Source of the DNA: Thiomicrorhabdus sp. zzn3
Lineage (GTDB): Bacteria > Pseudomonadota > Gammaproteobacteria > Thiomicrospirales > Thiomicrospiraceae
Direction of reading: 5' to 3'
Length of the DNA stretch: 64,000 bases
Assembly: GCF_029767755.1 (NCBI RefSeq)
Contig: NZ_JARUQS010000002.1
Location: 186,808 to 250,807, forward strand
A model generated the notes under the pieces. It was not told the DNA's origin. It worked only from the letters and a program-made list of their open reading frames with translations, and did not search any database. The position numbers and the translations under genes were made by a program. This document shows positions 1 through 64,000 of the stretch, piece after piece (the first letter of the stretch is position 1; each line of letters begins with the position of its first letter).

Positions 1-813
1 GATACTGTAATCCAATTGCTGGCTACCACTGATCAGCAGATATTCACTTTTGATATGTCCTAAATAATCATTAAGCGCCTTTACCTCAACCTTTTTCGGC
101 AAAACACGCGTCAAAATAAAGTGCATTACTTCTGAAATGCTGCGCGGTGCCAAAATCACTGCGTTTAAAGTGGATTCATCCTCTAAAACCTCGCCAACAA
201 CCCTTTTAGTAAAATCACTCCCGCTAGGACGGTAAACCACGGTAATACCCAATGCAGCCGTACTGACTGTCGTCTCTTTGGCGGTGGTCAGTTTATAAGG
301 TAACAGACAGGTCTTGCTCAAATTAGAGGTCATGACCATCAGATGCTTAAGCTTGCTCCAAAAGCCCGCATCCACCTGCGCAGCGGGTTTCATTGTCACC
401 GGATTGCCCAGCATCACCGATCCCAGGACCAAACGGTCATTACAGTACATCAAGTCAGCCAAAGTGGGGACTTCCGATGAGAAAATCGCCTCAATCGCTT
501 CTTCGATTTTTTTAGCAACAAAAAAACTTCTCATGCCACGAATCAGACCGGGATGAGGCAGCAAACCAACAGACCAGGCCTGCTTAGAAGCATAAGGCAG
601 TAAATCGTAAAGCGACTCATCGTCCAACCAGGTAATCACTCGGGAATCCGCTTCAAACGAGGGCCTATCATTACGATCATAGGCCTCAAAACGGCACGGC
701 CGATCTTGTAACAGCGGTTTGACTTCGTTTTCAAACTGTTCTGCCTTAGCCGCATCGTAAAGCACCATCCAATCGGCCATACCTGCTTCAACCCTTTTAT
801 TATTGTCTAGCAT
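1..813 (-). CDS. Partial protein of unknown function (3' end beyond window)
   Basis: An open minus-strand frame runs from about 813 to the left edge without a stop, so the C-terminus is missing. The start is either ATG at 813 (MLDNNKRVEAG...) or ATG at 780 (MADWMVLYDAAK...); neither has a clear Shine-Dalgarno sequence, although AAAAGGG lies 11 bases before the second. About 260-270 residues are visible. The order of a GLLPHPG loop followed by a segment ADLMYCNDRLVLGSVMLG faintly recalls the diacylglycerol kinase/YegS fold, but no catalytic motif is convincing. The frame is conserved-looking and free of stops, so I treat it as a real gene of unassigned function. Confidence 0.6.
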   Translation of the reverse strand, partial: MLDNNKRVEAGMADWMVLYDAAKAEQFENEVKPLLQDRPCRFEAYDRNDRPSFEADSRVITWLDDESLYDLLPYASKQAWSVGLLPHPGLIRGMRSFFVAKKIEEAIEAIFSSEVPTLADLMYCNDRLVLGSVMLGNPVTMKPAAQVDAGFWSKLKHLMVMTSNLSKTCLLPYKLTTAKETTVSTAALGITVVYRPSGSDFTKRVVGEVLEDESTLNAVILAPRSISEVMHFILTRVLPKKVEVKALNDYLGHIKSEYLLISGSQQLDYSI

Positions 814-846
814 CAGTAAGTTTACACATTTTTAATGGCCATAAAC

Positions 847-882
847 AAAAAACCCCCTGTCGTAACACAGAGGGTTTTTGCA
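847..882 (-). terminator. Rho-independent terminator
   Basis: A stem of about ten pairs with one mismatch (AACCCCCTGT against ACAGAGGGTT, loop CGTAA) is followed on the minus strand by a run of T. It lies about 20 bases after the stop of the outer-membrane protein gene at 905. Confidence 0.8.
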
Positions 883-904
883 ACAAACGAAAATGAATTC
901 GATA

Positions 905-1597
905 TTAGAAACGGTAAGTCACACCCGCTTGTAAAATCGGCAGGAAATTGTAGTCCCCTACATCATTTTCAATTTTATCTTCTTCAGCTTTAATATCCTC
1001 TTCCAATTCAGAAGAAACGTCATAGGTGGTGGTACCATCCGATACGGTACCAGTACCATTCAGGTTAACATCCGGAGCACCGGTAAAAATGGCGCCGATT
1101 TCCACCATCGCGCCCCATCCCTGAGCCGGAGAGTGTCCCCACCCCATGCTCAAGGTAGCGCCACTTTCCCAATCCAACTTACCCACTAAAGCCACGTCAC
1201 CGGTCACGTCATAAGTCGTATCACCAATTTCTACGGTTTGTCCAGTTGCGGAAGTTCCATTGGCGGTTAGCTTAAAGTTATTGACCGCATAACCGGCTGA
1301 CAAAAAGAAGGTACCGCCAAAAGGGTGGTAATCCAACGCCAAACGGTTAATCCCACCATCCGCTTCGACGTCATAGTCGATGTCGGTATCGCTGGTGGTT
1401 TCACTTAAATTCATGCCCGATGACAAAGCGCCGCGCACTTGCAGGACATCATTAATCGGATACGTTAATTCCAAGGTTGGACCAGAAAACAAGCCATAGT
1501 TGGCACTAACGCCGAGCCCTTCAACCGAATTGGCTTGCGCCGAATTCGCCATTGCCAACGAAGAAACAATCGCGGCCGTCATTGCGATTTTTTTCAC
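905..1597 (-). CDS. Outer-membrane beta-barrel protein
   Basis: A 230-residue protein with a Sec signal peptide (MKKIAMTAAIVSSLAMANSA, cleavage near AQA-N), alternating aromatic/polar strands and the C-terminal signature YRF ending in phenylalanine, which is typical of barrels inserted by the Bam machinery. The start codon is GTG at 1597, preceded by AAGGAGA. A loop near residues 195-215 is very acidic and probably lies outside the cell. No specific porin or adhesin family was recognised, so the substrate is unknown. It lies 44 bases downstream of hslR on the same strand but has its own strong ribosome site and a terminator. Confidence 0.75.
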   Translation of the reverse strand: MKKIAMTAAIVSSLAMANSAQANSVEGLGVSANYGLFSGPTLELTYPINDVLQVRGALSSGMNLSETTSDTDIDYDVEADGGINRLALDYHPFGGTFFLSAGYAVNNFKLTANGTSATGQTVEIGDTTYDVTGDVALVGKLDWESGATLSMGWGHSPAQGWGAMVEIGAIFTGAPDVNLNGTGTVSDGTTTYDVSSELEEDIKAEEDKIENDVGDYNFLPILQAGVTYRF

Positions 1598-1641
1598 AAC
1601 TCTTCTCCTTAATAAAAAATACTTATTAGAGTTGCGGAATG

Positions 1642-2025
1642 TTAATTATTGAACCCTAATTTGTCAATTTTGCGACGATCGCGTTTAGTCGGTCTTCCCG
1701 CCCCTTTTTCACGGTAACCCACCAACGCCATATCCGCACTCGGCTTGCGCTGATTAAGGACTTCACTGTCCATTTGATAAAGCGTTTGCGCCTGCTCGGC
1801 GGATCCCCGCCGGTCACTTAATTCCAAAACCGTCACCTCCACTTGGCGATGCGGTTGGGTAATTTTCAGCTTATCGCCGATGCTCAGCGTTTTGCTCGGT
1901 TTAGGGCGATGCCCGTTGAGTTCAATTTTGCCGCCTTTAATCGCATCCAACGCGACGCCACGGGTTTTAAAAAAGCGCGCCGCCCACAACCATTTATCGA
2001 CGCGTAATTTTTCTATGGCTTCCAT
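1642..2025 (-). CDS. hslR: Heat shock protein 15, S4-domain RNA-binding protein
   Basis: A 127-residue protein with an N-terminal S4 RNA-binding domain (RVDKWLWAARFFKTR, then GGKIELNG and the LSIGDKL turn) and a basic tail ending in GRPTKRDRRKIDKL. HslR (Hsp15) binds free 50S subunits carrying nascent chains after translation aborts and helps recycle them. The likely start is the ATG at 2025, preceded by AAGGCAG; a TTG six bases further upstream is less likely. It follows hemF by about a dozen bases on the same strand, suggesting cotranscription. Confidence 0.88.
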   Translation of the reverse strand: MEAIEKLRVDKWLWAARFFKTRGVALDAIKGGKIELNGHRPKPSKTLSIGDKLKITQPHRQVEVTVLELSDRRGSAEQAQTLYQMDSEVLNQRKPSADMALVGYREKGAGRPTKRDRRKIDKLGFNN

Positions 2026-2037
2026 AACCAAGCTGCC

Positions 2038-3003
<966 letters not shown>

Positions 3004-3178
3004 TTAAGTGCTTATTCTAACCCGAAAAGCCTAAAAAACGCCCAATTAAGCAACAGACCAATCTGAAATCACCTTAAATTAACCGTTATGAAAACCGAAC
3101 AGGCCTGATAAAAAACCACTCTATTAACAACTCTCTAAGGTAAAATTTTAATCATCTCCTAATTAAGGTGCCCTCGTC

Positions 3179-3952
3179 ATGCGTTGTCCTAAAGTAATTC
3201 CTTTATTGATGATCAGCGGTCTGTTCATCTATAGCGTTCCCGCTCAAAGCAGCTGGTGGGAACAAGGCTTAGAACTCATTACCGGCTCTAAAACCGACTC
3301 TGCTGACACCCACCAAGCCGAATCGACCACAACGCCTTCCCTTTCGAATACCGACCTTAATCAGGCCTTCAAAGAAGCCTTGAGTCTCGGCTCGGAAGAA
3401 GTGGTGAAAAAACTCAGCCTTAAAGACGCCTTTAATGCCGATCCTAACATTCACATTCCTTTGCCGGACAGCCTGCAAACGGTACACTCCTGGTTGAGCA
3501 AAGCCGGAATGGGCTCTTTGACCGAAGATCTTGAACTCAAACTCAACCGCGCTGCGGAAGCCGCCGCGCCCGAAGCCAAAACGCTGTTTCTCAATGCGAT
3601 TAACAACATGACATTTGAAGATGTCAGAACCATTTATAATGGCCCACAGGATTCGGCCACCCGCTATCTGCAGGAAAAAACCTCTGATGATCTCAAAGAA
3701 AAAATGCGTCCGATCATCCAGAATACGCTCAACCAAGTTGGCGCGGTACAAGCCTATGATCGAGTCATTGAAAACTACAAATCCTTGCCTTTTGTACCTG
3801 ACATCAAAGCCAATCTCACCGAACATGTCAGCCAAAAAGGCATGGACGGCCTGTTTTACTATCTGGCCGAAGAAGAGAAGAAAATTCGCCAAGACCCGCT
3901 AAAACAGACGACTGAACTGCTTAAAAAAGTCTTTGGTACGACAACAGAATAA
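3179..3952 (+). CDS. Exported DUF4197 protein
   Basis: A 257-residue protein with a signal peptide ending near VPAQSS and an alpha-helical body matching the DUF4197 family (ALSLGSEEVVKKLS, IPLPDSLQ, LELKLNRAAEAAAPEAK, TFEDVRTIYNG, AYDRVIENYKSLP). Family members are small periplasmic or surface proteins without a known activity. The ATG at 3179 has AAGGTG nine bases upstream. It is followed after 24 bases by an M48 lipoprotein peptidase on the same strand, so both may act in envelope quality control; that link is inference from position only. Confidence 0.82.
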   Translation: MRCPKVIPLLMISGLFIYSVPAQSSWWEQGLELITGSKTDSADTHQAESTTTPSLSNTDLNQAFKEALSLGSEEVVKKLSLKDAFNADPNIHIPLPDSLQTVHSWLSKAGMGSLTEDLELKLNRAAEAAAPEAKTLFLNAINNMTFEDVRTIYNGPQDSATRYLQEKTSDDLKEKMRPIIQNTLNQVGAVQAYDRVIENYKSLPFVPDIKANLTEHVSQKGMDGLFYYLAEEEKKIRQDPLKQTTELLKKVFGTTTE

Positions 3953-3976
3953 CTTAGCGAACTAAACCGATTGATT

Positions 3977-4795
3977 ATGAAAATGCTCAGAACCTTCCTA
4001 TCCGGTTTTGCTCTATTGCTCTTGAGTGCCTGTGCTACCACACAAACCACGCAACAAGGCGCAGTTGGCATTGAACGGCAGCAATTCATGCTGGTTTCAG
4101 AACAACAAATCAATCAAGGGGCGAATCAGGCCTATGATGCCATTTTGAAAGAGGCCCAGGAAAAAAAGACCCTGAACACCGATCCCAAATCCCTGCAACG
4201 CATTCGAATTATCGCCAATAGGTTAATTCCACAAACGGTGGTGTTTCGCAAGGATGCCCCGCGTTGGAACTGGCAGGTGAACTTGATTAAGTCCGATCAG
4301 CTCAATGCCTGGTGTATGCCAGGCGGAAAAATCGCGTTTTACACCGGCATCATCCATAAACTCAAACTCACCGATGATGAAATCGCCGCCATTATGGGAC
4401 ATGAAATGGCGCACGCATTGCGGGAACATGGGCGCGAACGCGCCTCGGAAGCGCAACTGACTCAAGTTGGGCTGAGCGCCTTGCAGATTTTTACCGGCAT
4501 CCAAGGCCCGGCACTGGATCTGACCGCCTTGGCAATCAATGTGACCCTGACGCTGCCTAACAGCCGCACCCACGAAACCGAAGCCGATCGCATGGGGGTA
4601 GAATTGGCGGCGCGTGCCGGTTATGACCCTTATGCCGCGGTTCGAGTGTGGGACAAAATGAGTAAGATGGGCAATGGCGGCACACCGGAAATTCTCAGCA
4701 CCCACCCGGCACATGATACGCGCATTAAGGATCTGAAAAAATACGCCCAACGCGTCGAACCCCTTTATAAAGCGGCTTTACGCACTAAACAATAA
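3977..4795 (+). CDS. M48-family metalloprotease lipoprotein
   Basis: A 272-residue lipoprotein with the lipobox LLSAC (Cys19) and the zinc-protease motif HEMAH near residue 140 with the downstream glutamate in ETEAD. This places it with the periplasmic M48 (Oma1/LoiP/BepA-like) peptidases that degrade damaged envelope proteins. The C-terminus has the family's STHPAHDTRI motif. The true start is probably ATG 3977; a TTG six bases upstream is also in frame. No TPR repeats follow, so it is closer to LoiP/YcaL than to BepA. Confidence 0.88.
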   Translation: MKMLRTFLSGFALLLLSACATTQTTQQGAVGIERQQFMLVSEQQINQGANQAYDAILKEAQEKKTLNTDPKSLQRIRIIANRLIPQTVVFRKDAPRWNWQVNLIKSDQLNAWCMPGGKIAFYTGIIHKLKLTDDEIAAIMGHEMAHALREHGRERASEAQLTQVGLSALQIFTGIQGPALDLTALAINVTLTLPNSRTHETEADRMGVELAARAGYDPYAAVRVWDKMSKMGNGGTPEILSTHPAHDTRIKDLKKYAQRVEPLYKAALRTKQ

Positions 4796-4825
4796 ATAAA
4801 TTTGGAAAGACAAAGCGGAATAATA

Positions 4826-5371
4826 CTAGCGCAATTGACGTTCGCTGACTGCATCCCAAATTTGCGTCGGTTTATCCAATTGACCGAGTTCGCCATCAAC
4901 ACAAAACACTTTATCCGCAAACACCTTCTGGATTTCTGCACACGATTTGGCAGGGGGCTGCCCGCTGCGATTGGCACTGGTGGAGACAATCGGCCCGCCA
5001 TAAGCACGACATAGCGCTTGGACAGTTGGATGGGCGGAAACGCGAATCGCAACCGTATCGCGGCCACCGGTAATCCACTCCGGCATGGCATGTTTCAGTG
5101 GCAGTACCCAGGTATAAGGCCCAGGCCAAGTGTTAAGCACCTTCTCTTCCCACGGCGTGCCTTTAAGCTGCACATAAAATTCAATCTGCTCGACAGTCGC
5201 CGCCACTAAAATCACCCCCTTTTCCAGCGGGCGCTGTTTCACGTGAAACACTTTATAAACAGCCGTTTCATTAAACGGATCACACCCCAAACCATACACC
5301 GCTTCAGTGGGATAAGCGATGACCTCACCGGCTTGTAAAAGTTCCACCGCTTGCTGGAGTGCATCTTTCAT
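4826..5371 (-). CDS. tsaC: L-threonylcarbamoyladenylate synthase
   Basis: A member of the Sua5/YrdC/YciO family that makes threonylcarbamoyl-AMP from threonine, bicarbonate and ATP for the t6A37 modification of ANN-decoding tRNAs. Visible motifs are GEVIAYPTEAVYGLGCDP, the K/R-rich KQRPLEKG loop, WPGPYTWVLP, VAIRVSAHP and STSANRSGQPP. At 181 residues from the ATG at 5371 it is the short TsaC form rather than the longer Sua5. The frame is open up to 5434, but that would overlap thrB. A perfect parS-like site (5235-5250) lies in the coding sequence and a CAGGCCTG octamer sits where the ribosome site should be. Confidence 0.93.
   Translation of the reverse strand: MKDALQQAVELLQAGEVIAYPTEAVYGLGCDPFNETAVYKVFHVKQRPLEKGVILVAATVEQIEFYVQLKGTPWEEKVLNTWPGPYTWVLPLKHAMPEWITGGRDTVAIRVSAHPTVQALCRAYGGPIVSTSANRSGQPPAKSCAEIQKVFADKVFCVDGELGQLDKPTQIWDAVSERQLR
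5235..5250. promoter_or_regulatory. parS (ParB-binding) site 1
   Basis: TGTTTCACGTGAAACA is a perfect 16-base palindrome matching the parS consensus TGTTNCACGTGNAACA at every position. It lies inside tsaC. Known parS sites cluster close to the chromosome origin and nucleate ParB spreading. Confidence 0.85.
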
Positions 5372-5390
5372 TTTCAGCAGGCCTGCTTGC

Positions 5391-6344
5391 TTAATCCGCT
5401 TGACGGTGAATAGAGAGGATGCGCTTAAAGACATCAGGGTCTTTAATTTGCGTCATTTCGCCTTCACGAGGCAGATGCTTGTCTTTAAGACGGGAGAGGA
5501 AGAAACGTAATGCCGCCAATCGCAATGCCGCCGGCCAAACTTGCTGTTCAGCATCACTCAAAGGGCGCTGCTGCTGATAAGCCGACACCATCGCGTCAAT
5601 TCGAGCTCCATCAAACTCAATCTCTTGCGGGTTGTCGCTGTGAATGCGACACCAGTCGTTGACCATCACGGCCAGGTCGTAAAGCAAGACCGAATTACAG
5701 GCGTAATACAAATCGATGATTCCCGATAACTTATCGCCGTCAAACAGAGCATTGTCGCAGAACAAATCCGCATGAATCACCCCTTGCGGCAACGCCGACC
5801 AGTCAATTTGAGACTGGTATTCCAGTTCCTGTTCAATCAAAGCACATTCATCTGCGTCCAGATGCCCTTTAATTAAGTTGTACGTAGCCTGCATCCAGTC
5901 CAAGCCGCGGTCATTGTCGCGATGAGATTCAAAATCTGCACCAGCCTGATGAAAGCGCGCTAACTGCTGCCCCATCACGCCACATTGCGTGACCGAAGGG
6001 TTCTCTACTCCACTGCCACTGAGGCACTCAACCAGCGCGGCCGGCTTTCCGCACAACTCTTTCAAATAACCGTTAGAAATAGTCGCTACCGGATGCGCCG
6101 TCGGAATCTGGTGTTCGGCCATAAACGCCATAATATCGAGAAAATACGGCAGCTCTTCAAAGGTGTGGTGCTCGAAAATCGTCAGAACAAATCGCTGGGG
6201 TTGACCGTTTAAAGAGGTGTTTACAAAATAATTGGTGTTTTCAATGCCGGCACTGATTCCTTCAAACGATTCCAGCGTGCCCACCTGATAATCTTGTAAA
6301 AATGCCACTAACTGCGGTTCTTCAACGACGGTATAAACAGACAT
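5391..6344 (-). CDS. thrB: Homoserine kinase (ThrB, APH-fold type)
   Basis: A 317-residue kinase that phosphorylates homoserine to O-phosphohomoserine in threonine synthesis. It belongs to the aminoglycoside-phosphotransferase fold type found in Pseudomonas and alphaproteobacteria: VIHADLFCDN carries the catalytic Asp and Asn, and IIDLYYA is the metal-binding segment. ATG 6344 (MSVYTVVEEP) is preferred over an in-frame TTG at 6371 because it has AGAG upstream and matches the usual family N-terminus. tsaC follows after 19 bases. thrB next to polA is also the arrangement in Pseudomonas. Confidence 0.93.
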   Translation of the reverse strand: MSVYTVVEEPQLVAFLQDYQVGTLESFEGISAGIENTNYFVNTSLNGQPQRFVLTIFEHHTFEELPYFLDIMAFMAEHQIPTAHPVATISNGYLKELCGKPAALVECLSGSGVENPSVTQCGVMGQQLARFHQAGADFESHRDNDRGLDWMQATYNLIKGHLDADECALIEQELEYQSQIDWSALPQGVIHADLFCDNALFDGDKLSGIIDLYYACNSVLLYDLAVMVNDWCRIHSDNPQEIEFDGARIDAMVSAYQQQRPLSDAEQQVWPAALRLAALRFFLSRLKDKHLPREGEMTQIKDPDVFKRILSIHRQAD

Positions 6345-6570
6345 AAAATCAGTCTCTATTAAGAGAGTCAAAAATCCGACCTTGGCGGATAAATTAGGCA
6401 GATAGACGCCAGACTCTCGATCTGGGTTAAGATACGTTAAAATAATTGCACGAATTTTACCATGAGAGCTTTGTACGAGTCAGGAACCAAATAAAAAAGA
6501 GATAAATTTATCCACTTATTTTCGTTTTATCTCACATGGTTCCGGTACAACCCAACCAACAGGCAGTCCA

Positions 6571-9408
6571 ATGACCCAATCGACCCCACCGCTAAACGTG
6601 AACCCAGACAGCCCTTTTATCCTCGTTGACGGCTCCTCCTATCTGTTCCGTGCATTCCATGCCATGCCACCCTTAACCAATTCCAAAGGGCAAGCAACCG
6701 GTGCGATTTTTGGCGTGGTCAATATGCTTGGCAAACTGATCGAACAGTATCAGCCGGAAAAAATGGCGGTAATTTTCGACGCCAAGGGCAAAACCTTCCG
6801 TCATGAGATGTATAAAGAATACAAAGCGCACCGCCCGCCGATGCCGGAAGAACTCAGCAGCCAGATTGAACCGCTGCACGAGATCGTCAAGGCGCTCGGC
6901 CTGCCTCTGTTTGTGATTGAAGGCGTCGAAGCGGATGACGTCATCGGCACTCTCGCGCGTCAAGCCACCGAAACTCAGCACGATACCCTGATCTCCACCG
7001 GAGATAAGGACATGGCGCAACTGGTCAACGAGCATGTTACTTTGATCAACACCATGAACGACAGCCTGTCGACTCCTGAAAGCGTTAAAGAAAAATTCGG
7101 TGTACGTCCCGACCAGATCATCGATTATCTGGCCCTGGTGGGCGACAGCGCCGACAACATTCCCGGCATTCCCAAATGCGGTCCCAAAACGGCGGTTAAA
7201 TGGCTGGTTGCCCACGACAATATCGACCGCTTAATTGAAAACGCGGACAGCATCGGCGGCAAAATCGGCGAAAATCTGCGCAACCATCTGGATCAGCTTA
7301 AACTGTCACGCGAGTTGACCACCATTAAAACCGATTGCGATCTGCCGGTTCATCTCAGCGACATCAATCGCCAACCGGCGGATCTGCAAAAACTGCAAGA
7401 CCTGTTCCAGGAATATGAGTTCCGCACCTGGCTTAATCAGGTGATGGCGGGAGAAGCCCCGTTTTCCAAATCCAATGGCGCCAAAGCGCACAGCCAAACC
7501 CTGACCAAGAAAAGCGCCGCTGCCAAAACCGGTTCTCAAACTGAACAGGCCTCCCCAACCTTGCGCTCCAAAGCGGCGCTTGATGCCAGCGAACCTTATG
7601 AAACCGTCTTCACACAAGCACAGTTCGATGCTTGGCTGGAGCGTCTAAAAAACGCAGAACTGTTTGCGATTGATACCGAAACCACCTCGTTAAATACCCA
7701 ACAGGCCCAGGTAGTGGGCGTGTGTCTTGCGGTGAAAGATGGAACGACACGACACGCCTGTTACATTCCGCTGGCACATGATTATGAGGGCGCACCGCAA
7801 CAGTTGGATCGGGACACGGTGCTCAACACCCTCAAACCACTGCTGGAAGACGCAAGTGTCGCCAAATGCGGTCAAAACCTCAAATACGACTGGCATGTGC
7901 TGCAAAACCACAGCATCAATATGCAAGGGATGCGTTTTGACACTATGCTTGAATCCTATACGTTAAACAGTGTCGCCACCCGCCACAATATGGATGATCT
8001 GGCGCTCAAATACCTCAATCACCGTACCATCCATTTTGAAGAGATTGCCGGCAAAGGCAAAAAACAGCTGACTTTTAATCAAATCGATATCGACACCGCC
8101 GCCCCTTATGCCGCGGAAGACGCCGACATTACCCTGCAGCTGCATGAAACCCTCTGGCCGCAGTTGCAGGCCGAACCGACTCTGGAAAAGGTATTTACTG
8201 ATATTGAGATGCCGCTGATGCCGGTTCTGGCACGCATGGAACGCAATGGGGTGTTGCTGGATACCGGGATGCTCGCTCAACAGAGCGAAGAGATCAGTGA
8301 AAAATTGAGTTCCCTGGAACAAAAAGCGCATCTGATTGCGGGTGAAGTGTTCAACCTTAATTCGTCCAAGCAGCTTCAAGTGATTCTGTTTGAAAATCTG
8401 GAGCTGCCGATTATCAAAAAAACCCCGAAAGGTCAGCCTTCTACCGCGGAACCGGTGCTGGTGGAATTGGCCGAACAGGGTCATGAGTTGCCGACTCTGA
8501 TTCTGGAATACCGCAGTCTGGCCAAACTCAAATCGACCTATACCGACTCGCTGCCCAAGCAGATTGACCCGGATAGCGGCCGCGTGCATACCTCTTACCA
8601 GCAGGCGGTGGCCTCTACCGGACGTTTGTCCTCTACCGAACCGAACCTGCAGAACATCCCGGTGCGCACGCCGGAAGGCCGGCGTATCCGTCAGGCATTT
8701 ATCGCCCGTCCCGGCTATAAATTAATTGCGGCCGACTACTCGCAGATCGAATTGCGTATCATGGCGCACCTTTCCGGCGACGCCGGCTTACTGGATGCGT
8801 TTGCCCACGGCAAGGACATTCACAAAGCCACCGCAGCGGAAATCTTCGGCGTCCCTCTGGATGCCGTCACCTCTGAACAGCGCCGCAGCGCCAAAGCGGT
8901 CAATTTCGGCCTGATTTATGGCATGTCCGCGTTTGGGCTAGCCAAACAGCTCAATGTCTCTCGAGGTCTGGCTCAAGAGTATATTGACCTCTACTTTGCC
9001 CGCTACCCGGGGGTACGGACCTATATGGAAACCACCAAAGAGAACGCTAAAGCCAACGGTTATGTGGAAACCCTGAAAGGCCGCCGCCTTTATCTGCCGG
9101 ACATTCATGCACGCAACGGCCAGCTGCGTCAGTATGCGGAACGCACCGCGATTAACGCACCGATGCAAGGCACCGCCGCCGACATCATAAAAACCGCCAT
9201 GATCCGCATTGATACCTGGTTAAAAGACGCTCCTCTGGATCTGAAAATGCTGATGCAGGTACACGATGAACTGGTGTTTGAAGTCGCCGAAAACGACTTG
9301 GAAAACGCCAAAGCGGAGATTAAACGCCTGATGGAATCGGCGATGGAACTCAAGGTACCGTTAATCGTCGATGTCGGTGAAGGCCAGAACTGGGATGAAG
9401 CCCATTAA
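6571..9408 (+). CDS. polA: DNA polymerase I
   Basis: A 945-residue full-length polymerase for Okazaki fragment processing and repair. The N-terminal 5'-3' exonuclease domain (about 1-290) has VDGSSYLFRAFHA and the STGDKDMAQL segment. The 3'-5' proofreading domain (about 340-520) keeps the catalytic DTET motif, so editing should be active. The polymerase domain has motif A (ADYSQIELRIMAHLSGD), motif B (RRSAKAVNFGLIYG) and motif C (QVHDELVFEV). The linker near residues 300-340 is Ala/Ser/Lys-rich and variable. A monocistronic-looking gene with only a weak CAGGCAG ribosome site. Confidence 0.98.
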   Translation: MTQSTPPLNVNPDSPFILVDGSSYLFRAFHAMPPLTNSKGQATGAIFGVVNMLGKLIEQYQPEKMAVIFDAKGKTFRHEMYKEYKAHRPPMPEELSSQIEPLHEIVKALGLPLFVIEGVEADDVIGTLARQATETQHDTLISTGDKDMAQLVNEHVTLINTMNDSLSTPESVKEKFGVRPDQIIDYLALVGDSADNIPGIPKCGPKTAVKWLVAHDNIDRLIENADSIGGKIGENLRNHLDQLKLSRELTTIKTDCDLPVHLSDINRQPADLQKLQDLFQEYEFRTWLNQVMAGEAPFSKSNGAKAHSQTLTKKSAAAKTGSQTEQASPTLRSKAALDASEPYETVFTQAQFDAWLERLKNAELFAIDTETTSLNTQQAQVVGVCLAVKDGTTRHACYIPLAHDYEGAPQQLDRDTVLNTLKPLLEDASVAKCGQNLKYDWHVLQNHSINMQGMRFDTMLESYTLNSVATRHNMDDLALKYLNHRTIHFEEIAGKGKKQLTFNQIDIDTAAPYAAEDADITLQLHETLWPQLQAEPTLEKVFTDIEMPLMPVLARMERNGVLLDTGMLAQQSEEISEKLSSLEQKAHLIAGEVFNLNSSKQLQVILFENLELPIIKKTPKGQPSTAEPVLVELAEQGHELPTLILEYRSLAKLKSTYTDSLPKQIDPDSGRVHTSYQQAVASTGRLSSTEPNLQNIPVRTPEGRRIRQAFIARPGYKLIAADYSQIELRIMAHLSGDAGLLDAFAHGKDIHKATAAEIFGVPLDAVTSEQRRSAKAVNFGLIYGMSAFGLAKQLNVSRGLAQEYIDLYFARYPGVRTYMETTKENAKANGYVETLKGRRLYLPDIHARNGQLRQYAERTAINAPMQGTAADIIKTAMIRIDTWLKDAPLDLKMLMQVHDELVFEVAENDLENAKAEIKRLMESAMELKVPLIVDVGEGQNWDEAH

Positions 9409-9447
9409 TCCCTCATTTTTTAAAATTAAACACTTTACGGAATTACC

Positions 9448-10212
9448 ATGACATTTTTGACTATTTGGCCTTCAACTCAAACGTCAGCCAACAAACTGGC
9501 GATGACGTTTGCCGCCCTCTGTTTTGCTGCGCAAACCGCGCAAGCCGGCAATGATATTGAGACGCTTAATTTTGATTCTCGTGCCGATTTTAAACACTTT
9601 GCCGATAGTATCGCCAATGTCTTCGGCTATAAACCCCTGCAACCAGCGGAATCCTTGGGGTTAAGCGGTTTTGATGTCGGTGCTTCACTGAATTTTGCCG
9701 AAACCAACTACAAATTGTCCAATCAGAGTGAACGCGATCGCGATATGCTGCCGATGATCGGCGTCCATGCACAAAAAGGTCTGCCTGGCGGCTGGGACGT
9801 GGGCTTGCACTATCAGATGTTATCGGACAGCCAGGCATCAAGCTGGACCGGTGAAGTGCGCTATGCGCTGGTTGAGGGTGGCACCGCTAATCCAGCGGTC
9901 TCTTTAAGCGGCCATTTCACCCAGGCATCGGGGATCGAAGCACTGAGCTATACCGCCTATGGCATCGATTTAGCGGTTTCCAAAGGGTTTGCCAACCTGA
10001 CCCCTTACGCCGGCATCGGCTGGACACTGGCCAAAGTGGATCCCAAAGTCGACAACCTTCAGCCTGCTGTCTCGTTAAAAACCGAAGAACGCGATCTGGT
10101 GCGCTTTGCTGCGGGGATGAATATCAACCTACTGGTGATGGATGTCCTGGTCGGCTATAACCAAATCGGTGAACTGGGTACCTATTCGATTAAAGCCGGC
10201 TACCGTTTTTAA
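9448..10212 (+). CDS. Outer-membrane beta-barrel protein
   Basis: A 254-residue protein with an extended signal peptide (cleavage near TAQA-G, residue 33) and a body of amphipathic beta strands ending in AGYRF. The terminal Phe and the YAGIGW and RFAAGMNINLL strands are typical of small outer-membrane barrels. No family was recognised. It is transcribed away from polA and followed 18 bases later by a strong hairpin built around the CAGGCCTG octamer. Confidence 0.72.
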   Translation: MTFLTIWPSTQTSANKLAMTFAALCFAAQTAQAGNDIETLNFDSRADFKHFADSIANVFGYKPLQPAESLGLSGFDVGASLNFAETNYKLSNQSERDRDMLPMIGVHAQKGLPGGWDVGLHYQMLSDSQASSWTGEVRYALVEGGTANPAVSLSGHFTQASGIEALSYTAYGIDLAVSKGFANLTPYAGIGWTLAKVDPKVDNLQPAVSLKTEERDLVRFAAGMNINLLVMDVLVGYNQIGELGTYSIKAGYRF

Positions 10213-10228
10213 TCGAAACGTCGTTAAC

Positions 10229-10256
10229 AAACCGACCAGGCCTGGTCGGTTTTCTA
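10229..10256 (+). terminator. Terminator hairpin containing the CAGGCCTG octamer
   Basis: ACCGACCAGGCCTGGTCGGT (10231-10250) is a perfect palindrome extended to 24 bases by flanking AA and TT, and runs into TTTTC. The octamer forms its tip. It terminates the barrel gene ending at 10212. Confidence 0.8.
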
Positions 10257-10590
10257 TCGTTCTTTATGAACACGTTTTATGATTGATTTAATTTTAACTA
10301 ATGAAATCAGATTTATGCATGATGGTTCGGGCCCCCTTCTCCTTTGAAATAAATTGGGCAAAGTTGTTAACGAAGAGAACGGTAAAAAAACGCTGCTGTT
10401 TGAGCAAAGCGAGTTCGGCGTTTTAAGTGAACAAGTTTAGAATTTGCCAATGTATGGAATGGAGTGCTTTTTTGTGGTTACTATTTTTGGGCAAGCAAAA
10501 ATAGTAACCGGAAGCCATTACCCAACTGCAAGATAAAATAATGGAATCAAACAGGCCTGCTCAGTTTTAATTTTGATTTTTTAATCCAAT
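10257..10590. other. Gene-free stretch with a long hairpin
   Basis: No credible gene is present. The stretch holds a perfect 14-pair hairpin (10476-10509), a short coding-looking remnant near 10370-10440 and one CAGGCCTG copy at 10552-10559. It separates the barrel gene from engB, which ends convergently at 10591. Confidence 0.6.
10476..10509. repeat. Inverted repeat, 14-bp perfect stem
   Basis: GGTTACTATTTTTG and its exact complement CAAAAATAGTAACC flank the loop GGCAAG. There is no T-run and no nearby gene end, so a terminator is unlikely. The GGTTACTnTTTTTGGGCAAGC pattern resembles intergenic hairpin elements seen in other proteobacteria, from memory; it may be a small non-autonomous repeat. 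Confidence 0.6.
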
Positions 10591-11235
10591 TTAATTCTCA
10601 TCGGCTTGCGGTTTTTGATCTTTCTTCAGCGGACGCTCGTACTCCATCCACTCGTCGAGCTTGTTCCACACTTCAATCAAACCGTCGCGCTTCAATGATG
10701 AAAACAATTGGGCGCTGGCGTGCGGGTACTGCTCTTTGAGCAGTTTTTTCAATTTCAAAAGACTGGCCTTGGCCGGGCCTTTTTTCAATTTGTCGGATTT
10801 GGTCAGCAGAACGTGCACCGGCAACTGCAGATCCAAAGTCCAATCAAGCATCACCAGATCGATTTCCGTCGGCGGCATACGGCAATCCATCAGCAGAATC
10901 ACTCCGCGTAAACACTGGCGTTTCTCAATATACTCGCTTAAACCCGCTTCCCAGGCGCGTTTGATTTTGACGTTGACCTTAGCAAAACCGTAACCGGGAA
11001 GATCCACCAGACGGTGTTCATCGTCACATTCAAAAAAGTTGATCATCTGGGTGCGACCCGGGGTTTTACTGGTTCTGGCCAACGATTTCTGTGAAGTAAT
11101 GACATTTAAAGCACTCGACTTTCCCGCGTTGGAACGTCCGGCAAAAGCCACTTCATAACCGCTGTCTTCCGGGCATAAAGCCAAAGTAGGCACACTCATC
11201 AAATAGTGCGCTTTTTGATACAAAGGGTGTTGCAT
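10591..11235 (-). CDS. engB: Ribosome biogenesis GTPase YihA/EngB
   Basis: An essential GTPase of the TRAFAC class needed for late 50S subunit assembly. The 214-residue protein shows G1 GRSNAGKS (Walker A), G3 DLPGYG and G4 TKSD, and a basic C-terminus. The start is the ATG at 11235 with GAGGA eight bases upstream; an in-frame TTG at 11250 overlaps that ribosome site and is rejected. It lies close to polA as in many gammaproteobacteria. CAGGCCTG copies flank it on both sides (10552 and 11337). Confidence 0.96.
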   Translation of the reverse strand: MQHPLYQKAHYLMSVPTLALCPEDSGYEVAFAGRSNAGKSSALNVITSQKSLARTSKTPGRTQMINFFECDDEHRLVDLPGYGFAKVNVKIKRAWEAGLSEYIEKRQCLRGVILLMDCRMPPTEIDLVMLDWTLDLQLPVHVLLTKSDKLKKGPAKASLLKLKKLLKEQYPHASAQLFSSLKRDGLIEVWNKLDEWMEYERPLKKDQKPQADEN

Positions 11236-11541
11236 AAAAGAATTCCTCAACCGAGGGGGTTACCGTATCAACCTGATATGAAAAGCAAAATCCAATTTTC
11301 AAAAAAGAATGAAAAAAGAATGAGAGGATTTTTCAACAGGCCTGCTTAAAGTTTTATTCGTAAAAGATTCGTAAAATTACGCTATAAATCCGGGTAAAAC
11401 GCTCGGTTTTAATACTTTATCAATGGTTTGCATAAGTATATACTCTACACTATTTTTTAATTTGGATATTAGCAGGCCAGTTTGCTTTAAAAGGGTTAAA
11501 CCCCTCTAAAAACAAGGGATTTACCTGTTATACAAAACACC

Positions 11542-13584
11542 ATGAAACAGACAGAAATGACAAAAAACAACGCTGTTTTACCTCGCCATAATCGTAAAGT
11601 GCTGCTCGATTTTTTGGGCTCGATGAATCTGGCCGTCACCTTGTTAGTGATGCTTTCCATCGCCTCGGTGATTGGTACTGTATTGCAGCAGAACCAAACC
11701 ACTCAGGATTACATCATTAAATTCGGACCTTTCTGGTCGGATGTCTTTAACGCTCTGGGACTGTTTCATGTATACGGTGCGGCTTGGTTTGTTCTGGTCC
11801 TGCTGTTTTTGCTGTTGTCAACCAGTGTCTGTGTCACCCGCAATACCCCAGGCTTTTTAAAAGACATGAAACAGTTCAGTGAAAAATTGTCACTGAACGC
11901 CCTAAAGCACCAACCGAATCAGCAATCATTCCAAACAGATAATCCCCCTGAAGCGGAAATAGCGCATGCACAAGCGGTGTTGACTGCTAATGGCTATAAA
12001 ACCAAGGTCCATCAAAAAGAGGACGGTTCGGTCACCGTTGCCGGTTTAAAAGGCCGCTGGAACCGACTGGGTTACTTTTTTACCCATGTTTCCATCATTG
12101 TGATCTGTATCGGGGGGCTGCTCGACAGTAATCTGTTGTTGAAATACCGTGAATTAACCGGTGATCTGGTTCCGGAAACCCGTTCGGTTTCTCTGAAAGA
12201 GATTCCACAAACCGCCTGGATGGGACCGGAAAACCTCTCTTTCCGTGGCACCGTCAACGTCCCGGAAGGTCAGAAAAGCGATGTGCTGTTCCTACCCTAT
12301 GAAAACGGTTATCTGGTACAGAAACTGCCGTTTACCATCGAGGTCAAAGATTTCCGTATCGAATACTACGATACCGGGATGCCTAAATCCTACGAGAGTG
12401 ATTTGATTCTAACCTCGCCGGAACTGGATGAACCGATCGTGAAAACCATCGCGGTCAACCACCCACTCTATTACAAAAATTACGCGATCTACCAGTCCTC
12501 TTTCGGCGATGGCGGCTCACTGCTTAAACTGAAAGTTCACCCGCTGCTGTCGCCATTTGAAAATCCGCTGTCGCTGGAAACCGCGGTCAACAAAGTGGAA
12601 CCTTTGAAAACCCCCGTCGGTAAATTCCGTGTGGAACTCAATGATTTCCGTCTCTTCAATATGGTCCCAACAACAGAAGAAGAGCGCGCAGAGACTGGCA
12701 AGAAGTTCCACAACAACGGCCCTTCTATGATCTTTAAGGTACGTAATGAACAGGGTAAAGCGTGGGAATATGACAACTACATGCAGCCAAGCCTGCAGGA
12801 AGGCCGCTGGTTCTTTATGACTGGCGTGCGCACTTCAAATGCAGAGCCGTTCCGTTATCTGTTTATTCCGGCGGATGCCAACCGCAAAAAAGCGCGTTTC
12901 TTCAAATTGCTTGCTTTAATCAATAACCCGGTGGAAGCAAATAAGGTGTTCCGCCAATCCTTCCCGAAAACCGAAGACATTGCGGACAACACCTATGAAC
13001 TGCAAATTAAGCTGATGCAGCAACTTTTAACCCTGTTCCGCGCTAAAGGGTTTGAAGGCATCAGCGAGTTCGTCAACAAAAACGTCCCGGAAGCGGAACG
13101 TGAAAAAGTATCGGATTACTACTTCAGTCAAACCAGCTTTGCCCTGCAGAGCTTGTACATGGATGTACTCAAACAAGAAGGTCGCCCGATTACTGACGAT
13201 CAAGACATTACCGATTTCGACAAAACGTGGTTCGAGGATGCTTTAAACGCCTATAACGGCTTGTCTCATTACGGTCCACCGATGTATTTCGAATTGGAAT
13301 CGTTCAAACAGATTCAATCCACCGGTTTGCAGATCACCAAATCACCCGGTAAAGATGTGGTTTATTTCGGAAGTGCAATGCTTATAATCGGGGTATTCTT
13401 CATGTTTTATGTACGCCAGAAACGCATCTGGGTACACATTCAAAAATCCTCTGAAAAAGACGAATCCGAATCGCCTTCTTCAGAAATAACCGTTGCCGGA
13501 AAGGACAATAAACCGCTTCCGGAAACTGAAAAAGAATTTGCGGCCATGGTGGAGCAGATCCGCCAGCCGATTCAAAACCCATAG
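11542..13584 (+). CDS. Cytochrome c biogenesis protein ResB/Ccs1
   Basis: A 680-residue inner-membrane protein of System II cytochrome c maturation, which together with CcsA delivers haem and attaches it to apocytochromes in the periplasm. Three N-terminal membrane segments (roughly residues 28-48, 72-95, 175-195), a large periplasmic domain and a last segment near residue 615 match ResB. Signature segments include LGSMNLAVTLL and VNHPLYYKNYAIYQSSFGDGG. The start could be ATG 11542 or ATG 11557; neither has a good ribosome site. It is followed by ccsA after 16 bases. Confidence 0.92.
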   Translation: MKQTEMTKNNAVLPRHNRKVLLDFLGSMNLAVTLLVMLSIASVIGTVLQQNQTTQDYIIKFGPFWSDVFNALGLFHVYGAAWFVLVLLFLLLSTSVCVTRNTPGFLKDMKQFSEKLSLNALKHQPNQQSFQTDNPPEAEIAHAQAVLTANGYKTKVHQKEDGSVTVAGLKGRWNRLGYFFTHVSIIVICIGGLLDSNLLLKYRELTGDLVPETRSVSLKEIPQTAWMGPENLSFRGTVNVPEGQKSDVLFLPYENGYLVQKLPFTIEVKDFRIEYYDTGMPKSYESDLILTSPELDEPIVKTIAVNHPLYYKNYAIYQSSFGDGGSLLKLKVHPLLSPFENPLSLETAVNKVEPLKTPVGKFRVELNDFRLFNMVPTTEEERAETGKKFHNNGPSMIFKVRNEQGKAWEYDNYMQPSLQEGRWFFMTGVRTSNAEPFRYLFIPADANRKKARFFKLLALINNPVEANKVFRQSFPKTEDIADNTYELQIKLMQQLLTLFRAKGFEGISEFVNKNVPEAEREKVSDYYFSQTSFALQSLYMDVLKQEGRPITDDQDITDFDKTWFEDALNAYNGLSHYGPPMYFELESFKQIQSTGLQITKSPGKDVVYFGSAMLIIGVFFMFYVRQKRIWVHIQKSSEKDESESPSSEITVAGKDNKPLPETEKEFAAMVEQIRQPIQNP

Positions 13585-13600
13585 CTTGAAGGTCATTATT

Positions 13601-14785
13601 ATGCAAACAGAAACTATGACACCTCAACACTCTGCTGCCAATCAGCGCAGAGGTAAATTCACTTTACGCGATCTTGGTTGGGCGCTGTTTGTCATCATCG
13701 GCAGTTTGCTTGCCTGGAACGAATATGGCGCCAATATGGATGTCTATGAAGACGCCATTTTAGCCGGTTCTGCCATAGGCCTGATCTGGCTGGGGCGTTT
13801 CTGGCCAAGTTTTCAGCCGGCGACCGTTGTAGTAACCCTGCTCAGTGTGCTGGCCATCTATACTTATGCCAGTCACGGTAACGCTTTCAGCGCCAATGAA
13901 CAGGCCTTTTTCCTGAAATACCTAATCTCCAGCCAGTCGGCCATTATGTGGATGAACGCCCTCTTTATTTTGGCGATGATCACCTACTTCCTTGCGCTTT
14001 ATCAAAAGTCGGAATTTACCGGAAAAGTGGCCACCGCCATGGTGTGGTCGGCAGCGGTATTCGGTCTGGTCGGCATGATGGTGCGCTGGCGTGAATCCTA
14101 TCTGATCAATGTCGATTACGGCCACATCCCGGTGAGCAGTCTGTATGAAGTGTTCATTCTGTTTGTGGTACTGACGGCGCTGATTTACCTCTATTATGAG
14201 CAAAAGTACAAAACCAAAACCCTGGGTGGTTTTGTCATGCTGGTGATCAGCGCCGCGGTCGGATTTATCCTCTGGTACACTTTTGATCGAGAAGCGCATG
14301 TGATTCAACCGTTGGTTCCAGCACTGAAAAGCTGGTGGATGAAAATTCACGTACCGGCCAACTTTATCGGCTATGGAACTTTCTCAATTGCCGCCATGGT
14401 CGGACTGGCTTACCTGATCACCGCCAAAGTGGCAGAAAAAAATCCGGACAGCGGCTTTGTCAAGCGCATGCCATCCCTGGAGTTGATGGATGATTTGATG
14501 TACAAGAACATTGCTCTGGGCTTTGCTTTCTTTACCATTGCTACCGTATTGGGTGCGATGTGGGCGGCCGAAGCCTGGGGAGGCTACTGGTCTTGGGATC
14601 CGAAAGAGACCTGGGCGCTGATCGTCTGGTTAAACTATGCCGCTTGGTTACATATCCGCATGAGCAAAGGCTGGCGCGGTAAGCCAATGGCCTGGTGGGC
14701 ATTAATCGGCTTGCTGGTCACCACTTTTGCTTTCCTGGGGGTCAATATGTTCCTGTCCGGACTGCACTCCTACGGTGAGTTGTAA
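13601..14785 (+). CDS. ccsA: Cytochrome c biogenesis protein CcsA
   Basis: A 394-residue polytopic membrane protein that carries the haem-handling WWD signature, GGYWSWDPKETWA, near residue 326, and forms the haem exporter/ligase with ResB. I place the start at ATG 13601 (MQTETMTPQHS), just after the resB stop; the open frame extends back to 13493 but would overlap resB. The gene pair plus dsbA 62 bases later resembles the Pseudomonas order engB, cytochrome c4 and dsbA near polA, but the c4 gene is absent here. Confidence 0.93.
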   Translation: MQTETMTPQHSAANQRRGKFTLRDLGWALFVIIGSLLAWNEYGANMDVYEDAILAGSAIGLIWLGRFWPSFQPATVVVTLLSVLAIYTYASHGNAFSANEQAFFLKYLISSQSAIMWMNALFILAMITYFLALYQKSEFTGKVATAMVWSAAVFGLVGMMVRWRESYLINVDYGHIPVSSLYEVFILFVVLTALIYLYYEQKYKTKTLGGFVMLVISAAVGFILWYTFDREAHVIQPLVPALKSWWMKIHVPANFIGYGTFSIAAMVGLAYLITAKVAEKNPDSGFVKRMPSLELMDDLMYKNIALGFAFFTIATVLGAMWAAEAWGGYWSWDPKETWALIVWLNYAAWLHIRMSKGWRGKPMAWWALIGLLVTTFAFLGVNMFLSGLHSYGEL

Positions 14786-14847
14786 CAGGCCTGCAGGGTT
14801 TTAAAAGAACAAGAAAAGAGCAATAAAAGGATAGACAAGAGGCGACT

Positions 14848-15480
14848 ATGCAACGTAGAACCTGGTTCAAATATTTAGCAGGTGCCGCTTTATCGCTGCT
14901 GTTAACCGGCACGGCAACGGCACAAGAAGAGTTTGGCTTTGTCGAAGGGGTTGAATACAAAAAGATCCCGCATCCGCAATCAATCGCACCGCATCAAAAG
15001 CAGGTTACCGAGGTATTCTATTACGGTTGTCCGCATTGTTTTCATCTCGAACCGAGCATTCATGAATGGTTGAAAACCAAACCGGCAGATGTGCATTTTG
15101 AACAGGTACCTGCTGTTCTAAATAATCCTAACTGGATCTTTATGGCCAAGGTGTTTTTTACCGCCCAGGAACTCGGGGTTGTGAAACAGTCCCATATGCC
15201 TTTCTTCACCGCTCTGCATGAAGAGAAAAAACCTCTGTTCACCGTGGAGGCGATTGCCGAATTCTTCACCCAGTTTGGCATCAAAGCGGATGATTTCAAG
15301 GCGACCTTTAACAGCTTTAAGGTAGATCAGCTGGTACGCAATGCCATGAAAAAAACCAAAGAGTACGGCATTGAAGGGGTTCCGGCAGTCATCGTCAATG
15401 GCCGTTACCTGACCGATGTGCCAATGGCTCAAGGCAAAGATCGAATGTGGAAACTGGTTAATCAACTGACCGAAAAATAA
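14848..15480 (+). CDS. dsbA: Thiol:disulfide interchange protein DsbA
   Basis: A 210-residue periplasmic oxidase that introduces disulfides into exported proteins. It has a signal peptide ending near TATAQ, the active site CPHC (about residues 61-64, with YYG before it) in a thioredoxin fold, the helical insert, and the cis-proline loop EGVPAVIVNGRY. ATG 14848 is preceded by AAGAGG. Its position after resB-ccsA suits a role in keeping the cysteines of secreted proteins, including c-type cytochromes, in the right state. A clear terminator follows. Confidence 0.95.
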   Translation: MQRRTWFKYLAGAALSLLLTGTATAQEEFGFVEGVEYKKIPHPQSIAPHQKQVTEVFYYGCPHCFHLEPSIHEWLKTKPADVHFEQVPAVLNNPNWIFMAKVFFTAQELGVVKQSHMPFFTALHEEKKPLFTVEAIAEFFTQFGIKADDFKATFNSFKVDQLVRNAMKKTKEYGIEGVPAVIVNGRYLTDVPMAQGKDRMWKLVNQLTEK

Positions 15481-15520
15481 CCGATACCACTCAAAGCATC
15501 ATTCGATTTAATAATATTTA

Positions 15521-15545
15521 AAAGGGACTTCGGTCCCTTTTTTAT
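15521..15545 (+). terminator. Rho-independent terminator after dsbA
   Basis: AAAGGGAC-TTCG-GTCCCTTTTTT: an eight-pair stem closed by the stable UUCG tetraloop, followed by a T-run. Confidence 0.93.
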
Positions 15546-15670
15546 TTACTTAAATCATCCAAAATTAATTAAAAAAGTTTCCATAATCTAAGCAGGCCTG
15601 TTATTTTTATTCTGATACTAAATAACGGCTAAAAATACGTAAAAGCTTCAAAATAAAGCGAGAAAGTTAA

Positions 15671-17317
15671 ATGAAAGCGGCAAAACTCTTTGTTCAATGT
15701 CTGGAAAACGAAGGCGTGGAATACATCTTCGGCATCCCCGGTGAAGAGAACCTGGATATTATGGACGCCCTACTCGACTCCAATATTCAGTTTATCACCA
15801 CCCGTCATGAGCAAGGCGCCGCTTTTATGGCTGATGTTTACGGCCGTTTGACGGGGCGCGCAGGGGTTTGTTTGTCTACCCTCGGACCCGGGGCCACTAA
15901 CCTAGTAACCGGTGTGGCCGATGCGAATATGGATAATGCTCCGCTGGTGGCCATCGCCGGCCAGGCCGCCACTACCCGTATGCATAAGGAATCACACCAG
16001 GTCGTTGATCTGGTCAGCATGTTTAAACCGATCACTAAATACGCCACTCAGGTATTGGAACCGGAAACCATTCCCGAAGTGGTGCGCAAGGCCTTCAAAC
16101 TCGCCGAAGCGGAAAAACCCGGTGCGACCTTCATTGATCTTCCGGAAAACATCTGTGAAATGGAAACCGATGAAACCCCTCTTCCAACCAGTGCCAACCG
16201 TCTAACCTTGGCTGACCGTGATCTTCTTATGGACGCGGCCAAATTAATTGAAGAAGCGACATATCCGTTGATTCTGGTGGGTAATGGAGCGGTCCGTGCT
16301 CGAGCCGGTGCCGACCTTCAGGAATTCATCGAAAAACACTCCATTCCGGTGGTCAACACGTTTATGGCTAAGGGGGTCACTCCATTCTTTAAAAACGGCA
16401 TGGCCATGGGTACCGCCGGTTTGCAAAAAGGGGACTATGAAAACGGTGGCTTTGAAAAAGCCGATGTCGTGATTTGCGTCGGTTTTGACATGGTGGAATA
16501 TCATCCCCATCTGTGGAATCCGAAACGCAATCACAAGATCATTCATATCGATACCAAAAAAGCGGAAGTGGATCACAGTTATATTCCGCAGATCGAATTG
16601 ATCGGCAATATTGGACGCAATCTCGCCGCTCTGGGTGAGTTACTCCCCCCACCTAAACATAATGGCTTGCTCGACTTTCCACTACGTGATGCCATGGTTA
16701 AGGAGATGGACCGCTGTTCCACCAGTGACGCCTGGCCGATGGTTCCACAAAAAATCATCTGGGATCTGCGTACTGCAATGAAGAAACCCGATATTGCGAT
16801 TTGTGATGTCGGCGCTCATAAAATGTGGATGGCACGCATGTTCCGTTGCGACCTGCCTAATACCTGTATTATTTCCAATGGGTTCGCCGGTATGGGCATT
16901 GCCGTTCCGGGGGCCATTGCCGCCAAGCTGGCCAACCCTGACAAAGCGGTCGTGGCCGTTACCGGAGATGCCGGTTTTATGATGAATTCACAAGAGATCG
17001 AAACCGCTCTGCGTATCAAAGCACCGATTGTGATTCTGATTTGGAACGACAGCCAATATGGGCTGATTGAATGGAAACAGCAGCGTCGTTTTGGCCGCTC
17101 TGCCTTTATTGACTTCAAAAACCCTGATTTTGTCGCTTATGCTAAATCTTTCGGTGCCGAAGGGGTTCGTATTGAATCGGCTGAACAACTGCTTCCGGAA
17201 TTGCAAAAAGCACTCAAAGCCGATACCGTAACCGTTATTGATTGTCCGGTCGATTATTCTCAAAATGACCGGTTAACGGAACTTCTAGGGAACGTACTTT
17301 CCGAAATAGAAGATTAA
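15671..17317 (+). CDS. Acetolactate synthase-type ThDP enzyme
   Basis: A 548-residue thiamine-diphosphate enzyme of the acetohydroxyacid synthase/pyruvate oxidase family. The catalytic Glu lies in TRHEQGAAFMADVYGR (Glu47), the GPGATN loop follows, and the cofactor motif GDAGFMMN...NDSQYG lies near residues 432-460. Overall similarity is greatest to catabolic acetolactate synthase (AlsS type), which condenses two pyruvates to acetolactate. No small regulatory subunit (IlvN/IlvH) is adjacent and no acetolactate decarboxylase is seen; instead a small conserved protein follows. An anabolic or other decarboxylase role cannot be excluded. Confidence 0.85.
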   Translation: MKAAKLFVQCLENEGVEYIFGIPGEENLDIMDALLDSNIQFITTRHEQGAAFMADVYGRLTGRAGVCLSTLGPGATNLVTGVADANMDNAPLVAIAGQAATTRMHKESHQVVDLVSMFKPITKYATQVLEPETIPEVVRKAFKLAEAEKPGATFIDLPENICEMETDETPLPTSANRLTLADRDLLMDAAKLIEEATYPLILVGNGAVRARAGADLQEFIEKHSIPVVNTFMAKGVTPFFKNGMAMGTAGLQKGDYENGGFEKADVVICVGFDMVEYHPHLWNPKRNHKIIHIDTKKAEVDHSYIPQIELIGNIGRNLAALGELLPPPKHNGLLDFPLRDAMVKEMDRCSTSDAWPMVPQKIIWDLRTAMKKPDIAICDVGAHKMWMARMFRCDLPNTCIISNGFAGMGIAVPGAIAAKLANPDKAVVAVTGDAGFMMNSQEIETALRIKAPIVILIWNDSQYGLIEWKQQRRFGRSAFIDFKNPDFVAYAKSFGAEGVRIESAEQLLPELQKALKADTVTVIDCPVDYSQNDRLTELLGNVLSEIED

Positions 17318-17341
17318 TTACTTTGGAATGTGAGGTCTAAT

Positions 17342-17686
17342 ATGATTTTTATTCGACGCAATGAGGCTGGCGAAATCAGTGAAATCGATTTTACTCCTGG
17401 ACCGAACCTGGAAGAGATCAGTCTGTTTGACCCCCAACTCAAGGAATTTTTGCAGAATAATCCGCACAGTGAAGAATTGATTAAAACCGTACTGGATAAA
17501 CTGGATCTGGATATGGTGCGTGTTATCGAAGATTTGATTGATGTGATGATCGATAAGGAACTGCTGCGTTTTACCGACTTGCCTCAGCCAGTGCAGAATA
17601 AATTGCTCTTTAAAAAGAGCATCCGAAGTTCATTGAACGCAGATCACCACATGATTATTGCCGAAGAAGAGGCCCTTAACCTTTAA
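17342..17686 (+). CDS. Small conserved protein, mis-named TrpB-like in databases
   Basis: A 114-residue protein starting at ATG 17342 with TGAGGT upstream (a GTG at 17330 is in frame but would consume the ribosome site). The core LDLDMVRVIEDLIDVMIDK followed by LLRFTDLPQPVQNKLLFKK matches, from memory, a pseudomonad family annotated as tryptophan synthase subunit beta-like. It has no PLP lysine or TrpB fold features. It probably is a helical protein of unknown function, cotranscribed with the upstream ThDP enzyme (24-base gap). Its stop lies only three bases from the convergent nitroreductase gene. Confidence 0.75.
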   Translation: MIFIRRNEAGEISEIDFTPGPNLEEISLFDPQLKEFLQNNPHSEELIKTVLDKLDLDMVRVIEDLIDVMIDKELLRFTDLPQPVQNKLLFKKSIRSSLNADHHMIIAEEEALNL

Positions 17687-17689
17687 GAC

Positions 17690-18289
17690 TTAATCCAGTT
17701 GGGCAAAAACGGCTTCCACTGGCTTTCGTCGTGCTGGCACCGGATTACAAGGCTCTTTAAGACGTCCAATATACAAAGCCCCAATTAGCTCAATATCAGC
17801 AGAATCAATGGCTAATAACTCATAGGTTCGAGGATCTTGCAGTATGGGCCCGGTACTCCATTGAACCCCTATCTGCTGGCCCCAGGCCATGAGTTGGAAA
17901 TTCTGAATCGCACAACAACAGGCGGCGTAATCTTCCTTGCGTGTCGTCGCCTCTTCAGCCAATACCTGTCCGACCAGAATGATTTCCGGAATACGCGCAA
18001 ACTTATCTAATGCTTTGTGATAAATACACTCATAATCACAGTGATCCGTCGCTTTTTTTTTCGCCCTGTTATGCGCATAAATCTCTGCCAAATGGTTTCG
18101 TGTTTGTCCCTTCAACTGCCAAAAACGCCAAGGTTGGGTTAACTTGTGATTCGGAGCCCATATTGCTGCTTCCAAACACAACAGCAAAGCCTCTTCTGCT
18201 ACTGGATCCGTATCAGCAGAAGCAAATTGATAACAAGTCCGTCTGGATTGAATCAAATCAAGTAATTGAATGGCAGAAATGGCTTGCAT
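17690..18289 (-). CDS. Nitroreductase-family flavoprotein
   Basis: About 199 residues from ATG 18289 (MQAISAIQLLDLIQSRR). The N-terminal RRT motif, WAPNHKLTQPWRFW and the late IGALYIGRLKE segment place it in the FMN-dependent nitroreductase family, close to the short YdjA-type members that reduce nitro or other substrates with NAD(P)H. Several cysteines (YACCCAIQ) cluster in the dimer-core helix, which is unusual. The frame is open to 18373, but that extension shows no domain features. It is transcribed away from the putative origin region, codirectional with leftward replication. Confidence 0.82.
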   Translation of the reverse strand: MQAISAIQLLDLIQSRRTCYQFASADTDPVAEEALLLCLEAAIWAPNHKLTQPWRFWQLKGQTRNHLAEIYAHNRAKKKATDHCDYECIYHKALDKFARIPEIILVGQVLAEEATTRKEDYAACCCAIQNFQLMAWGQQIGVQWSTGPILQDPRTYELLAIDSADIELIGALYIGRLKEPCNPVPARRKPVEAVFAQLD

Positions 18290-18665
18290 AAGGGATAATC
18301 TCGCATATACGCTGGTAAATTGAAACGATAAACTCAATCGCGACATCCATTTGAATGAAGTCCCATTATCCAATAATCGCCGCCCTATTCACAAGGCAAT
18401 AACAAAGTGAATAACTTGTTTAACTTTGTGGATAACTCCTTCATTTTTTATAAATAGAATTTTTATCCACAAAACACACACATTTATCCACTTAACCTAT
18501 CTCATAGGATAACCACAAGCTACTCACAAGCTAATTTTTTGTTTTAATTGAGCAATTTGCGTTTATCAACAAGATTTGTCCTCCTAAGAAGAATAAGAAT
18601 AAAGAATATATAAAAAAATATATATACTTTAATAAGACAAACTTGATTCACAAAGTAGCTGAAAA
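18290..18665. other. Candidate chromosomal replication origin (oriC)
   Basis: A gap between divergent genes with four DnaA-box-like 9-mers within 145 bases: TTATCCACA in reverse at 18427-18435, TTATCCACA at 18463-18471, TTATCCACT at 18484-18492 and TTATCAACA at 18563-18571. The first two match the E. coli consensus exactly. Next to them, 18590-18640 is almost pure A/T with AATATATAAAAAAATATATA, like a DNA unwinding element. G/C strand bias changes here and parS-type sites occur on both sides. dnaA is not adjacent, as in E. coli. The region also must hold the promoters of the two divergent genes. Confidence 0.7.
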
Positions 18666-19598
18666 ATGACCTTAAATGAATTGAAATACATCATTGCAGT
18701 TGCCAAAGAGAGACATTTCCGTAAAGCATCTGAAACTTGCTTTGTTAGCCAACCTACTCTCAGTGTGGCGGTTAAGAAGTTAGAAGAAGAGCTAGGAGTT
18801 GTCTTATTTGAAAGACGTAAACAAGATGTTTTAGTTACTCCCGTTGGTAGAAAAATCATCTCTATTGCTGAAGAGATCGTTGAACGCAGTCAAGACATTA
18901 AGCAGATTGCTAAAGAAGCACAAGGTGACCTATCAACCGAATTAAAAGTTGGAGCCATTCATACCATCGCTCCTTATCTGATTCCAAAGATCATTCCTAT
19001 TTTTCATAAAAATGCACCTAATGTACCGGTCATTATTGAAGAAAACTACACGCATGTCCTGGCAGACAAACTGCAAACCGGCGAACTAGATTTAGTGATT
19101 CTTTCACTGCCTTTTCAAGAACCCAATATTGAAACCTGTTTGCTTTATGAAGAACCTTTTAAATTGATTGTGCCTAAGGAACACCCCTTAAGCCAAACCG
19201 ATACTGAGATTGTGTTACAGAAAATTGAAAACGAAACCATATTATTATTAGGTGCTGGACACTGTTTCAGAGATCAAGTTATTGAAGCCTTTCCTAATCT
19301 AATGCATCTCAATTACCAAAGTGATCGTTTGCAAAAAACCTTTGAAGGCAGTTCACTGGAAACAATTCGATATATGGTTGCCTCAGGGGTAGGTTTATCT
19401 ATTTTTCCATGCAGTTCGCTCTCTGAACGCGATAACGAGCTTTTTACGATAAAAGAGCTATCAGGCCCTACTCCAACTAGAAAAATTGCTCTAGCATGGC
19501 GTAAGAGCTTTCCAAGAGAAGAAATCTTGCAACGTTTCAAGCAATCGGTGATGGAAGCAACAATCCCTTGTACAATCCCTTACAACTCAGATAAATAA
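18666..19598 (+). CDS. oxyR: OxyR-like LysR-family regulator
   Basis: A 310-residue LysR regulator. The winged helix-turn-helix lies at residues 1-60 (HFRKASETCFVSQPTLSVAVKKLEEELG) and the effector domain follows. It aligns with E. coli OxyR: GHCFRDQ at residues 199-205 corresponds to the peroxide-sensing Cys199 segment, and SSLETIRYMVASG to SLETLRNMVAAG. The partner Cys208 is missing: the equivalent position, about 209, is Phe. Sensing would need another cysteine (for example Cys249) or a one-Cys mechanism. The gene is AT-richer than its neighbours and precedes mlaA by 16 bases. Confidence 0.85.
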   Translation: MTLNELKYIIAVAKERHFRKASETCFVSQPTLSVAVKKLEEELGVVLFERRKQDVLVTPVGRKIISIAEEIVERSQDIKQIAKEAQGDLSTELKVGAIHTIAPYLIPKIIPIFHKNAPNVPVIIEENYTHVLADKLQTGELDLVILSLPFQEPNIETCLLYEEPFKLIVPKEHPLSQTDTEIVLQKIENETILLLGAGHCFRDQVIEAFPNLMHLNYQSDRLQKTFEGSSLETIRYMVASGVGLSIFPCSSLSERDNELFTIKELSGPTPTRKIALAWRKSFPREEILQRFKQSVMEATIPCTIPYNSDK

Positions 19599-19614
19599 TG
19601 ACATTGATAAAAGC

Positions 19615-20406
19615 ATGAAAAGTACATACAGATCTAATTTCTTTGCAGTCATCACGGTTTTAAGTATGAATGTGCTTGTTTCATCGGCCATGGCGTCATG
19701 GGAAGACGATTTAGCTCCGCCTGCTAAAAAAACGGATTCCTCTGCGATGGTAATGATGAACCCACAGGATCCCTATGAGTCTTACAATCGTAAAATGTTT
19801 ACTTTTAACATGGCCTTTCATGATGCGATTGGCGAACCGGTTGCTAAGGCCTATCTGAATTACGTACCTCAGCCGGCTCAGACCGGCATACAGAACTTTT
19901 TTTCCAATTTAGGGATGCCTCTGAATGTGATGAACAGTTTTCTTCAGGGCAAAGGCCAGGAAGGTTTTGAAGGGATCATGCGTTTTACCCTTAACTCTAC
20001 ATTTGGCCTGTTTGGTTTATTGGATATTGCAACTCCAGCAGGCTTGGAGCTCAAAAAAGAAGATTTTGGACAAACTCTGGCTGTTTGGGGTGTTTGGGAT
20101 GAAGCGTCGTTTGTAATGCTGCCGTTTATCGGTCCTTATACCACGCGCAGCTTATTTGGTTGGGGAGTCGATTCCTACTCAGATCTGCTTTATCAAATGG
20201 TCGATGGAGATGATGTGAATCGCCCTGCTCTTGCTTTTGGCGATGCCTTTGTCAGTTACACTAAAGCGACCCCGTTAATTGATGAACTTCGCCAACAACC
20301 GGACCCCTATATTTTTATGCGTGAAAGTTATTTGCAATATCGTACCAATGCGATCTATGACGGCCATCCGCCGCAACCTAAATTGGACGATTTCGATTTT
20401 GAATAA
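19615..20406 (+). CDS. mlaA: MlaA/VacJ-family outer-membrane lipid-asymmetry protein
   Basis: A 263-residue MlaA homologue, which in the Mla pathway removes misplaced phospholipids from the outer leaflet of the outer membrane. Family landmarks are DPYESYNRKMFTFN, NFFSNLGMPLNVMNSFLQGK, FGLFGLLDIATPAGL, EDFGQTLAVWGV and FIGPYTTRSLFG. Typical MlaA proteins are lipoproteins, but here the signal peptide (MNVLVSSAMASWEDD) has no lipobox cysteine and looks like ordinary signal-peptidase-I cleavage. It is probably cotranscribed with oxyR. The rest of the mla operon is not in the window. Confidence 0.9.
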   Translation: MKSTYRSNFFAVITVLSMNVLVSSAMASWEDDLAPPAKKTDSSAMVMMNPQDPYESYNRKMFTFNMAFHDAIGEPVAKAYLNYVPQPAQTGIQNFFSNLGMPLNVMNSFLQGKGQEGFEGIMRFTLNSTFGLFGLLDIATPAGLELKKEDFGQTLAVWGVWDEASFVMLPFIGPYTTRSLFGWGVDSYSDLLYQMVDGDDVNRPALAFGDAFVSYTKATPLIDELRQQPDPYIFMRESYLQYRTNAIYDGHPPQPKLDDFDFE

Positions 20407-20425
20407 TGGCCAACCCGGGCGTGAA

Positions 20426-20445
20426 AGTGAACAGGCCTGTTCACT
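20426..20445. terminator. Bidirectional hairpin with CAGGCCTG core
   Basis: AGTGAACAGGCCTGTTCACT is a perfect 20-base palindrome between the convergent genes mlaA (ends 20406) and mrpG (ends 20449). There is no long T-run, but its position suits a shared transcription end. Confidence 0.6.
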
Positions 20446-20448
20446 GCG

Positions 20449-20766
20449 TCATTTGGGGTGTTGACGGGTACGTTGGATTCGTCGGGTTTCAATGTGCAGC
20501 GCCGCCTTTGCCATCAGGTGGGCGCTGACGGGTGCGGTAATAAACAAAAACAGCGTGATCAGCACTTCATGCAGACTGATGCCATCCTCTTTGAAACCGA
20601 AATAGAGCGCCGAGGCGATCAGAATGGCCCCCACGCCGAGTGTGGTGGCTTTGGTCGGGCCATGCAGGCGCATATAGAAATCCGGCAATTTGAACAGGCC
20701 GATTGATCCGATCAGCGTAAACACGGCACCAATAATAATCAGAGCGCTTAAAATCCATTCCAACAT
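20449..20766 (-). CDS. mrpG: Mrp antiporter subunit G
   Basis: A 105-residue small membrane protein with three hydrophobic segments and the MnhG/PhaG signature LPDFYMRLHGPTKATTLG. It is part of the multi-subunit Mrp cation/proton antiporter in the inner membrane. It is the last gene of the mrpACDEFG operon, 20 bases after mrpF, and ends beside a convergent hairpin. Confidence 0.93.
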   Translation of the reverse strand: MLEWILSALIIIGAVFTLIGSIGLFKLPDFYMRLHGPTKATTLGVGAILIASALYFGFKEDGISLHEVLITLFLFITAPVSAHLMAKAALHIETRRIQRTRQHPK

Positions 20767-20786
20767 CGGTAATATCCTTTATGGTG

Positions 20787-21056
20787 TTATTCCATAATGT
20801 CGCCGCGCAACAGGTATTTACTCAGCGCCACTGTGCCGACAAATCCCATGACCGCAATCAACAAGGCCGCTTCAAAGTAAAGGGCGCTTTCTAGCCTCAA
20901 TCCCGACAGGATCAGCAGGGCGATGGCATTAATATACAGTGTGTCCAGTGCCAGGATTCTATCTGGCACATCCGGTCCCTTGAGCAGACGGTAAAAACTC
21001 AGCAGCGCCGCCAGGGTTACCAGTACAAAGGCAATATTCAGAGCAGTGGTTAACAT
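20787..21056 (-). CDS. mrpF: Mrp antiporter subunit F
   Basis: An 89-residue membrane protein with three predicted membrane segments and the MnhF/PhaF signature RLLKGPDVPDRILALDTL, whose acidic residues are required for antiport in studied systems. Its start overlaps the end of mrpE by seven bases, indicating translational coupling within the operon. Confidence 0.93.
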   Translation of the reverse strand: MLTTALNIAFVLVTLAALLSFYRLLKGPDVPDRILALDTLYINAIALLILSGLRLESALYFEAALLIAVMGFVGTVALSKYLLRGDIME

Positions 21057-21553
21057 GATTCAAAAATCTCCATCAGCGGGCGTTCATAACGCTGTTTGAT
21101 CTCGTTAATGGTTTCGTCCGCATCTTCAACATGTAATCCATGTACCAGCAGGCAGCGACGGTCTTCGCTTAAATCGCAAGAGACCGTCCCCGGTGTCAGA
21201 GAGATGGTGTTGGCAAGCAGGCTGATCCCCAGTGGGTGCTGAATATCCAGCTCAATGGTTAAAAACGCCGGTTGCAGGTGCTGAGTCCGTCCAAGAATGA
21301 GTTTGGCGACAATAATATTGGCCACCATGATGTCCCACAGAACGATGGCGGTAAATTTGAGTATCGTAACCGGATGACTCAAACAGACCTTTTCCGGCCA
21401 GAAAGAGGCGGTCAGTTTAGGAATCAGCAAGGCCAATATCGCCCCCAGGACGATGTGACCCGGCGCTAGGGTATTATTCAGCAGCAACCAGACTCCCCAT
21501 AACACCAGACTCAGAATGGGGTGCGGCAGAAAAGATTTAAAGAATTGTTTCAT
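21050..21553 (-). CDS. mrpE: Mrp antiporter subunit E
   Basis: A 167-residue MnhE/PhaE protein: N-terminal membrane helices (LSLVLWGVWLLLNN, GHIVLGAILALLIPK) and a soluble C-terminal domain with the conserved ANTISLTPGTVSCDL segment. MrpE is needed for assembly and full activity of the complex. It overlaps mrpD by four bases (ATGA) upstream and mrpF downstream. Confidence 0.93.
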   Translation of the reverse strand: MKQFFKSFLPHPILSLVLWGVWLLLNNTLAPGHIVLGAILALLIPKLTASFWPEKVCLSHPVTILKFTAIVLWDIMVANIIVAKLILGRTQHLQPAFLTIELDIQHPLGISLLANTISLTPGTVSCDLSEDRRCLLVHGLHVEDADETINEIKQRYERPLMEIFESC

Positions 21554-23106
21554 CGAATGGCCTCCTTGGCCACCGCCGGGGTGTGTAACACTTGTTGCAG
21601 ATAGGTTGGTGCGTCAAACACCTGTTGGGCCACGCTCTGGGTAAACTGGCCCAGGGGATGGGCCAGCGCCACCAACACCAGGGCCGCGGAGAGTAAACTG
21701 GCCACCGCCAGATAGGCACCCTTGAAATCGTGTTCTTTGGAAGCGTCTGCAGCTGCTGGCGCGTCTTGACCGTTTTCCGGCAGGGTATTGTAGAACAACA
21801 GCGAACCGGAACGCGCCAAAGCCATAATCATCATCAGGCCGGATAACAGAACCACGGCGATGATCCAAGAGAAGGCCGGATGATCCAGCGCGGCCGAAAG
21901 AATCAGCACCTTGCCGAAAAAGCCTGACAGCGGTGGCAGGCCACTCATGGCGATGGCGGCAAACAGAAAAGTAGCGCCTAGCAGCATTGCCTTCGGTGTG
22001 GCCGGCCCGGAAACAAAACGGTCGTCGTATGCGCCACGCCCTTTGGCAATCAAATCGGCGAGTAGGAAGAAGCCGCCGGCAATCAGAGTAGAGTGAATCA
22101 GGTAGTAGAGTGTGGCCGACAGGGCGTCAATCGAGTTCAATCCGATCCCAACCAGCAGTGTGGCGACCGAGGCCAGCACCAGATAAGCCACTTGCTCGCG
22201 CAGACCGCGTGCGGCCAGGGTGCCGAAAGCGGCCATTAACATGGTAATCAGTCCGAGCCAAAGTATCCAGGGCAGATGCAGGCCTGCCAAGTCACCGGCC
22301 TGATCGCCAAATAAGGTGCCGTGGACGCGGATAATCGCATATAGGCCGACTTTGGTCATAATAGCAAACAGGGCGGCCACCGGTGCTGTAGTGTTGGCAT
22401 AGGCCTGAGGTAGCCATAGATAAAGTGGGAACAAGGCCGCTTTGATGCCAAATACCAGCAACAACAGCAAACCGGCTGCGGCGACCACGCCCTGATCTTG
22501 TGGATCGAGATGGGCGATTTTGTTCGCCATATCGGCAATATTGAGCGTGCCAAGCACGCCATAGAGCGCCCCGACCGCAAACAGAAACAGGGTAGAGCCG
22601 ATCAAGTTGATCGCCACATAGTGCAGTCCGGCACGCGTGCGCAGACGGCCACTGCCGTGTAGCAGCAATCCGTAAGAGGCGAGCAGCAGAACTTCAAAGA
22701 ATACAAACAGGTTAAACACGTCACCGGTTAAAAAAGCACCGTTGAGCCCGAACAGTTGGATTTGAAAGAGCACGTGAAAGTGTGCGCCCTGAGCATCCAC
22801 TTTGCGTTTGACAGCGTACCAGAGCGCGCCCAGTGCAAGTAGAGCGGTAATCAACACCATGAGTGCCGAAAGCTGGTCAAGCACCAGGACAATGCCAAAA
22901 GGGGCAATCCAGTTACCCAGAGCATAAACCTGCGGCGGCATCTGAATGGCGGTTTGCATCGCATCCACACTGACCAGCAGCAGCGCCAGTACCAGCAGCA
23001 GGCTCATCAGACGTTGCAGATTGAGACCCCCGCGGTGCGCCAGCAGAACCAGCACGCCACCTATGAGCGGAATCAGAACCGGAAGAAACGGGGTAGCCGT
23101 CATCAT
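21550..23106 (-). CDS. mrpD: Mrp antiporter subunit D
   Basis: A 518-residue polytopic protein of the proton-translocating NuoM/NuoN-like family with about 14 membrane helices. VFNLFVFFEVLLLASYGLL holds the conserved glutamate of helix 5, and the lysines of FGIKAALFPLYLWLPQAYA correspond to the proton path in complex I. With MrpA it forms the ion-translocating core. It overlaps both neighbours by four bases. Confidence 0.95.
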   Translation of the reverse strand: MMTATPFLPVLIPLIGGVLVLLAHRGGLNLQRLMSLLLVLALLLVSVDAMQTAIQMPPQVYALGNWIAPFGIVLVLDQLSALMVLITALLALGALWYAVKRKVDAQGAHFHVLFQIQLFGLNGAFLTGDVFNLFVFFEVLLLASYGLLLHGSGRLRTRAGLHYVAINLIGSTLFLFAVGALYGVLGTLNIADMANKIAHLDPQDQGVVAAAGLLLLLVFGIKAALFPLYLWLPQAYANTTAPVAALFAIMTKVGLYAIIRVHGTLFGDQAGDLAGLHLPWILWLGLITMLMAAFGTLAARGLREQVAYLVLASVATLLVGIGLNSIDALSATLYYLIHSTLIAGGFFLLADLIAKGRGAYDDRFVSGPATPKAMLLGATFLFAAIAMSGLPPLSGFFGKVLILSAALDHPAFSWIIAVVLLSGLMMIMALARSGSLLFYNTLPENGQDAPAAADASKEHDFKGAYLAVASLLSAALVLVALAHPLGQFTQSVAQQVFDAPTYLQQVLHTPAVAKEAIR

Positions 23107-23570
23107 TGCTGGCGTTCTCCTTGAATCGGTTGGGTTGTTGTCGAAGCGATCAGGGCGTCGGTCTGTTCAAACGGGTGATCTGCATGGCGTTTCGGATCCG
23201 CCTGTCTGGGCGGCAGCGTGGCGTGCAGAGATTCCTCGTCTTGCGCCAGATGCAAGCCATCCACATGGTCATTGCCGAGTTCGGAACGCGCTTTGAGCGA
23301 CAGTACAATCAAAAACGCAGTCATGCCGAAAGCGATGACAATTGCGGTCAGAACCAGCGCCTGCGGCAGAGGATCGGTATAGGCTAAGCGTTCCGCTTCA
23401 ATCACCGCCGGGACACCAATATTGAGACGTCCCATGGCAAACAGAAACACATTGACCGCGTAAGCCAGCAGAGTCAGTCCCAATACCACAGGAAAGGTGC
23501 GTGCGCGCAGGGTTAAAAATACCCCGCTGGCGGTCATCACACCGATCATCAAAGCAATCAGCCATTCCAT
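23103..23570 (-). CDS. mrpC: Mrp antiporter subunit C with hydrophilic tail
   Basis: A 155-residue NuoK-like subunit with three membrane helices and the conserved TFPVVLGLTLLAYAVNVFLF and TDPLPQALVLTAIVI segments. The membrane part ends near residue 92. It is followed by about 60 hydrophilic residues rich in His, Asp, Gln and Pro (HLAQDEESLHATLPPRQ...), a tail longer than in compact MrpC proteins. It joins mrpA directly, with the stop of mrpA next to the mrpC start codon. Confidence 0.93.
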   Translation of the reverse strand: MEWLIALMIGVMTASGVFLTLRARTFPVVLGLTLLAYAVNVFLFAMGRLNIGVPAVIEAERLAYTDPLPQALVLTAIVIAFGMTAFLIVLSLKARSELGNDHVDGLHLAQDEESLHATLPPRQADPKRHADHPFEQTDALIASTTTQPIQGERQQ

Positions 23571-26405
23571 TTAGACACTCTCCTTCTGCTGAGATGTGGG
23601 ATGATCCGCTTTATGCGAAGCGGTACTGAGTTTGCCCAGTTGCACCAGGCTCATCACCGTAGCGCCAACCACCACCAGGAAGACACCGAGATCAAATGCA
23701 ATGGCGCTGGCAACTTCGAATTCGCCCACGATCGGCCAGTGCAGATGAGTAAAGGCGGAAGTCAGGAACGGGTAGCCGAGCAGCATCGCCACCAGCCCGG
23801 TTGAAATGGCGATTAGCAGGCCAAAACCGATCGACCAGTGCATATCGATCTTAAGGCGCTGCTGTGTCCAGGCGATGCCGTTGGCGAGATATTGAACAAT
23901 CAGCGCCACCGACGCGATCAGACCGGCAATGAAACCGCCGCCGGGCAGATTGTGTCCGCGCAGGAAAATATAGACCGCCACCAGCAGCATCAGCGGCAGC
24001 AGCAGGCGGGTCAGGGTTTGCATAATGGTCGGATGGGCGTCCAGGCTCCACACACGGCCCTGCAGGTCGTGCTGCGGCGCCGGCAGTTTCATGCCTTGCA
24101 AGAGCGCAAATACGCCCAGCCCTGCAAGGGCAAGTACCACGATTTCACCCAGGGTATCAAAGCCACGGAAGTCAACCAGAATGACGTTGACCACATTGGT
24201 GCCGCCGCCGCCGGGGACACTGTTTTCAATAAAGTAGCTGGAAATCGGATCGAATTCGCGTGTCAGCACCATCATGGTCAGCAAGGTGACCCCGATCCCT
24301 GATAATAGCGCAATCAGCGCATCGCGCCATAATCGGCGGCGGCCGATCTCTTTCGGACTCGCCTGTGGCAGAAAATAGAGTGCCAGCAGCAGCAGAATAA
24401 TAGTGACCACTTCTACCGAAAGCTGAGTGAGAGCTAGATCCGGCGCGGAAAATTTGACAAAACCAAGCGCGATAATCAGTCCGACCACACCGATGATGAT
24501 CAAGCTGATCAGGCGCCGGCGGTGCAGCGCGACCGTCAATAGGCTGGCAATCATCAAAATGACGCCCACCACTAAGGTCACCGGATCTGCGGCCATTAAC
24601 GGCCGTTCGCCGAACAGCGGCGAAGAGAACTGCATAAATCCGGCCGTACCGATTACCACCGAAGCCGCAATGACCCAGACGGCAGCGTGTTGCAGAGAAC
24701 CCTTATCAAAGCGGCGGGTAATCGCCACTGCCACTCTGGTTAGCTGTTTAAATAGGCGGTTAAAGTAGCGTTTGGCATTTATCCGCTGGAAATAACGACG
24801 GTAGGTGGTAAAAAACCATGCCCGTTTATAGTAAACGGCCACACCGAGTGACAACGCCAGCAAACTCATCAGCAGAGGCAGGGTAAATCCGTGCCAGATC
24901 GCCAGGCTGTACTGAGGCGGGGTGGTTTGTAGGGTGCCGGTCACCGCCACATCCAGAATCGGTGCCACGGTGTAAATCGGCAGAATCCCCACCGCCAGAC
25001 AGAGAATGACCAGCAGATCAACCGGGATTTTCATAAAACGGGGCGGTTCGTGCGGGGTGCGCGTCAGTCCGACCGGTTCGCCGTTAAAGAAGACGTCATG
25101 AATAAAGCGCAGCGAGTAAGCCACCGAAAAAATCCCCGCCAGAGTCACCAAGACCGGAATCAGCCAGGCATAGGCGTTAGCCTGTGAAGCGGTGACCGCT
25201 TCGGCAAAAAACATCTCTTTACTGAGGAAGCCGTTAAGCAAAGGCACGCCGGCCATCGCCAGTGAAGCGATGATCGCCAGCGCTGCGGTATGTGGCATGT
25301 ATTTAATCAGGCCGTTAAGTTTGCGCATATCGCGCGTGCCGGTTTCATGGTCGATAATACCCGCCACCATAAACAGCGAAGCTTTGAAGGTGGCGTGGTT
25401 GATGATATGAAAAATCGCCGCCACCGCTGCGAGCTGGGTGCCAAAACCGAACAGCAGGGTAATCAATCCCAAATGGCTGATGGTGGAGTAGGCAAGCAGC
25501 CCTTTCAGGTCATGTTTAAACAGGGCCGTGTAAGCGCCGATGAGCAAAGTCAGCAGGCCTGCTCCGCCCACCAGCCACGACCACTCCGGAGTGCCGGAAA
25601 GCACTGGAAAAAATCGCGCCAGCAGGAAAATCCCCGCCTTGACCATGGTGGCGGAGTGCAGATAAGCCGACACCGGGGTCGGGGCTGCCATGGCGTGCGG
25701 CAGCCAGAAATGAAATGGAAATTGCGCCGATTTGGTAAACACCCCAAGCAGAATCAACCCCAGTGTTGGCAGGTAAAGGTCGTGGGTGCGCACCAGGTCA
25801 CCTGCAGCGAGGACATCACTAAGCTGGTAGCTGCCGACGATGTGTCCCAGCAGCAAGACGCCCCCCAGCAGAGCCAGTCCGCCGGCACCGGTAATTGCCA
25901 AGGCCATACGTGCTCCCTGACGCGCATCCTTGCGATGTTGCCAATAGCTGATCAGCAGGAAGGAGGTGATCGAAGTCAATTCCCAGAAAATCACCAACTG
26001 CAGAATATTCTCGGAGAGCACGATCCCGAGCATGGAACCCATAAACATCAGCAGATAGGCAAAGAAACGTCCCATGCAGTCTTTTGCTGCCAGATAGTAG
26101 CGGGCGTACAGAATCACCAGCAGACCGATAACCAGAATCAGCAGGGCAAACAGCAGCGCCAGACCGTCAAGACGAAAGGCAAAGAAAAGTCCCGCCGATT
26201 CCATCCATGCCCAGCTTTGTACCAGAGTCTCGCCTGCAAACGGCAGAGAGACCGCCGGTGATAAAAAGGCGAGAGCAAGTAGGGTTACAGCGCCACTGGT
26301 CCAGGCCGCCGCCAAACGGTTGATTTTGGAAGCCAGAGCGGCAAAGATCGCGCCGACAAATGGCAACAGCACTACAATGGGGAGGTTTACGGCCAGTAGA
26401 TTCAT
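23571..26405 (-). CDS. mrpA: Mrp antiporter subunit A fused with B-type domain
   Basis: A 944-residue protein in which the NuoL-like MrpA domain (about residues 1-600; helix-5 glutamate in LVIFWELTSITSF, lysines in GVFTKSAQFPFHFWLPHAM and MVKAGIFLLARF) is followed by the C-terminal MrpB-like domain (ENSVPGGGGTNVVNVILVDFRGFDTLGE, GHNLPGGGFIAGL). This fused AB form defines group 2 Mrp operons (Pha type). The complex exchanges Na+ or K+ for protons and supports alkali and salt tolerance. It is the first gene of the operon, and an AT-rich upstream gap holds the promoter. Confidence 0.95.
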   Translation of the reverse strand: MNLLAVNLPIVVLLPFVGAIFAALASKINRLAAAWTSGAVTLLALAFLSPAVSLPFAGETLVQSWAWMESAGLFFAFRLDGLALLFALLILVIGLLVILYARYYLAAKDCMGRFFAYLLMFMGSMLGIVLSENILQLVIFWELTSITSFLLISYWQHRKDARQGARMALAITGAGGLALLGGVLLLGHIVGSYQLSDVLAAGDLVRTHDLYLPTLGLILLGVFTKSAQFPFHFWLPHAMAAPTPVSAYLHSATMVKAGIFLLARFFPVLSGTPEWSWLVGGAGLLTLLIGAYTALFKHDLKGLLAYSTISHLGLITLLFGFGTQLAAVAAIFHIINHATFKASLFMVAGIIDHETGTRDMRKLNGLIKYMPHTAALAIIASLAMAGVPLLNGFLSKEMFFAEAVTASQANAYAWLIPVLVTLAGIFSVAYSLRFIHDVFFNGEPVGLTRTPHEPPRFMKIPVDLLVILCLAVGILPIYTVAPILDVAVTGTLQTTPPQYSLAIWHGFTLPLLMSLLALSLGVAVYYKRAWFFTTYRRYFQRINAKRYFNRLFKQLTRVAVAITRRFDKGSLQHAAVWVIAASVVIGTAGFMQFSSPLFGERPLMAADPVTLVVGVILMIASLLTVALHRRRLISLIIIGVVGLIIALGFVKFSAPDLALTQLSVEVVTIILLLLALYFLPQASPKEIGRRRLWRDALIALLSGIGVTLLTMMVLTREFDPISSYFIENSVPGGGGTNVVNVILVDFRGFDTLGEIVVLALAGLGVFALLQGMKLPAPQHDLQGRVWSLDAHPTIMQTLTRLLLPLMLLVAVYIFLRGHNLPGGGFIAGLIASVALIVQYLANGIAWTQQRLKIDMHWSIGFGLLIAISTGLVAMLLGYPFLTSAFTHLHWPIVGEFEVASAIAFDLGVFLVVVGATVMSLVQLGKLSTASHKADHPTSQQKESV

Positions 26406-26793
26406 ACTCGGTTCAGCCTGTTGAAATGTCAGTATAAAGGTTATTTATAACCCTCAAAGGCTACCATAAACGGCGATAGAGTCAATGTTTTCTGATGAAT
26501 ATCGATTTTGAAAAATAGGTAATTTGCCATGTAATTGCTATGATGAAATTCACATGATTTCAATCTGTTGTACGTACAGCTTATTGATTTGAATACGCAT
26601 CCAAGCGGTGAGCAACAGGAGGCCATCTATGTTTGAAAGCGCCTTTGTCGAATTCAGTATTCTGCTCGGTATTGGCCATCAAACCGCAAGGATTTGTTTC
26701 CCCTGTAGAGTAAGCATGTGAAAATGGGGCTTTTACAGTATGTTGATGAAGAAGATTTTTTGTATAAATTCAAACTGAGCACACCCATTCGGT
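26406..26793. other. Gene-poor stretch upstream of the mrp operon
   Basis: A stretch between mrpA and a Nudix gene, both on the minus strand. It must contain the mrp promoter (AT-rich around 26440-26590). On the plus strand it holds a short coding remnant with a strong ribosome site (26629-26721) and a further coding-looking frame up to about 26800. Confidence 0.6.
26629..26721 (+). pseudogene. N-terminal remnant of a cation:proton antiporter gene
   Basis: An AGGAGG ribosome site seven bases before ATG 26629 opens a 30-codon frame. Its first 15 residues, MFESAFVEFSILLGI, look like the start of KefB/KefC-type CPA2 antiporters, after which the sequence (GHQTARICFPCRV) loses hydrophobic character and ends at a stop. 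In the following frame, 26718 onward reads MGLLQYVDEEDFLYKFKL, which could be another fragment. I infer a gene that lost its middle by deletion; the identification rests on a short N-terminal match. Confidence 0.5.
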
Positions 26794-27267
26794 TTAATCG
26801 ACATCGCTTTTATTTAAGCCATCCAAATAAGGTGAGACTTCCGGCAGTTTGGCGGAGAGTATGACTTCGGCCAAAAAAGGCGGATCCAATCTCAGTTGTT
26901 TGAGCTGATTTATAGCAATCCACTCTACTGAGAGTTGGTGAGGGTCCGGATGGCAGCCGTTTTGAGGATAGGCGTTTTCAGACAGGGTGGCTAAAAAGGC
27001 GAATTCCACCTTGTGTTTAATGTTTTCCGGCTCGGTTTTAGACGTTCTTTGATGCTCATAGATTTTGAATAATCCTCGGACTTCGATATGGACATCCGCT
27101 TCTTCCAAGACTTCTCTAATGACGGTCTGTATTAGCGATTCTCCCGGTTCCTGGGTGCCGCCGGGAAGGGTGTAAATCACCTTTTCATTGGCATACTGCT
27201 TTTTAAGTAGTAGGACTTTTTGATTTTCAATAATGACCGCTTTGGCGCAGTTTTTTATGCGAATCAT
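26794..27267 (-). CDS. Nudix hydrolase
   Basis: A 157-residue hydrolase with the Nudix box GGTQEPGESLIQTVIREVLEEADV (residues 36-59). The usual final Gly-hydrophobic pair reads Asp-Val, while all metal-binding Glu residues of REVLEE are intact. Such enzymes cleave nucleoside diphosphates linked to another group; the substrate cannot be told from the sequence. It stands alone on the minus strand, between the mrp promoter region and a divergent DUF2189 gene. Confidence 0.88.
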   Translation of the reverse strand: MIRIKNCAKAVIIENQKVLLLKKQYANEKVIYTLPGGTQEPGESLIQTVIREVLEEADVHIEVRGLFKIYEHQRTSKTEPENIKHKVEFAFLATLSENAYPQNGCHPDPHQLSVEWIAINQLKQLRLDPPFLAEVILSAKLPEVSPYLDGLNKSDVD

Positions 27268-27469
27268 TGGAGGTATTCCGAGTTTATTGAGCCAAAAATA
27301 TTGATTAAGTTTATGAATTTAAAGGGGTATCATTAAATAAATAAATAACCTACTTGAAAGCTAGGTTATATAATCAGATTTGAATTGCTTGTAATCAATC
27401 GTAGCCGATGAGCGACTTTTATTAAAGCCGTTCACCGACTTAACTTTGTCGAAAGACAGGGAGGAAGTT

Positions 27470-28294
27470 ATGCCACATGCTATTCAATCACACCTTCACA
27501 CCCACGACCATTACACGGAAAGTGGGGAACATTTAATTTCTAAGGAAGCGACATTTGCGGATGTCGGCAGCTGGCTGAAGCGGGGATGGATGGACATTGC
27601 ACACGCCCCTTTGGCTTCTCTGTTTTACGGTCTGGTGATGACACTGTTTGTGATGACCGTTTATCTGTTTTTTCAGGAAAATCCCATTTTAATGTTTACG
27701 GTTGCCACCTCGTTTGTGATGATTGCGCCGTTTTTGGCCACCGGGCTTTACTCGGTTGCTCATCAGCTCGAAAAAGGTGAGTCTCCGGATCTGATTCATT
27801 CTCTGACGGCGTGGCGGCATAATGTCACCGAGTTTGCGCTGTTTGCGGTGGCGTTAGGTATCATTATCGCCATCTGGTCGCGAATTACGCCGCTTATTGC
27901 CGGGATTGTCAAAGCACAATCTTTGCTGATCGTGGATCCAGATATGGGGGTCATGGGTTTTCTAACTTCCGATGCCGGGATGCAGTTTATGATCGCCTTT
28001 ATGATCATTGGTGCGGCGGTAGCGGCTTTTGTCTTTGCCGTCAGTGTGGTGACTATTCCACTGCTGCTGCGTGATCAAAATATTGGCGTGATTTCCAGCA
28101 TGATCATCAGTTGGAAAGTGGTGATGGAAAATAAAGCCGTGATGGCGTTATGGGCGTTGACGATCGGAGTACTGTTGGCTGTCGGCTTGCTCACATTGGG
28201 CTTGGCTATGGTGGTGGTCATGCCATTGTTAGGTTACGCCAGTTGGCATGCGTTCACCGATCTGGTGCAAATTGAAGACCCGGTTAATCAATAA
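27470..28294 (+). CDS. DUF2189 integral membrane protein
   Basis: A 274-residue membrane protein from ATG 27470, with the strong ribosome site AGGGAGGAAG (a TTG at 27446 in the same frame is rejected). A His-rich N-terminus (HLHTHDHYTESGEH) precedes about six membrane helices, and the WLKRGWMDIAHAPLASLFYGLV segment is the DUF2189 hallmark. In other bacteria such proteins are often annotated as potential cytochrome c oxidase subunit-like; the role is unknown. A terminator follows directly. Confidence 0.85.
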   Translation: MPHAIQSHLHTHDHYTESGEHLISKEATFADVGSWLKRGWMDIAHAPLASLFYGLVMTLFVMTVYLFFQENPILMFTVATSFVMIAPFLATGLYSVAHQLEKGESPDLIHSLTAWRHNVTEFALFAVALGIIIAIWSRITPLIAGIVKAQSLLIVDPDMGVMGFLTSDAGMQFMIAFMIIGAAVAAFVFAVSVVTIPLLLRDQNIGVISSMIISWKVVMENKAVMALWALTIGVLLAVGLLTLGLAMVVVMPLLGYASWHAFTDLVQIEDPVNQ

Positions 28295-28319
28295 GGTTCA
28301 GAGATGCATAAATTATTCA

Positions 28320-28346
28320 GGCCACATGATTATGTGGCCTTTTTAG
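28320..28346. terminator. Bidirectional terminator
   Basis: GGCCACAT-GATT-ATGTGGCC followed by TTTTTAGTTTT. An eight-pair stem lies between the convergent DUF2189 gene and the GGDEF/EAL gene that ends at 28343. Confidence 0.88.
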
Positions 28347-30145
28347 TTTTGGGCCATGTTGTGGTTTGTTACAAAGTCTTCAAATTCTTCTTCTGGCACG
28401 GGTGGACTCCAATGATAGCCCTGGAAGTGACGTCCTCCGTTTTCAAGTAAAAAGGCTAGTTGTTGTTCTGTTTCCACGCCTTCAGAAACTACGTTTAATT
28501 GCAAAGCGTCTGCCATTTTGAGTATGGCCTTAACTATTTGAATGTCGTCCTGATCGTCTGGCAGTTCCTTAATAAAACTGCGATCGATTTTGATTTCGTC
28601 GACCGGCAAACGCTTCAGATAACTCAATGAGGCGAATCCGGTACCAAAATCGTCAATAGAGAGGCGAATTCCCATTTCTCTGAGTCGCTGCATTTTATTC
28701 ACCGAACTGTCCATGCTCTCCAGCATGACACTTTCGGTTAATTCCAGTTTCAGATAACGCGGATCGATTTCGTAAAAATCGATTAGAGTTTGTAACTCTT
28801 CGACAAAATTATCTTGGTGGAACTGTTTAACACTGACATTGACTGCCAGGGTTAACTGGCCCAATTCCGGCTCTTTTTGCCAGAAAGAGAGGGTGTTTAA
28901 AGCGCTATGAATGACCCAATCACTGATGGTATGGATTAAACCACTCTGTTCAGCCAAAGGAATAAAACAGTCCGGCGCGACGGCACCTAATTTACTATTT
29001 TTCCATCTGAGTAAGGCTTCGGCACCATTGACCCTATTTTGCGCATCCATGATCGGTTGAAATACAAGATAGAGTTCGTTTCTGGCAATGGCAAAATTTA
29101 ATTGGTTAATCATCTCAGTACGACTGTCCAGCTGCTCTTGCATTTCTGGAGTAAAAAACAGTAACTGATTAACGCCTTTCTTTTTGGCTTTATACATGGC
29201 CACTTCGGCATGTTTCAAAATTTCTTCGAGAGAAATGGTTTGCTTTCCTGAAAACAGGGTAATGCCGCTACTGATCGAGGCGCGGTGTAACCAGTTTTGG
29301 GTTTCTTCCAGAATTTGCAGTGGCAGATTAAACGGTTGATTTAGCCTTGAAAGCAAGCATTCAAACTGGTTTTCCAGATAGTGTTGGGCCAGTTTAGGGT
29401 CTGTGGTAGGGCAGCGAATGAGCATGGCAAATTCATCGCCCCCCATTCTGATAAAAGCGGGAGCGTCATTAAATTTAACCAGCTGAAGGTCATTAACGCA
29501 GTTTTGATCCTGTTGTTGTAACCTTCGGGTTAATTTCAGCAGAAGTTTGTCGCCGATTTCGTGGCCCTGAGTGTCATTTAAGGCTTTAAAGTGGTCGATA
29601 TCGAAAAGCATAAAGGCGTAGATGCCTTGATGATGATCTTTTTCCAACCACTGATTGAACTGCTGTTTTAGCCAGCTTCGGTTCGGTAAATGGGTCAGTT
29701 CGTCGAAATAGGCGAGTTGATAGACGCGTTTTTGGCTTTTAACTTTGTCTGTAACATCTTCGGCAATGCCTAAAAGACCATCAAACTGGCCTTTAGAGTC
29801 ATAAATTTTAACTTTAGTGATTTCAAGGATATGTTCTTTTCCGTCAGTAAAGAGAAGGTGTTCAATGGTTTTATGCGGTTTAGGCTGTTTAATGGCCTCA
29901 CGGTCTGATTGCATGCAGGCTTGGGCAATATCCTCGGGATAGAGCTCCGAATAGTGTTCGGCGCTGAGAAACTGCACTTCTGGAATCCCTACAGATTCAC
30001 AGAACCAACGGTTTACAAACTCCATTTTACCTTGGGTATTTTGTAACCAGATGCCAAATGGTACGTGGTCTAAAATAACTCGAAGTTGGTTTCGTGTCCG
30101 GGAATCGCTTAATTGTGATGTAACTTGTTCTACTTGTACTGACAT
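28343..30145 (-). CDS. PAS-GGDEF-EAL c-di-GMP signalling protein
   Basis: A 600-residue cytoplasmic protein. A PAS domain (about 18-135) is followed by GGDEF (about 140-320) with intact MGGDEF at 234-239, and by EAL (about 345-595) with intact EALLRW (EAL 375-377), LELTES and DDFGTGFASLSYL, and KIDRSFI. Both catalytic motifs are complete, so synthesis, hydrolysis or a switch is possible. No inhibitory RxxD I-site precedes GGDEF. The PAS domain would sense a small ligand or redox state. There are no membrane segments. It is monocistronic, with TAGGG before the ATG. Confidence 0.93.
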   Translation of the reverse strand: MSVQVEQVTSQLSDSRTRNQLRVILDHVPFGIWLQNTQGKMEFVNRWFCESVGIPEVQFLSAEHYSELYPEDIAQACMQSDREAIKQPKPHKTIEHLLFTDGKEHILEITKVKIYDSKGQFDGLLGIAEDVTDKVKSQKRVYQLAYFDELTHLPNRSWLKQQFNQWLEKDHHQGIYAFMLFDIDHFKALNDTQGHEIGDKLLLKLTRRLQQQDQNCVNDLQLVKFNDAPAFIRMGGDEFAMLIRCPTTDPKLAQHYLENQFECLLSRLNQPFNLPLQILEETQNWLHRASISSGITLFSGKQTISLEEILKHAEVAMYKAKKKGVNQLLFFTPEMQEQLDSRTEMINQLNFAIARNELYLVFQPIMDAQNRVNGAEALLRWKNSKLGAVAPDCFIPLAEQSGLIHTISDWVIHSALNTLSFWQKEPELGQLTLAVNVSVKQFHQDNFVEELQTLIDFYEIDPRYLKLELTESVMLESMDSSVNKMQRLREMGIRLSIDDFGTGFASLSYLKRLPVDEIKIDRSFIKELPDDQDDIQIVKAILKMADALQLNVVSEGVETEQQLAFLLENGGRHFQGYHWSPPVPEEEFEDFVTNHNMAQN

Positions 30146-30234
30146 AAAACCCTACCCAGTGAATGTCTGTATTAGAACTGATGGGCGGTTTTATTACAAA
30201 TAATTTGCTAAAAAATACGTTTTTTTGCTTAATT

Positions 30235-30732
30235 TTATCTAATAGGAAAGGAGGTTTTATCGACGACTTTGCGGAGCACAAAACTGGTGTGCACACCGCT
30301 AACACCGGGAATTTGTGTCAGATGATTGAGTAGCAAATCCTGGTAAGCTTCCAGATCTTTTACCACCACTTTTAACTGGTAATCGGCACTTTGGCCGGTC
30401 AATAGCAAACACTCAAGCACATTCGGCAGGGCGCGCACCGCTTTTTCAAACTCTTCAAAACGTTCTTGAGTGTGTTTATCCATTGAGATATGAACCAGAG
30501 CCATTAAATCTAACCCGAGCTTTTTAGCATCCAGCAGGGTTCGATAGCCGATAATGAGTCCTGACTCTTCTAATGCTTTAAAGCGTCTCAAACAGGCTGA
30601 GGGGGAGAGGCCGATTTGATCCGCTATTTCCTGGTTGGTTAAACGCCCGTTATTTTGCAGGGCATCCAATATCGCCAGATCGTATTGATCAAGCGACACT
30701 TGGGAGCGGCTTTGCTGATTTTTTACAGGCAT
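30235..30732 (-). CDS. Lrp/AsnC-family transcription regulator
   Basis: A 165-residue regulator with an N-terminal winged helix (LDQYDLAILDALQNNGRLTNQEIADQIGLSPSACLRRFKALE, residues about 14-55) and a C-terminal RAM/AsnC ligand domain (LVHISMDKHTQERFEEFEKAV, LTGQSADYQLKVVV, IPGVSGVHTSFVLRKV). Lrp-type proteins respond to amino acids. It is divergent from leuA across a 172-base AT-rich gap, so control of leuA and of itself by leucine or related amino acids is a reasonable inference. Confidence 0.93.
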   Translation of the reverse strand: MPVKNQQSRSQVSLDQYDLAILDALQNNGRLTNQEIADQIGLSPSACLRRFKALEESGLIIGYRTLLDAKKLGLDLMALVHISMDKHTQERFEEFEKAVRALPNVLECLLLTGQSADYQLKVVVKDLEAYQDLLLNHLTQIPGVSGVHTSFVLRKVVDKTSFPIR

Positions 30733-30904
30733 AAAATAACTTAAAATTTAAATAAAATAGAATATAGTATTTGTATTATATATAAAAATGAAATTTTATT
30801 GCCTATAAAGTGTTTTTTAATAAATGGTTTGCAATAAAATTTTTAGATGTCACGGTTACAATATTTTTCAATTGTTTAGAAAATCAGAATTTGAGTAACC
30901 GTTT

Positions 30905-32566
30905 ATGAATCCCAGTAAATATCATCGCACCCCTACACCGGAATTAGTCGATCGGCAATGGCCTAATCGCCAACTTACCCAAGCGCCAATTTGGGTGAGT
31001 GTGGATCTGCGTGACGGTAATCAGGCATTAGCCAATCCAATGACGGTAGAACAAAAACTGGCGCTGTGGGAACAGTTAGTGGCCATGGGATTCAAAACGA
31101 TTGAGGTCGGTTTCCCGTCTGCCAGTCAGCCGGAGTATGAATTTACTCGTCGTTTGATTGAAGAAAAGCGCATTCCGGATGATGTGACGATTCAGGTTTT
31201 GGTTCAGGCCAGAGAACATTTGATCGAACGCACTTATGAAGCTCTGCGCGGCGTAAAAAAAGCCGTGATCCATGTCTATAACACCACCTCGGTTGTGCAG
31301 CGCGAAAATGTGTTCGAAAAATCCAAGGATGAAATCAAAGCGATGGCGGTGCAGGGGGCTAAATGGGTACAGGAGTATGCCGCTAAAGCAGACCAGACCC
31401 ATCCAGGTTCGGAATGGGTGTTTCAATACTCTCCCGAGAGTTTTTCGCAAACGGAAACCGACTATGCGGTGGAGGTGTGCGAAGCGGTGATGGCTGTATG
31501 GAATCCTACTCCGGATAATCCGTGTATTTTGAATTTGCCGGCAACGGTGGAAAGCACCTCACCAAATCGTTTTGCGGATCAGGTCGAGTATTTTATTCGC
31601 CATCTTTCCAACCGGGAATCGGCGATTATTTCGGTGCATACGCATAATGACCGTGGCTGTGCGGTGGCCGCAGCCGAATTGGCGCTATTAGCCGGTGCCG
31701 ATCGCGTTGAGGGTACTTTGCTGGGGAATGGCGAACGCACCGGAAACATGGATATCGTCACTTTGGCGATGAATTTGTATAGCGAAGGCATCGACCCGAA
31801 ATTGGATCTGGCGCATCCGGATCAGTGGATTACCGTGGTGGAATCGGTCACGCAGATCAAAACCCACCCTCGTCATCCATGGGTGGGGGAAGTGGTCTAT
31901 ACCGCCTATTCCGGAAGTCATCAGGATGCGATCCGCAAATGCTTGCTTAAGCAACAGGAAAACGCTCCTTGGAATGTGGCGTATCTGCCGATTGATCCCA
32001 AGGATTTGGGACGAGATTATGAAGCAATTATTCGCGTCAACAGTCAATCCGGAAAAGCGGGATCCGCCTTTGTTCTCGCCCAAGAGTATGGATTAAATTT
32101 GCCTAAATGGGTACAGTTGGACTTTGCTCCGATTGCGCAAAATTTGGCAGAAAAGCAGGGTGGGGTGGTCAGCCATAAGGATTTATACATGGCTTTTTCT
32201 GAACACTACTCGTTAGATCAAGCCGTCATCCAATTGAATCACTATCAGTTGGACCGTGTGAATGGCCAGGAACAGTTGAGTATTGAAATTGATGGTGAAC
32301 TTTGGAAGGGGCATGGTAACGGAACCTTAAGTGCCCTTTGTGATGCTTGGCAGCAACGTACCGGTGAAGCCATCGATGTATTGGATTATTCAGAGCATGC
32401 GGTCCATTTAATTGATCAACCGACACTGCCTAACAGTGGCAAGGAAGCTAAAGCGATTGCTTATGTCTATTTGCAATCTCAGCAGCGTAAAGCTGTGGGC
32501 GTAGCAATGGCTGAGGATTCGGTCTCCGCGATGATTCTGGCGCTGCTTAAGGGATTACAGGCTTAG
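30905..32566 (+). CDS. leuA: 2-isopropylmalate synthase
   Basis: A 553-residue enzyme that condenses acetyl-CoA with 2-oxoisovalerate, the first step of leucine synthesis. The DRE-TIM catalytic domain has [14 protein letters not shown], the [12 protein letters not shown] metal site and [10 protein letters not shown]. The C-terminal allosteric LeuA dimer domain ends near residue 550. Its length and the N-terminal [15 protein letters not shown] motif fit the longer yeast-like LeuA type. It is a single gene, divergent from an Lrp regulator, and closed by a terminator. The rest of the leu operon is not here. Confidence 0.95.
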
Positions 32567-32612
32567 GCATTTAACCGGTTTAAATAACCAGGCCTATTGA
32601 ATTCCACGTGAA

Positions 32613-32648
32613 AAAAACCGCCAGAGACTCCGTCAATGGCGGTTTTTT
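32613..32648. terminator. Bidirectional terminator after leuA
   Basis: AAAAACCGCCA and TGGCGGTTTTT form an eleven-pair stem with a 13-base loop and T-runs in both directions. It lies between leuA and the convergent rhodanese gene. Confidence 0.9.
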
Positions 32649-32693
32649 TACTGGGTTTAAATACAATTAACCGTTTATGAAAAGCCGAGAGTC

Positions 32694-33281
32694 TTATTTT
32701 TCGAAATAGGCTTTTTCTTTGTCGATTTTATAGGTCCATGGGTAGCCGTTGTATTTCCAGCCATTTTTCAAGCGGTAACCTTTATGTTCACCCTCTTTCA
32801 GTTTGCTACCTTCAAAACCGTCGGTCATGATATAAACATTTTTGTAACCGTATTGATCCAGCATTTTTGCAGCCGGTTGCGCACGGGTCGCGCCAGAACG
32901 ACACATAATCACGAAAGTCGATTCCTTATCTGCGCCTAGATCAAACAGCTTTTCTTCAAATTCGGTAATAAATTTATCATTCAGAAGTGAGCGGTAACGC
33001 GGTTTTTTGTCATCCATGGCGTCGTATTTGAAAAAAACCGAAGGGATCATGATTTGCGCCATTGGGGTGTAACCGACAAATTGCCATTCTGCAGGTGTAC
33101 GAACATCAACCAGAATCACGCTTGGATCTTTTTTCATCATTTCATAGGTTTCTTTAGCGTCCACATACAATCCTTGCGGAGTACGTTTTTTTGGGTCGCT
33201 AGGTTCTGGTGAAGCAAAAGCACTCACCGCAGCAAACGAAAGAACGGTTGCCATAGCGGCACCAATAATACGCTTTTTCAT
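32694..33281 (-). CDS. Periplasmic rhodanese-domain protein
   Basis: A 195-residue protein with a signal peptide (cleavage near AFAS) and a single rhodanese domain. The active-site loop is CRSGATR with catalytic Cys127, preceded by VILVDVRTPAEW. It could carry persulfide sulfur in the periplasm, consistent with a sulfur-oxidising lifestyle, though the substrate is unknown. The C-terminal KNGWKYNGYPW tail is typical of exported rhodaneses of this size. GAGG precedes the ATG. It is a single gene, with an AT-rich promoter region shared with the divergent Na/Pi transporter. Confidence 0.88.
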   Translation of the reverse strand: MKKRIIGAAMATVLSFAAVSAFASPEPSDPKKRTPQGLYVDAKETYEMMKKDPSVILVDVRTPAEWQFVGYTPMAQIMIPSVFFKYDAMDDKKPRYRSLLNDKFITEFEEKLFDLGADKESTFVIMCRSGATRAQPAAKMLDQYGYKNVYIMTDGFEGSKLKEGEHKGYRLKNGWKYNGYPWTYKIDKEKAYFEK

Positions 33282-33510
33282 AGTAAAACCTCGTAGTAGT
33301 TAAGTAATTAGTGGCTAATTTATAACAATATATAAGAATATAGTAATATAAATATTCGATTTATTAATAAACAAATTCTATTCTTATTGATTAATAAATT
33401 TTTTAAATATATTAATCACTTATACCAATCGTCACTTAATTGTTACCCTGGCGCGTGAATGGTTTATGATGGCTGGATAACCCTTTTGATATTGATAAAG
33501 CTTTTGACCC

Positions 33511-35334
33511 ATGATCCATTCCGTTTTTGATAGAAAATTGCATTTTTGGCTCATACTGGGCGGATTAGTCTGTCTTATGATGTTTTCTGATCTGAGTTAT
33601 TCAGCACAAAATTTAACGGATTCGGGCATTAATTTAGATTGGTTCGTCATGCTGATGGAGTTGTTAGGCGGACTGGCGCTGTTTTTGTACGGCATGGAAA
33701 AGATGATCAAAGGCCTATTGGTGATTGCCGGAGATCAAATGAAGTCCATGCTGGCTAAATTAACAACCAATCGTGTTATGGGGGCGTTGACGGGAGCGGG
33801 AGTAACGGCGGTCATTCAATCCTCTTCGGTCACCAGTGTCTTGACGGTGGGGTTTGTTTCGGCTGGATTAATGACCGCGTCGCAGGCAGCCGGCGTGGTT
33901 ATGGGGGCCAATTTAGGGACAACAGTGACTGCCCAAATTGTGGCGTTTAAAGTTACAAACTTTGCACTTTTATTAATCGCAGTGGGTTTTTCTATCCAGT
34001 TTTTAGCCAAACTTCGTAAAAAAGTGGCGATTGGTGAGCTGTTGATGGGCTTTGGACTGATTTTTTTTGGTATGAATCTGATGGGGGAAGGAATGGCTCC
34101 GCTGCGGGATTATGAGCCGTTTTTGACACTGATAAGAGAGTTACAAAACCCCTTTTGGGGGATTTTTATCGGTATGGTGTTTACCGCATTGATTCAATCC
34201 TCTTCGGCGACGATTGCGATTGTGATTGTGATGGCGAGTAATGGTTTTTTAACGTTGCCAGCTGGAATCGCTTTAGCAATGGGAGCGAATATAGGAACCA
34301 CAATTACCGCGTTATTAGCCACGATTGGCAAATCCAGAGAAGCCTTGCGCACAGCGCTGATTCATGTCCAATTTAATTTACTCGCGGTATTAATTTGGTT
34401 GCCCTTTATTCCGGAGCTTTCTCAGCTTTCAATTTGGATTTCTGCTCATGATTATGCGGATAACGAGGTCATGATGTTGTTGGCGGAAAACACCCCTCGC
34501 GAAATTGCCAATGCCAATACCTTGTTTAATTTGATCAGTTTAGTGGTGTTTTTACCGGCGATTCCTTTGTTTTTATGGGTCGTTAATAAATTGGTTCCGG
34601 TGTTAGCCGAAGAGAAAGGGGGAGGTGAATTTAAAGCTGAATTTTTGGATGAATCGCTGCTTTCGGATCCGAGTTTGGCAATGAAGGCGGTGAAATTAGA
34701 GTTAGAGCATTACCAAAAGCCGTTGGATTTATTTTATAAACGCAGTTTGGCGCAGATTGCTTCACCTAATATGGATAAGTTGAGTCGTGAAGATTTAATG
34801 ATTCGCCGCCTAAGGGCTTATCAGGAAAAAATCCTTAGTTATTTAGGCCGGGCGGGCCAGGTCGAAATGTCCGCAGAAGAGCAGCATGAGCACTTTAAGC
34901 TTATGAATGTCCTGAATAATTTGGAATCGATGCTTGAAAGCATGCAATCTAATATTCTCTCGGTAGCTCATGAAATGATCGAAGAGGACATTAAGCCGAG
35001 TGAAACCATGCAGAATTTGGTTGGTCAATTAAGTTCTGAGGTTGGCAGGGCCATGGATAATGCGTTGTTAAGTATTTACAAGCAGGACTCCGAAGCGGCT
35101 CTCGAAGTGATCGCGATTAAACCGACGATTGATCATTTGATTCAAGAAGCGTTAGCACACCAAATTCGTCACTTTACTCCTAATGAAATGCGTTTAAAAG
35201 TATTTCGTTATGAGATGCAGTTTGTTGACGGATTAAAACAACTTCACACTTTGTCAAAACGGATTGCCCGTCAACAGTTATCAGAAATTTCCAAAGAGTC
35301 AGGATCAGACAGTAGTTCTAAAGTGATTAGTTAA
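33511..35334 (+). CDS. Na+/phosphate cotransporter with PhoU-like tail
   Basis: A 607-residue PNaS-family transporter. Two inverted repeats carry the signature QSSS (GVTAVIQSSSVTSVL and FTALIQSSSATIAI), each followed by a GANLGTT or GANIGTT motif, in eight to nine membrane helices up to about residue 365. The remaining 240 residues are helical and PhoU-like (LMIRRLRAYQEKILSYLGR, LNNLESMLESM), probably regulating uptake. It resembles YjbB-type phosphate carriers. The ribosome site is weak. A phosphate-selective-type porin occurs 5 kb away. Confidence 0.9.
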   Translation: MIHSVFDRKLHFWLILGGLVCLMMFSDLSYSAQNLTDSGINLDWFVMLMELLGGLALFLYGMEKMIKGLLVIAGDQMKSMLAKLTTNRVMGALTGAGVTAVIQSSSVTSVLTVGFVSAGLMTASQAAGVVMGANLGTTVTAQIVAFKVTNFALLLIAVGFSIQFLAKLRKKVAIGELLMGFGLIFFGMNLMGEGMAPLRDYEPFLTLIRELQNPFWGIFIGMVFTALIQSSSATIAIVIVMASNGFLTLPAGIALAMGANIGTTITALLATIGKSREALRTALIHVQFNLLAVLIWLPFIPELSQLSIWISAHDYADNEVMMLLAENTPREIANANTLFNLISLVVFLPAIPLFLWVVNKLVPVLAEEKGGGEFKAEFLDESLLSDPSLAMKAVKLELEHYQKPLDLFYKRSLAQIASPNMDKLSREDLMIRRLRAYQEKILSYLGRAGQVEMSAEEQHEHFKLMNVLNNLESMLESMQSNILSVAHEMIEEDIKPSETMQNLVGQLSSEVGRAMDNALLSIYKQDSEAALEVIAIKPTIDHLIQEALAHQIRHFTPNEMRLKVFRYEMQFVDGLKQLHTLSKRIARQQLSEISKESGSDSSSKVIS

Positions 35335-35479
35335 TGTTTGTTTTACTTAAAACGGCATCGAATAGAAGCTAGGCTAATTGATTAAAATTTAATCAATCGG
35401 TGCAAAAATTAGACGCAAATAAACGGGGGTTGAAGAGGTTTTTTTAGCGGTTTGATGCAAAAACTTTGGGTTTTTGTAA

Positions 35480-35500
35480 AAATCGCCTTATAGGCGATTT
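35480..35500. terminator. Hairpin downstream of Na/Pi transporter
   Basis: AAATCGCCT-TAT-AGGCGATTT is a perfect nine-pair stem with a three-base loop. A T-run follows only on the minus strand, so its role as terminator for the plus-strand gene is uncertain. Confidence 0.5.
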
Positions 35501-35536
35501 AAATGAGGATTTTTAATTTTTTTGCGTTTTTTATTA

Positions 35537-35552
35537 GGTTTCACGTGAAACA
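35537..35552. promoter_or_regulatory. parS-like site 2 (intergenic)
   Basis: GGTTTCACGTGAAACA matches the parS consensus at 15 of 16 positions (first base G). It contains a perfect 14-base palindrome, and it is the only intergenic copy. Confidence 0.8.
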
Positions 35553-35687
35553 CCGGGGTTATGGCAAAGACCGGATTGTGTAAGATTGTGATTGATGATG
35601 TGTTTACTTTGAGAACGACGTGTTTCTGAAAATCAGAAATAATCCGTTTAATATCGGTTAAAGCAAGTGGGAAGGGAGTGATTTTAC

Positions 35688-35945
35688 ATGCAACAAACAG
35701 AACATCTATTATTCAAACCATCTCAAAGTAGTGTTTTGGGATGGTGTTTACTCTCGGTTTCCATTCTATCATCAGGCTGTACTTCGCATCATTTTGCAAA
35801 CAAACAGGGACAAAGTGAAACACAGTTTCTCCAGGATAAAGCCTATTGCCAAGGATTGGCGACAGGGCAAGGAGAAGGGCAGACAGAGGGACAACGCCTA
35901 ATCCCATATGATGAGTGTATGCGTAAACTTGGTTATACTGAGTAA
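35688..35945 (+). CDS. Small lipoprotein of unknown function
   Basis: An 85-residue protein with a lipobox LSSGC (Cys31) after a hydrophobic stretch (VLGWCLLSVSILSS). The mature part is about 55 residues with Gly/Gln repeats (ATGQGEGQTEGQRL) and the final YDECMRKLGYTE, a motif common in small lipoproteins with a paired Cys (YCQGLA...ECMRKLG). A good GGGAAGGGAG site precedes ATG 35688 by about ten bases. Function unknown. Confidence 0.75.
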   Translation: MQQTEHLLFKPSQSSVLGWCLLSVSILSSGCTSHHFANKQGQSETQFLQDKAYCQGLATGQGEGQTEGQRLIPYDECMRKLGYTE

Positions 35946-36013
35946 AAAGCCTTATTTACCCTCAGATTGAATCAGGGTAGGTTTAAGTAACATAATCACT
36001 TGCGGTCACTAGT

Positions 36014-37867
36014 ATGTTCAAGCGCTTACTCAGATACAAAAGCAGTCTTTTGACCGTATTTATTGGCCTTCCGTTAATTTATGCTTTGTTTTTTCAGTAT
36101 AGCCAGTCTGTCAACAAAGAGTATGAGGATGTTCTCTATCAAAGTATTGGCCAAAAGATTTCCAATCAACTCCGCAAGAAAATCGAAGATAAACAGCAGG
36201 CTACCCTGATTTTATCCATGAGTCTTGCGACGCAAATTTCGAATTTGGGCCCTGATTTACCGTTTAAAGAGAAAATTTCCCGCTTTTCTTTAGAAGAGTT
36301 GCAACCCATTTTAAATGACTTAAATCAACATACCGCATATAAAAACCTCCAGTTTGAAATCACCGATAAAAAGGGGGCTGTTTTATATCGTTCATGGCTA
36401 AGTTCTAACCACACTCAAGCAAGTTTGCAGCCCGAGTTTTCTTATTTAACGAAACATCCAAAACATTTAACAAGCGTCTCTTCAGGCAGAAGTGATCTGT
36501 CGATTAAGGCGATTTCGCCGATTTACAATGAGAAAAAACTGATTGGTTTTTTCGAAGTAATCAGCCACTTCAATTCGATACAGAAGGATTTGGAACAAGA
36601 GGGCTTAAGTTCGCTGGTTGTGGCAACCAGTGAGAGAAGCGGTTTAATCAGCCAGCCATTTAGTCAGAATCGCTTACATGGCTATTATCTGGCGAATTTT
36701 GAGCCTGATCAGAATTTGTTGAGCAAAATTGGCAAAAAAGATCTCCAAAATTGGTTTTCCCAAAAAGATCATATTGCCATCTGGAACGATCAACTTGTTG
36801 TCCGCTATCCTTTGATGAGTGTTGATCAACAGCTTCATGGGGTGTTTTTGGTATTTAAACCGCTTGATAAGATTAATGTCGTTGGAATATTGCACCAGCT
36901 TGATGATGAGTCACATGCGATAGAAGCACTGCGCAATCTGTCGGTGGTTGTAGTTTTGTTTGTTGCGCTTCTATTAGTGGTTAATAATCAAAAAAGATAT
37001 TATCGCGCCATTATCAATGAGGAGAATGAAGTGGTGCTCATCACCGACGGTCAAAAGCTAAAAGACGCGAATAAAGCGTTTTTTAGTTATTTTAAGGACC
37101 ACAGCTCACTGGATTCTTTTCAGGAAGAGTATGAGTGCATCTGTAATCTCTTTGTGAATGAGGAGGGGTTTTTACAAGAAAAAATGGGGGAATTAACCTG
37201 GGTTGAATATTTACTGAGTCACCCAGAATCAGAGTATAAAGCCAAGGTTCGTTATCAGCTTCAAGAGTGGATTTTTAATGTAAAAGCCAATTGCATTGAT
37301 AAATCGCAAGGTTTATCTGTCGTGGTTATGAATGACATCACTAAAAGCGAATATTTACAAGCGCAGTTAGTTGAAAGAGCCCTTAAAGATGAGTTAACAG
37401 GCGCATGGAACCGTCGCAGTTTTAATGAAAACATCAAAAAAGAGATTGAAACGGCTAAACGTTATCGTTCGAATTTATCCTTGATTCTTTTTGATATTGA
37501 TTTGTTTAAACAGGTTAATGATACCTATGGACATGATATTGGCGATCTTGTTTTGCAGACTTTGGCAAAACAGATCCAGGCACATCTGCGTCAAGGCGAT
37601 CTGTTTTACCGCGTCGGCGGGGAAGAGTTTACCATTTTGTTAACCCATCAGAATACCACTCAAGCGGAAAAAGCCGCAGAAAAGCTGCGCGGTGTAATTG
37701 AAGAAACGGACTTCCCAAAAGTTGGAAAGGTAACCATTAGTTTGGGGGTGTCTGAATTTAAAGGGCAAAGTGAAACAGAACTTTATAAGCAGGCTGATAG
37801 TGCTTTGTACAAAGCAAAAAAAACGGGGCGCAACTGCGTAAGATCCTTTGCATTGGATTTGGTTTAA
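36014..37867 (+). CDS. Membrane diguanylate cyclase
   Basis: A 617-residue cyclase that makes c-di-GMP. A membrane segment near residues 10-28 and another near 310-328 (LSVVVVLFVALLLVV) frame a periplasmic sensor domain of about 280 residues, perhaps a Cache-type fold. A PAS-like linker follows, then GGDEF (about 445-617) with the active variant GGEEF near residue 535. The sequence RQGD five residues before GGEEF is a complete inhibitory I-site, so product feedback is expected. The gene stands alone; no clear ribosome site. Confidence 0.92.
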   Translation: MFKRLLRYKSSLLTVFIGLPLIYALFFQYSQSVNKEYEDVLYQSIGQKISNQLRKKIEDKQQATLILSMSLATQISNLGPDLPFKEKISRFSLEELQPILNDLNQHTAYKNLQFEITDKKGAVLYRSWLSSNHTQASLQPEFSYLTKHPKHLTSVSSGRSDLSIKAISPIYNEKKLIGFFEVISHFNSIQKDLEQEGLSSLVVATSERSGLISQPFSQNRLHGYYLANFEPDQNLLSKIGKKDLQNWFSQKDHIAIWNDQLVVRYPLMSVDQQLHGVFLVFKPLDKINVVGILHQLDDESHAIEALRNLSVVVVLFVALLLVVNNQKRYYRAIINEENEVVLITDGQKLKDANKAFFSYFKDHSSLDSFQEEYECICNLFVNEEGFLQEKMGELTWVEYLLSHPESEYKAKVRYQLQEWIFNVKANCIDKSQGLSVVVMNDITKSEYLQAQLVERALKDELTGAWNRRSFNENIKKEIETAKRYRSNLSLILFDIDLFKQVNDTYGHDIGDLVLQTLAKQIQAHLRQGDLFYRVGGEEFTILLTHQNTTQAEKAAEKLRGVIEETDFPKVGKVTISLGVSEFKGQSETELYKQADSALYKAKKTGRNCVRSFALDLV

Positions 37868-37876
37868 GACGCCTGC

Positions 37877-38296
37877 TTATTCGCCTTGAATGGTCACGAC
37901 AATCTTTCTTTCAAAACGCCCTGTACGGTGTTCATAAAGAAACAGTCCCTGCCACGTGCCCAGGTTCAAACGCCCTCGGGTGACCGGAATGGTCTGGCCC
38001 ATATCCGTGATCATGCAGCGGATGTGTGCGCTCATGTCATCATCGCCTTCATAGTTGTGGCGGTAGTTTGGGTCCCCGTCCTGAATGGTTTTTTTCATCC
38101 AGTATTCAATATCTTCGCGCACCGTAGGGTCGGCGTTTTCGGTAATAATGAGCGACGCAGAGGTATGTTGAATAAAGACATGACACAGTCCGGTTGTGAT
38201 TCCAGAATCTGTTAAGGCACGTTCGATTTCATGGGTAATGTTGTAAGTGCCCCGCTTAGGACTTTCTAAGGTGAGTTCAGTTTGAAACGTTTTCAT
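37877..38296 (-). CDS. yjbQ: YjbQ/UPF0047 family protein
   Basis: A 139-residue protein of the YjbQ family, matching the usual length when started at ATG 38296 (MKTFQTELTLES). Signature segments are LCHVFIQHTSASLIITENADPTVREDIE, NYRHNYEGDDDMSAHIR and GRLNLGTWQGLFLYEHR. Some members have weak thiamine phosphate synthase activity, but the cellular role is not established. It is convergent with the upstream cyclase gene, with nine bases between the stops. Its ribosome site is weak (GAGAA). Confidence 0.9.
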   Translation of the reverse strand: MKTFQTELTLESPKRGTYNITHEIERALTDSGITTGLCHVFIQHTSASLIITENADPTVREDIEYWMKKTIQDGDPNYRHNYEGDDDMSAHIRCMITDMGQTIPVTRGRLNLGTWQGLFLYEHRTGRFERKIVVTIQGE

Positions 38297-38411
38297 AATC
38301 GTAAATTCTCGGCTTGTGAATGGCATGGGATTTTAGCAAAGTTCAAGGCCTGTGGGGGATGGGCTATAATAGACAGATTTCGATTTAAACATTCTAAAAC
38401 GGTAAGCTTTA

Positions 38412-40490
38412 ATGACTCAAACAGCGCAAAAAACGACTTTAAAAAATCCTCTATTAGACCTAACAGGTCTGCCTAAATTTGATTTGTTTCACGTGGAACA
38501 TATTGAAGCAGCGGTTGATGCGGTATTGGAGGAGAGTCGTGCAGAGATAAAGCGCTTGTCTGAAGGTGAGTTTGAACCTAACTGGGAAAATTTTATTGAG
38601 CCATTGGAGAAAATCGATAATACATTAGAACGTGTCTGGGGGCCGATAGGTCATTTGGATTCGGTTAAAAACAGTGACGAATGGCATGAAGCCTATACCG
38701 CCTGCTTACAAAAGATCACCGCTTATAGTACGGAAGTCGGGCAAAATGCAGGCCTGTTCAAAAAGTTTAAAACCATTTCAGAGAGCCCTGATTTTCAAGG
38801 TTATAGCCTGGCGCAGAAAAAAGTGATTGAAAACGCGCTTCGTAACTTCAAGCTATCCGGAATTGATCTGCCTGCCGAACAGCAAAAACAATATCAGCAG
38901 GTCAAGCAGCGTCTTTCTCAACTGAGCAGTCAATTTGGTAACAATGTCCTGAAGTCGACCCAGGCCTGGTCAAAACACGTTACCGATGAGCAACAATTAG
39001 CCGGCCTGCCCGAAAGTGCGCTCGGGTTGTTGCAGCAACTGGCGCAGCAGAAAAACTTGCAAGGTTGGTTGGTCACTTTGGATTTTCCATCCTATATTGC
39101 CGTAATGACCCATGCAGATGATCGTGAGTTACGCAGTGAAGTTTACCGAGCGTTTGGTACGCGTGCTTCCGATCAGGCCCATAATACCGATTACGACAAC
39201 TCCGAAATTATCGAACAGATCCGTCAACTGCGTCATCAGTTGGCGAATCTGCTCGGGTTTAAACAGTATTCCGACTATTCTCTGGCGACTAAAATGGCGG
39301 AAAATGCGGATCAGGTACTCGGTTTTTTGCGTGATTTAGCGGTTAAATCCAAGCCTCAAGCGGAACAGGAATTAAACACCTTAAAAGCGTTTGCAGCGGA
39401 ACATTTAGGGATTGAGGATCTGCAACCTTGGGATGTCGCCTATGCTTCCGAAAAGCTCAAAAACCAAACGTTGTCGCTCTCACAAGAGACGCTCCGCCCC
39501 TACTTTCCAATTGATAAGGTTTTAACAGGCCTGTTCGAAATCACCGAAACACTGTTTGGCATTCGTTTGCGTGAAAAACCGACGGGCGAGAATGGCGTGC
39601 CGGTATGGCATGCAGACGTGCGGTTTTTCGAGCTGGTGGATGAAGCCGATGACGTGATCGGTCAATTTTATCTTGATCTGTATGCGCGTGAAAACAAACG
39701 CGGCGGTGCCTGGATGGATTCAGCCATCAGTCGTTGGAAACACAGCGGCGGCGATTTGCAAAAACCGGTCGCCTATCTGGTGTGCAACTTCACCCCTCCG
39801 GTCGGCGATAAACCGGCCTGTCTGACGCATGATGAAGTGACCACCTTGTTCCATGAATACGGCCACGGTATTCACCATCTGTTTACTAAGATGGAACATC
39901 TGGATATTTCCGGCATCAGCGGTGTGCCGTGGGATGCGGTGGAATTGCCATCGCAATTTATGGAAAACTTCTGTTGGGAACGCGAGGGCTTGGATTGCAT
40001 TTCCGGACACATCGACACAGATGAGCCTTTGCCGGACGATCTATTTGAATCGCTCAAAGCCAGTCGCCATTTCCAGTCCGCGATGATGATGGTGCGCCAA
40101 CTGGAGTTCGGCTTAATGGATTTTGAACTGCACAGTTTCTATGATCCTCAAGAAGCCGAGGATATTCTGGAGTTGGCGAAACGCATTCGCAAAGAAGTGG
40201 CGGTGGTACAACCGCCAGAATATACGCGTATGCTGCACAGCTTTAGCCATATCTTTGCCGGCGGTTATGCGGCGGGTTACTTCAGTTATAAATGGGCAGA
40301 GGTGCTGTCAGCCGATGCCTTCAGCCTGTTTGAAGAGACGGGCATTTTGAACCCTGAGACCGGTGCCAAGTTTAGAAACACCATTCTTGCGGCAGGGGGC
40401 TCTATGGATCCAATGGTGCTGTTTAAGGCATTCAGAGGACGTGAGCCACAGATTGATGCTCTACTGCGTCACACTGGCATTGCAGCGTAA
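38412..40490 (+). CDS. prlC: Oligopeptidase A
   Basis: A 692-residue M3-family zinc peptidase that degrades oligopeptides, including cleaved signal peptides, in the cytoplasm. The zinc site HEYGHGIHH lies near residue 480, with the later glutamate downstream (HIDTDE/QFMENF region). The N-terminus NPLLDLTGLPKFDLFHVEHIEAAV is typical of OpdA. ATG 38412 follows GGTAAG. Three CAGGCCTG octamers (38749, 38961, 39526) and a perfect parS site (38485-38500, encoding LFHVEH) lie in the coding sequence, showing both elements tolerate protein-coding context. Confidence 0.96.
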   Translation: MTQTAQKTTLKNPLLDLTGLPKFDLFHVEHIEAAVDAVLEESRAEIKRLSEGEFEPNWENFIEPLEKIDNTLERVWGPIGHLDSVKNSDEWHEAYTACLQKITAYSTEVGQNAGLFKKFKTISESPDFQGYSLAQKKVIENALRNFKLSGIDLPAEQQKQYQQVKQRLSQLSSQFGNNVLKSTQAWSKHVTDEQQLAGLPESALGLLQQLAQQKNLQGWLVTLDFPSYIAVMTHADDRELRSEVYRAFGTRASDQAHNTDYDNSEIIEQIRQLRHQLANLLGFKQYSDYSLATKMAENADQVLGFLRDLAVKSKPQAEQELNTLKAFAAEHLGIEDLQPWDVAYASEKLKNQTLSLSQETLRPYFPIDKVLTGLFEITETLFGIRLREKPTGENGVPVWHADVRFFELVDEADDVIGQFYLDLYARENKRGGAWMDSAISRWKHSGGDLQKPVAYLVCNFTPPVGDKPACLTHDEVTTLFHEYGHGIHHLFTKMEHLDISGISGVPWDAVELPSQFMENFCWEREGLDCISGHIDTDEPLPDDLFESLKASRHFQSAMMMVRQLEFGLMDFELHSFYDPQEAEDILELAKRIRKEVAVVQPPEYTRMLHSFSHIFAGGYAAGYFSYKWAEVLSADAFSLFEETGILNPETGAKFRNTILAAGGSMDPMVLFKAFRGREPQIDALLRHTGIAA
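38485..38500. promoter_or_regulatory. parS site 3 (inside prlC)
   Basis: TGTTTCACGTGGAACA matches TGTTNCACGTGNAACA at all positions. It lies 73 bases into prlC and 2.9 kb from site 2. Confidence 0.85.
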
Positions 40491-40511
40491 TAAAACGCAT
40501 AGAGCAACCAT

Positions 40512-40547
40512 AAAAAAAGCCCGCATCGGGTTGGAACGGATACGGGC
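40512..40547 (-). terminator. Terminator of the porin operon
   Basis: On the minus strand GCCCG and CGGGC, with further pairs and one mismatch, form a stem followed by TTTTTTTA. It lies about 70 bases after the porin stop (40615) and also faces prlC, which ends at 40490. Confidence 0.8.
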
Positions 40548-40614
40548 AAAGGCTTAGACTTAGTTAATGTAAAACTCACAAGGGGAACCAAGGAGCAACT
40601 CCCCCCTATTCACC

Positions 40615-41898
40615 TTAGTAAATCAGGCTGAACTGTGCGGATACACGGTTATCAATGCTGTCCAGAATATCGTGTACCGGTGACGCGCTTGGCAGATCCG
40701 GTGCATCGATATTACGCAGTTCGTAATTCATCTTTAGAGACATCTTCTTGTTAAAGAAATATTGGGCACCGAGAGTGGTGGTTTGCAGTTCACGGTGGAG
40801 GGCATCGGTTTCCGTGGCCGCATCAAGCAGGTCGTAGCGCAGATTCAGTTCCATGTTTGGTAAGACCCGATAACCGAGATCTACATAATATCCGGTTGCC
40901 TTTTCATCCGGCAGTACGCTAAAAGTCGCGCCGTCTGCTGGAAGTCCTGCTCCCTTGGTGCCACCATAAATCATACCGTCAGCGGTAATATACTCGGCAG
41001 CCAATCGATATTTGCCATCCCAATAGGTGGTCCCTAAACCGGCACGTTTACGATCAACCGTTCCCACATCATCCAGAGTCCGTTTTCCATCCTGCATCCA
41101 GGCAAAAAATTTCATGCCGTGGCGTCGTGCTCCTTTGGAATCGCCAAAGATTTTTTCCGTGGAGGCATATAGATAAAGGTCTTGATGTTTGTTGTCATCG
41201 GTCATCGCCAATCCATTACCATTGCCGAGCATGACGGCATAGCTGTGTTCCCAGTCTCCCTGGCGGAATGCATCGAAAACCTGGATACCGGTGTCACGGA
41301 ATGCGCCGACCGGGCCGCTTCTGCCGGTATTATCAGCGGCATTATCAAAAGGGCGTTCCAGCAGCAGGCGGTCGGTGACATTGGTGAAGTTGATGTAGTT
41401 AAAGACGCCAATCGCCTGAAGACCTTCTTCGGCTCCAGGCGTTTTGAACAGGCCTGCACGGATACGCGCCCCGGGGATGTGGTTCAGAGTGACACTGGCA
41501 TCGGTCAGTTGACCTTGTGAGGCTTTCCCTCCGGTGGTGATACCGTTATTTCCAAATTCAGCCAATAGGAAATAGTTTACTTTTGGATCTAACGGAAAGT
41601 TGTTACCTCTTACGCCAATGCGGGCACGACGGACATTAAATCCCTGAGAGGTCGTCAGCTGCGGTCCTAATTGGTTAAATGCAGCAGATTGTCCGGCAAA
41701 GGGTCCGGCCTTGAGCTTGGTGTCGTTAGTCGATTGATAGTCGATTTGTACAAATCCCCACACCTTGGCTCTAGGGGCTTGGTGTTCTTTTTCCGTTCCT
41801 TGGAGCATCAGCCAGTTAGCCGCTTGAACAGATTGGGCTGAGAATGCGCCGGCCAAAGCGACCAGCAAAGCCGTTTTTTTCATCGATTTTTTAAACAT
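40615..41898 (-). CDS. Porin, phosphate-selective O/P-like
   Basis: A 427-residue outer-membrane protein with a signal peptide (cleavage near VQAA) and beta-strand pattern throughout. The early AKVWGFVQIDYQ and NVRRARIGVRGN segments and the C-terminal VSAQFSLIY are characteristic of OprO/OprP-like trimeric porins for anions such as phosphate or polyphosphate. Substrate preference is inferred only from family. AGAGGA precedes the ATG. It is the last of three minus-strand genes (two DsrE-like proteins, then the porin, 62 bases apart), divergent from a sigma factor gene. Confidence 0.83.
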   Translation of the reverse strand: MFKKSMKKTALLVALAGAFSAQSVQAANWLMLQGTEKEHQAPRAKVWGFVQIDYQSTNDTKLKAGPFAGQSAAFNQLGPQLTTSQGFNVRRARIGVRGNNFPLDPKVNYFLLAEFGNNGITTGGKASQGQLTDASVTLNHIPGARIRAGLFKTPGAEEGLQAIGVFNYINFTNVTDRLLLERPFDNAADNTGRSGPVGAFRDTGIQVFDAFRQGDWEHSYAVMLGNGNGLAMTDDNKHQDLYLYASTEKIFGDSKGARRHGMKFFAWMQDGKRTLDDVGTVDRKRAGLGTTYWDGKYRLAAEYITADGMIYGGTKGAGLPADGATFSVLPDEKATGYYVDLGYRVLPNMELNLRYDLLDAATETDALHRELQTTTLGAQYFFNKKMSLKMNYELRNIDAPDLPSASPVHDILDSIDNRVSAQFSLIY

Positions 41899-41960
41899 AA
41901 GAATCCTCTTCTCCGTGAATAGAGACTGTATTTGGTTGTATTTTTAGCAACTAAGAGTAA

Positions 41961-42455
41961 TTAAGGGCGCAGGTAGAGATACCCTTTAGATTGCAGATAG
42001 GCGAGTTCGGCGACGCCGCTCGGTACTATCGTGGACGTGTCTACGTCATATAGATCGCGAGTCACATCAACGTTACGTCCTTTGACAGTATTGGCGCAGA
42101 CATTGAATTTAACCCCCTGCATTTTGAGCTGATCGATCTTCTGAGTCATGGTTTGGGTGGCATTGGCTGTCTTGAACTTGGGTACATTTTTCAAGGCTTC
42201 CGGTTTGAGTAACAATGAAAGGCCATTGCCATGCAGCACCACTTGCAGGTCAAGTTTGTCTGCCCCAACTGCATTGATGTGATTTTGAATGTTTCTTAGG
42301 GTTGAAGACTGTTTTTTGGCGTCGTCATAGTTGATGTGGTACACCACTTTTTGCATTCCGTATTTGCTTCCGCCGTCTGCATAAGAACTGTTGGGAAGCA
42401 GTGCGGCGCCGATCCATAACAGGACTAGAAACGCGTGTTTAATTGATTTCATCAT
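41961..42455 (-). CDS. Exported DsrE-like protein 2
   Basis: A 164-residue protein with a signal peptide ending near SYADG and a DsrE/DsrF-like domain: KVVYHINYDDAKKQSSTLRN, LDLQVVLHGNGLSLLL, and GVKFNVCANTVK containing the single mature cysteine (Cys120). In DsrE-type sulfurtransferases a cysteine at this position carries persulfide. It ends with SKGYLYLRP, a terminus shared with its neighbours. A 33-base gap separates it from DsrE-like protein 1; it has an insert of about 15 residues (KFKTANATQTMTQK) compared with it. Confidence 0.85.
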   Translation of the reverse strand: MMKSIKHAFLVLLWIGAALLPNSSYADGGSKYGMQKVVYHINYDDAKKQSSTLRNIQNHINAVGADKLDLQVVLHGNGLSLLLKPEALKNVPKFKTANATQTMTQKIDQLKMQGVKFNVCANTVKGRNVDVTRDLYDVDTSTIVPSGVAELAYLQSKGYLYLRP

Positions 42456-42488
42456 GGCTATCCATCCTTCTTTGATTATTGTTTATAT

Positions 42489-43007
42489 TTAAGGTTTTAG
42501 AATTTGCCAGCCAGCGGCATTCAGTTGCAAAATACGGCCTGCTCCGGCAGGAACTCTTTGAATCCCTTCGGCAATTTCAGGTTCCTTTCCAAGTTTTTTG
42601 CCAAAGTTTTTCAGCGTGTTGGAACAGGCGCTAAAACGTACTCCGGCATTCATCAAGGACTGAATACGTGATTGATTGACGTTGTCTTTGAGCATTAGGC
42701 GTACTCCGGGACCAAACCCCACAATTTCCAGATCCAGATTAGAGGCACCGTAATAGCGTTGCAGGTTTGCGGCGACATTCAGTACCAGAGTTTGTTTAAA
42801 TGGATCGCGATCGCTGATCTGTAAAACCACCTTATGTTCGGCAAAGGTATCTGGAAGTGGCATTTCTTGTTGCGCGGCGAATGCCGGCACGGATGTTAAC
42901 AGTCCCCATACGCAGGCGAACAGCCATGCAAACAACCATGGCATTGGCTTACGGGGCGCCAATCTATTCGAATTGACGCGAAGTGAAGCGTAACGATTTT
43001 GAATCAT
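42489..43007 (-). CDS. Exported DsrE-like protein 1
   Basis: A 172-residue protein started at ATG 43007, with AGAGGA upstream; an in-frame ATG at 43064 has a poorer site. A signal-type hydrophobic segment (residues 22-44, PWLFAWLFACVWGLL) precedes a DsrE-like domain: HKVVLQISDRDPFKQTLVLN, LDLEIVGFGPGVRLML, GVRFSACSNTLK with Cys128, and the final AAGWQILKP. It is the first gene of the minus-strand operon and divergent from the ECF sigma factor gene, sharing a 230-base promoter region with it. Confidence 0.85.
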   Translation of the reverse strand: MIQNRYASLRVNSNRLAPRKPMPWLFAWLFACVWGLLTSVPAFAAQQEMPLPDTFAEHKVVLQISDRDPFKQTLVLNVAANLQRYYGASNLDLEIVGFGPGVRLMLKDNVNQSRIQSLMNAGVRFSACSNTLKNFGKKLGKEPEIAEGIQRVPAGAGRILQLNAAGWQILKP

Positions 43008-43240
43008 GTTGGTTAAATCCTCTGTTGCGTAAAATTGAGCGCGCTTATCCGTTAAACGAACCATGATTAGGTTTTATTCCAATTTTCTAAACCAGTAATT
43101 TTTATTTGCCCAGCAATAAAATTTATTTCATAAGTTGTTAATATTTAAACAAAAATAGATTCCAGTTTTTTGTTGCAAACGGGTTTTAAATTCCATTACT
43201 ATCGAAAAAAGGATAAAACATAAGGTTAAGAAACAGAGTG

Positions 43241-43813
43241 ATGAAACTGTCTAGCAAAGTAGCGGATCTGTTTTGCGCATCACGCGATCGTAGAGAGTTT
43301 AATGCGGCACTCAAGCAGCAGTATGACAGTCTGTATCGACTGGCATACGCTTGGTGTCATCAGCCTGCCGTGGCTCAGGATCTGGTTCAGGAAACAATGC
43401 TAAAAGCCCTAGAAAGTCGAAAAGATCTCAACAGTTTGCAGCATTTAAGTGCTTGGCTGACCAAGATCATGCGTAATCAGTTTTTAGATGAAATGCGTTT
43501 TAATCGCCGTTGGGAGTGGGCCGATGAATCGGAGATTGATGAACATCATTGCAGTCACTGTAATGAGAGCGAACTGATTAAAAAGCAGCGTAACGAGTCT
43601 CTGTATGTCGCCATTTCTAAGCTGCCTTTTGAGCAGCGAGAAGCGATTTTGCTGGCCGATTTGCAGGGGTTCAGTTATCAGGAGATTGCTGAGATTACCG
43701 CGACTCCGATCGGTACGGTAATGAGCCGCATTTCGCGCGGCCGTGAACGCTTAAGAGGCCTGTTGAAAAAACAGGATAGTCAACCGAATGTGGTGCCTTT
43801 GAGGAGACACTGA
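43241..43813 (+). CDS. ECF-type RNA polymerase sigma factor
   Basis: A 190-residue group 4 sigma factor. Region 2 spans about residues 20-90 (YDSLYRLAYAWCHQPAVAQDLVQETMLKA, then AWLTKIMRNQFLDEMR). Region 4 spans about 120-180 (LPFEQREAILLADLQGFSYQEIAEI and GTVMSRISRGRERL). The linker carries HHCSHC (His102, His103, Cys104, Cys107), a possible metal or redox site. The start is ATG 43241, although an adjacent GTG is in frame. The anti-sigma gene follows after two bases. Confidence 0.94.
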   Translation: MKLSSKVADLFCASRDRREFNAALKQQYDSLYRLAYAWCHQPAVAQDLVQETMLKALESRKDLNSLQHLSAWLTKIMRNQFLDEMRFNRRWEWADESEIDEHHCSHCNESELIKKQRNESLYVAISKLPFEQREAILLADLQGFSYQEIAEITATPIGTVMSRISRGRERLRGLLKKQDSQPNVVPLRRH

Positions 43814-43815
43814 AC

Positions 43816-44511
43816 ATGGTGAATAAAATAGAACATTATCAACTGCAGGCGTATGTGGACGGTGAGTTGTCAACCGAAGAACGTTTGCAGATTGAAACGG
43901 TAATGGAATCGGACGCTCAGATCAACCAGGAAGTGATTCAACTTCAAGAGTTAAAATCCAGAGTAAAACAGGCCTATTTGGACATTCCAGTTCCGGAACA
44001 CAAAGAAAAAACCGATTCAGTGGCTAAACGCGTTTGGTCGGTTCCTAAAACGGCCGCAGCCTCATTGCTATTGGGTGTGGTATTGGGGATTTCTTCAGTA
44101 CAGTTAGGCGGTTTTGGAGAGTCCCATATTGGGCAACTGGCAGCGAATCAGGCGGTTGAATCGAATAAGTACATTATTCATATCGATTCGGGTGACTTGG
44201 ATAAACAGATTTTGGCGTTGCAAAAAATTGAATCGCTGTATGCTCAGAAGGGGCCCAGCCTTAAAGTGGATGTGATTTCCAACTCGCAAGGGGTTAAGCT
44301 GTTTGATGTTAAAAGCCCCAATAGTCAGCGTTTGGAAAGCCTGCTGGATCAATACAGCGGCTTAACCCTTTATGCCTGCAGCAGGGCGATAGAACGGGCA
44401 ATGAAAAAAGGGGAAACAATCCAGGTTTTGAAACGGGTGAAACATGATAAGCCTGCTGTGGATGCGATGGCCGAGCGTATGAATGCCGGTTGGAATTACA
44501 TCAAAATATAA
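43816..44511 (+). CDS. Anti-sigma factor with periplasmic DsrE-like domain
   Basis: A 231-residue membrane protein. The N-terminal cytoplasmic part (HYQLQAYVDGELSTEERLQIE) resembles anti-sigma domains without the zinc ligands, since no CxxC is present. One membrane helix lies at about 78-98. The periplasmic part (118-231) aligns with the two exported DsrE-like proteins encoded next door: NKYIIHIDSGDLDKQILALQ, LKVDVISNSQGVKLF, LTLYACSRAIE (Cys188) and the terminal NAGWNYIKI. It is translationally linked to the sigma factor. I infer that it holds the sigma factor at the membrane and releases it when the DsrE domain changes state. Confidence 0.88.
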   Translation: MVNKIEHYQLQAYVDGELSTEERLQIETVMESDAQINQEVIQLQELKSRVKQAYLDIPVPEHKEKTDSVAKRVWSVPKTAAASLLLGVVLGISSVQLGGFGESHIGQLAANQAVESNKYIIHIDSGDLDKQILALQKIESLYAQKGPSLKVDVISNSQGVKLFDVKSPNSQRLESLLDQYSGLTLYACSRAIERAMKKGETIQVLKRVKHDKPAVDAMAERMNAGWNYIKI

Positions 44512-44636
44512 TCGGCATATCGGCCTAAAAGGGTAAACACGCTGAATATTAGGCACTTAGGCGTAAAACAGCTATACTTAGTACGCTCACGCGAAGCAAC
44601 GTTGTTTTACGATTAAGATGCGGTTTACCCTCTTTT

Positions 44637-45989
44637 ATGTCCACCAAAATACCTAATTCTCCCTCTTTGAAAGCTGCTGATCCTGCGGATTCCGATCGCG
44701 GTTTTTTCTTTTCCAGATCGTTCTTTGCGTTGTTTTGGGTGCAATTTTTAGGCGCATTTAACGATAATCTTTTCAAAAATGCGATGGTGATGCTGATTGC
44801 CTTTCAGCTCAGTCGGTCGGGCGAGGAAACCGGACTCTATATCACTTTGGCGGCCGGCCTGTTTATTCTGCCGTTTTTTCTTTTCTCTTCATTAGCCGGT
44901 CAGTTGGCCGATCACTTTCCGAAAACCGTGTTGATTCGCAAAATCAAATTGGCGGAAATCCTGATTATGTTCAGCGGTGCCATAGGCCTGCTCAGTTTAC
45001 AAATGGAATGGCTGTATGCTTCTCTGTTTCTAATGGGCGTGCAGTCCGCCTTTTTCGGGCCGATCAAGTATTCAATTTTGCCGGAGGTGCTTTGCGAGCA
45101 GCAATTGCAACGTGGTAACAGTTGGTTCAGTGGTTCCACGTTTATTGCGATTTTATTGGGCACCCTGGTTGGCGGTTTGGTGGTGTCTTTGGAAAACGGC
45201 ACCCAATGGATGGCGCTGGCGGTGGTATTGACCGCGTTTTTAGGCTATTTGGCCAGCTTAAAGGTGCCGCATACGATGTCCCAGTCGCAAGCCTTACGGA
45301 TTGATAGAAATATTTTCCGCAGCACGGTGCAGATGATCCGGTGTGGACGTAGCTACAAACAGGCGTTTTTTGCGGTATTAGCCATCTCTTGGTTCTGGTT
45401 TATTGGTGCGGTGCTGCTTAGCCAGATTCCGGCTTTTGTAAAATACACCTTAGTTGCCGACGAGTCTGTTGTAGTGGCGTTTTTAACCCTGTTTTCGGTG
45501 GGAATTGCCCTGGGGGCCGGTTTGGTGGCCAAACTCTTTGGATCGAAGGTTGAATTGAGCTTGCATCCGTTAATGCTGTTGTTGATGACTCTGCTGCTGT
45601 TATTGAGTGTTTGGGTCGCGGATAGGTTTGCTCAAGATGCGCTGCATATTATGCAAGCTGGGAGCTTGATCGGGCTAAGTGAGTTTATTGGCCAATGGCC
45701 GCAGAATTTATCTCTGTTGTTTCTGTTTGCCTTGGCGGTGATTGGGGGGGCTTATATTGTGCCGCTGTATACCCACTTGCAGTTACAGACCCCGGCCGAG
45801 TCGCGTGCGCGCATGGTGGCGGTGAATAATATTTTAAATGCGTTATTGATGGCGGTGTCGTCACTGCTGATCATGCTGGGTTATCTGTTTGATTTGAGCT
45901 TACCAACCATGTTGGTGGTGATGGCCATAATGAATCTATTTGTCGCGGCCGGTTTTTACCGCTATCAGGGAAAACCGACCGTTGAATAA
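44637..45989 (+). CDS. lplT: Lysophospholipid transporter LplT-like MFS protein
   Basis: A 450-residue major facilitator protein with about 12 membrane helices, starting FFALFWVQFLGAFNDNLFKNAMVMLI, the hallmark of LplT-type transporters that flip lysophospholipids across the inner membrane. The first cytoplasmic loop has LAGQLADHFPKTVLIRKIK. It is followed after 53 bases by an Aas-type acyltransferase, so the pair forms the usual lysophospholipid recycling route. About 50 residues longer than E. coli LplT. Confidence 0.88.
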   Translation: MSTKIPNSPSLKAADPADSDRGFFFSRSFFALFWVQFLGAFNDNLFKNAMVMLIAFQLSRSGEETGLYITLAAGLFILPFFLFSSLAGQLADHFPKTVLIRKIKLAEILIMFSGAIGLLSLQMEWLYASLFLMGVQSAFFGPIKYSILPEVLCEQQLQRGNSWFSGSTFIAILLGTLVGGLVVSLENGTQWMALAVVLTAFLGYLASLKVPHTMSQSQALRIDRNIFRSTVQMIRCGRSYKQAFFAVLAISWFWFIGAVLLSQIPAFVKYTLVADESVVVAFLTLFSVGIALGAGLVAKLFGSKVELSLHPLMLLLMTLLLLLSVWVADRFAQDALHIMQAGSLIGLSEFIGQWPQNLSLLFLFALAVIGGAYIVPLYTHLQLQTPAESRARMVAVNNILNALLMAVSSLLIMLGYLFDLSLPTMLVVMAIMNLFVAAGFYRYQGKPTVE

Positions 45990-46042
45990 TGCAATGCTTA
46001 TAGAAAAACCATAAACAATAAAAATAAGAATAGGGAGTCACG

Positions 46043-48208
46043 ATGAAGTGGTTGGTGAAATCATTAGTGAAGGGATTATTTAAACTGCTCTACCGCGTTG
46101 AAGTGCGCGGTTTGGAGCACTACCATGCAGTGGATCAGTCCAAGCGGCCTCTGTTGATTGTGGCTAACCATGTTTCTCTACTGGACGGCCCTCTGATTGA
46201 CCTGTTTGTGCCGGGTGAGACTACTTTTATGGTGGGCATGAACCACGCCAAAAAGTGGTATGGTAAGTTTGTGCTCTATTTCGGGCGTTTTTTCACTGTA
46301 GACCTCAATAGCCCTTATGCGGCCAAGCATATGATTGCCGAGCTCAAAAAGGGCAAGCAATGTATGATCTTTCCGGAAGGGCGTATCAGCACAACCGGCG
46401 GTTTAATGAAGGTGTACGAAGGCACGGCGATGGTGGCGGATAAAACCCATGCTGCGATTCTGCCGGTCTATATCGAAGGCGCCGAGCTGTCGAAGTTTTC
46501 TTATCTGAATGGGCGTTTCTATTCTTATATCAAACAGTTTTGGTTTCCTAAAATCACCCTGACGATTCAGCCGGCGCACTCCATTTCACCGCCAGCCGGA
46601 ACCAAGGGGCATGGCCGTCACCATGCGCAAAAACAGCAGATTTTTACTCTGATGCGCGATATGGCTTATTACGGCCGTGTGCGTGAGAAAAGCCTGTTTC
46701 AGTCGCTGGTGGAAGCCAAAGCGACTTTCCACGCCTCAGAGACCTGTGTGGAAGACATTAATGACCAACATCTGTCGTTAAAAAAACTGCTGCTGGCGTC
46801 GGCGGTGCTGGGCAAACAGCTGCACCGGCTGCTGGGCGACGAGAAGCGCGTCGGTCTGATGCTGCCGAATGTAGCGGGCATGCCGGCGACCTTTTTTGCT
46901 TTGCAGGCGTACGGCCATGTGCCGGCGATGATGAACTTCACCGCGGGTCTGCACGCTATGGAGTCGGCTTGCCGGACAGCTGAGCTGAAAACGATCATCA
47001 CTTCGCAAAAGTTTGTTGACGCTTTTGGTTTGCAGCCTGTACTCGAGCAGATGGAGCAGAAAGGCATTCGTTTTATTCTGTTGGAGGAGGTACGTGAACG
47101 CATAGGTGTGGCCCAAAAGTTGGCAGGCCTGTTCAAAGTCAAATCGGCTTTGCCTGGCTATAAGTGCGACCCTCACAGCGAAGCGGTAGTGTTGTTTACC
47201 TCCGGTTCCGAAGGCGTGCCTAAAGGGGTCGTGCTCTCTCATCAGAATATCGTCAGCAATATCGAACAGATCAGCGCCATGCTCAATTTGATGCCGGGAG
47301 AGCGCCTGTTTAATGCCTTGCCGACTTTCCACAGTTTTGGCCTTACGGCTGGGCTTTTGTGGCCGATTTTGAAGGGTGCTCGCGTTTTTTTGTATCCTTC
47401 CCCGCTGCACTATGCGGTGGTGCCGGAAATGGTCTATCAGACCAATGCGCGCATTATTTTCGGAACCGACACCTTCTTTAGCGGCTATGCGCGCAAGGCC
47501 AACCCCTACGATTTTTACAGCGTTAAAGAGATGGTCGCCGGGGCGGAACGCTTGCGTCCGGAAACCCGTCAGCTGTATGCGGAAAAATTCCATACCTCCA
47601 TCTATGAAGGTTATGGGGTGACCGAAACCACGCCGGTCTTGGCGGTGAATATCCCAACGGCCTTTAAGAACGGTTCGGTCGGCCAACTGGTGCCGGCGAT
47701 AGAATACCGCATTGGTGAAGTCCCAGGAATTGAGAAAGGCGGGCGTTTGTTGGTTAAGGGACCGAATATCATGTTGGGTTACCTGCTACCGGACAATCCT
47801 GGGGTATTGGTGCCGCCGGAGGACGGCTGGCATGATACCGGTGATATCGTCGAGGTCGATGAAGACAACTTTGTCTGGATTAAAGGCCGTGCCAAGCGCT
47901 TTGCCAAAATCGCCGGGGAAATGGTCTCTTTGACCGCGGTAGAGAACTACATAAACCAAGCGAGTCCGGAAGGCCACCATGTGGTGGTGGCGGTGCCGGA
48001 TGAACGCAAAGGGGAGCAACTGGTATTGGTGACCGATGACCCAACCTTGAGCCGCAGTACCGTCACGGAGGCCGCCAAGACCAAACAGGTGGCGGATATT
48101 ATGGTGCCGAAAACGGTGATTCTGGTGGAGGCGGTGCCGGTATTGGGTACAGGCAAAACCAATTACCCGGAAGTGCAGAAAATCGCCGAACGCCATTTCA
48201 AAAGTTGA
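46043..48208 (+). CDS. aas: Acyltransferase/acyl-ACP synthetase Aas
   Basis: A 721-residue bifunctional protein. The N-terminal PlsC-like domain (about 1-200) has NHVSLLDGP (HX4D) and FPEGRISTTGG. The C-terminal AMP-binding domain (about 250-721) has VVLFTSGSEGVPKGVVLSH, EGYGVTETTPV and the GWHDTGDIV and KRFAKIAGEMVS signatures. It activates fatty acids and reacylates lysophosphatidylethanolamine. Its length equals E. coli Aas. Preceded by AGGGAG and coupled to lplT; a perfect terminator follows. Confidence 0.94.
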   Translation: MKWLVKSLVKGLFKLLYRVEVRGLEHYHAVDQSKRPLLIVANHVSLLDGPLIDLFVPGETTFMVGMNHAKKWYGKFVLYFGRFFTVDLNSPYAAKHMIAELKKGKQCMIFPEGRISTTGGLMKVYEGTAMVADKTHAAILPVYIEGAELSKFSYLNGRFYSYIKQFWFPKITLTIQPAHSISPPAGTKGHGRHHAQKQQIFTLMRDMAYYGRVREKSLFQSLVEAKATFHASETCVEDINDQHLSLKKLLLASAVLGKQLHRLLGDEKRVGLMLPNVAGMPATFFALQAYGHVPAMMNFTAGLHAMESACRTAELKTIITSQKFVDAFGLQPVLEQMEQKGIRFILLEEVRERIGVAQKLAGLFKVKSALPGYKCDPHSEAVVLFTSGSEGVPKGVVLSHQNIVSNIEQISAMLNLMPGERLFNALPTFHSFGLTAGLLWPILKGARVFLYPSPLHYAVVPEMVYQTNARIIFGTDTFFSGYARKANPYDFYSVKEMVAGAERLRPETRQLYAEKFHTSIYEGYGVTETTPVLAVNIPTAFKNGSVGQLVPAIEYRIGEVPGIEKGGRLLVKGPNIMLGYLLPDNPGVLVPPEDGWHDTGDIVEVDEDNFVWIKGRAKRFAKIAGEMVSLTAVENYINQASPEGHHVVVAVPDERKGEQLVLVTDDPTLSRSTVTEAAKTKQVADIMVPKTVILVEAVPVLGTGKTNYPEVQKIAERHFKS

Positions 48209-48230
48209 AGAATGAGAAATCAGACAACAA

Positions 48231-48257
48231 AAAAGCCGTCTTAATGACGGCTTTTTT
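48231..48257 (+). terminator. Terminator after aas
   Basis: GCCGTC-TTAAT-GACGGC with flanking A and T runs ending in TTTTTT. Symmetric, so it could also serve the convergent lipoprotein gene at 48292. Confidence 0.9.
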
Positions 48258-48291
48258 AATGGCTAAATAAAAAGGCTTCGGGTTATGAGTT

Positions 48292-49155
48292 TCAGTTGTC
48301 GTTATAGACCTGGCTGTCGTCGATGATGCCATCGTTGTCGCTGTCCACTTCAACCAGATGGCTGGAGGCGTAAAAGGTAATATAGGCCGTTGAGTTGTCT
48401 CCTTGAAGGCGGATTTTACCGGAATCCGCCTGGCCATAATAGTCGGTCGTCATCGCCTCCAAAGTGGTCACCGTTACATAACCATAAACAGGGTGGTAAA
48501 GTTTACCCGACACCGCCAACTCTTCCGGAAAACTGGAGGTATATAACGTCTCCACCCAGTTTTCAAAACGGAGATTTTGATCGTTCAGGTTGTTTTTTAG
48601 GATCAGATTGGCGGTGGTTTTGGTGCTATTTAGGCTTTCGAGGTAATTGACCTCACCCTGCACGGTGAGGTTAACCGTGTTGCTGGTATCACGCATCGAA
48701 AACAGATTGAATGTCATCGTAAAGTCGTCATCATACCCGATCAGGCCAAAGTAGCCATCAAGGACGACGTCATAATTGCAGAAGTCATCGGCAAAATAAT
48801 CCATATCCATATAGCCATAGAGATCGTCATAGCTTCCCGAATAGCTTAGGGTGCCGCCGCACTCGCCAACCTGCTGATCATTTAAGTCATAGAGTGTTTT
48901 CAGTGCTGTTGCATTCGCGGTGCGAACGCTGCTGGCGCTGTCGGTTGAATTATCCAAGGCACTGGAGAAGGCTTGGTAGCTCGATAGGTAGTGATTGGCC
49001 TGATCGGTTGACGTCAATGTCGCCGGGGCGGTAGAGCCTTCATAGATCAATTCAGTGGTGTTGTCATCCCCGCCGCTGCCGCACGCACTTAAAGTGGATG
49101 CGAGCAGGGTAAGCAAGAGGGTTGTGGATACAGGTTTAAACGCGAATGGATTCAT
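48292..49155 (-). CDS. Lipoprotein of unknown function
   Basis: A 287-residue lipoprotein: lipobox TLSAC (Cys25) followed by GSGGDDNTTE. The mature protein is rich in Asp, Ser, Thr and Tyr, acidic, and beta-rich. A C-terminal DSDNDGIIDD segment is like the calcium-binding repeat of thrombospondin type 3 or EF-hand loops. No family was recognised. It may be a surface protein. It lies between aas and the MoxR operon and is monocistronic. Confidence 0.75.
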   Translation of the reverse strand: MNPFAFKPVSTTLLLTLLASTLSACGSGGDDNTTELIYEGSTAPATLTSTDQANHYLSSYQAFSSALDNSTDSASSVRTANATALKTLYDLNDQQVGECGGTLSYSGSYDDLYGYMDMDYFADDFCNYDVVLDGYFGLIGYDDDFTMTFNLFSMRDTSNTVNLTVQGEVNYLESLNSTKTTANLILKNNLNDQNLRFENWVETLYTSSFPEELAVSGKLYHPVYGYVTVTTLEAMTTDYYGQADSGKIRLQGDNSTAYITFYASSHLVEVDSDNDGIIDDSQVYNDN

Positions 49156-49271
49156 ATACTCTCCTCAGGCCAGCCAATTCTGCCCCAATTTCATCTGGAT
49201 GCGGAGTTGGGTTTGGCGATTGAGTTCTAGTTTATCCAAAAACTACGTATAAATACAAAAATCCCTGTTGT

Positions 49272-51005
49272 TTATAGGTGTGTCGGATAGAGCGGTTTCA
49301 GTTTGGAGGCGGCCTGTTCGGTTTGGCTTTTGTGATCAAAAGCCTTGAGGTTGGCGCATAACCTCTTTCGGTCGGTTTCGCTGAAGTCGGCCTGGTGATA
49401 ACGACACGCTTCGAGTTTGAACAGGATTTGCTTTAAAGCCGGATCGGCCAGTTCCGCCAAATGGTTGAGCTGATGATGTTGTTTGAGCCAGTTCAACAGT
49501 GCCGGATAGAGTTGTGCCAGAGGGAGTTGGCAGAGCGTGTCCAGAGAGGCATTTACCGACCAGGCCTGTTCAGTCTCTTCAGCCGTTTTAGCTGTTTTAG
49601 CCGATGCTTGCGATGTTTGTTGTGAAACCCCTTTTGCCAACTGTCTTCGGGTTTTCCACCATACTCCCAAGGTGAACAGCCAGAGCAAGGCAAACAGTGC
49701 GGTGAAGCCTTGCCATAACCGTTCGGAAGCGTCCTGTGTAGCTTGGGGCTGGGCATCCGGGGTACGCAGGTCATGTGCTTGCATGGTTTGATGGGGTTGG
49801 TCATTGCCGACAGCAGGCCGCACTGTCAGGGTTTTGCCGGGGAGGACGCTTTTTTCCAGGCGATCCGTTTGCGTATTCCACCAATATACGGTTTGTTGCG
49901 GAATCGTGACTTCTCCGCTTCGGGATGGAATCAGCGCGCGTTTAAACTGTTTTTCGCTGTGAATGCCGCTGGCGGTTTTTTGCTGGCTGGTGACTGGCTG
50001 GTCGGCATAGATCTTATAGTCACCACTTTCGGATAAGCGCAGATCGGGCAGTTGGTTGGCCATCAGCCCCTGTGCTCTCAGGGTAACGGTTTGCGTTAAA
50101 GTATCGCCTACATGGATATCCCCGTCCGGCAGTTGCCATTGCTGAGTCACTTCTATGTTTGCAGCGGGTAGCCACGGGTTAGTCGCTTGGTTTTTAAAGG
50201 CTGACGGTTCGGCTTGCACATTCAGTTCAAGCGCTTTGGCTTTGACCTCCACCTGTTTTAAACGGCCACGATATTGCAGCCGGCCTTGGAAGCTGGGGGC
50301 GCTGATGGTGAGGGTTCCACTGGCTTGCGGATAGACAGCATAGATCCACTCGTACACCGTATAGGGAATACCGTTAATCTGTTTACTGAACGCTTCGCCA
50401 TCTTTTAATAATTCGGTTTGTGCGCTGCCGAACTGCGGCGGGCGGATATTCCCGGAGATGGTGCGCCCTTGATGGTAAAAACGCAATGTGTAGATCACCT
50501 GCTGCTGAATATAAGGTTTGGCTATATTGACCTCGGATTGCAGAAAAAACGGCTCCAGATCCCCTTGAAGGCTCTTCTGTAACGGTTTTACGGTTACAGG
50601 ATAGGGCGCGCTGCTGACATCACCGAGTTTAAACGGCGGAATCATCAATTCTCCCACCTGTTTCGGCAGCAGTTGGATCAGCCAGCGGGTGCTGGTTTCA
50701 AAGTCGCCGTTAACCATTTGAATCTGATTGCTGCGCTGACTGCCGAGAATTTCAAACTGATCCTCCAGCGATGAGAGGTCGAGTTGGGCGAGATTATTCT
50801 GGAAATCGGCGACGATATTGAGGGTAATGATGTCGCCGAATTCCACGGTTTGGCGGTCCGCACTGACCGTCAGACTTTTTGCCTGCACGGCAAAACTGGC
50901 AAGACTCAGAGCGATCACGCTGAATACCAACATCAAATGGCGCTGGCAAAGCCATGCCATGGAATGCACTCGGTGAAGAAAATTAAAAGGGGTTGAAGTT
51001 ACCAT
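49272..51005 (-). CDS. batD: BatD-like oxygen tolerance protein
   Basis: A 577-residue membrane protein with a signal segment (cleavage near AVQAK) and a long periplasmic part with immunoglobulin-like beta repeats (SLTVSADRQTVEFGDIITLNI; IPYTVYEWIYAVYPQASGTLTI). A membrane helix near residue 430 (LFALLWLFTLGVWW) and a cytoplasmic tail follow. BatD is usually encoded with MoxR/VWA operons and linked to stress or oxygen tolerance; its function is not established. Its ATG overlaps the stop of the preceding gene (ATGGTAA). Confidence 0.88.
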   Translation of the reverse strand: MVTSTPFNFLHRVHSMAWLCQRHLMLVFSVIALSLASFAVQAKSLTVSADRQTVEFGDIITLNIVADFQNNLAQLDLSSLEDQFEILGSQRSNQIQMVNGDFETSTRWLIQLLPKQVGELMIPPFKLGDVSSAPYPVTVKPLQKSLQGDLEPFFLQSEVNIAKPYIQQQVIYTLRFYHQGRTISGNIRPPQFGSAQTELLKDGEAFSKQINGIPYTVYEWIYAVYPQASGTLTISAPSFQGRLQYRGRLKQVEVKAKALELNVQAEPSAFKNQATNPWLPAANIEVTQQWQLPDGDIHVGDTLTQTVTLRAQGLMANQLPDLRLSESGDYKIYADQPVTSQQKTASGIHSEKQFKRALIPSRSGEVTIPQQTVYWWNTQTDRLEKSVLPGKTLTVRPAVGNDQPHQTMQAHDLRTPDAQPQATQDASERLWQGFTALFALLWLFTLGVWWKTRRQLAKGVSQQTSQASAKTAKTAEETEQAWSVNASLDTLCQLPLAQLYPALLNWLKQHHQLNHLAELADPALKQILFKLEACRYHQADFSETDRKRLCANLKAFDHKSQTEQAASKLKPLYPTHL

Positions 51006-52963
51006 ATTTTTTTCTGTGACGATTGGGTTGAATCTATCGAATCCGGCGTATTTTCCGGAGAGGCGTTACGGTACTGATAATCGAATTTACGCTTTAAAAA
51101 CAGTCCAGGCTGATCGGGAATCTGTTTGAGCCAGTTTTCCGTAGCGAGTTGCTGTTCGCTCAATTGCTCTGGCGACTCGGTTTCCTTAGCCGTTTTGGTT
51201 TCACTCAAACGTTTAGCCGTCTGCTCGGAAGCGGAATCTTTTGCTGCTAAATCAGATTCCTGAGCATGTTCTTCAGCTTGGTTTTGCGTAGGTTGTCCGG
51301 AAGCGTTCTCAGGTTTGGAGTTTGTATTTTGTTGTGCATCCGTTTTCTGGCCGCTCTTCTGATCCGTTTGAGGGGAGGCCTGTTGGTTTTGTTCGGTGCG
51401 AGAGGCTTCAGAATCAGCCGCTTGGCTACCGTTAGAATGCGGGTTTTGAGACGCATTTTGGGCATTCTCTTGCTGGCCGTGCTGATTCATGGCGTTGTCT
51501 GAATTTGCGTTCTGGTTAGAGGCCTGCTGGTTTTTCTGCAGTTGTTTAATGAGCTCCAGATTGTGTTGTGCGGCGGTAAAATCCGGTTGCATTTGTAGCG
51601 CCTTTTCATAGGCCTGCTGAGCGCCTTGGTACTGGCCGAGCTGTGCCAACGCATTGCCCAGATTGTAGTGACCGCGCGCGGTTCGATCGCGCTTAAACTG
51701 TTCCGCCGCTTCCTTGTATTTGCCGTTTTTATAGAGCGTCGCGCCCTTCCAGGCGGGAGATTCAAACAGGGATTCGGCGGCATCGTAATCCTGTTTTTTC
51801 CAGGCTTTGTAACCTTGCTGATCGGGCGTCTGGAAGACATCCGCCAGATCGGAAAACTTGGCTTCAGCATAACTCGGCGGGGCGTACAACGCCGACATTG
51901 CAAGTACGCTCATTGTCAGGGCGGTTGCAGGAAGCAGGCTGAATGCGGCCAGGGAAAAAAGCCAGCCACGGCGATAGGCCAAGGCCACCAAAGGGAGCAT
52001 GGCGAGGATAATCGCGGTGCCGTCATCCAGACGATACAACACCTCTTTTTCCGCTTGAGCTTGGTCGTCAACGGCCTGCATGCCGCCCAAAAAGGAGGGC
52101 AGCACTCTTTGCAGATCGCTGTCGTCCAGCGTCAGTGGCGTGAGCGCCGCACCGGTCTGTCGGCTAAGGGCTTCCAGCCGCTCATACGGCAGTTTTGGCA
52201 AAACAATGGCGCCATTGCTGTCTTTTAACAGGCCGTAATTCGGTACCGGAACACTGCCGCCTTCGCGAGTGCCGACGGCGAGTATGCTTAAGTGGTAATC
52301 GTGTTTGGCAAACCATTTGATCATGTCTGTCTGTTGTTCCGTTTCGAGATCGTCGGTCATCCAGATAATATGCCCATGGGTGATGTTGGCCCCTTTAAAC
52401 AGGGAATCTGCCATCTCCATCGCTTTAACGGGATTAGAGCCGTAGCTTGGCATCATCAACGGATCAAGGGTGGGGATCAGCGCCAACAGGGTTTGGTTAT
52501 CTTCGGAAATCGGGGCGATAGTATGGGCCGAACCCGCATAAGCGACCATTCCGAATGCGGTTTCCGGATGCGCTTTAAGCAGATCGATCAATTTGAAACG
52601 CGCCCGGCTGAGACGATTGGGTTTGAGGTCGTCGGCGAGCATAGACAGTGAAAGGTCAAATACAATCACCGTGCCCTGCTGGGTTTTTTGGGCGGGCAAT
52701 TTCACCGATTTCAGGCTGGGTCCGGCCAACGCCACCACCGCCATAATCCAGATCGCCGCCAAACCGGCGAGCGCCAGACGGTAAGCGCTCATCCCCTGGT
52801 TATCGGAGGATTGGCCAAGCAGCAGTTTGTGAAACTTGGGTTCGATCACGTTTTGCCAGGCCCCTTGATTCGATTGAATCCACCACGCTTTCCATAATAA
52901 CCAGGCAACGGGAATCAGACCTAAAAACCACCATGGGCGCAAAAATTCGATATGTATCGACAT
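50999..52963 (-). CDS. VWA-TPR membrane protein (BatB/BatC fusion)
   Basis: A 654-residue protein. Membrane helices flank a von Willebrand A domain with the metal-site motif DLSLS (FDLSLSMLADDLKPN near residue 98). A TPR region follows (about 400-470; ATLYKNGKYKEAAEQF and AQLGQYQGAQQAYEKALQMQPDF). The C-terminal 180 residues are low complexity, rich in Gln, Asn, Ser and Glu. BatB and BatC are separate genes in many bacteria and are joined here. It sits after the first VWA gene with a three-base gap. Confidence 0.9.
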   Translation of the reverse strand: MSIHIEFLRPWWFLGLIPVAWLLWKAWWIQSNQGAWQNVIEPKFHKLLLGQSSDNQGMSAYRLALAGLAAIWIMAVVALAGPSLKSVKLPAQKTQQGTVIVFDLSLSMLADDLKPNRLSRARFKLIDLLKAHPETAFGMVAYAGSAHTIAPISEDNQTLLALIPTLDPLMMPSYGSNPVKAMEMADSLFKGANITHGHIIWMTDDLETEQQTDMIKWFAKHDYHLSILAVGTREGGSVPVPNYGLLKDSNGAIVLPKLPYERLEALSRQTGAALTPLTLDDSDLQRVLPSFLGGMQAVDDQAQAEKEVLYRLDDGTAIILAMLPLVALAYRRGWLFSLAAFSLLPATALTMSVLAMSALYAPPSYAEAKFSDLADVFQTPDQQGYKAWKKQDYDAAESLFESPAWKGATLYKNGKYKEAAEQFKRDRTARGHYNLGNALAQLGQYQGAQQAYEKALQMQPDFTAAQHNLELIKQLQKNQQASNQNANSDNAMNQHGQQENAQNASQNPHSNGSQAADSEASRTEQNQQASPQTDQKSGQKTDAQQNTNSKPENASGQPTQNQAEEHAQESDLAAKDSASEQTAKRLSETKTAKETESPEQLSEQQLATENWLKQIPDQPGLFLKRKFDYQYRNASPENTPDSIDSTQSSQKKIW

Positions 52964-52966
52964 GTC

Positions 52967-53992
52967 TTAAGCTCCCCACTGTTTCAGTTTACGCCAGCCT
53001 AACAGCAGACTGAGAAGAAACGCCGAACCTAACGGCCAGACATACAATTCACTGCGCAGTCGATAGCTGAATACTTCATGCTCGACCGACTCTAAGCGAT
53101 TAATCTCTTGATAGATTTCCGCCAGCTGTTGGGTGTCGTTGGCAAGAAAGAAGCGGCCCTGGGTGAGTTCGGCGATTTTTTTCAAGGTAGCGGTATCCAT
53201 GTCGTTGCGGCTGCTGTTGAAGAAGGCATCCAGCCCGGTTCGGTGTTCAACCCGGCCAACGCCGATGGTATAAATTTTAAGGCCCAAATCGCGTGCCTTT
53301 TCCGCCGCCTGGATGGGGTCGATGCCGTCGGTGTTGGTGCCGTCGGTGAGCAGAATCAGCACCGATTCCTGAGTGGCGGCTTGAGATTGATGCACGCGGT
53401 GTTTCAGGGTGAGTCCGATGGCGTCGCCGATGGCGGTATTTTTGCCGGCCATGCCAATGGCGGTTTCATTTAGCAGTGTTTTCACTGTATTCAGGTCATA
53501 GGTAAGCGGGCTTTGCAAAAAGGCCTGACTGCCGAACACAATCAGCCCCATGCGATCCCCGCGGCGCTGCTCAATAAACTCCGCCACCACATGCTTTACC
53601 GCGGTCAGACGGTCAACATCTTGGCCGCCCAGATACATGTCGGCTTTTTGCATGGAACCGGAGAGGTCCACGGCGAGAATCAAGTCTTTGCCGCTGGCAC
53701 TAAACGGCGTTGGGCTCAGATACCAGATCGGACGCATGGCCGCGACAATCAGCAACAGCCAAATCAGGATAAACCAAAGTGGAATACGGCTTTTGCGCTT
53801 TTGGGGCTGCAGCATTGAATCGGCGGCAAATTCATCGGCTACCCGGTTGATGATTTGAGGAGCCAATAATGGCCTATGCTGCTTGGAAACCGGTTTCACC
53901 AATAAGCGTACCAGCCAAGGCAATGGCAGAAAGGCGAGCATCCACGGCCATAAGAACTCAAATTGTTGCCACAAAACGCTCAGGGTACTCAC
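52967..53992 (-). CDS. batA: VWA-domain membrane protein (BatA)
   Basis: A 341-residue protein with two N-terminal membrane helices, an Aerotolerance regulator-type N-terminus, a VWA domain with the metal motif DLSGSM (ILAVDLSGSMQKAD, near residue 97) and ILLTDGTNTDG, and a C-terminal helix. The start is probably the GTG at 53992, which overlaps the stop of the upstream gene (GTGA) and has GAGGG eight bases before it; the frame is open up to 54034. It likely works with MoxR in chaperone-like complex maturation. Confidence 0.9.
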   Translation of the reverse strand: MSTLSVLWQQFEFLWPWMLAFLPLPWLVRLLVKPVSKQHRPLLAPQIINRVADEFAADSMLQPQKRKSRIPLWFILIWLLLIVAAMRPIWYLSPTPFSASGKDLILAVDLSGSMQKADMYLGGQDVDRLTAVKHVVAEFIEQRRGDRMGLIVFGSQAFLQSPLTYDLNTVKTLLNETAIGMAGKNTAIGDAIGLTLKHRVHQSQAATQESVLILLTDGTNTDGIDPIQAAEKARDLGLKIYTIGVGRVEHRTGLDAFFNSSRNDMDTATLKKIAELTQGRFFLANDTQQLAEIYQEINRLESVEHEVFSYRLRSELYVWPLGSAFLLSLLLGWRKLKQWGA

Positions 53993-54507
53993 AGGTGATG
54001 CCCTCGTATCCACTGTTTGGCGTAATCCTGCCAAACACGTAATGCCTGCCGGCTTTCAGTTTCTAATGCGGTCTGATAAGCCAGCTGCAAACAGTCGAGC
54101 AGTTCTTGCGGTTGGGCGATGAATTCGGCATTGGTTTTGAGAAAATCCAACCAGGCCTGTCCATATAAGGGTGCGACTTTTGCCCGGCCATAGACGGTAA
54201 TGGCCACCTGTTTAAGCAGAGCATTGATTTGCAAAATAGCCGCTTGTTGCGCGCTGGGGTCCGAGTAGGGCTGATCGATAAGTTGTTGCAGCTGCTGTAA
54301 CGCTTCGCGCCGATAGGCGTTGCGGCGGCGGCGTTCGATCCAGAACCAGATTAGCGCCAGTAGCATGGCGCCCAAACTCAATAACAGCACCCACCAGGTA
54401 AAGGCCAACGGCCACCAGCCGACCGGATCCGGCAGTTGAATGTCTTGCAGCTGGGCCAGCAGGTGTGCGTTTTGCGGGTTCATGGGAGAATTCATCGTCG
54501 AGTTCAT
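53989..54507 (-). CDS. DUF4381 membrane protein
   Basis: A 172-residue protein with one membrane helix (WWVLLLSLGAMLLALIWFWI, residues 37-56) followed by RRRRN and a soluble helical domain. The LLAQLQDIQLPDPVGWWPLAFTW entry motif is typical of DUF4381, always found in MoxR/VWA operons. Its role is not known; it may be a scaffold for the VWA proteins. ATG overlap with the next gene indicates tight coupling. Confidence 0.87.
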   Translation of the reverse strand: MNSTMNSPMNPQNAHLLAQLQDIQLPDPVGWWPLAFTWWVLLLSLGAMLLALIWFWIERRRRNAYRREALQQLQQLIDQPYSDPSAQQAAILQINALLKQVAITVYGRAKVAPLYGQAWLDFLKTNAEFIAQPQELLDCLQLAYQTALETESRQALRVWQDYAKQWIRGHHL

Positions 54508-54519
54508 CGCTTTTTTGTC

Positions 54520-55494
54520 CTACTGAATCACTCGGTGTTGGATCAACTGTGGCAGTGCCGCTTGTTGAGTGCTCACTTCGACCAGTGGAATGTGCAGGGT
54601 TTGCAAGCGTTTTTGCAAAGCTTGCCAACGACTGACATAGTTGTGTCGGTAGCGACTGCGAATGGTTTTTTGTGCGCTGTTAAGCGGCAGAATGCGGTCG
54701 CTGAACCAGCCGCTGGTAAAGGAGAGCCACCCCTGTTGCGGCAGGTTTTTCTCCAACGGATCGTAAATGTGAATGGCGGTGATTTCCGCCTGTTTGCGCA
54801 GATTGCGCAACTGATCCAGGGTGGCGTCATTGAAGTTGAGCAGATCACCGATCAGGAAAATCTTGCTCCCCGGACGCAATTGACGGCTTAATTGTTGGCA
54901 GGCCTGTTGCCACGGTTCCGGTGTGGTGGTGCCGGGCTGTTTGAGCTGGTGTTGCAGATGTAGAGCTTGATGAAACCATTGCAGCAGCGTGCGTGATTGG
55001 CGTTTGGGCGCTATCCAGGCCTGTTGAGTTTGATTAAATGCCATGCCGCCGACTTGATCGTTTTGATGCAGCGCAATCCAGCCGAGCAGGGCGGCCACAT
55101 TCAGCGCTTGCGCCGCCTTAAGCTGTACGCGGCTGCCGAAAAACAGCGCGGGCGACTGTTCAGTCACCAACAACACCGGCTTTTCATGCTCTTCACTGAA
55201 GACCTTGGTATGCACTTTTTGCGTGCGCGCGCTGACGCGCCAGTCGATATGGCGAATGTCGTCACCGGGCTGGTATTGGCGTACTTCGCTGAAAATCATA
55301 CCGCTGCCTTTTCGCAGACTGGGATGACCGCCACTGGTTTGTTCCAGCACTTTTTGCTGGCTGTTAAGCTTATATTGCTTCACGTGAAACCTTAAAGCCA
55401 CTAAGTCGTCGAGCGAACTGTATAAAGAAGCCAAAGCTTCCTCAGAAGAAAGCGCTTTGGGCTGAATCTGCTCTTTGTGGTTTTGCTGGCTCAT
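54520..55494 (-). CDS. DUF58 protein
   Basis: A 324-residue cytoplasmic protein of the DUF58 family with the conserved core GMIFSEVRQYQPGDDIRHIDWRVSART near residue 65 and KVFSEEHEKPVLLVTEQS. DUF58 proteins have a degenerate VWA-like fold and partner with MoxR ATPases. The gene follows moxR by 20 bases. A parS-like variant (55376-55391) lies near its 5' end and two CAGGCCTG octamers (54899 and 55016) lie in its sequence. Confidence 0.9.
   Translation of the reverse strand: MSQQNHKEQIQPKALSSEEALASLYSSLDDLVALRFHVKQYKLNSQQKVLEQTSGGHPSLRKGSGMIFSEVRQYQPGDDIRHIDWRVSARTQKVHTKVFSEEHEKPVLLVTEQSPALFFGSRVQLKAAQALNVAALLGWIALHQNDQVGGMAFNQTQQAWIAPKRQSRTLLQWFHQALHLQHQLKQPGTTTPEPWQQACQQLSRQLRPGSKIFLIGDLLNFNDATLDQLRNLRKQAEITAIHIYDPLEKNLPQQGWLSFTSGWFSDRILPLNSAQKTIRSRYRHNYVSRWQALQKRLQTLHIPLVEVSTQQAALPQLIQHRVIQ
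55376..55391. promoter_or_regulatory. parS-like site 4 (inside DUF58 gene)
   Basis: TGCTTCACGTGAAACC matches the parS consensus at 14 of 16 positions, with a central 12-base palindrome TTCACGTGAA. It is identical to site 5 at 60408. Confidence 0.65.
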
Positions 55495-55514
55495 AGCGTT
55501 CCCGGATATGGCAC

Positions 55515-56486
55515 TTAGACAACGGCAACCAGTTGCAGCAGTTGATCGGTAATTTGATCCACGCTGATGCCTTCGGCTTCGGCTTCAAACGTCAGTAATA
55601 AACGATGGCGGAAAGTGTCGTGGACGACCGCCTGCACATCATCCGGGCTGACAAAATCTTTACCTTGCAGCCAAGCGTGGGCCCGTGCCCCGCGTGACAG
55701 TGCCAATGTGGCCCTCGGGCTGACGCCATAGGCGATGCGGCCGGCCAATTCCGTGTTATAGGCTTGTGGGTTGCGTGTCGCCATCACCAATTCCACCAGA
55801 TAGGTTTTGACTGCATCGGCCATATGCAGGTTTAGGATCGCTTCGCGGGCGGCAAACAAATCCTGTTGTGTCAGGTGTTCACCCTCTTCTTCCTGTTGGC
55901 TACGGGCTTCCTGTTCCACCAGCTCCAAGATCTCATATTCGCTCTCAGCCGTTGGGTAGTCGATTTTGACGTGGAACATGAAACGGTCCAGTTGCGCTTC
56001 CGGCAGCGGATAGGTGCCTTCCTGTTCCAGTGGGTTTTGGGTGGCCATGACCATAAATAGTTTATCCATTGGCAGGGTACGCTTGCCGATACTCACCTGA
56101 CCTTCCGCCATGGCTTCCAGAAGGGCGGATTGGACTTTGGCCGGAGCACGGTTGATTTCGTCGGCGAGAATCAGGTTGTGAAAAATCGGCCCGGACTGGA
56201 ATTCGAAAGTGCCGGTTTCCGGACGATAAACCTCGGTACCGGTGATATCGGAAGGTAGCAGGTCCGGGGTGAACTGAATACGGTGGAAGCTGCCCTCTAG
56301 GTGTTTGGCCAGTACCTTGATCGCTTTGGTTTTGGCCAGGCCTGGCGGCCCCTCGACCAACAAGTGACCATCGGAGAGCAAGGCAATCAACATCCGTGCG
56401 GTGAGGTGCGGCTGGCCGATGATGTGACGGTTAATCTGATCTTGCAGTGATTGAAAACGCTGGGCGAGTAAGGCATTAGAGTCCAT
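55515..56486 (-). CDS. MoxR-family AAA+ ATPase
   Basis: A 323-residue AAA+ chaperone-like ATPase. Walker A is GPPGLAKTK (near residue 40), Walker B is LILADEINRAP, sensor 1 is VMATQNPLEQEGTYPLPEAQLDRFMF, and the C-terminal lid has YGVSPRATLALSRGARA. MoxR proteins insert metals or assemble enzyme complexes with VWA partners, here encoded downstream. It is the first gene of the operon; its promoter lies in the 180 bases up to the chemoreceptor gene. Confidence 0.93.
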   Translation of the reverse strand: MDSNALLAQRFQSLQDQINRHIIGQPHLTARMLIALLSDGHLLVEGPPGLAKTKAIKVLAKHLEGSFHRIQFTPDLLPSDITGTEVYRPETGTFEFQSGPIFHNLILADEINRAPAKVQSALLEAMAEGQVSIGKRTLPMDKLFMVMATQNPLEQEGTYPLPEAQLDRFMFHVKIDYPTAESEYEILELVEQEARSQQEEEGEHLTQQDLFAAREAILNLHMADAVKTYLVELVMATRNPQAYNTELAGRIAYGVSPRATLALSRGARAHAWLQGKDFVSPDDVQAVVHDTFRHRLLLTFEAEAEGISVDQITDQLLQLVAVV

Positions 56487-56667
56487 AGTAAACCGTTTGA
56501 GTCCATGATGGGTTGGTGATTAAGGATTCTCTATTATAGCCAAAGGTTTTAGCTGTCGTGTAGTGACTCATTGAACAGAGTATTGAGTTGTTATTCAGGA
56601 GGGTGAAATAAAGGAGTTGAAGAGAGAAGGGTGGGCCAACTTGGCGTTGAGTTGGCCCGGCTGAACC

Positions 56668-59112
56668 TTATTTTTTAGGAAGCAGTTTGCTGGTATCGAT
56701 CTTAAAAGAGCCGATCAGTTCCACTAGGTGGCCTATCTCATCGTTCATACGTTGAGTGTCCTGGGCCACATTTTCCACCAGTGCGGCATTTTGTTGGGTG
56801 TCGCTGTCCATGGAACTGATGGCCTGGTTGATCTGACCTATGCCCAGAGACTGCTCCTCTGCAGCGCGGCTGATCTCTTCAACCATTTCTGACACCGAGC
56901 CAACACGCTGGTTGATCTGCTTTAGCATGGCACCGGATTGTTCAGTCAATTCGGTTCCCTGGTTGATTTGAGCTGTGGTGTCGGCAACCAGTGCGGCAAT
57001 TTCGCGGGCCGCTTCGGTAGAGCGCTGAGCCAGTGCACGCACTTCGCCGGCGACCACGGCAAACCCGCGTCCGTGTTCGCCGGCACGGGCGGCTTCTACT
57101 GCGGCATTCAAAGCCAGCAAATTGGTTTGGAAGGCAATGCTGTCAATGAGATTGGTGATGTCCGAAATCTTGGCGCTGGCAGCATGAATACCTTCAATCG
57201 CAACCAGTGCTTTTTGCATGACCAGCTCGCCCTGGTTGGCTTCTTCTTTTGCTTGGGTGGATAAAAGATTCGCTTCTTTGGCGTTATTCAAGGAGTTGTG
57301 CACTGTAGAGGTGATTTCCTCCATAGAAGCGGCGGTTTCTTCCAGTGAAGCCGCCTGGCTTTGGGTGCGCTGATTGAGGTGTTCATTGCCGTTTGCCAAC
57401 TGCTGGATATTGGCCAGAGCCGACTCCGACGTGGTTTTGATGTCGATAAAAATCGTAGCAATATTGTTTAGCGCGGTATTAATCGTTTCCTGCAGGGTCG
57501 CCAGCTCCCCTTTGTAATCGCCGGTGACATGCGCGGTTAAGTCGCCTTCAATCAAATTGGTGAGGCTGCCATTAAAGCTGGAGAAACCGGTTTTGAGATT
57601 GTTCAGAGCAAGGTTAATGCTCTCTTTCAGGGTGTTCAAATCCCCGCTGAGTTCAATTTGAATCGGGTGCGAGAAGTCGGAATCCGCCATGTAGGCAGCG
57701 ACTTGGTTAATTTCAGAAATAGCCCCATTCAACGCGTTCAAAGTCATATGAGCGTTGTCAATCGCTTCTTTAAAGGCGCCTTTGGCGTTACTGTTAACGG
57801 CAATTTGCGCGCTGAAATCCGCACGCCCTAAAGCGGTTAACGCACTCCCCAGGCTTTGCATGGTGGATTCCAAAGTATCCGCGCTCTGGTTAATAGAACG
57901 TTTTAGCACATCCAGATCGCCAACGGCCTCCATTTGCATACGTTGGGTTAAATCACCATTGCCGATGGCCTCCATGGTCTGCGATGTTTGTTGCAGTACC
58001 TGCTGAGTGTTTTCGAGTAACTGGTTGAAATCGCGCGACATGGTAGCAATTTCGTCTTTGGAATCTGAAACCGGGGCTCGGGCGGAAAAATCCCCTTGGC
58101 GGGTGACGGTTTCCATTGTATTTTGCAAGTGGGTTACCGGCAGTAACACCAGTTTTCTGGTAGCCAAGACAATAGCAATGGCCATCAACAGGACAATACC
58201 GATCAGCAGACCGATCTCTTTTAAAAGAGTGGTCTTGGTGTTTTGCATCGCCGCATCCAGCTCTGCTGTTGACGTTCCCAGGATTTGCACACCAACCGTT
58301 TTGCCTTGAAGGTCTTGCACTTCGAGTAATGTAATCAGTAATCCGTCTTGCACGAGCCAGCTTTGTTTTTCCAGCGTTGGCCAATCGATTTTTTGGAGCA
58401 TTTGCACGGTTTCAGGGGTGAAGGCATTCATGCTGCCCAAAACATAATTGTGGAAACGGGTATTGTTTTTGGCTTTGGTGCTGATGGTAAGGGCGTAATC
58501 GTTGAGCAACAGGGCATAGTTCATATTGCGTTCTTTGTAACTGCGAGCCACACTCGCCATGCCCTGGATGAATTCAAGTGATCCGATATAGCGTCCTTCA
58601 TCAAATAGCGGAGTGATACCGCGTACAGCGAGGCCGGCGCGTCCGAGTTCCAGTACGCCAATCGCTTTTTTATTTTTGATGACTTCGGCAATACCGAAGC
58701 GGAAACTGGACAGGTCGTCACCGTGTTTTTCCGGATTCCAAGCGCGCAAAAAGGAATGGTTATCGGGGGTATGGATGTGAATTTTGACGTTTTTAAAACC
58801 GGTGTTGTCCGCATAGGTTTGCTTAACCTTACTGAGTGCTTCCAGTACCGCAGGTCGATCCTGTTTCACTACGGATTCAATCAACTGCTTATTGGAGGAA
58901 AAAGCGACGGCATTGGTAATGCCCACGGCCTTTTTAGTTTCCATACTGCGTTGCATATCCATACGCAGTTCTTTCGCGAGCTGAGAGGCGGTTTTCTGAT
59001 AGGACTCATCGAGTTTGACGTATTCATTGATGCCCAGTCCGACAATCACGGTTGTGGAAATCAAGGCAATGATCAGCAGTATTTTGGATTGCAGTCCAAG
59101 CGACTTAAACAT
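56668..59112 (-). CDS. Methyl-accepting chemotaxis protein
   Basis: An 814-residue chemoreceptor. An N-terminal membrane helix (about 10-28) and a second (about 298-318, [16 protein letters not shown]) enclose a periplasmic double-Cache-like sensor. HAMP and several HAMP-like repeats follow (about 320-560), then the cytoplasmic signalling hairpin with [38 protein letters not shown] near residue 690. No terminal NWETF-type pentapeptide for CheR/CheB is present (it ends KLLPKK). Its ligand is unknown. It is monocistronic with an AT-rich upstream region. Confidence 0.93.
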
Positions 59113-59425
59113 GGCGGCACCCCCGTTGGCTCGCGGTGTTTGTATATGACGGTTTTATGAAAGATTTAAGGCCGCAAAAACTAACACATTAGAATTTGTT
59201 TGACAATGATCGGTCTTTAATAACGGTATTGTATATAAATAGCACAACTATTGTATATTAAAGTGAAGAATAAACACATTCGTTTTAATGGGGATAGCAA
59301 GAAAACTTATAGGTTAAACCAATAGGTGAGTCGATTGCTTAAAAGTCAAAAATGATATTGAGTGTGAGAGCGGGTTGTGCCAGTCATCAACAACCCGACC
59401 GGCATCAGATCGGCCTAAGTCAAAA
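59113..59425. other. Gene-free gap between cmoB and the chemoreceptor
   Basis: AT-rich promoter region for the chemoreceptor gene, with one inverted repeat (CGGGTTGT at 59371-59378 and ACAACCCG at 59390-59397, loop 11 bases) just after the cmoB stop. It has no T-run. No gene is seen. Confidence 0.6.
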
Positions 59426-60415
59426 TTAAGCCGGCTTATTGGCGACCATGACCGCACGCAATGGCGCAGGATAACCCTCGATGGTTTTATTGGGATCTTC
59501 CGGATCCAGGAAATCGGGTAGAGAGTTCCACTGCATCCAGTCGGTCGGTCGCTGTTCTTCGGTTGAGGTTTGATTAAGATCGACACAGCGTACACGGTTA
59601 AACCCGCAACGCTCCATCCAGCGTTGAAGTTCCTCTACCGAAGGTAAAAACCAGACGTTACGCATCTGCGCATAGCGGTCTTCGGGCACCAACAGCTGGC
59701 CGTAAGTTTCCGGTACCACTAGGGTTTCCAAAACGAGCTCTCCACCGGGTTTGAGCTGATTTTTCAGATCCAGGATATGATCGATGGGTGAGCGGCGGTG
59801 GTAGAGCACGCCCATGGAGAACACGGTGTCAAAGACTCCGCCTTTAGCGGAAACCGGGAGTTGTTCTAACGTCAGTGGCAGGAAATAGGCTGGAACCGAT
59901 TCGCCGATAAAATGCTTAAGGGCTAAGAATTGGCTCATAAACAGCAGGCTGGGATCGACTCCCACCGCCAATTTGACCTTTTCGCCGGCCATGCGCCACA
60001 GGTGATAGCCGCTACCGCAGCCGATATCAAGCACGCGTTTGCCTTCCAGTGGACTCAGGTGGGGACGGACTCGATCCCATTTCCAATCCGAACGCCATTC
60101 AGTTTCGATATGGATGCCGTGGATGTTGAACGGGCCCTTACGCCACGGCATTAAGATGCGCAAGGCACTTTCCAGCTGGGCTTTGTGGCCAGCATCCAAT
60201 GTGTCTTGGCCGGCACGTACGACTGATTCATTGAGTTCAAACGGCTGATCGCTTGGAAAGTCATAGAGGATTTCCAGAGCCGCCAGCCAACGGGGCAGGT
60301 TTCCATTGCCTTGCGGGTGAAGTGCCGTGTCAATCAGAGCCGGAAGTTGCTGTTTCCACTCCTCAAAACGAGAGTCACCGAGTTTTTCCCAAAATGAATC
60401 GTAATGGTGCTTCAC
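59426..60415 (-). CDS. cmoB: tRNA U34 carboxymethyltransferase
   Basis: A 329-residue methyltransferase that transfers the carboxymethyl group of carboxy-SAM to 5-hydroxyuridine at tRNA position 34, making cmo5U. The SAM pocket is VLDIGCGSGYHLWRM near residue 120, with FSMGVLYHRRSPIDH downstream, typical of CmoB. The start is a GTG at 60415 with AGCAGG before it; this codon lies inside a parS-like palindrome. cmoA is encoded upstream on the same strand, separated by a long palindrome. Confidence 0.95.
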   Translation of the reverse strand: MKHHYDSFWEKLGDSRFEEWKQQLPALIDTALHPQGNGNLPRWLAALEILYDFPSDQPFELNESVVRAGQDTLDAGHKAQLESALRILMPWRKGPFNIHGIHIETEWRSDWKWDRVRPHLSPLEGKRVLDIGCGSGYHLWRMAGEKVKLAVGVDPSLLFMSQFLALKHFIGESVPAYFLPLTLEQLPVSAKGGVFDTVFSMGVLYHRRSPIDHILDLKNQLKPGGELVLETLVVPETYGQLLVPEDRYAQMRNVWFLPSVEELQRWMERCGFNRVRCVDLNQTSTEEQRPTDWMQWNSLPDFLDPEDPNKTIEGYPAPLRAVMVANKPA

Positions 60416-60423
60416 GTGAAACC
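60408..60423. promoter_or_regulatory. parS-like site 5 (cmoB start codon)
   Basis: TGCTTCACGTGAAACC matches parS at 14 of 16 positions and is identical to site 4. The GTG of cmoB (60415-60413) lies within it. Confidence 0.65.
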
Positions 60424-60512
60424 TGCTGTCTAGTTGAACAAAGGCGCTATTATAATTTTTGCGCTATGAGTTTCAAAGTTAGATTCCGTTCCATCTTGCC
60501 CGTTTTCTGAGG

Positions 60513-60546
60513 GCCATAAAATGAACAGGCCTGTTCATTTTATGGC
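60513..60546. repeat. 34-base perfect palindrome with CAGGCCTG centre
   Basis: Each 17-base arm (GCCATAAAATGAACAGG and its complement) is exact. It lies in the cmoA-cmoB gap and overlaps the cmoA stop (TGA 60537-60535). A hairpin of up to 15 pairs could act as terminator or RNA-processing element. Confidence 0.85.
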
Positions 60547-61278
60547 GATAAACGAGGCGAAATTATAGGCTTGGAACCAAATGCCGGCGGATTGGAAGCC
60601 GACGTTTTGCAAGCGTTGAATATGAAAGTCTGCGCTGTCACTGATCAAGACATTTTCCAGTGAACTGCGCTTCTGGCTGATTTCCAGTTCGGAATAACCA
60701 TTGGCGCGCTTGAATTGGAGATGAAGGTGTTCAATCGCCTGTTGCAGGTTGTTATCGTCAAAGTGGATCTTTTCCGAAAGAATCAAAATGCCGCCGGGTT
60801 TAAGACCGCGGTAAATTCGTGCCAACAAGGCTTCACGCAGTTCTGGATCGATAAACTGCAAGGTAAAGTTGATCACCACCACTGAGGCGTTTTCGATGCT
60901 GATCTCGTTAATGTCGGCACAACGCAGATCGACTTCGATCTCTGAGTGATAAGCGTGCAAATATTCCGAAGCGCGTTTGATCATGGCTTCGGAGTTGTCG
61001 ACAGCAATGATTTTGCAATTGGGTTGTTTCAGTTTACGGCGCATGGTCAGCGTCGCGGCGCCTAAAGAGCATCCCAGATCATAAAGATTGGAATCGGCCT
61101 GCGCGTATGTTTCGGTGAGTTCTCCAATACCGGTCAAAATGGTTTGATAGCCCGGTACGGAACGCTGGATCATGTCGGGGAAGACCGCGACTACCGATTC
61201 GTCAAACTGAAACGCCCCGACCGCTTCATGTGCTTCGGCGTAAATGGTGTCTTTCTGGGTAGGCAAAAGTTCTTTCAT
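60535..61278 (-). CDS. cmoA: Carboxy-S-adenosylmethionine synthase
   Basis: A 247-residue enzyme that makes carboxy-SAM from SAM and prephenate for CmoB. Family landmarks are FQFDESVVAVFPDMIQRSVPGY, the SAM pocket YDLGCSLGAATLTMRRKL, IIAVDNSEAMI and VVINFTLQFI. Its length matches E. coli CmoA. It is the first gene of the cmoA-cmoB pair, with 119 bases between them holding a long palindrome. Confidence 0.95.
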   Translation of the reverse strand: MKELLPTQKDTIYAEAHEAVGAFQFDESVVAVFPDMIQRSVPGYQTILTGIGELTETYAQADSNLYDLGCSLGAATLTMRRKLKQPNCKIIAVDNSEAMIKRASEYLHAYHSEIEVDLRCADINEISIENASVVVINFTLQFIDPELREALLARIYRGLKPGGILILSEKIHFDDNNLQQAIEHLHLQFKRANGYSELEISQKRSSLENVLISDSADFHIQRLQNVGFQSAGIWFQAYNFASFIAIK

Positions 61279-61372
61279 CAGAAGCTCTTGTAGAAGAGTG
61301 AAACAAGGCCATTATTGTACTGCAATTTGCTTGCTGGGTTGAAAGTGGCGTTAACGGAGGGATCCGTTTGGA

Positions 61373-62572
61373 TCAGGCCAAGTAGTTGCGTTTGTTGGCG
61401 GTCACTTTTGCCAGGTAGTTGCGGGCTTCGGCGTAAGTCAGTCGGGTGCGCAAATGGTGATAGACCTGCTGGCTGGTCATGCGATTGATTTTATCCAGTG
61501 CCCGTTGGCGATGACGATCAAAGCTACGTAACACATTGCCACTGCCGGTGTTATAGGCCGCAATCACGCAGTATTCCTGTGATTGGCGGTTACGGATGCC
61601 GGACAGGTAGCGATCGAACAGAATGGAGAGATAAGCGGTACCGTATTCGATATTGTGCGACGGGTTGAACAAAGTCTGCTTACTTGGCATGCCGTCACGT
61701 TGATGCAGTTTGCGGTGCACATCCCGCCCTGCGGTACTGGGTACAATCTGCATGAGTCCATAAGCCGGCGCCGAACTGACCGCGTAGGGGTTAAATGCAC
61801 TTTCTGTTTCAATAATGCCATAGATCAGAGCGGGTTCTATATTAAAACGTCGCGCCTGGCGCATCACGTCTGCCTGATAGCGAAGTTGTTGTTTGCCTTG
61901 ATAGTTTTGAACCATGTCAAAGTCCACCGCATGGCGAGTTTTACCCTGGCTCTGGTAGACGTTATAGCGATGGCGAAGCAGGTAGTCGGCAAAGCGTCCG
62001 GCGCGCCACGCATAGCGTATGGCTTTGCCATCCTGATCCTGCACCAGGTTGTGCAGAAACGGTGTCTTTCCCGGTTTGGCTGGCTGAGTGTTAAACAAGT
62101 CTATCTGACTGGGATCTTGCGGGGTCAGCAGAGTGTTGATGATGGCGTCTTTAAGGGCCTGTTTGCTGTTGTTTGTGACAAGCGTTTCCACGCGGATATG
62201 CCCGTTGGTGAAGTTGATCAGCGCCCGACTCTGATAGTGATCGGTGTATTTCACAAATTCTTTGGGAGTGGCAATGCGCTCTTCCCCCCATTCCTTACCG
62301 AGTTGAGTCAGAAATGAGGTCAGCTGCTGCCTAAGCAGGCCATCAACCGGAGGCACGCCGGTTCCCGGTATTTGGGCGGAAATTACTCCACTGACATTGC
62401 CGTTATAGAGTTGCTGGCTGGTGGTGAGGCCGCGACGTATTTCCGAAACGGTACAACCGGGAAGAATGGCTAAGCCACACAAAGCCGGTAGTGCCGAGAC
62501 ACACTGTTTTAGCCATTGGCGTCGAGGCAGCTCGCTGGTTGAGTGGTCAGTGGACCGGTTGGTTGAAGCCAC
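61373..62572 (-). CDS. mltC: Membrane-bound lytic transglycosylase C
   Basis: A 399-residue lipoprotein that cleaves peptidoglycan. The start is a GTG at 62572 after AAGGAGA. The N-terminus has a twin-arginine-like motif PRRQWLKQ (Arg17-Arg18) and a lipobox LPGC (Cys40). An MltC N-domain (about 50-215) is followed by a soluble lytic transglycosylase domain with catalytic Glu in IIETESAFNPYAVSSAPAYGLMQIVP, and YGTAYL and AAYNTGSGNV. It is probably cotranscribed with the upstream endonuclease. Confidence 0.93.
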   Translation of the reverse strand: MASTNRSTDHSTSELPRRQWLKQCVSALPALCGLAILPGCTVSEIRRGLTTSQQLYNGNVSGVISAQIPGTGVPPVDGLLRQQLTSFLTQLGKEWGEERIATPKEFVKYTDHYQSRALINFTNGHIRVETLVTNNSKQALKDAIINTLLTPQDPSQIDLFNTQPAKPGKTPFLHNLVQDQDGKAIRYAWRAGRFADYLLRHRYNVYQSQGKTRHAVDFDMVQNYQGKQQLRYQADVMRQARRFNIEPALIYGIIETESAFNPYAVSSAPAYGLMQIVPSTAGRDVHRKLHQRDGMPSKQTLFNPSHNIEYGTAYLSILFDRYLSGIRNRQSQEYCVIAAYNTGSGNVLRSFDRHRQRALDKINRMTSQQVYHHLRTRLTYAEARNYLAKVTANKRNYLA

Positions 62573-62610
62573 TCCGATCTCCTTAAGCGTTTAAGAGGGT
62601 TTCAGACATC

Positions 62611-63486
62611 TTAATAACGTGAAGGGCGTTGTGCAACTTCCTCAAGCCTCCAGGCCTCTGGTGTCGCGCTGCCTTCAATTCGATTTTCCAAATCATCCTG
62701 CAACTGGTGGAAAAAGTCCAAACCGGTACGCTGCTCGACTTCGTCAATGGTGGTGACAAAATTCAGCAAGCTGGCATTCGGTTTGGCATTTTGCGGAAAA
62801 ATAAACGCCAGTGCTTTGGGGGGGTGATCGGAGCTGCCAGGCTTCATCAAAATTTTATAAAACGCGTCGGGAATCGCTACGCGGCTGTTTTTGAGTGTTT
62901 TCGGTTGTGTGCTAAAAATCGGGCCGGTGACTACCCAGAATTCCCCATGCCATTGAGAAAAGTCATCGGCGATAACTTCTTCCAGTCGCTGCCAGCTTTT
63001 CTGGTTGAGTGTTGGCTTTTGTGGCGTGATGTTGGTCATTAAAAAAGTTTCGAGTTGCGCCGAGCGTCCGTAACGTGATGCGATCAGGTAGTTGGGCGCC
63101 ATATGACCGCGGTCGTAGCCGGAGCCGGTGTAATCCTCATGACGAATGTGCGACAGGGAGCGCCAGTCGGCTGAAAAGCCGGACGGGCGTTTGCCACTGG
63201 CGTAGCGTTTTTCACCTACTTTGTAGGTCACCCAGAGCGGGTTGGCCAATTTTTCGGAATAGCCGAGCATAAACCCTTGGTTACGCAGTACATGACTCCA
63301 ACTGTGGTTGGCCGGTTGGCTGGTGGCTTGAGGCAATCCCATATAACTCATCGCCGGGCGGGCGATGGAGACTTCGTAGCCATACCAGAGCGCGCCGGCA
63401 AGTAGCGTTATAAGGAGATATTTGGGGTGTTTGACCAGTGCTCGGGTCAGTGGACGCAAAAGGTGCAGCAGTTGTCTGGTACTCAT
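62611..63486 (-). CDS. Membrane-anchored DNA/RNA non-specific endonuclease
   Basis: A 291-residue protein with one N-terminal membrane helix (about 22-38, KYLLITLLAGALWYGYEV) and a beta-beta-alpha metal nuclease domain of the NucA/NucB type, with DRGHMAPN (Asp125-His128) and the Asn metal ligand in TNITPQKPTLNQKSW. Such enzymes cut DNA and RNA without sequence preference. Here it would act in the periplasm or on the membrane, perhaps in nutrient salvage or DNA uptake. mltC lies 38 bases downstream. It has no classical cleaved signal. Confidence 0.9.
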   Translation of the reverse strand: MSTRQLLHLLRPLTRALVKHPKYLLITLLAGALWYGYEVSIARPAMSYMGLPQATSQPANHSWSHVLRNQGFMLGYSEKLANPLWVTYKVGEKRYASGKRPSGFSADWRSLSHIRHEDYTGSGYDRGHMAPNYLIASRYGRSAQLETFLMTNITPQKPTLNQKSWQRLEEVIADDFSQWHGEFWVVTGPIFSTQPKTLKNSRVAIPDAFYKILMKPGSSDHPPKALAFIFPQNAKPNASLLNFVTTIDEVEQRTGLDFFHQLQDDLENRIEGSATPEAWRLEEVAQRPSRY

Positions 63487-63687
63487 GGGGGTGTTTAGAT
63501 TAAGGCTTAAAAAAGCGCCATTATATTGCGCTTAGGCGGCGAGTCAATCAATGACTGCGACAAGCTTAGGTGCGGTTTTCAAATACAGCCGTTCGCCTGG
63601 ATATGAAGCCATTTCTTGGCCTTAACTGCATTTTTAAAGGAAAACAGTGTTAATGTTAAACCCGATCTCTGAATTGTTACCGTAAGC
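63487..63687. other. Gap before the right-edge fragment
   Basis: A 200-base spacer upstream of the endonuclease gene and downstream of a short minus-strand frame. It should hold the endonuclease promoter; no motif stands out. Confidence 0.5.
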
Positions 63688-63879
63688 TTAACGGCCTGAA
63701 AAAGAGAAAGATAACTCTTCATCAAATCCCGTAATTTTTACATATTCGATATTGCCGTCAGTGTCGATAGTATATTGATGCGTTTCTGAAGAGATGAGGT
63801 TGTCAGAAGCATCGCCTGTAGTGTAGTCCAGTTGGAGTATGGCCTTGCCGATATAACCGTCTTTAATGGTCCAAGTCAC
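63688..63879 (-). pseudogene. Short unidentified coding fragment
   Basis: A 63-residue frame opening with GTG at 63879 and preceded too closely by AAAGGGG. The frame is open only back to a stop at about 63904. The peptide has a beta-rich, Asp/Thr-rich character (YTIDTDGNIEYVKITG), like the C-terminal part of a secreted or lipoprotein domain. It may be the remnant of a longer gene or a small real protein; no family was recognised. Confidence 0.35.
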
Positions 63880-64000
63880 GCCCCTTTCATTATTTTCAGA
63901 TTAATACCGTCTTAGTCCGTTCGGATTTGTGGCATTAAATGGATAAATTTAGCGAAGTGTTACTCCGAATCGGTAGGTTCATTTTTTTTCGCAAGTAAGT

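Follow-up and report, generated by a model that had tools for sequence, protein, structure and literature searches.

A probable chromosomal replication origin of Thiomicrorhabdus sp. zzn3 and its family, located away from dnaA beside an OxyR-like gene

Results

The intergenic gap and its neighbours

The 64-kb stretch of DNA analysed here (the window) corresponds to C2:186808-250807 of Thiomicrorhabdus sp. zzn3, whose 2.37-Mb genome is distributed over six contigs. It contains a 376-bp intergenic gap (18290..18665, no strand assigned) between two divergent genes: a nitroreductase-like gene on the minus strand (17690..18289, with its start at 18289) and, on the plus strand, a gene for an OxyR-like LysR-family regulator (18666..19598). 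The orthologous gap is kept across the family, where the regulator also has orthologues, and the left-hand gene is swapped in some relatives. The best NCBIfam match of the regulator is OxyR, at 218.9 bits against a cut-off of 329. The dnaA gene is located outside the window, with its domain at C2:176474, 10.3 kb past the left end and approximately 29 kb from the boxes described below. Further to the left, parB (at C2:151095) and mnmG both lie within C2:151-155 kb, mnmG being 50 kb from the candidate.

Two perfect DnaA boxes of sequence TTATCCACA were found in the gap, box A (18427..18435, minus strand) and box B (18463..18471, plus strand), which are divergent and 36 bp apart. Two other boxes, both on the plus strand, show one mismatch: box C (TTATCCACT, 18484..18492), 21 bp outside box B, and box D (TTATCAACA, 18563..18571), which adjoins an A/T tract in an R1-like position. 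A weak box with two mismatches (TTATTCACT, 18406..18414, minus strand) lies 21 bp outside box A, and an IHF-like site (TAATTTTTTGTTT, 18532..18544, plus strand) differs from YAANNNNTTGATW at one position. The A+T-rich tract (18585..18644, plus strand) starts with AAGAAGAATAAGAATAA, followed by TATATAAAAAAATATATATAC; 52 of its 60 bases are A/T (8 G/C), so that it ranks in the top three of the window by A/T content. Given its conserved sequence and its position beside box D, we propose that this tract would act as the DNA unwinding element. Boxes A to D and the tract together span 218 bp. The sequence-only reading had described divergent genes, no adjacent dnaA, and two perfect boxes, two one-mismatch boxes and an A/T stretch within 220 bases, all of which were recovered.

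Over the whole window, one-mismatch DnaA boxes occur at chance level (16 observed, 13.75 expected), and the signal therefore resides in their clustering. In 800 kb of the strain's own genome, the top cluster score of 8 was reached only by the gap and by the dnaA promoter, and in 5000 simulations of 377-bp sequences with the dinucleotide composition of the region it was never attained, the highest score being 4; the cluster in the gap is thus beyond chance. Promoter and terminator scans of the gap gave results at chance level, and strict DnaA-trio runs ([T/A]A[G/A]) in the A/T tract were not longer than in shuffled sequences in nearly all genomes. The gap contains no GATC (0 in 377 bp), compared with 5.0 per kb genome-wide, and SeqA was not found in the genome, which implies that control of the E. 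coli type by Dam/SeqA is not operating here.

Five parS-type sites, all on the plus strand, are present in the window: a perfect TGTTTCACGTGAAACA at 5235..5250, two sites with one mismatch (35537..35552 and 38485..38500) and two with two mismatches (55376..55391 and 60408..60423). Only 0.3 sites are expected in the window at up to three mismatches. All ten sites of the genome with at most two mismatches are located inside C2:117910-327954 and lie to the left and right of the candidate, in agreement with the earlier claim that such sites flank the region. The presence of parS near oriC is the rule (PMC7022226).

Conservation across the family

The relatives compared include, within the genus, T. 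chilensis, T. cannonii and T. arctica, and related loci with recognisable versions of the gap architecture are also present in Thiomicrospira and Hydrogenovibrio. In the aligned upstream regions, boxes A and B form a divergent pair, TGTGGATAA-27 bp-TTATCCACA, whose 36-bp register is shared by 25 of 29 sequences, comprising all 24 complete sequences of the genus and one from another genus. Box A is perfect in all 24 genus genomes with a complete gap, and box B reads TTATCCCCA in six of the sequences. The pair is flanked on either side by weaker boxes at a distance of 21 bp, with TTAnnCAC at box C in most relatives and, at the site of the weak box 18406..18414, one-mismatch boxes in several of them. 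The columns of the IHF-like site hold a perfect or one-mismatch site in many relatives (e.g. TAACTATTTGATA); YAANNNNTTGATW itself is perfect in several species and precedes the TTATCnACA box by approximately 31 bp. Box D retains TTATCnAC in most of the genus, and in the aligned relatives the TTATCnACA box is followed by sequence rich in AAGAATAA and TATATA. The whole arrangement, comprising the A/B pair in fixed register, a third box, the IHF-like site, the TTATCnACA box and the A/T tract, is conserved in approximately 25 species, as would be expected of an oriC.

The cluster is absent beside the OxyR-like genes of Sedimenticola, Chromatiaceae, Kangiellaceae and others, indicating that it is a trait of the family and not of the OxyR-like gene. 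The sequence-only reading considered an oxyR-like gene beside an origin to be unusual. The gene is indeed OxyR-like, with a score under the curated cut-off, but its position is no oddity of a single genome, because the arrangement holds across the family.

At the locus of Hydrogenovibrio sp. SC-1 (L194), no nitroreductase-like gene is present, and the cluster lies directly next to the gene that is the counterpart of window positions 17330-17686. As judged from this sequence, the candidate origin has stayed put there while its left neighbour changed.

GC skew in 14 genomes

The skew of the strain's own genome was computed over 300 kb of contiguous C2 sequence and over tiles covering approximately one quarter of contig C1, sampling being confined to these two of the six contigs. 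The cumulative minimum was found at C2:206712, position 19905 of the window, approximately 1.3 kb from the candidate; it lies 1.2 kb beyond the start of the OxyR-like gene, just past its end. The turning point is broad, the curve rising no more than 60 counts above its minimum between window positions 11.9 and 26.3 kb, and skew is an indirect, evolutionary average whose resolution is kilobases at best. The skew remains clearly negative to the left and right of dnaA, and the cumulative curve descends steadily through this gene. The opposite switch, from positive to negative, was observed in the C1 tiles near 1.0 Mb, as expected of a terminus.

Thirteen further genomes were analysed, ten of the same genus (G003, G008, G014, G018, G019, G021, G023, G024, G025 and G030) and three of other genera (G033, G035 and G036). 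In each of them the minimum is separated from the start of the orthologous OxyR-like gene by 0-11 kb, and from dnaA by 32-85 kb; the offset is 10.7 kb in G008, and the stretch used for G035 is short. When the strain itself is included, all 14 family genomes have their minimum 0-11 kb from the orthologous gap (within 1.5 kb in the strain's own genome) and 30-85 kb from dnaA. The mean skew of the 13 genomes forms a V that bottoms out at +1.2 kb relative to the OxyR-like start, whereas the mean centred on dnaA simply descends. The outgroup genome G055, included to provide a control with a dnaA-adjacent origin, had a skew too weak and noisy to be used.

The distance between the OxyR-like gene and dnaA varies from 28 to 82 kb across the family. 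The OxyR-like gene is inverted relative to dnaA in G018, G024 and G033 and lies on the other side of dnaA in G035, and the skew minimum tracks it through every one of these flips. As such rearrangements separate an origin in the gap from an origin at dnaA, we regard the skew across genomes as the strongest evidence obtained. The sequence-only reading had named a minimum elsewhere, for example beside dnaA, as the outcome that would count against it; the minimum at 19905 and its recurrence in 13 genomes are the opposite outcome.

Discussion

We conclude, with a probability of roughly 93%, that the gap 18290-18665 is the chromosomal replication origin (oriC) of Thiomicrorhabdus sp. zzn3 and of its family. 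The observations behind this conclusion are the sites themselves, their conserved sequence and spacing, the skew switch over 14 genomes and the parS cluster, and from these we infer DnaA binding, unwinding and the start of replication at the gap. The suggestion that the region is an oriC is thus borne out by the skew minimum, the 13 further genomes and the conserved block. It is a DnaA-type oriC of the ordinary kind in an unusual, family-wide location away from dnaA; it adjoins neither dnaA nor dnaN, and no skew change is seen at dnaA, 29 kb off.

In the mechanism we propose, DnaA would occupy the high-affinity divergent pair A/B and then spread onto the weaker boxes, while IHF or a similar bending protein would bend the DNA separating the box array from box D. 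From box D, ATP-DnaA could then invade and open the adjoining A/T tract 18585-18644, after which DnaB would be loaded and replication would proceed in both directions. ParB bound at the surrounding parS sites would segregate the copies.

Other functions of the cluster deserve consideration. The boxes could belong to a DnaA-controlled promoter that serves one or both of the flanking genes, with the origin elsewhere: a gap between divergent genes must contain the promoter of the OxyR-like gene, and the dnaA promoter likewise carries DnaA boxes. This alternative, also raised by the sequence-only reading, is a poor fit: an IHF-like site and an unwinding tract are part of the conserved block, which also sits at the skew minimum. 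A plain promoter would leave these features, the minimum in 14 genomes and the parS cluster unexplained; moreover, the cluster persists where the left-hand gene differs (L194), and the promoter scan of the gap was at chance level. We consider it very improbable. The cluster could also serve to titrate or recycle DnaA in the vicinity of the true origin, a hypothesis that draws on the datA- and DARS-like sites of E. coli, which combine DnaA boxes with IHF sites. The conserved A/T tract beside box D, and a skew minimum that is tracked closely through rearrangements, are features of an origin instead, and no better origin candidate was found in the sampled sequence of the strain; the chance that the gap is such a site appears minimal.

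The cluster upstream of dnaA equals that of the gap by box-count score and is also conserved, and it could therefore be proposed as the oriC, with the OxyR-side cluster as an accessory. In the strain and in 13 family genomes, this cluster comprises two to four boxes on one strand, approximately 24-25 and 30 bp apart and mostly ending in TTATTCACAGGTATACT. The strain's own array (C2:175888-175951) leads straight into GGTATACT, a -10-like element that is conserved in nearly all family genomes. Such same-strand boxes in steps of approximately 25 and 30 bp speak against an origin and, as a sequence layout, suggest a promoter with DnaA boxes upstream, that is, dnaA autoregulation. Furthermore, none of the 14 family genomes shows a change of skew sign at dnaA. 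On the basis of the skew and of this promoter-like layout, we rejected the dnaA-upstream cluster as origin and regard the corresponding hypothesis as extremely improbable.

A pair of perfect boxes at C1:571836/571850 was likewise rejected as an origin, since no negative-to-positive skew change occurs anywhere near it in the sampled tiles. These boxes form an inverted repeat, TTATCCACA-5-TGTGGATAA (C1:571836-571858, L030:11836-11858), between a kinase-like gene and a gene for an FNR-like regulator, and the site is a candidate DnaA-controlled promoter.

The gap can be compared with several known origins. The oriC of E. coli, between gidA/mnmG and mioC, is also DnaA-type, away from dnaA and built on TTATCCACA boxes. 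In its left half, a DnaA box flanks the A/T tract and an IHF site lies between that box and the remaining array, giving the same order of unwinding tract, box, IHF site and box array as in the gap (PMC4451416). In contrast to E. coli, the gap has other flanking genes, with mnmG 50 kb away, and its boxes are arranged differently, including a fixed divergent pair; devoid of GATC and in a genome without SeqA, it is not a Dam/SeqA-controlled oriC of the E. coli type. The Pseudomonas-type oriC sits beside dnaA, whereas in the present family the cluster upstream of dnaA resembles a promoter and the candidate origin is 28-82 kb away. Both contain few boxes and use TTATCCACA as the high-affinity box (PMC4285127), and both have parS sites around the origin (PMC7022226). 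Origins far from dnaA are recorded in DoriC, including that of Synechococcus lividus PCC 6715, which resembles the gap in having a DnaA-box cluster distant from dnaA but belongs to an unrelated lineage with the box sequence TTTTCCACA (PMC6323995).

No description of this origin was found among the papers searched for oriC in Thiomicrospira, Hydrogenovibrio and Thiomicrorhabdus: none of those papers joined Hydrogenovibrio with oriC, and a match for Thiomicrospira crunogena and oriC concerned another organism. An earlier computed prediction of the site may exist in DoriC for some genome of the family. The family, which includes Thiomicrorhabdus and Thiomicrospira, consists of sulfur-oxidising bacteria. 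Many of its assemblies are numbered from dnaA, with the gene at approximately position 450 of the contig in the closed genomes examined, and one Hydrogenovibrio genome has been described as oriented to dnaA (PMC6501319). With such numbering, gene dosage, replichores and strand bias would be placed 30-80 kb off, and the conserved arrangement allows the origin to be located in these genomes. The family also provides a natural series of spacings between origin and dnaA, from 28 to 82 kb and in both orientations, allowing the effect of this distance to be compared. Finally, the register fixed in approximately 25 species offers a compact, SeqA-free oriC for probing the spacings that DnaA needs.

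With regard to the OxyR-like protein, the first redox cysteine is kept in the strain and in its family orthologues (GHCFRDQ), and the position of the resolving cysteine of E. coli OxyR is occupied by F, Y or another residue. An out-of-family OxyR-like copy (G057) retains the resolving cysteine. From these residues, the family proteins might not sense peroxide via the classical disulfide. IciA binds the 13-mers of E. coli (PMC4285127). In a conceivable but unlikely scenario, the family-specific origin would have become tied to its neighbour: the OxyR-like protein would recognise its own promoter within the unwinding tract and, similarly to IciA, make initiation responsive to the redox state. 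One or more in-frame stops were reported in the matched OxyR-like frame at each of four loci, L051 (G008), L056 (G026), L065 (G001) and L066 (G006), and may be due to assembly errors or to the regular stop codon falling within the matched span.

Follow-up and report, generated by a model that had tools for sequence, protein, structure and literature searches.

The locus lies in a 64,000-nucleotide stretch (hereafter the window) of the 2.37 Mb genome of Thiomicrorhabdus sp. zzn3 and consists of a sigma/anti-sigma gene pair on the forward strand and, opposite to it, a divergent operon of two dsrE-like genes, here labelled dsrA and dsrB, followed by a porin gene. The features are listed below by their positions in the window.

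40615 to 41898, minus strand: outer-membrane porin of the phosphate-selective O/P family (Porin_O_P, PF07396, 1.3e-9)
41961 to 42455, minus strand: exported DsrE-like protein 2, dsrB (Pfam DsrE, 3.9e-11, 43.6 bits against a gathering threshold of 22.7)
42489 to 43007, minus strand: exported DsrE-like protein 1, dsrA (Pfam DsrE, 1.6e-5, 25.4 bits against 22.7)
43054 to 43080, minus strand: candidate ECF promoter GGAATAA-N15-CGTTT of dsrA-dsrB-porin (own-genome match and conservation)
43170 to 43202, plus strand: candidate housekeeping-type promoter TTGCAA-N18-TACTAT of the sigma/anti-sigma operon (read from the sequence)
43238 to 43813, plus strand: ECF sigma factor (Pfam Sigma70_r2 4.3e-14, Sigma70_r4_2 1.1e-17)
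43816 to 44511, plus strand: anti-sigma factor, with a cytoplasmic helical N-terminal domain (residues 1-60), one membrane helix (about 80-95 in the AlphaFold2 model), a linker (96-116) and a DsrE-fold domain (118-231) that carries Cys188

The sigma factor has 191 residues with regions 2 and 4 present and region 3 absent in Pfam, which identifies it as an ECF sigma factor, and the genome encodes no second close match to it. The N-terminus of the anti-sigma factor resembles the zf-HC2 family, with a Pfam match (E 7.6e-4) whose score is just under the cut-off. For dsrA, the start is likely at 43007, because the longest open reading frame, from 43064, would begin within the promoter candidate. 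Both dsrE gene products are called exported from signal-peptide-like N-termini that were judged by eye, and instead of a cytoplasmic dsrE-dsrF-dsrH trio, of which there is none at the locus, it is these two genes and the porin that are found; no TonB-dependent receptor gene was seen there either. The open reading frames and Pfam families thus bear out the layout of the original prediction, in which an ECF sigma gene is accompanied by the gene of an anti-sigma factor with a single membrane helix and faces a divergent operon, dsrE-dsrE-porin.

The assignment of the anti-sigma C-terminal domain rests on profile and structural comparisons. Pfam DsrE (PF02635) reported no match for the window's anti-sigma factor, the domain lying under the reporting level, and among 31 anti-sigma relatives it was seen weakly in three, with a best E-value of 0.0014. 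When residues 118-230 were compared as a single sequence with solved structures, they matched the DsrE-fold protein MTH1491 (PDB 1l1s) at E 4e-4, and a profile of 20 anti-sigma relatives matched 1l1s at 2.9e-19 and ST0148 (2pd2) at 6.8e-8; the cysteine and the GW end line up. In the AlphaFold2 model of the anti-sigma factor the N- and C-terminal domains are both confident, and 1l1s ranks at the top of the Foldseek search (E 2.4e-7, probability 1.00, target TM-score 0.88), followed by other DsrE-like structures and, weakly, by the DsrEFH subunit 2hy5_B. By sequence profile and predicted structure, then, the domain is a member of the DsrE family, as had been proposed for residues 118-231 with a non-DsrE fold named as the finding that would speak against it. 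It is also homologous to its neighbor, since in several loci the domain matches the dsrA protein at about 1e-8 to 1e-9. The structure alignment was confined to proteins of the window and of related loci. In a domain tree the anti-sigma, dsrA and dsrB groups are each monophyletic (support for the anti-sigma group 0.77), and the monophyly of the anti-sigma DsrE domains is consistent with a single fusion event. In a fragmentary relative, L053 (1863-2553), the anti-sigma gene is broken between the part for the N-terminal domain and that for the DsrE domain, the two lying in separate frames, which may be an assembly error.

The three DsrE-like domains had been predicted to share one cysteine in the same place, and in the alignment this residue proved invariant, in 88 of 88 anti-sigma factors (Cys188), 58 of 58 dsrA proteins and 39 of 39 dsrB proteins (Cys120); in the profile alignment the position of Cys188 also coincides with the cysteine of 1l1s. 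In these three sets 87/88, 58/58 and 39/39 proteins, respectively, have no other cysteine in their exported part. In the exported DsrE proteins the residue belongs to a Cys-x-Asn-Thr motif that is kept almost without exception (in dsrA, Cys 58/58, Asn 57/58 and Thr 58/58) and that is lost from the anti-sigma domain, so that the cysteine of the latter may act differently or be structural. The redox motif HxxxCxxC of the ZAS family occurs in none of the 88 anti-sigma proteins, and with this motif absent and one cysteine in the exported part, a mechanism based on zinc or on an intramolecular disulfide is unsupported.

The regulatory link between the sigma factor and the dsrE-dsrE-porin operon is strongly supported by a conserved ECF-type promoter. 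The sequence GGAATAA-N14-16-CGTY, or a close variant, is found on the dsrE side of 39 of 51 intergenic regions and on either side of 45 of 51, where dinucleotide shuffles gave expectations per side of 0.13 (dsrE side) and 0.09. Because the motif was derived from the same regions in which it was tested, checks from outside them matter. A pattern search of the window's genome returned two exact matches, the one before dsrA and a second (L244) that sits within the pyruvate kinase gene and that we attribute to chance, which leaves the position before dsrA as the one plausible site of the genome. Within the genus of the window the -10 element reads CGTTTA, and the sigma gene is preceded by a housekeeping-like element rather than by the GGAATAA motif, several relatives in the genus having a similar TTGTTGCA...TTAGTATCG/TTACTATCG element at this place. 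In many other lineages the motif occurs on the sigma side as well as on the dsrE side, and there the sigma factor is likely to regulate its own gene. Where no dsrE gene adjoins, the gene behind the motif encodes a porin (L090, L213 and L220) or a SoxB-like metallophosphoesterase (L211 and L232). The last two genes, L211:1-1362 and L232:2786-4960, both on the minus strand, encode exported proteins divergent to a DsrE-type pair and may represent a second class of target; they belong to paralogous loci and score well below the SoxB cut-off, the best NCBIfam model for the L232 protein being SoxB at 1.8e-51, far under that cut-off.

The pair is widespread and its linkage to dsrE genes, which the original prediction expected to be conserved, holds across related genomes. 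At the family level the anti-sigma factor was present in 38 of 63 genomes, full-length relatives were found in 65 of 369 sampled Gammaproteobacteria, and in a phylum-level sample matches were confined to this same class. The sigma gene adjoins the anti-sigma gene in all 89 loci; a dsrE gene adjoins the pair in 35 of 37 family-level and 30 of 48 class-level loci, and a divergent porin gene is present in 30/37 and 28/48. The other 18 class-level loci have no adjoining dsrE gene, and some of them have other targets. Outside the genus of the window the module stays, while its surroundings (transporter, acyltransferase, oligopeptidase) are mostly different. Variations on the arrangement include tandem sigma/anti-sigma(DsrE) pairs in L221 (5081-8523) and L233 (5060-8446), where one pair is followed by a dsrB-type gene and the other has dsrA-porin divergently in front of it, and additional exported DsrE gene copies close to the module in L035 (7723-8253), L036 (6321-6824) and L045 (3246-3701). 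In L213, L222, L238 and L240, which come from different genomes, paralogous DsrE-type pairs adjoin groES or groES-groEL, and in L204 (3829-4854, minus strand) an exported protein in which two stretches resemble thioredoxin is encoded two genes downstream of the anti-sigma gene.

The proposed connection with sulfur oxidizers was upheld by genome content: 64 of the 65 anti-sigma-positive genomes carry soxB, as do 150 of the 369 Gammaproteobacteria overall, a co-occurrence with a Fisher p of about 2e-28 that ignores kinship among genomes and was computed from genome lists transcribed by hand. The SoxB-like genes behind the motif at two paralogous loci, and the agreement of the motif with the ECF26 consensus of the sulfite response, speak for the same connection. 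In Hydrogenovibrio thermophilus, dsrEF homologues without a Dsr system have been described, and an unknown sulfur trafficking process was proposed (PMC5733100).

The sigma side of the system points toward group ECF26. In Sinorhizobium meliloti and Starkeya novella, ECF26 promoters have the consensus -35 GGAAT and -10 CGTC (PMC6527743), and the S. meliloti ECF26 factor RpoE4 is activated by sulfite-generating compounds, with ECF26 pairs controlling sulfite dehydrogenase (PMC3511301). The N-terminus of the anti-sigma factor is homologous to that of DsrE-less anti-sigma factors of Cupriavidus, Burkholderia, Rhodanobacter, Ensifer and others, which we label COG5662-type by resemblance and not by a match to the COG. 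The promoter is shared by 11 of 60 COG5662-type loci, mostly of Burkholderiales, and several loci in the range L126-L144 are DsrE-less pairs of this order with GGAATAA...CGTC upstream on both strands. In a tree of DsrE-type sigma factors and their COG5662-type relatives the former stand apart (support 0.86) with two exceptions; L112, which falls on the DsrE side, is itself of the DsrE type but truncated. The shared promoter and N-terminus, together with the sulfite response of ECF26, suggest that the DsrE-type pair works like the ECF26 sulfur response.

We consider it probable that the pair forms a transmembrane sulfur-responsive switch, in which the periplasmic DsrE domain detects a reduced-sulfur signal, the sigma factor is freed and the dsrE-dsrE-porin operon is transcribed. 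At rest, as expected from the family, the N-terminal domain of the anti-sigma factor would tether the sigma factor to the inner membrane. The DsrE domain, with its presumed periplasmic location, would detect a signal of periplasmic thiosulfate or sulfide oxidation, and Cys188 would most likely carry a persulfide or thiosulfonate, acquired either without an intermediary or through an exported DsrE partner. Release of the sigma factor might follow from a change of conformation or from proteolysis at the linker by RseP, which the genome encodes. Going by the conservation of the promoter, the freed factor would then recognize GGAATAA-N14-16-CGTY and transcribe dsrE-dsrE-porin, whereupon the exported DsrE proteins may bind or hand on periplasmic sulfane sulfur and the porin may pass sulfur anions or products through the outer membrane. 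The original prediction saw in the exported DsrE proteins possible carriers or decoys.

A possible though unlikely alternative is that the system serves sulfite or thiosulfate detoxification in the manner of RpoE4, with the DsrE domain binding its ligand either non-covalently or as a Cys-S-sulfonate, and with the porin and DsrE proteins relieving sulfite or tetrathionate stress rather than carrying sulfane sulfur. The promoter consensus held in common with sulfite-responsive ECF26 promoters, the homologous anti-sigma N-terminus of the COG5662-type relatives and the activation of RpoE4 by sulfite-generating compounds (PMC3511301) all fit this reading, but the sensor domains of the DsrE-type and COG5662-type anti-sigma factors differ, and no sulfite-oxidase gene was recognized among the loci read.

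It is rather doubtful, by our estimate, that the anti-sigma DsrE domain senses no small molecule and instead enters a mixed ring with the exported DsrE proteins, whose free or sulfur-loaded state would set sigma activity by negative feedback. Such a ring would suit the homology between the sensor domain and its dsrA target, the genetic coupling of the two, and the precedent of DsrEFH, a hetero-oligomer (PDB 2hy5) that is also a structural match, while the loss of Cys-x-Asn-Thr from the anti-sigma domain is as expected for a partner that is not a carrier. Against it, a pure docking domain would have no need of an invariant Cys188 (88/88), and some loci have no adjoining dsrE gene. A broader proposal, which we put forward tentatively and judge rather unlikely, is that a sulfur-carrier fold was recruited once as a periplasmic anti-sigma receptor and forms mixed assemblies with the exported DsrE carriers that it controls, so reading the sulfur load of their periplasmic pool straight through the inner membrane; if true, sulfane-sulfur signaling in the periplasm would have a new form, common to many sulfur-oxidizing Gammaproteobacteria.

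Improbable is a general sensor of envelope redox state or oxidative stress, in which Cys188 would be oxidized or enter a mixed disulfide and the DsrE fold would be incidental: a lone periplasmic cysteine is a plausible target of oxidants, yet the target genes encode DsrE proteins, porins and a SoxB-like hydrolase and not antioxidant functions, and both the soxB co-occurrence and the lack of the ZAS motif argue against it. That the domain is merely DsrE-like by chance and its neighbors unrelated, for which the missing Pfam report taken alone would speak, is scarcely credible and is refuted by the profile match (2.9e-19), the fold match (probability 1.00) and the gene linkage and promoter conserved across the class.

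The transmembrane switch that we favor would bear on a matter about which little is known, the sensing of reduced sulfur outside the cytoplasm by sulfur oxidizers, for which the sensors cited are cytoplasmic repressors. With the DsrE-type family come a receptor domain with one invariant cysteine and a promoter, both of them defined, and a tiny regulon, all in lithoautotrophs that can be cultivated; its two exported DsrE families and porin point to an unrecognized periplasmic sulfur-trafficking step. In the main text of open papers searched for anti-sigma factors with DsrE, ECF factors with DsrE and transcriptomes, no description of such a system was found. The DsrE-type pair is a real and widespread variant of ECF signaling that has apparently not been described before, and it suggests a widespread, undescribed mode of sulfur sensing outside the cytoplasm in sulfur oxidizers.

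Compared with known systems, the anti-sigma domain shares its fold, cysteine position and GW end with MTH1491 (1l1s) and ST0148 (2pd2), though it is exported and joined through a membrane helix to an anti-sigma domain in front of it, and it has not kept Cys-x-Asn-Thr. The DsrEFH and TusBCD sulfurtransferases, likewise built of DsrE-fold proteins with a conserved cysteine, are cytoplasmic three-subunit complexes with DsrC and TusE partners, whereas the DsrE proteins here are exported or membrane-tethered. FecI-FecR cell-surface signaling also links a membrane anti-sigma factor to the gene of an outer-membrane protein, and zinc anti-sigma factors also sense thiols, but no gene for a TonB-dependent receptor was seen at the present locus, and HxxxCxxC is absent from all 88 proteins. 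SoxR and sHdrR (PMC10451225 and PMC12423496) are cytoplasmic ArsR-type repressors that sense sulfane sulfur in sulfur oxidizers; they share with the present system the transcriptional sensing of sulfur compounds and differ from its transmembrane sigma/anti-sigma switch. The nearest relatives are the ECF26 pairs (S. meliloti RpoE4/RpoE1 and S. novella SnSigE; PMC3511301 and PMC6527743), in which the anti-sigma gene also lies directly downstream of the sigma gene, the promoter consensus equals the DsrE-type motif, a very small regulon lies beside the pair, and there is a link to sulfur. The claim that no such system had been described therefore stands for the DsrE domain as sensor and for dsrE and porin genes as targets and has to be qualified for the sigma side, which in promoter and anti-sigma N-terminus closely resembles these described sulfite-response pairs. 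For ECF26 sigma factors themselves, our literature search found no described molecular receptor. The homology to the full-length COG5662-type anti-sigma factor of ECF26 is confined to the N-terminal domain, the COG5662-type relatives examined have no DsrE domain, and in place of sulfite dehydrogenase the targets here comprise the exported DsrE proteins together with a porin. Full membership of ECF26 thus fails on the anti-sigma sensor, and on the sequence comparison the pair is ECF26-like, with the usual sensor region apparently replaced by a DsrE domain.
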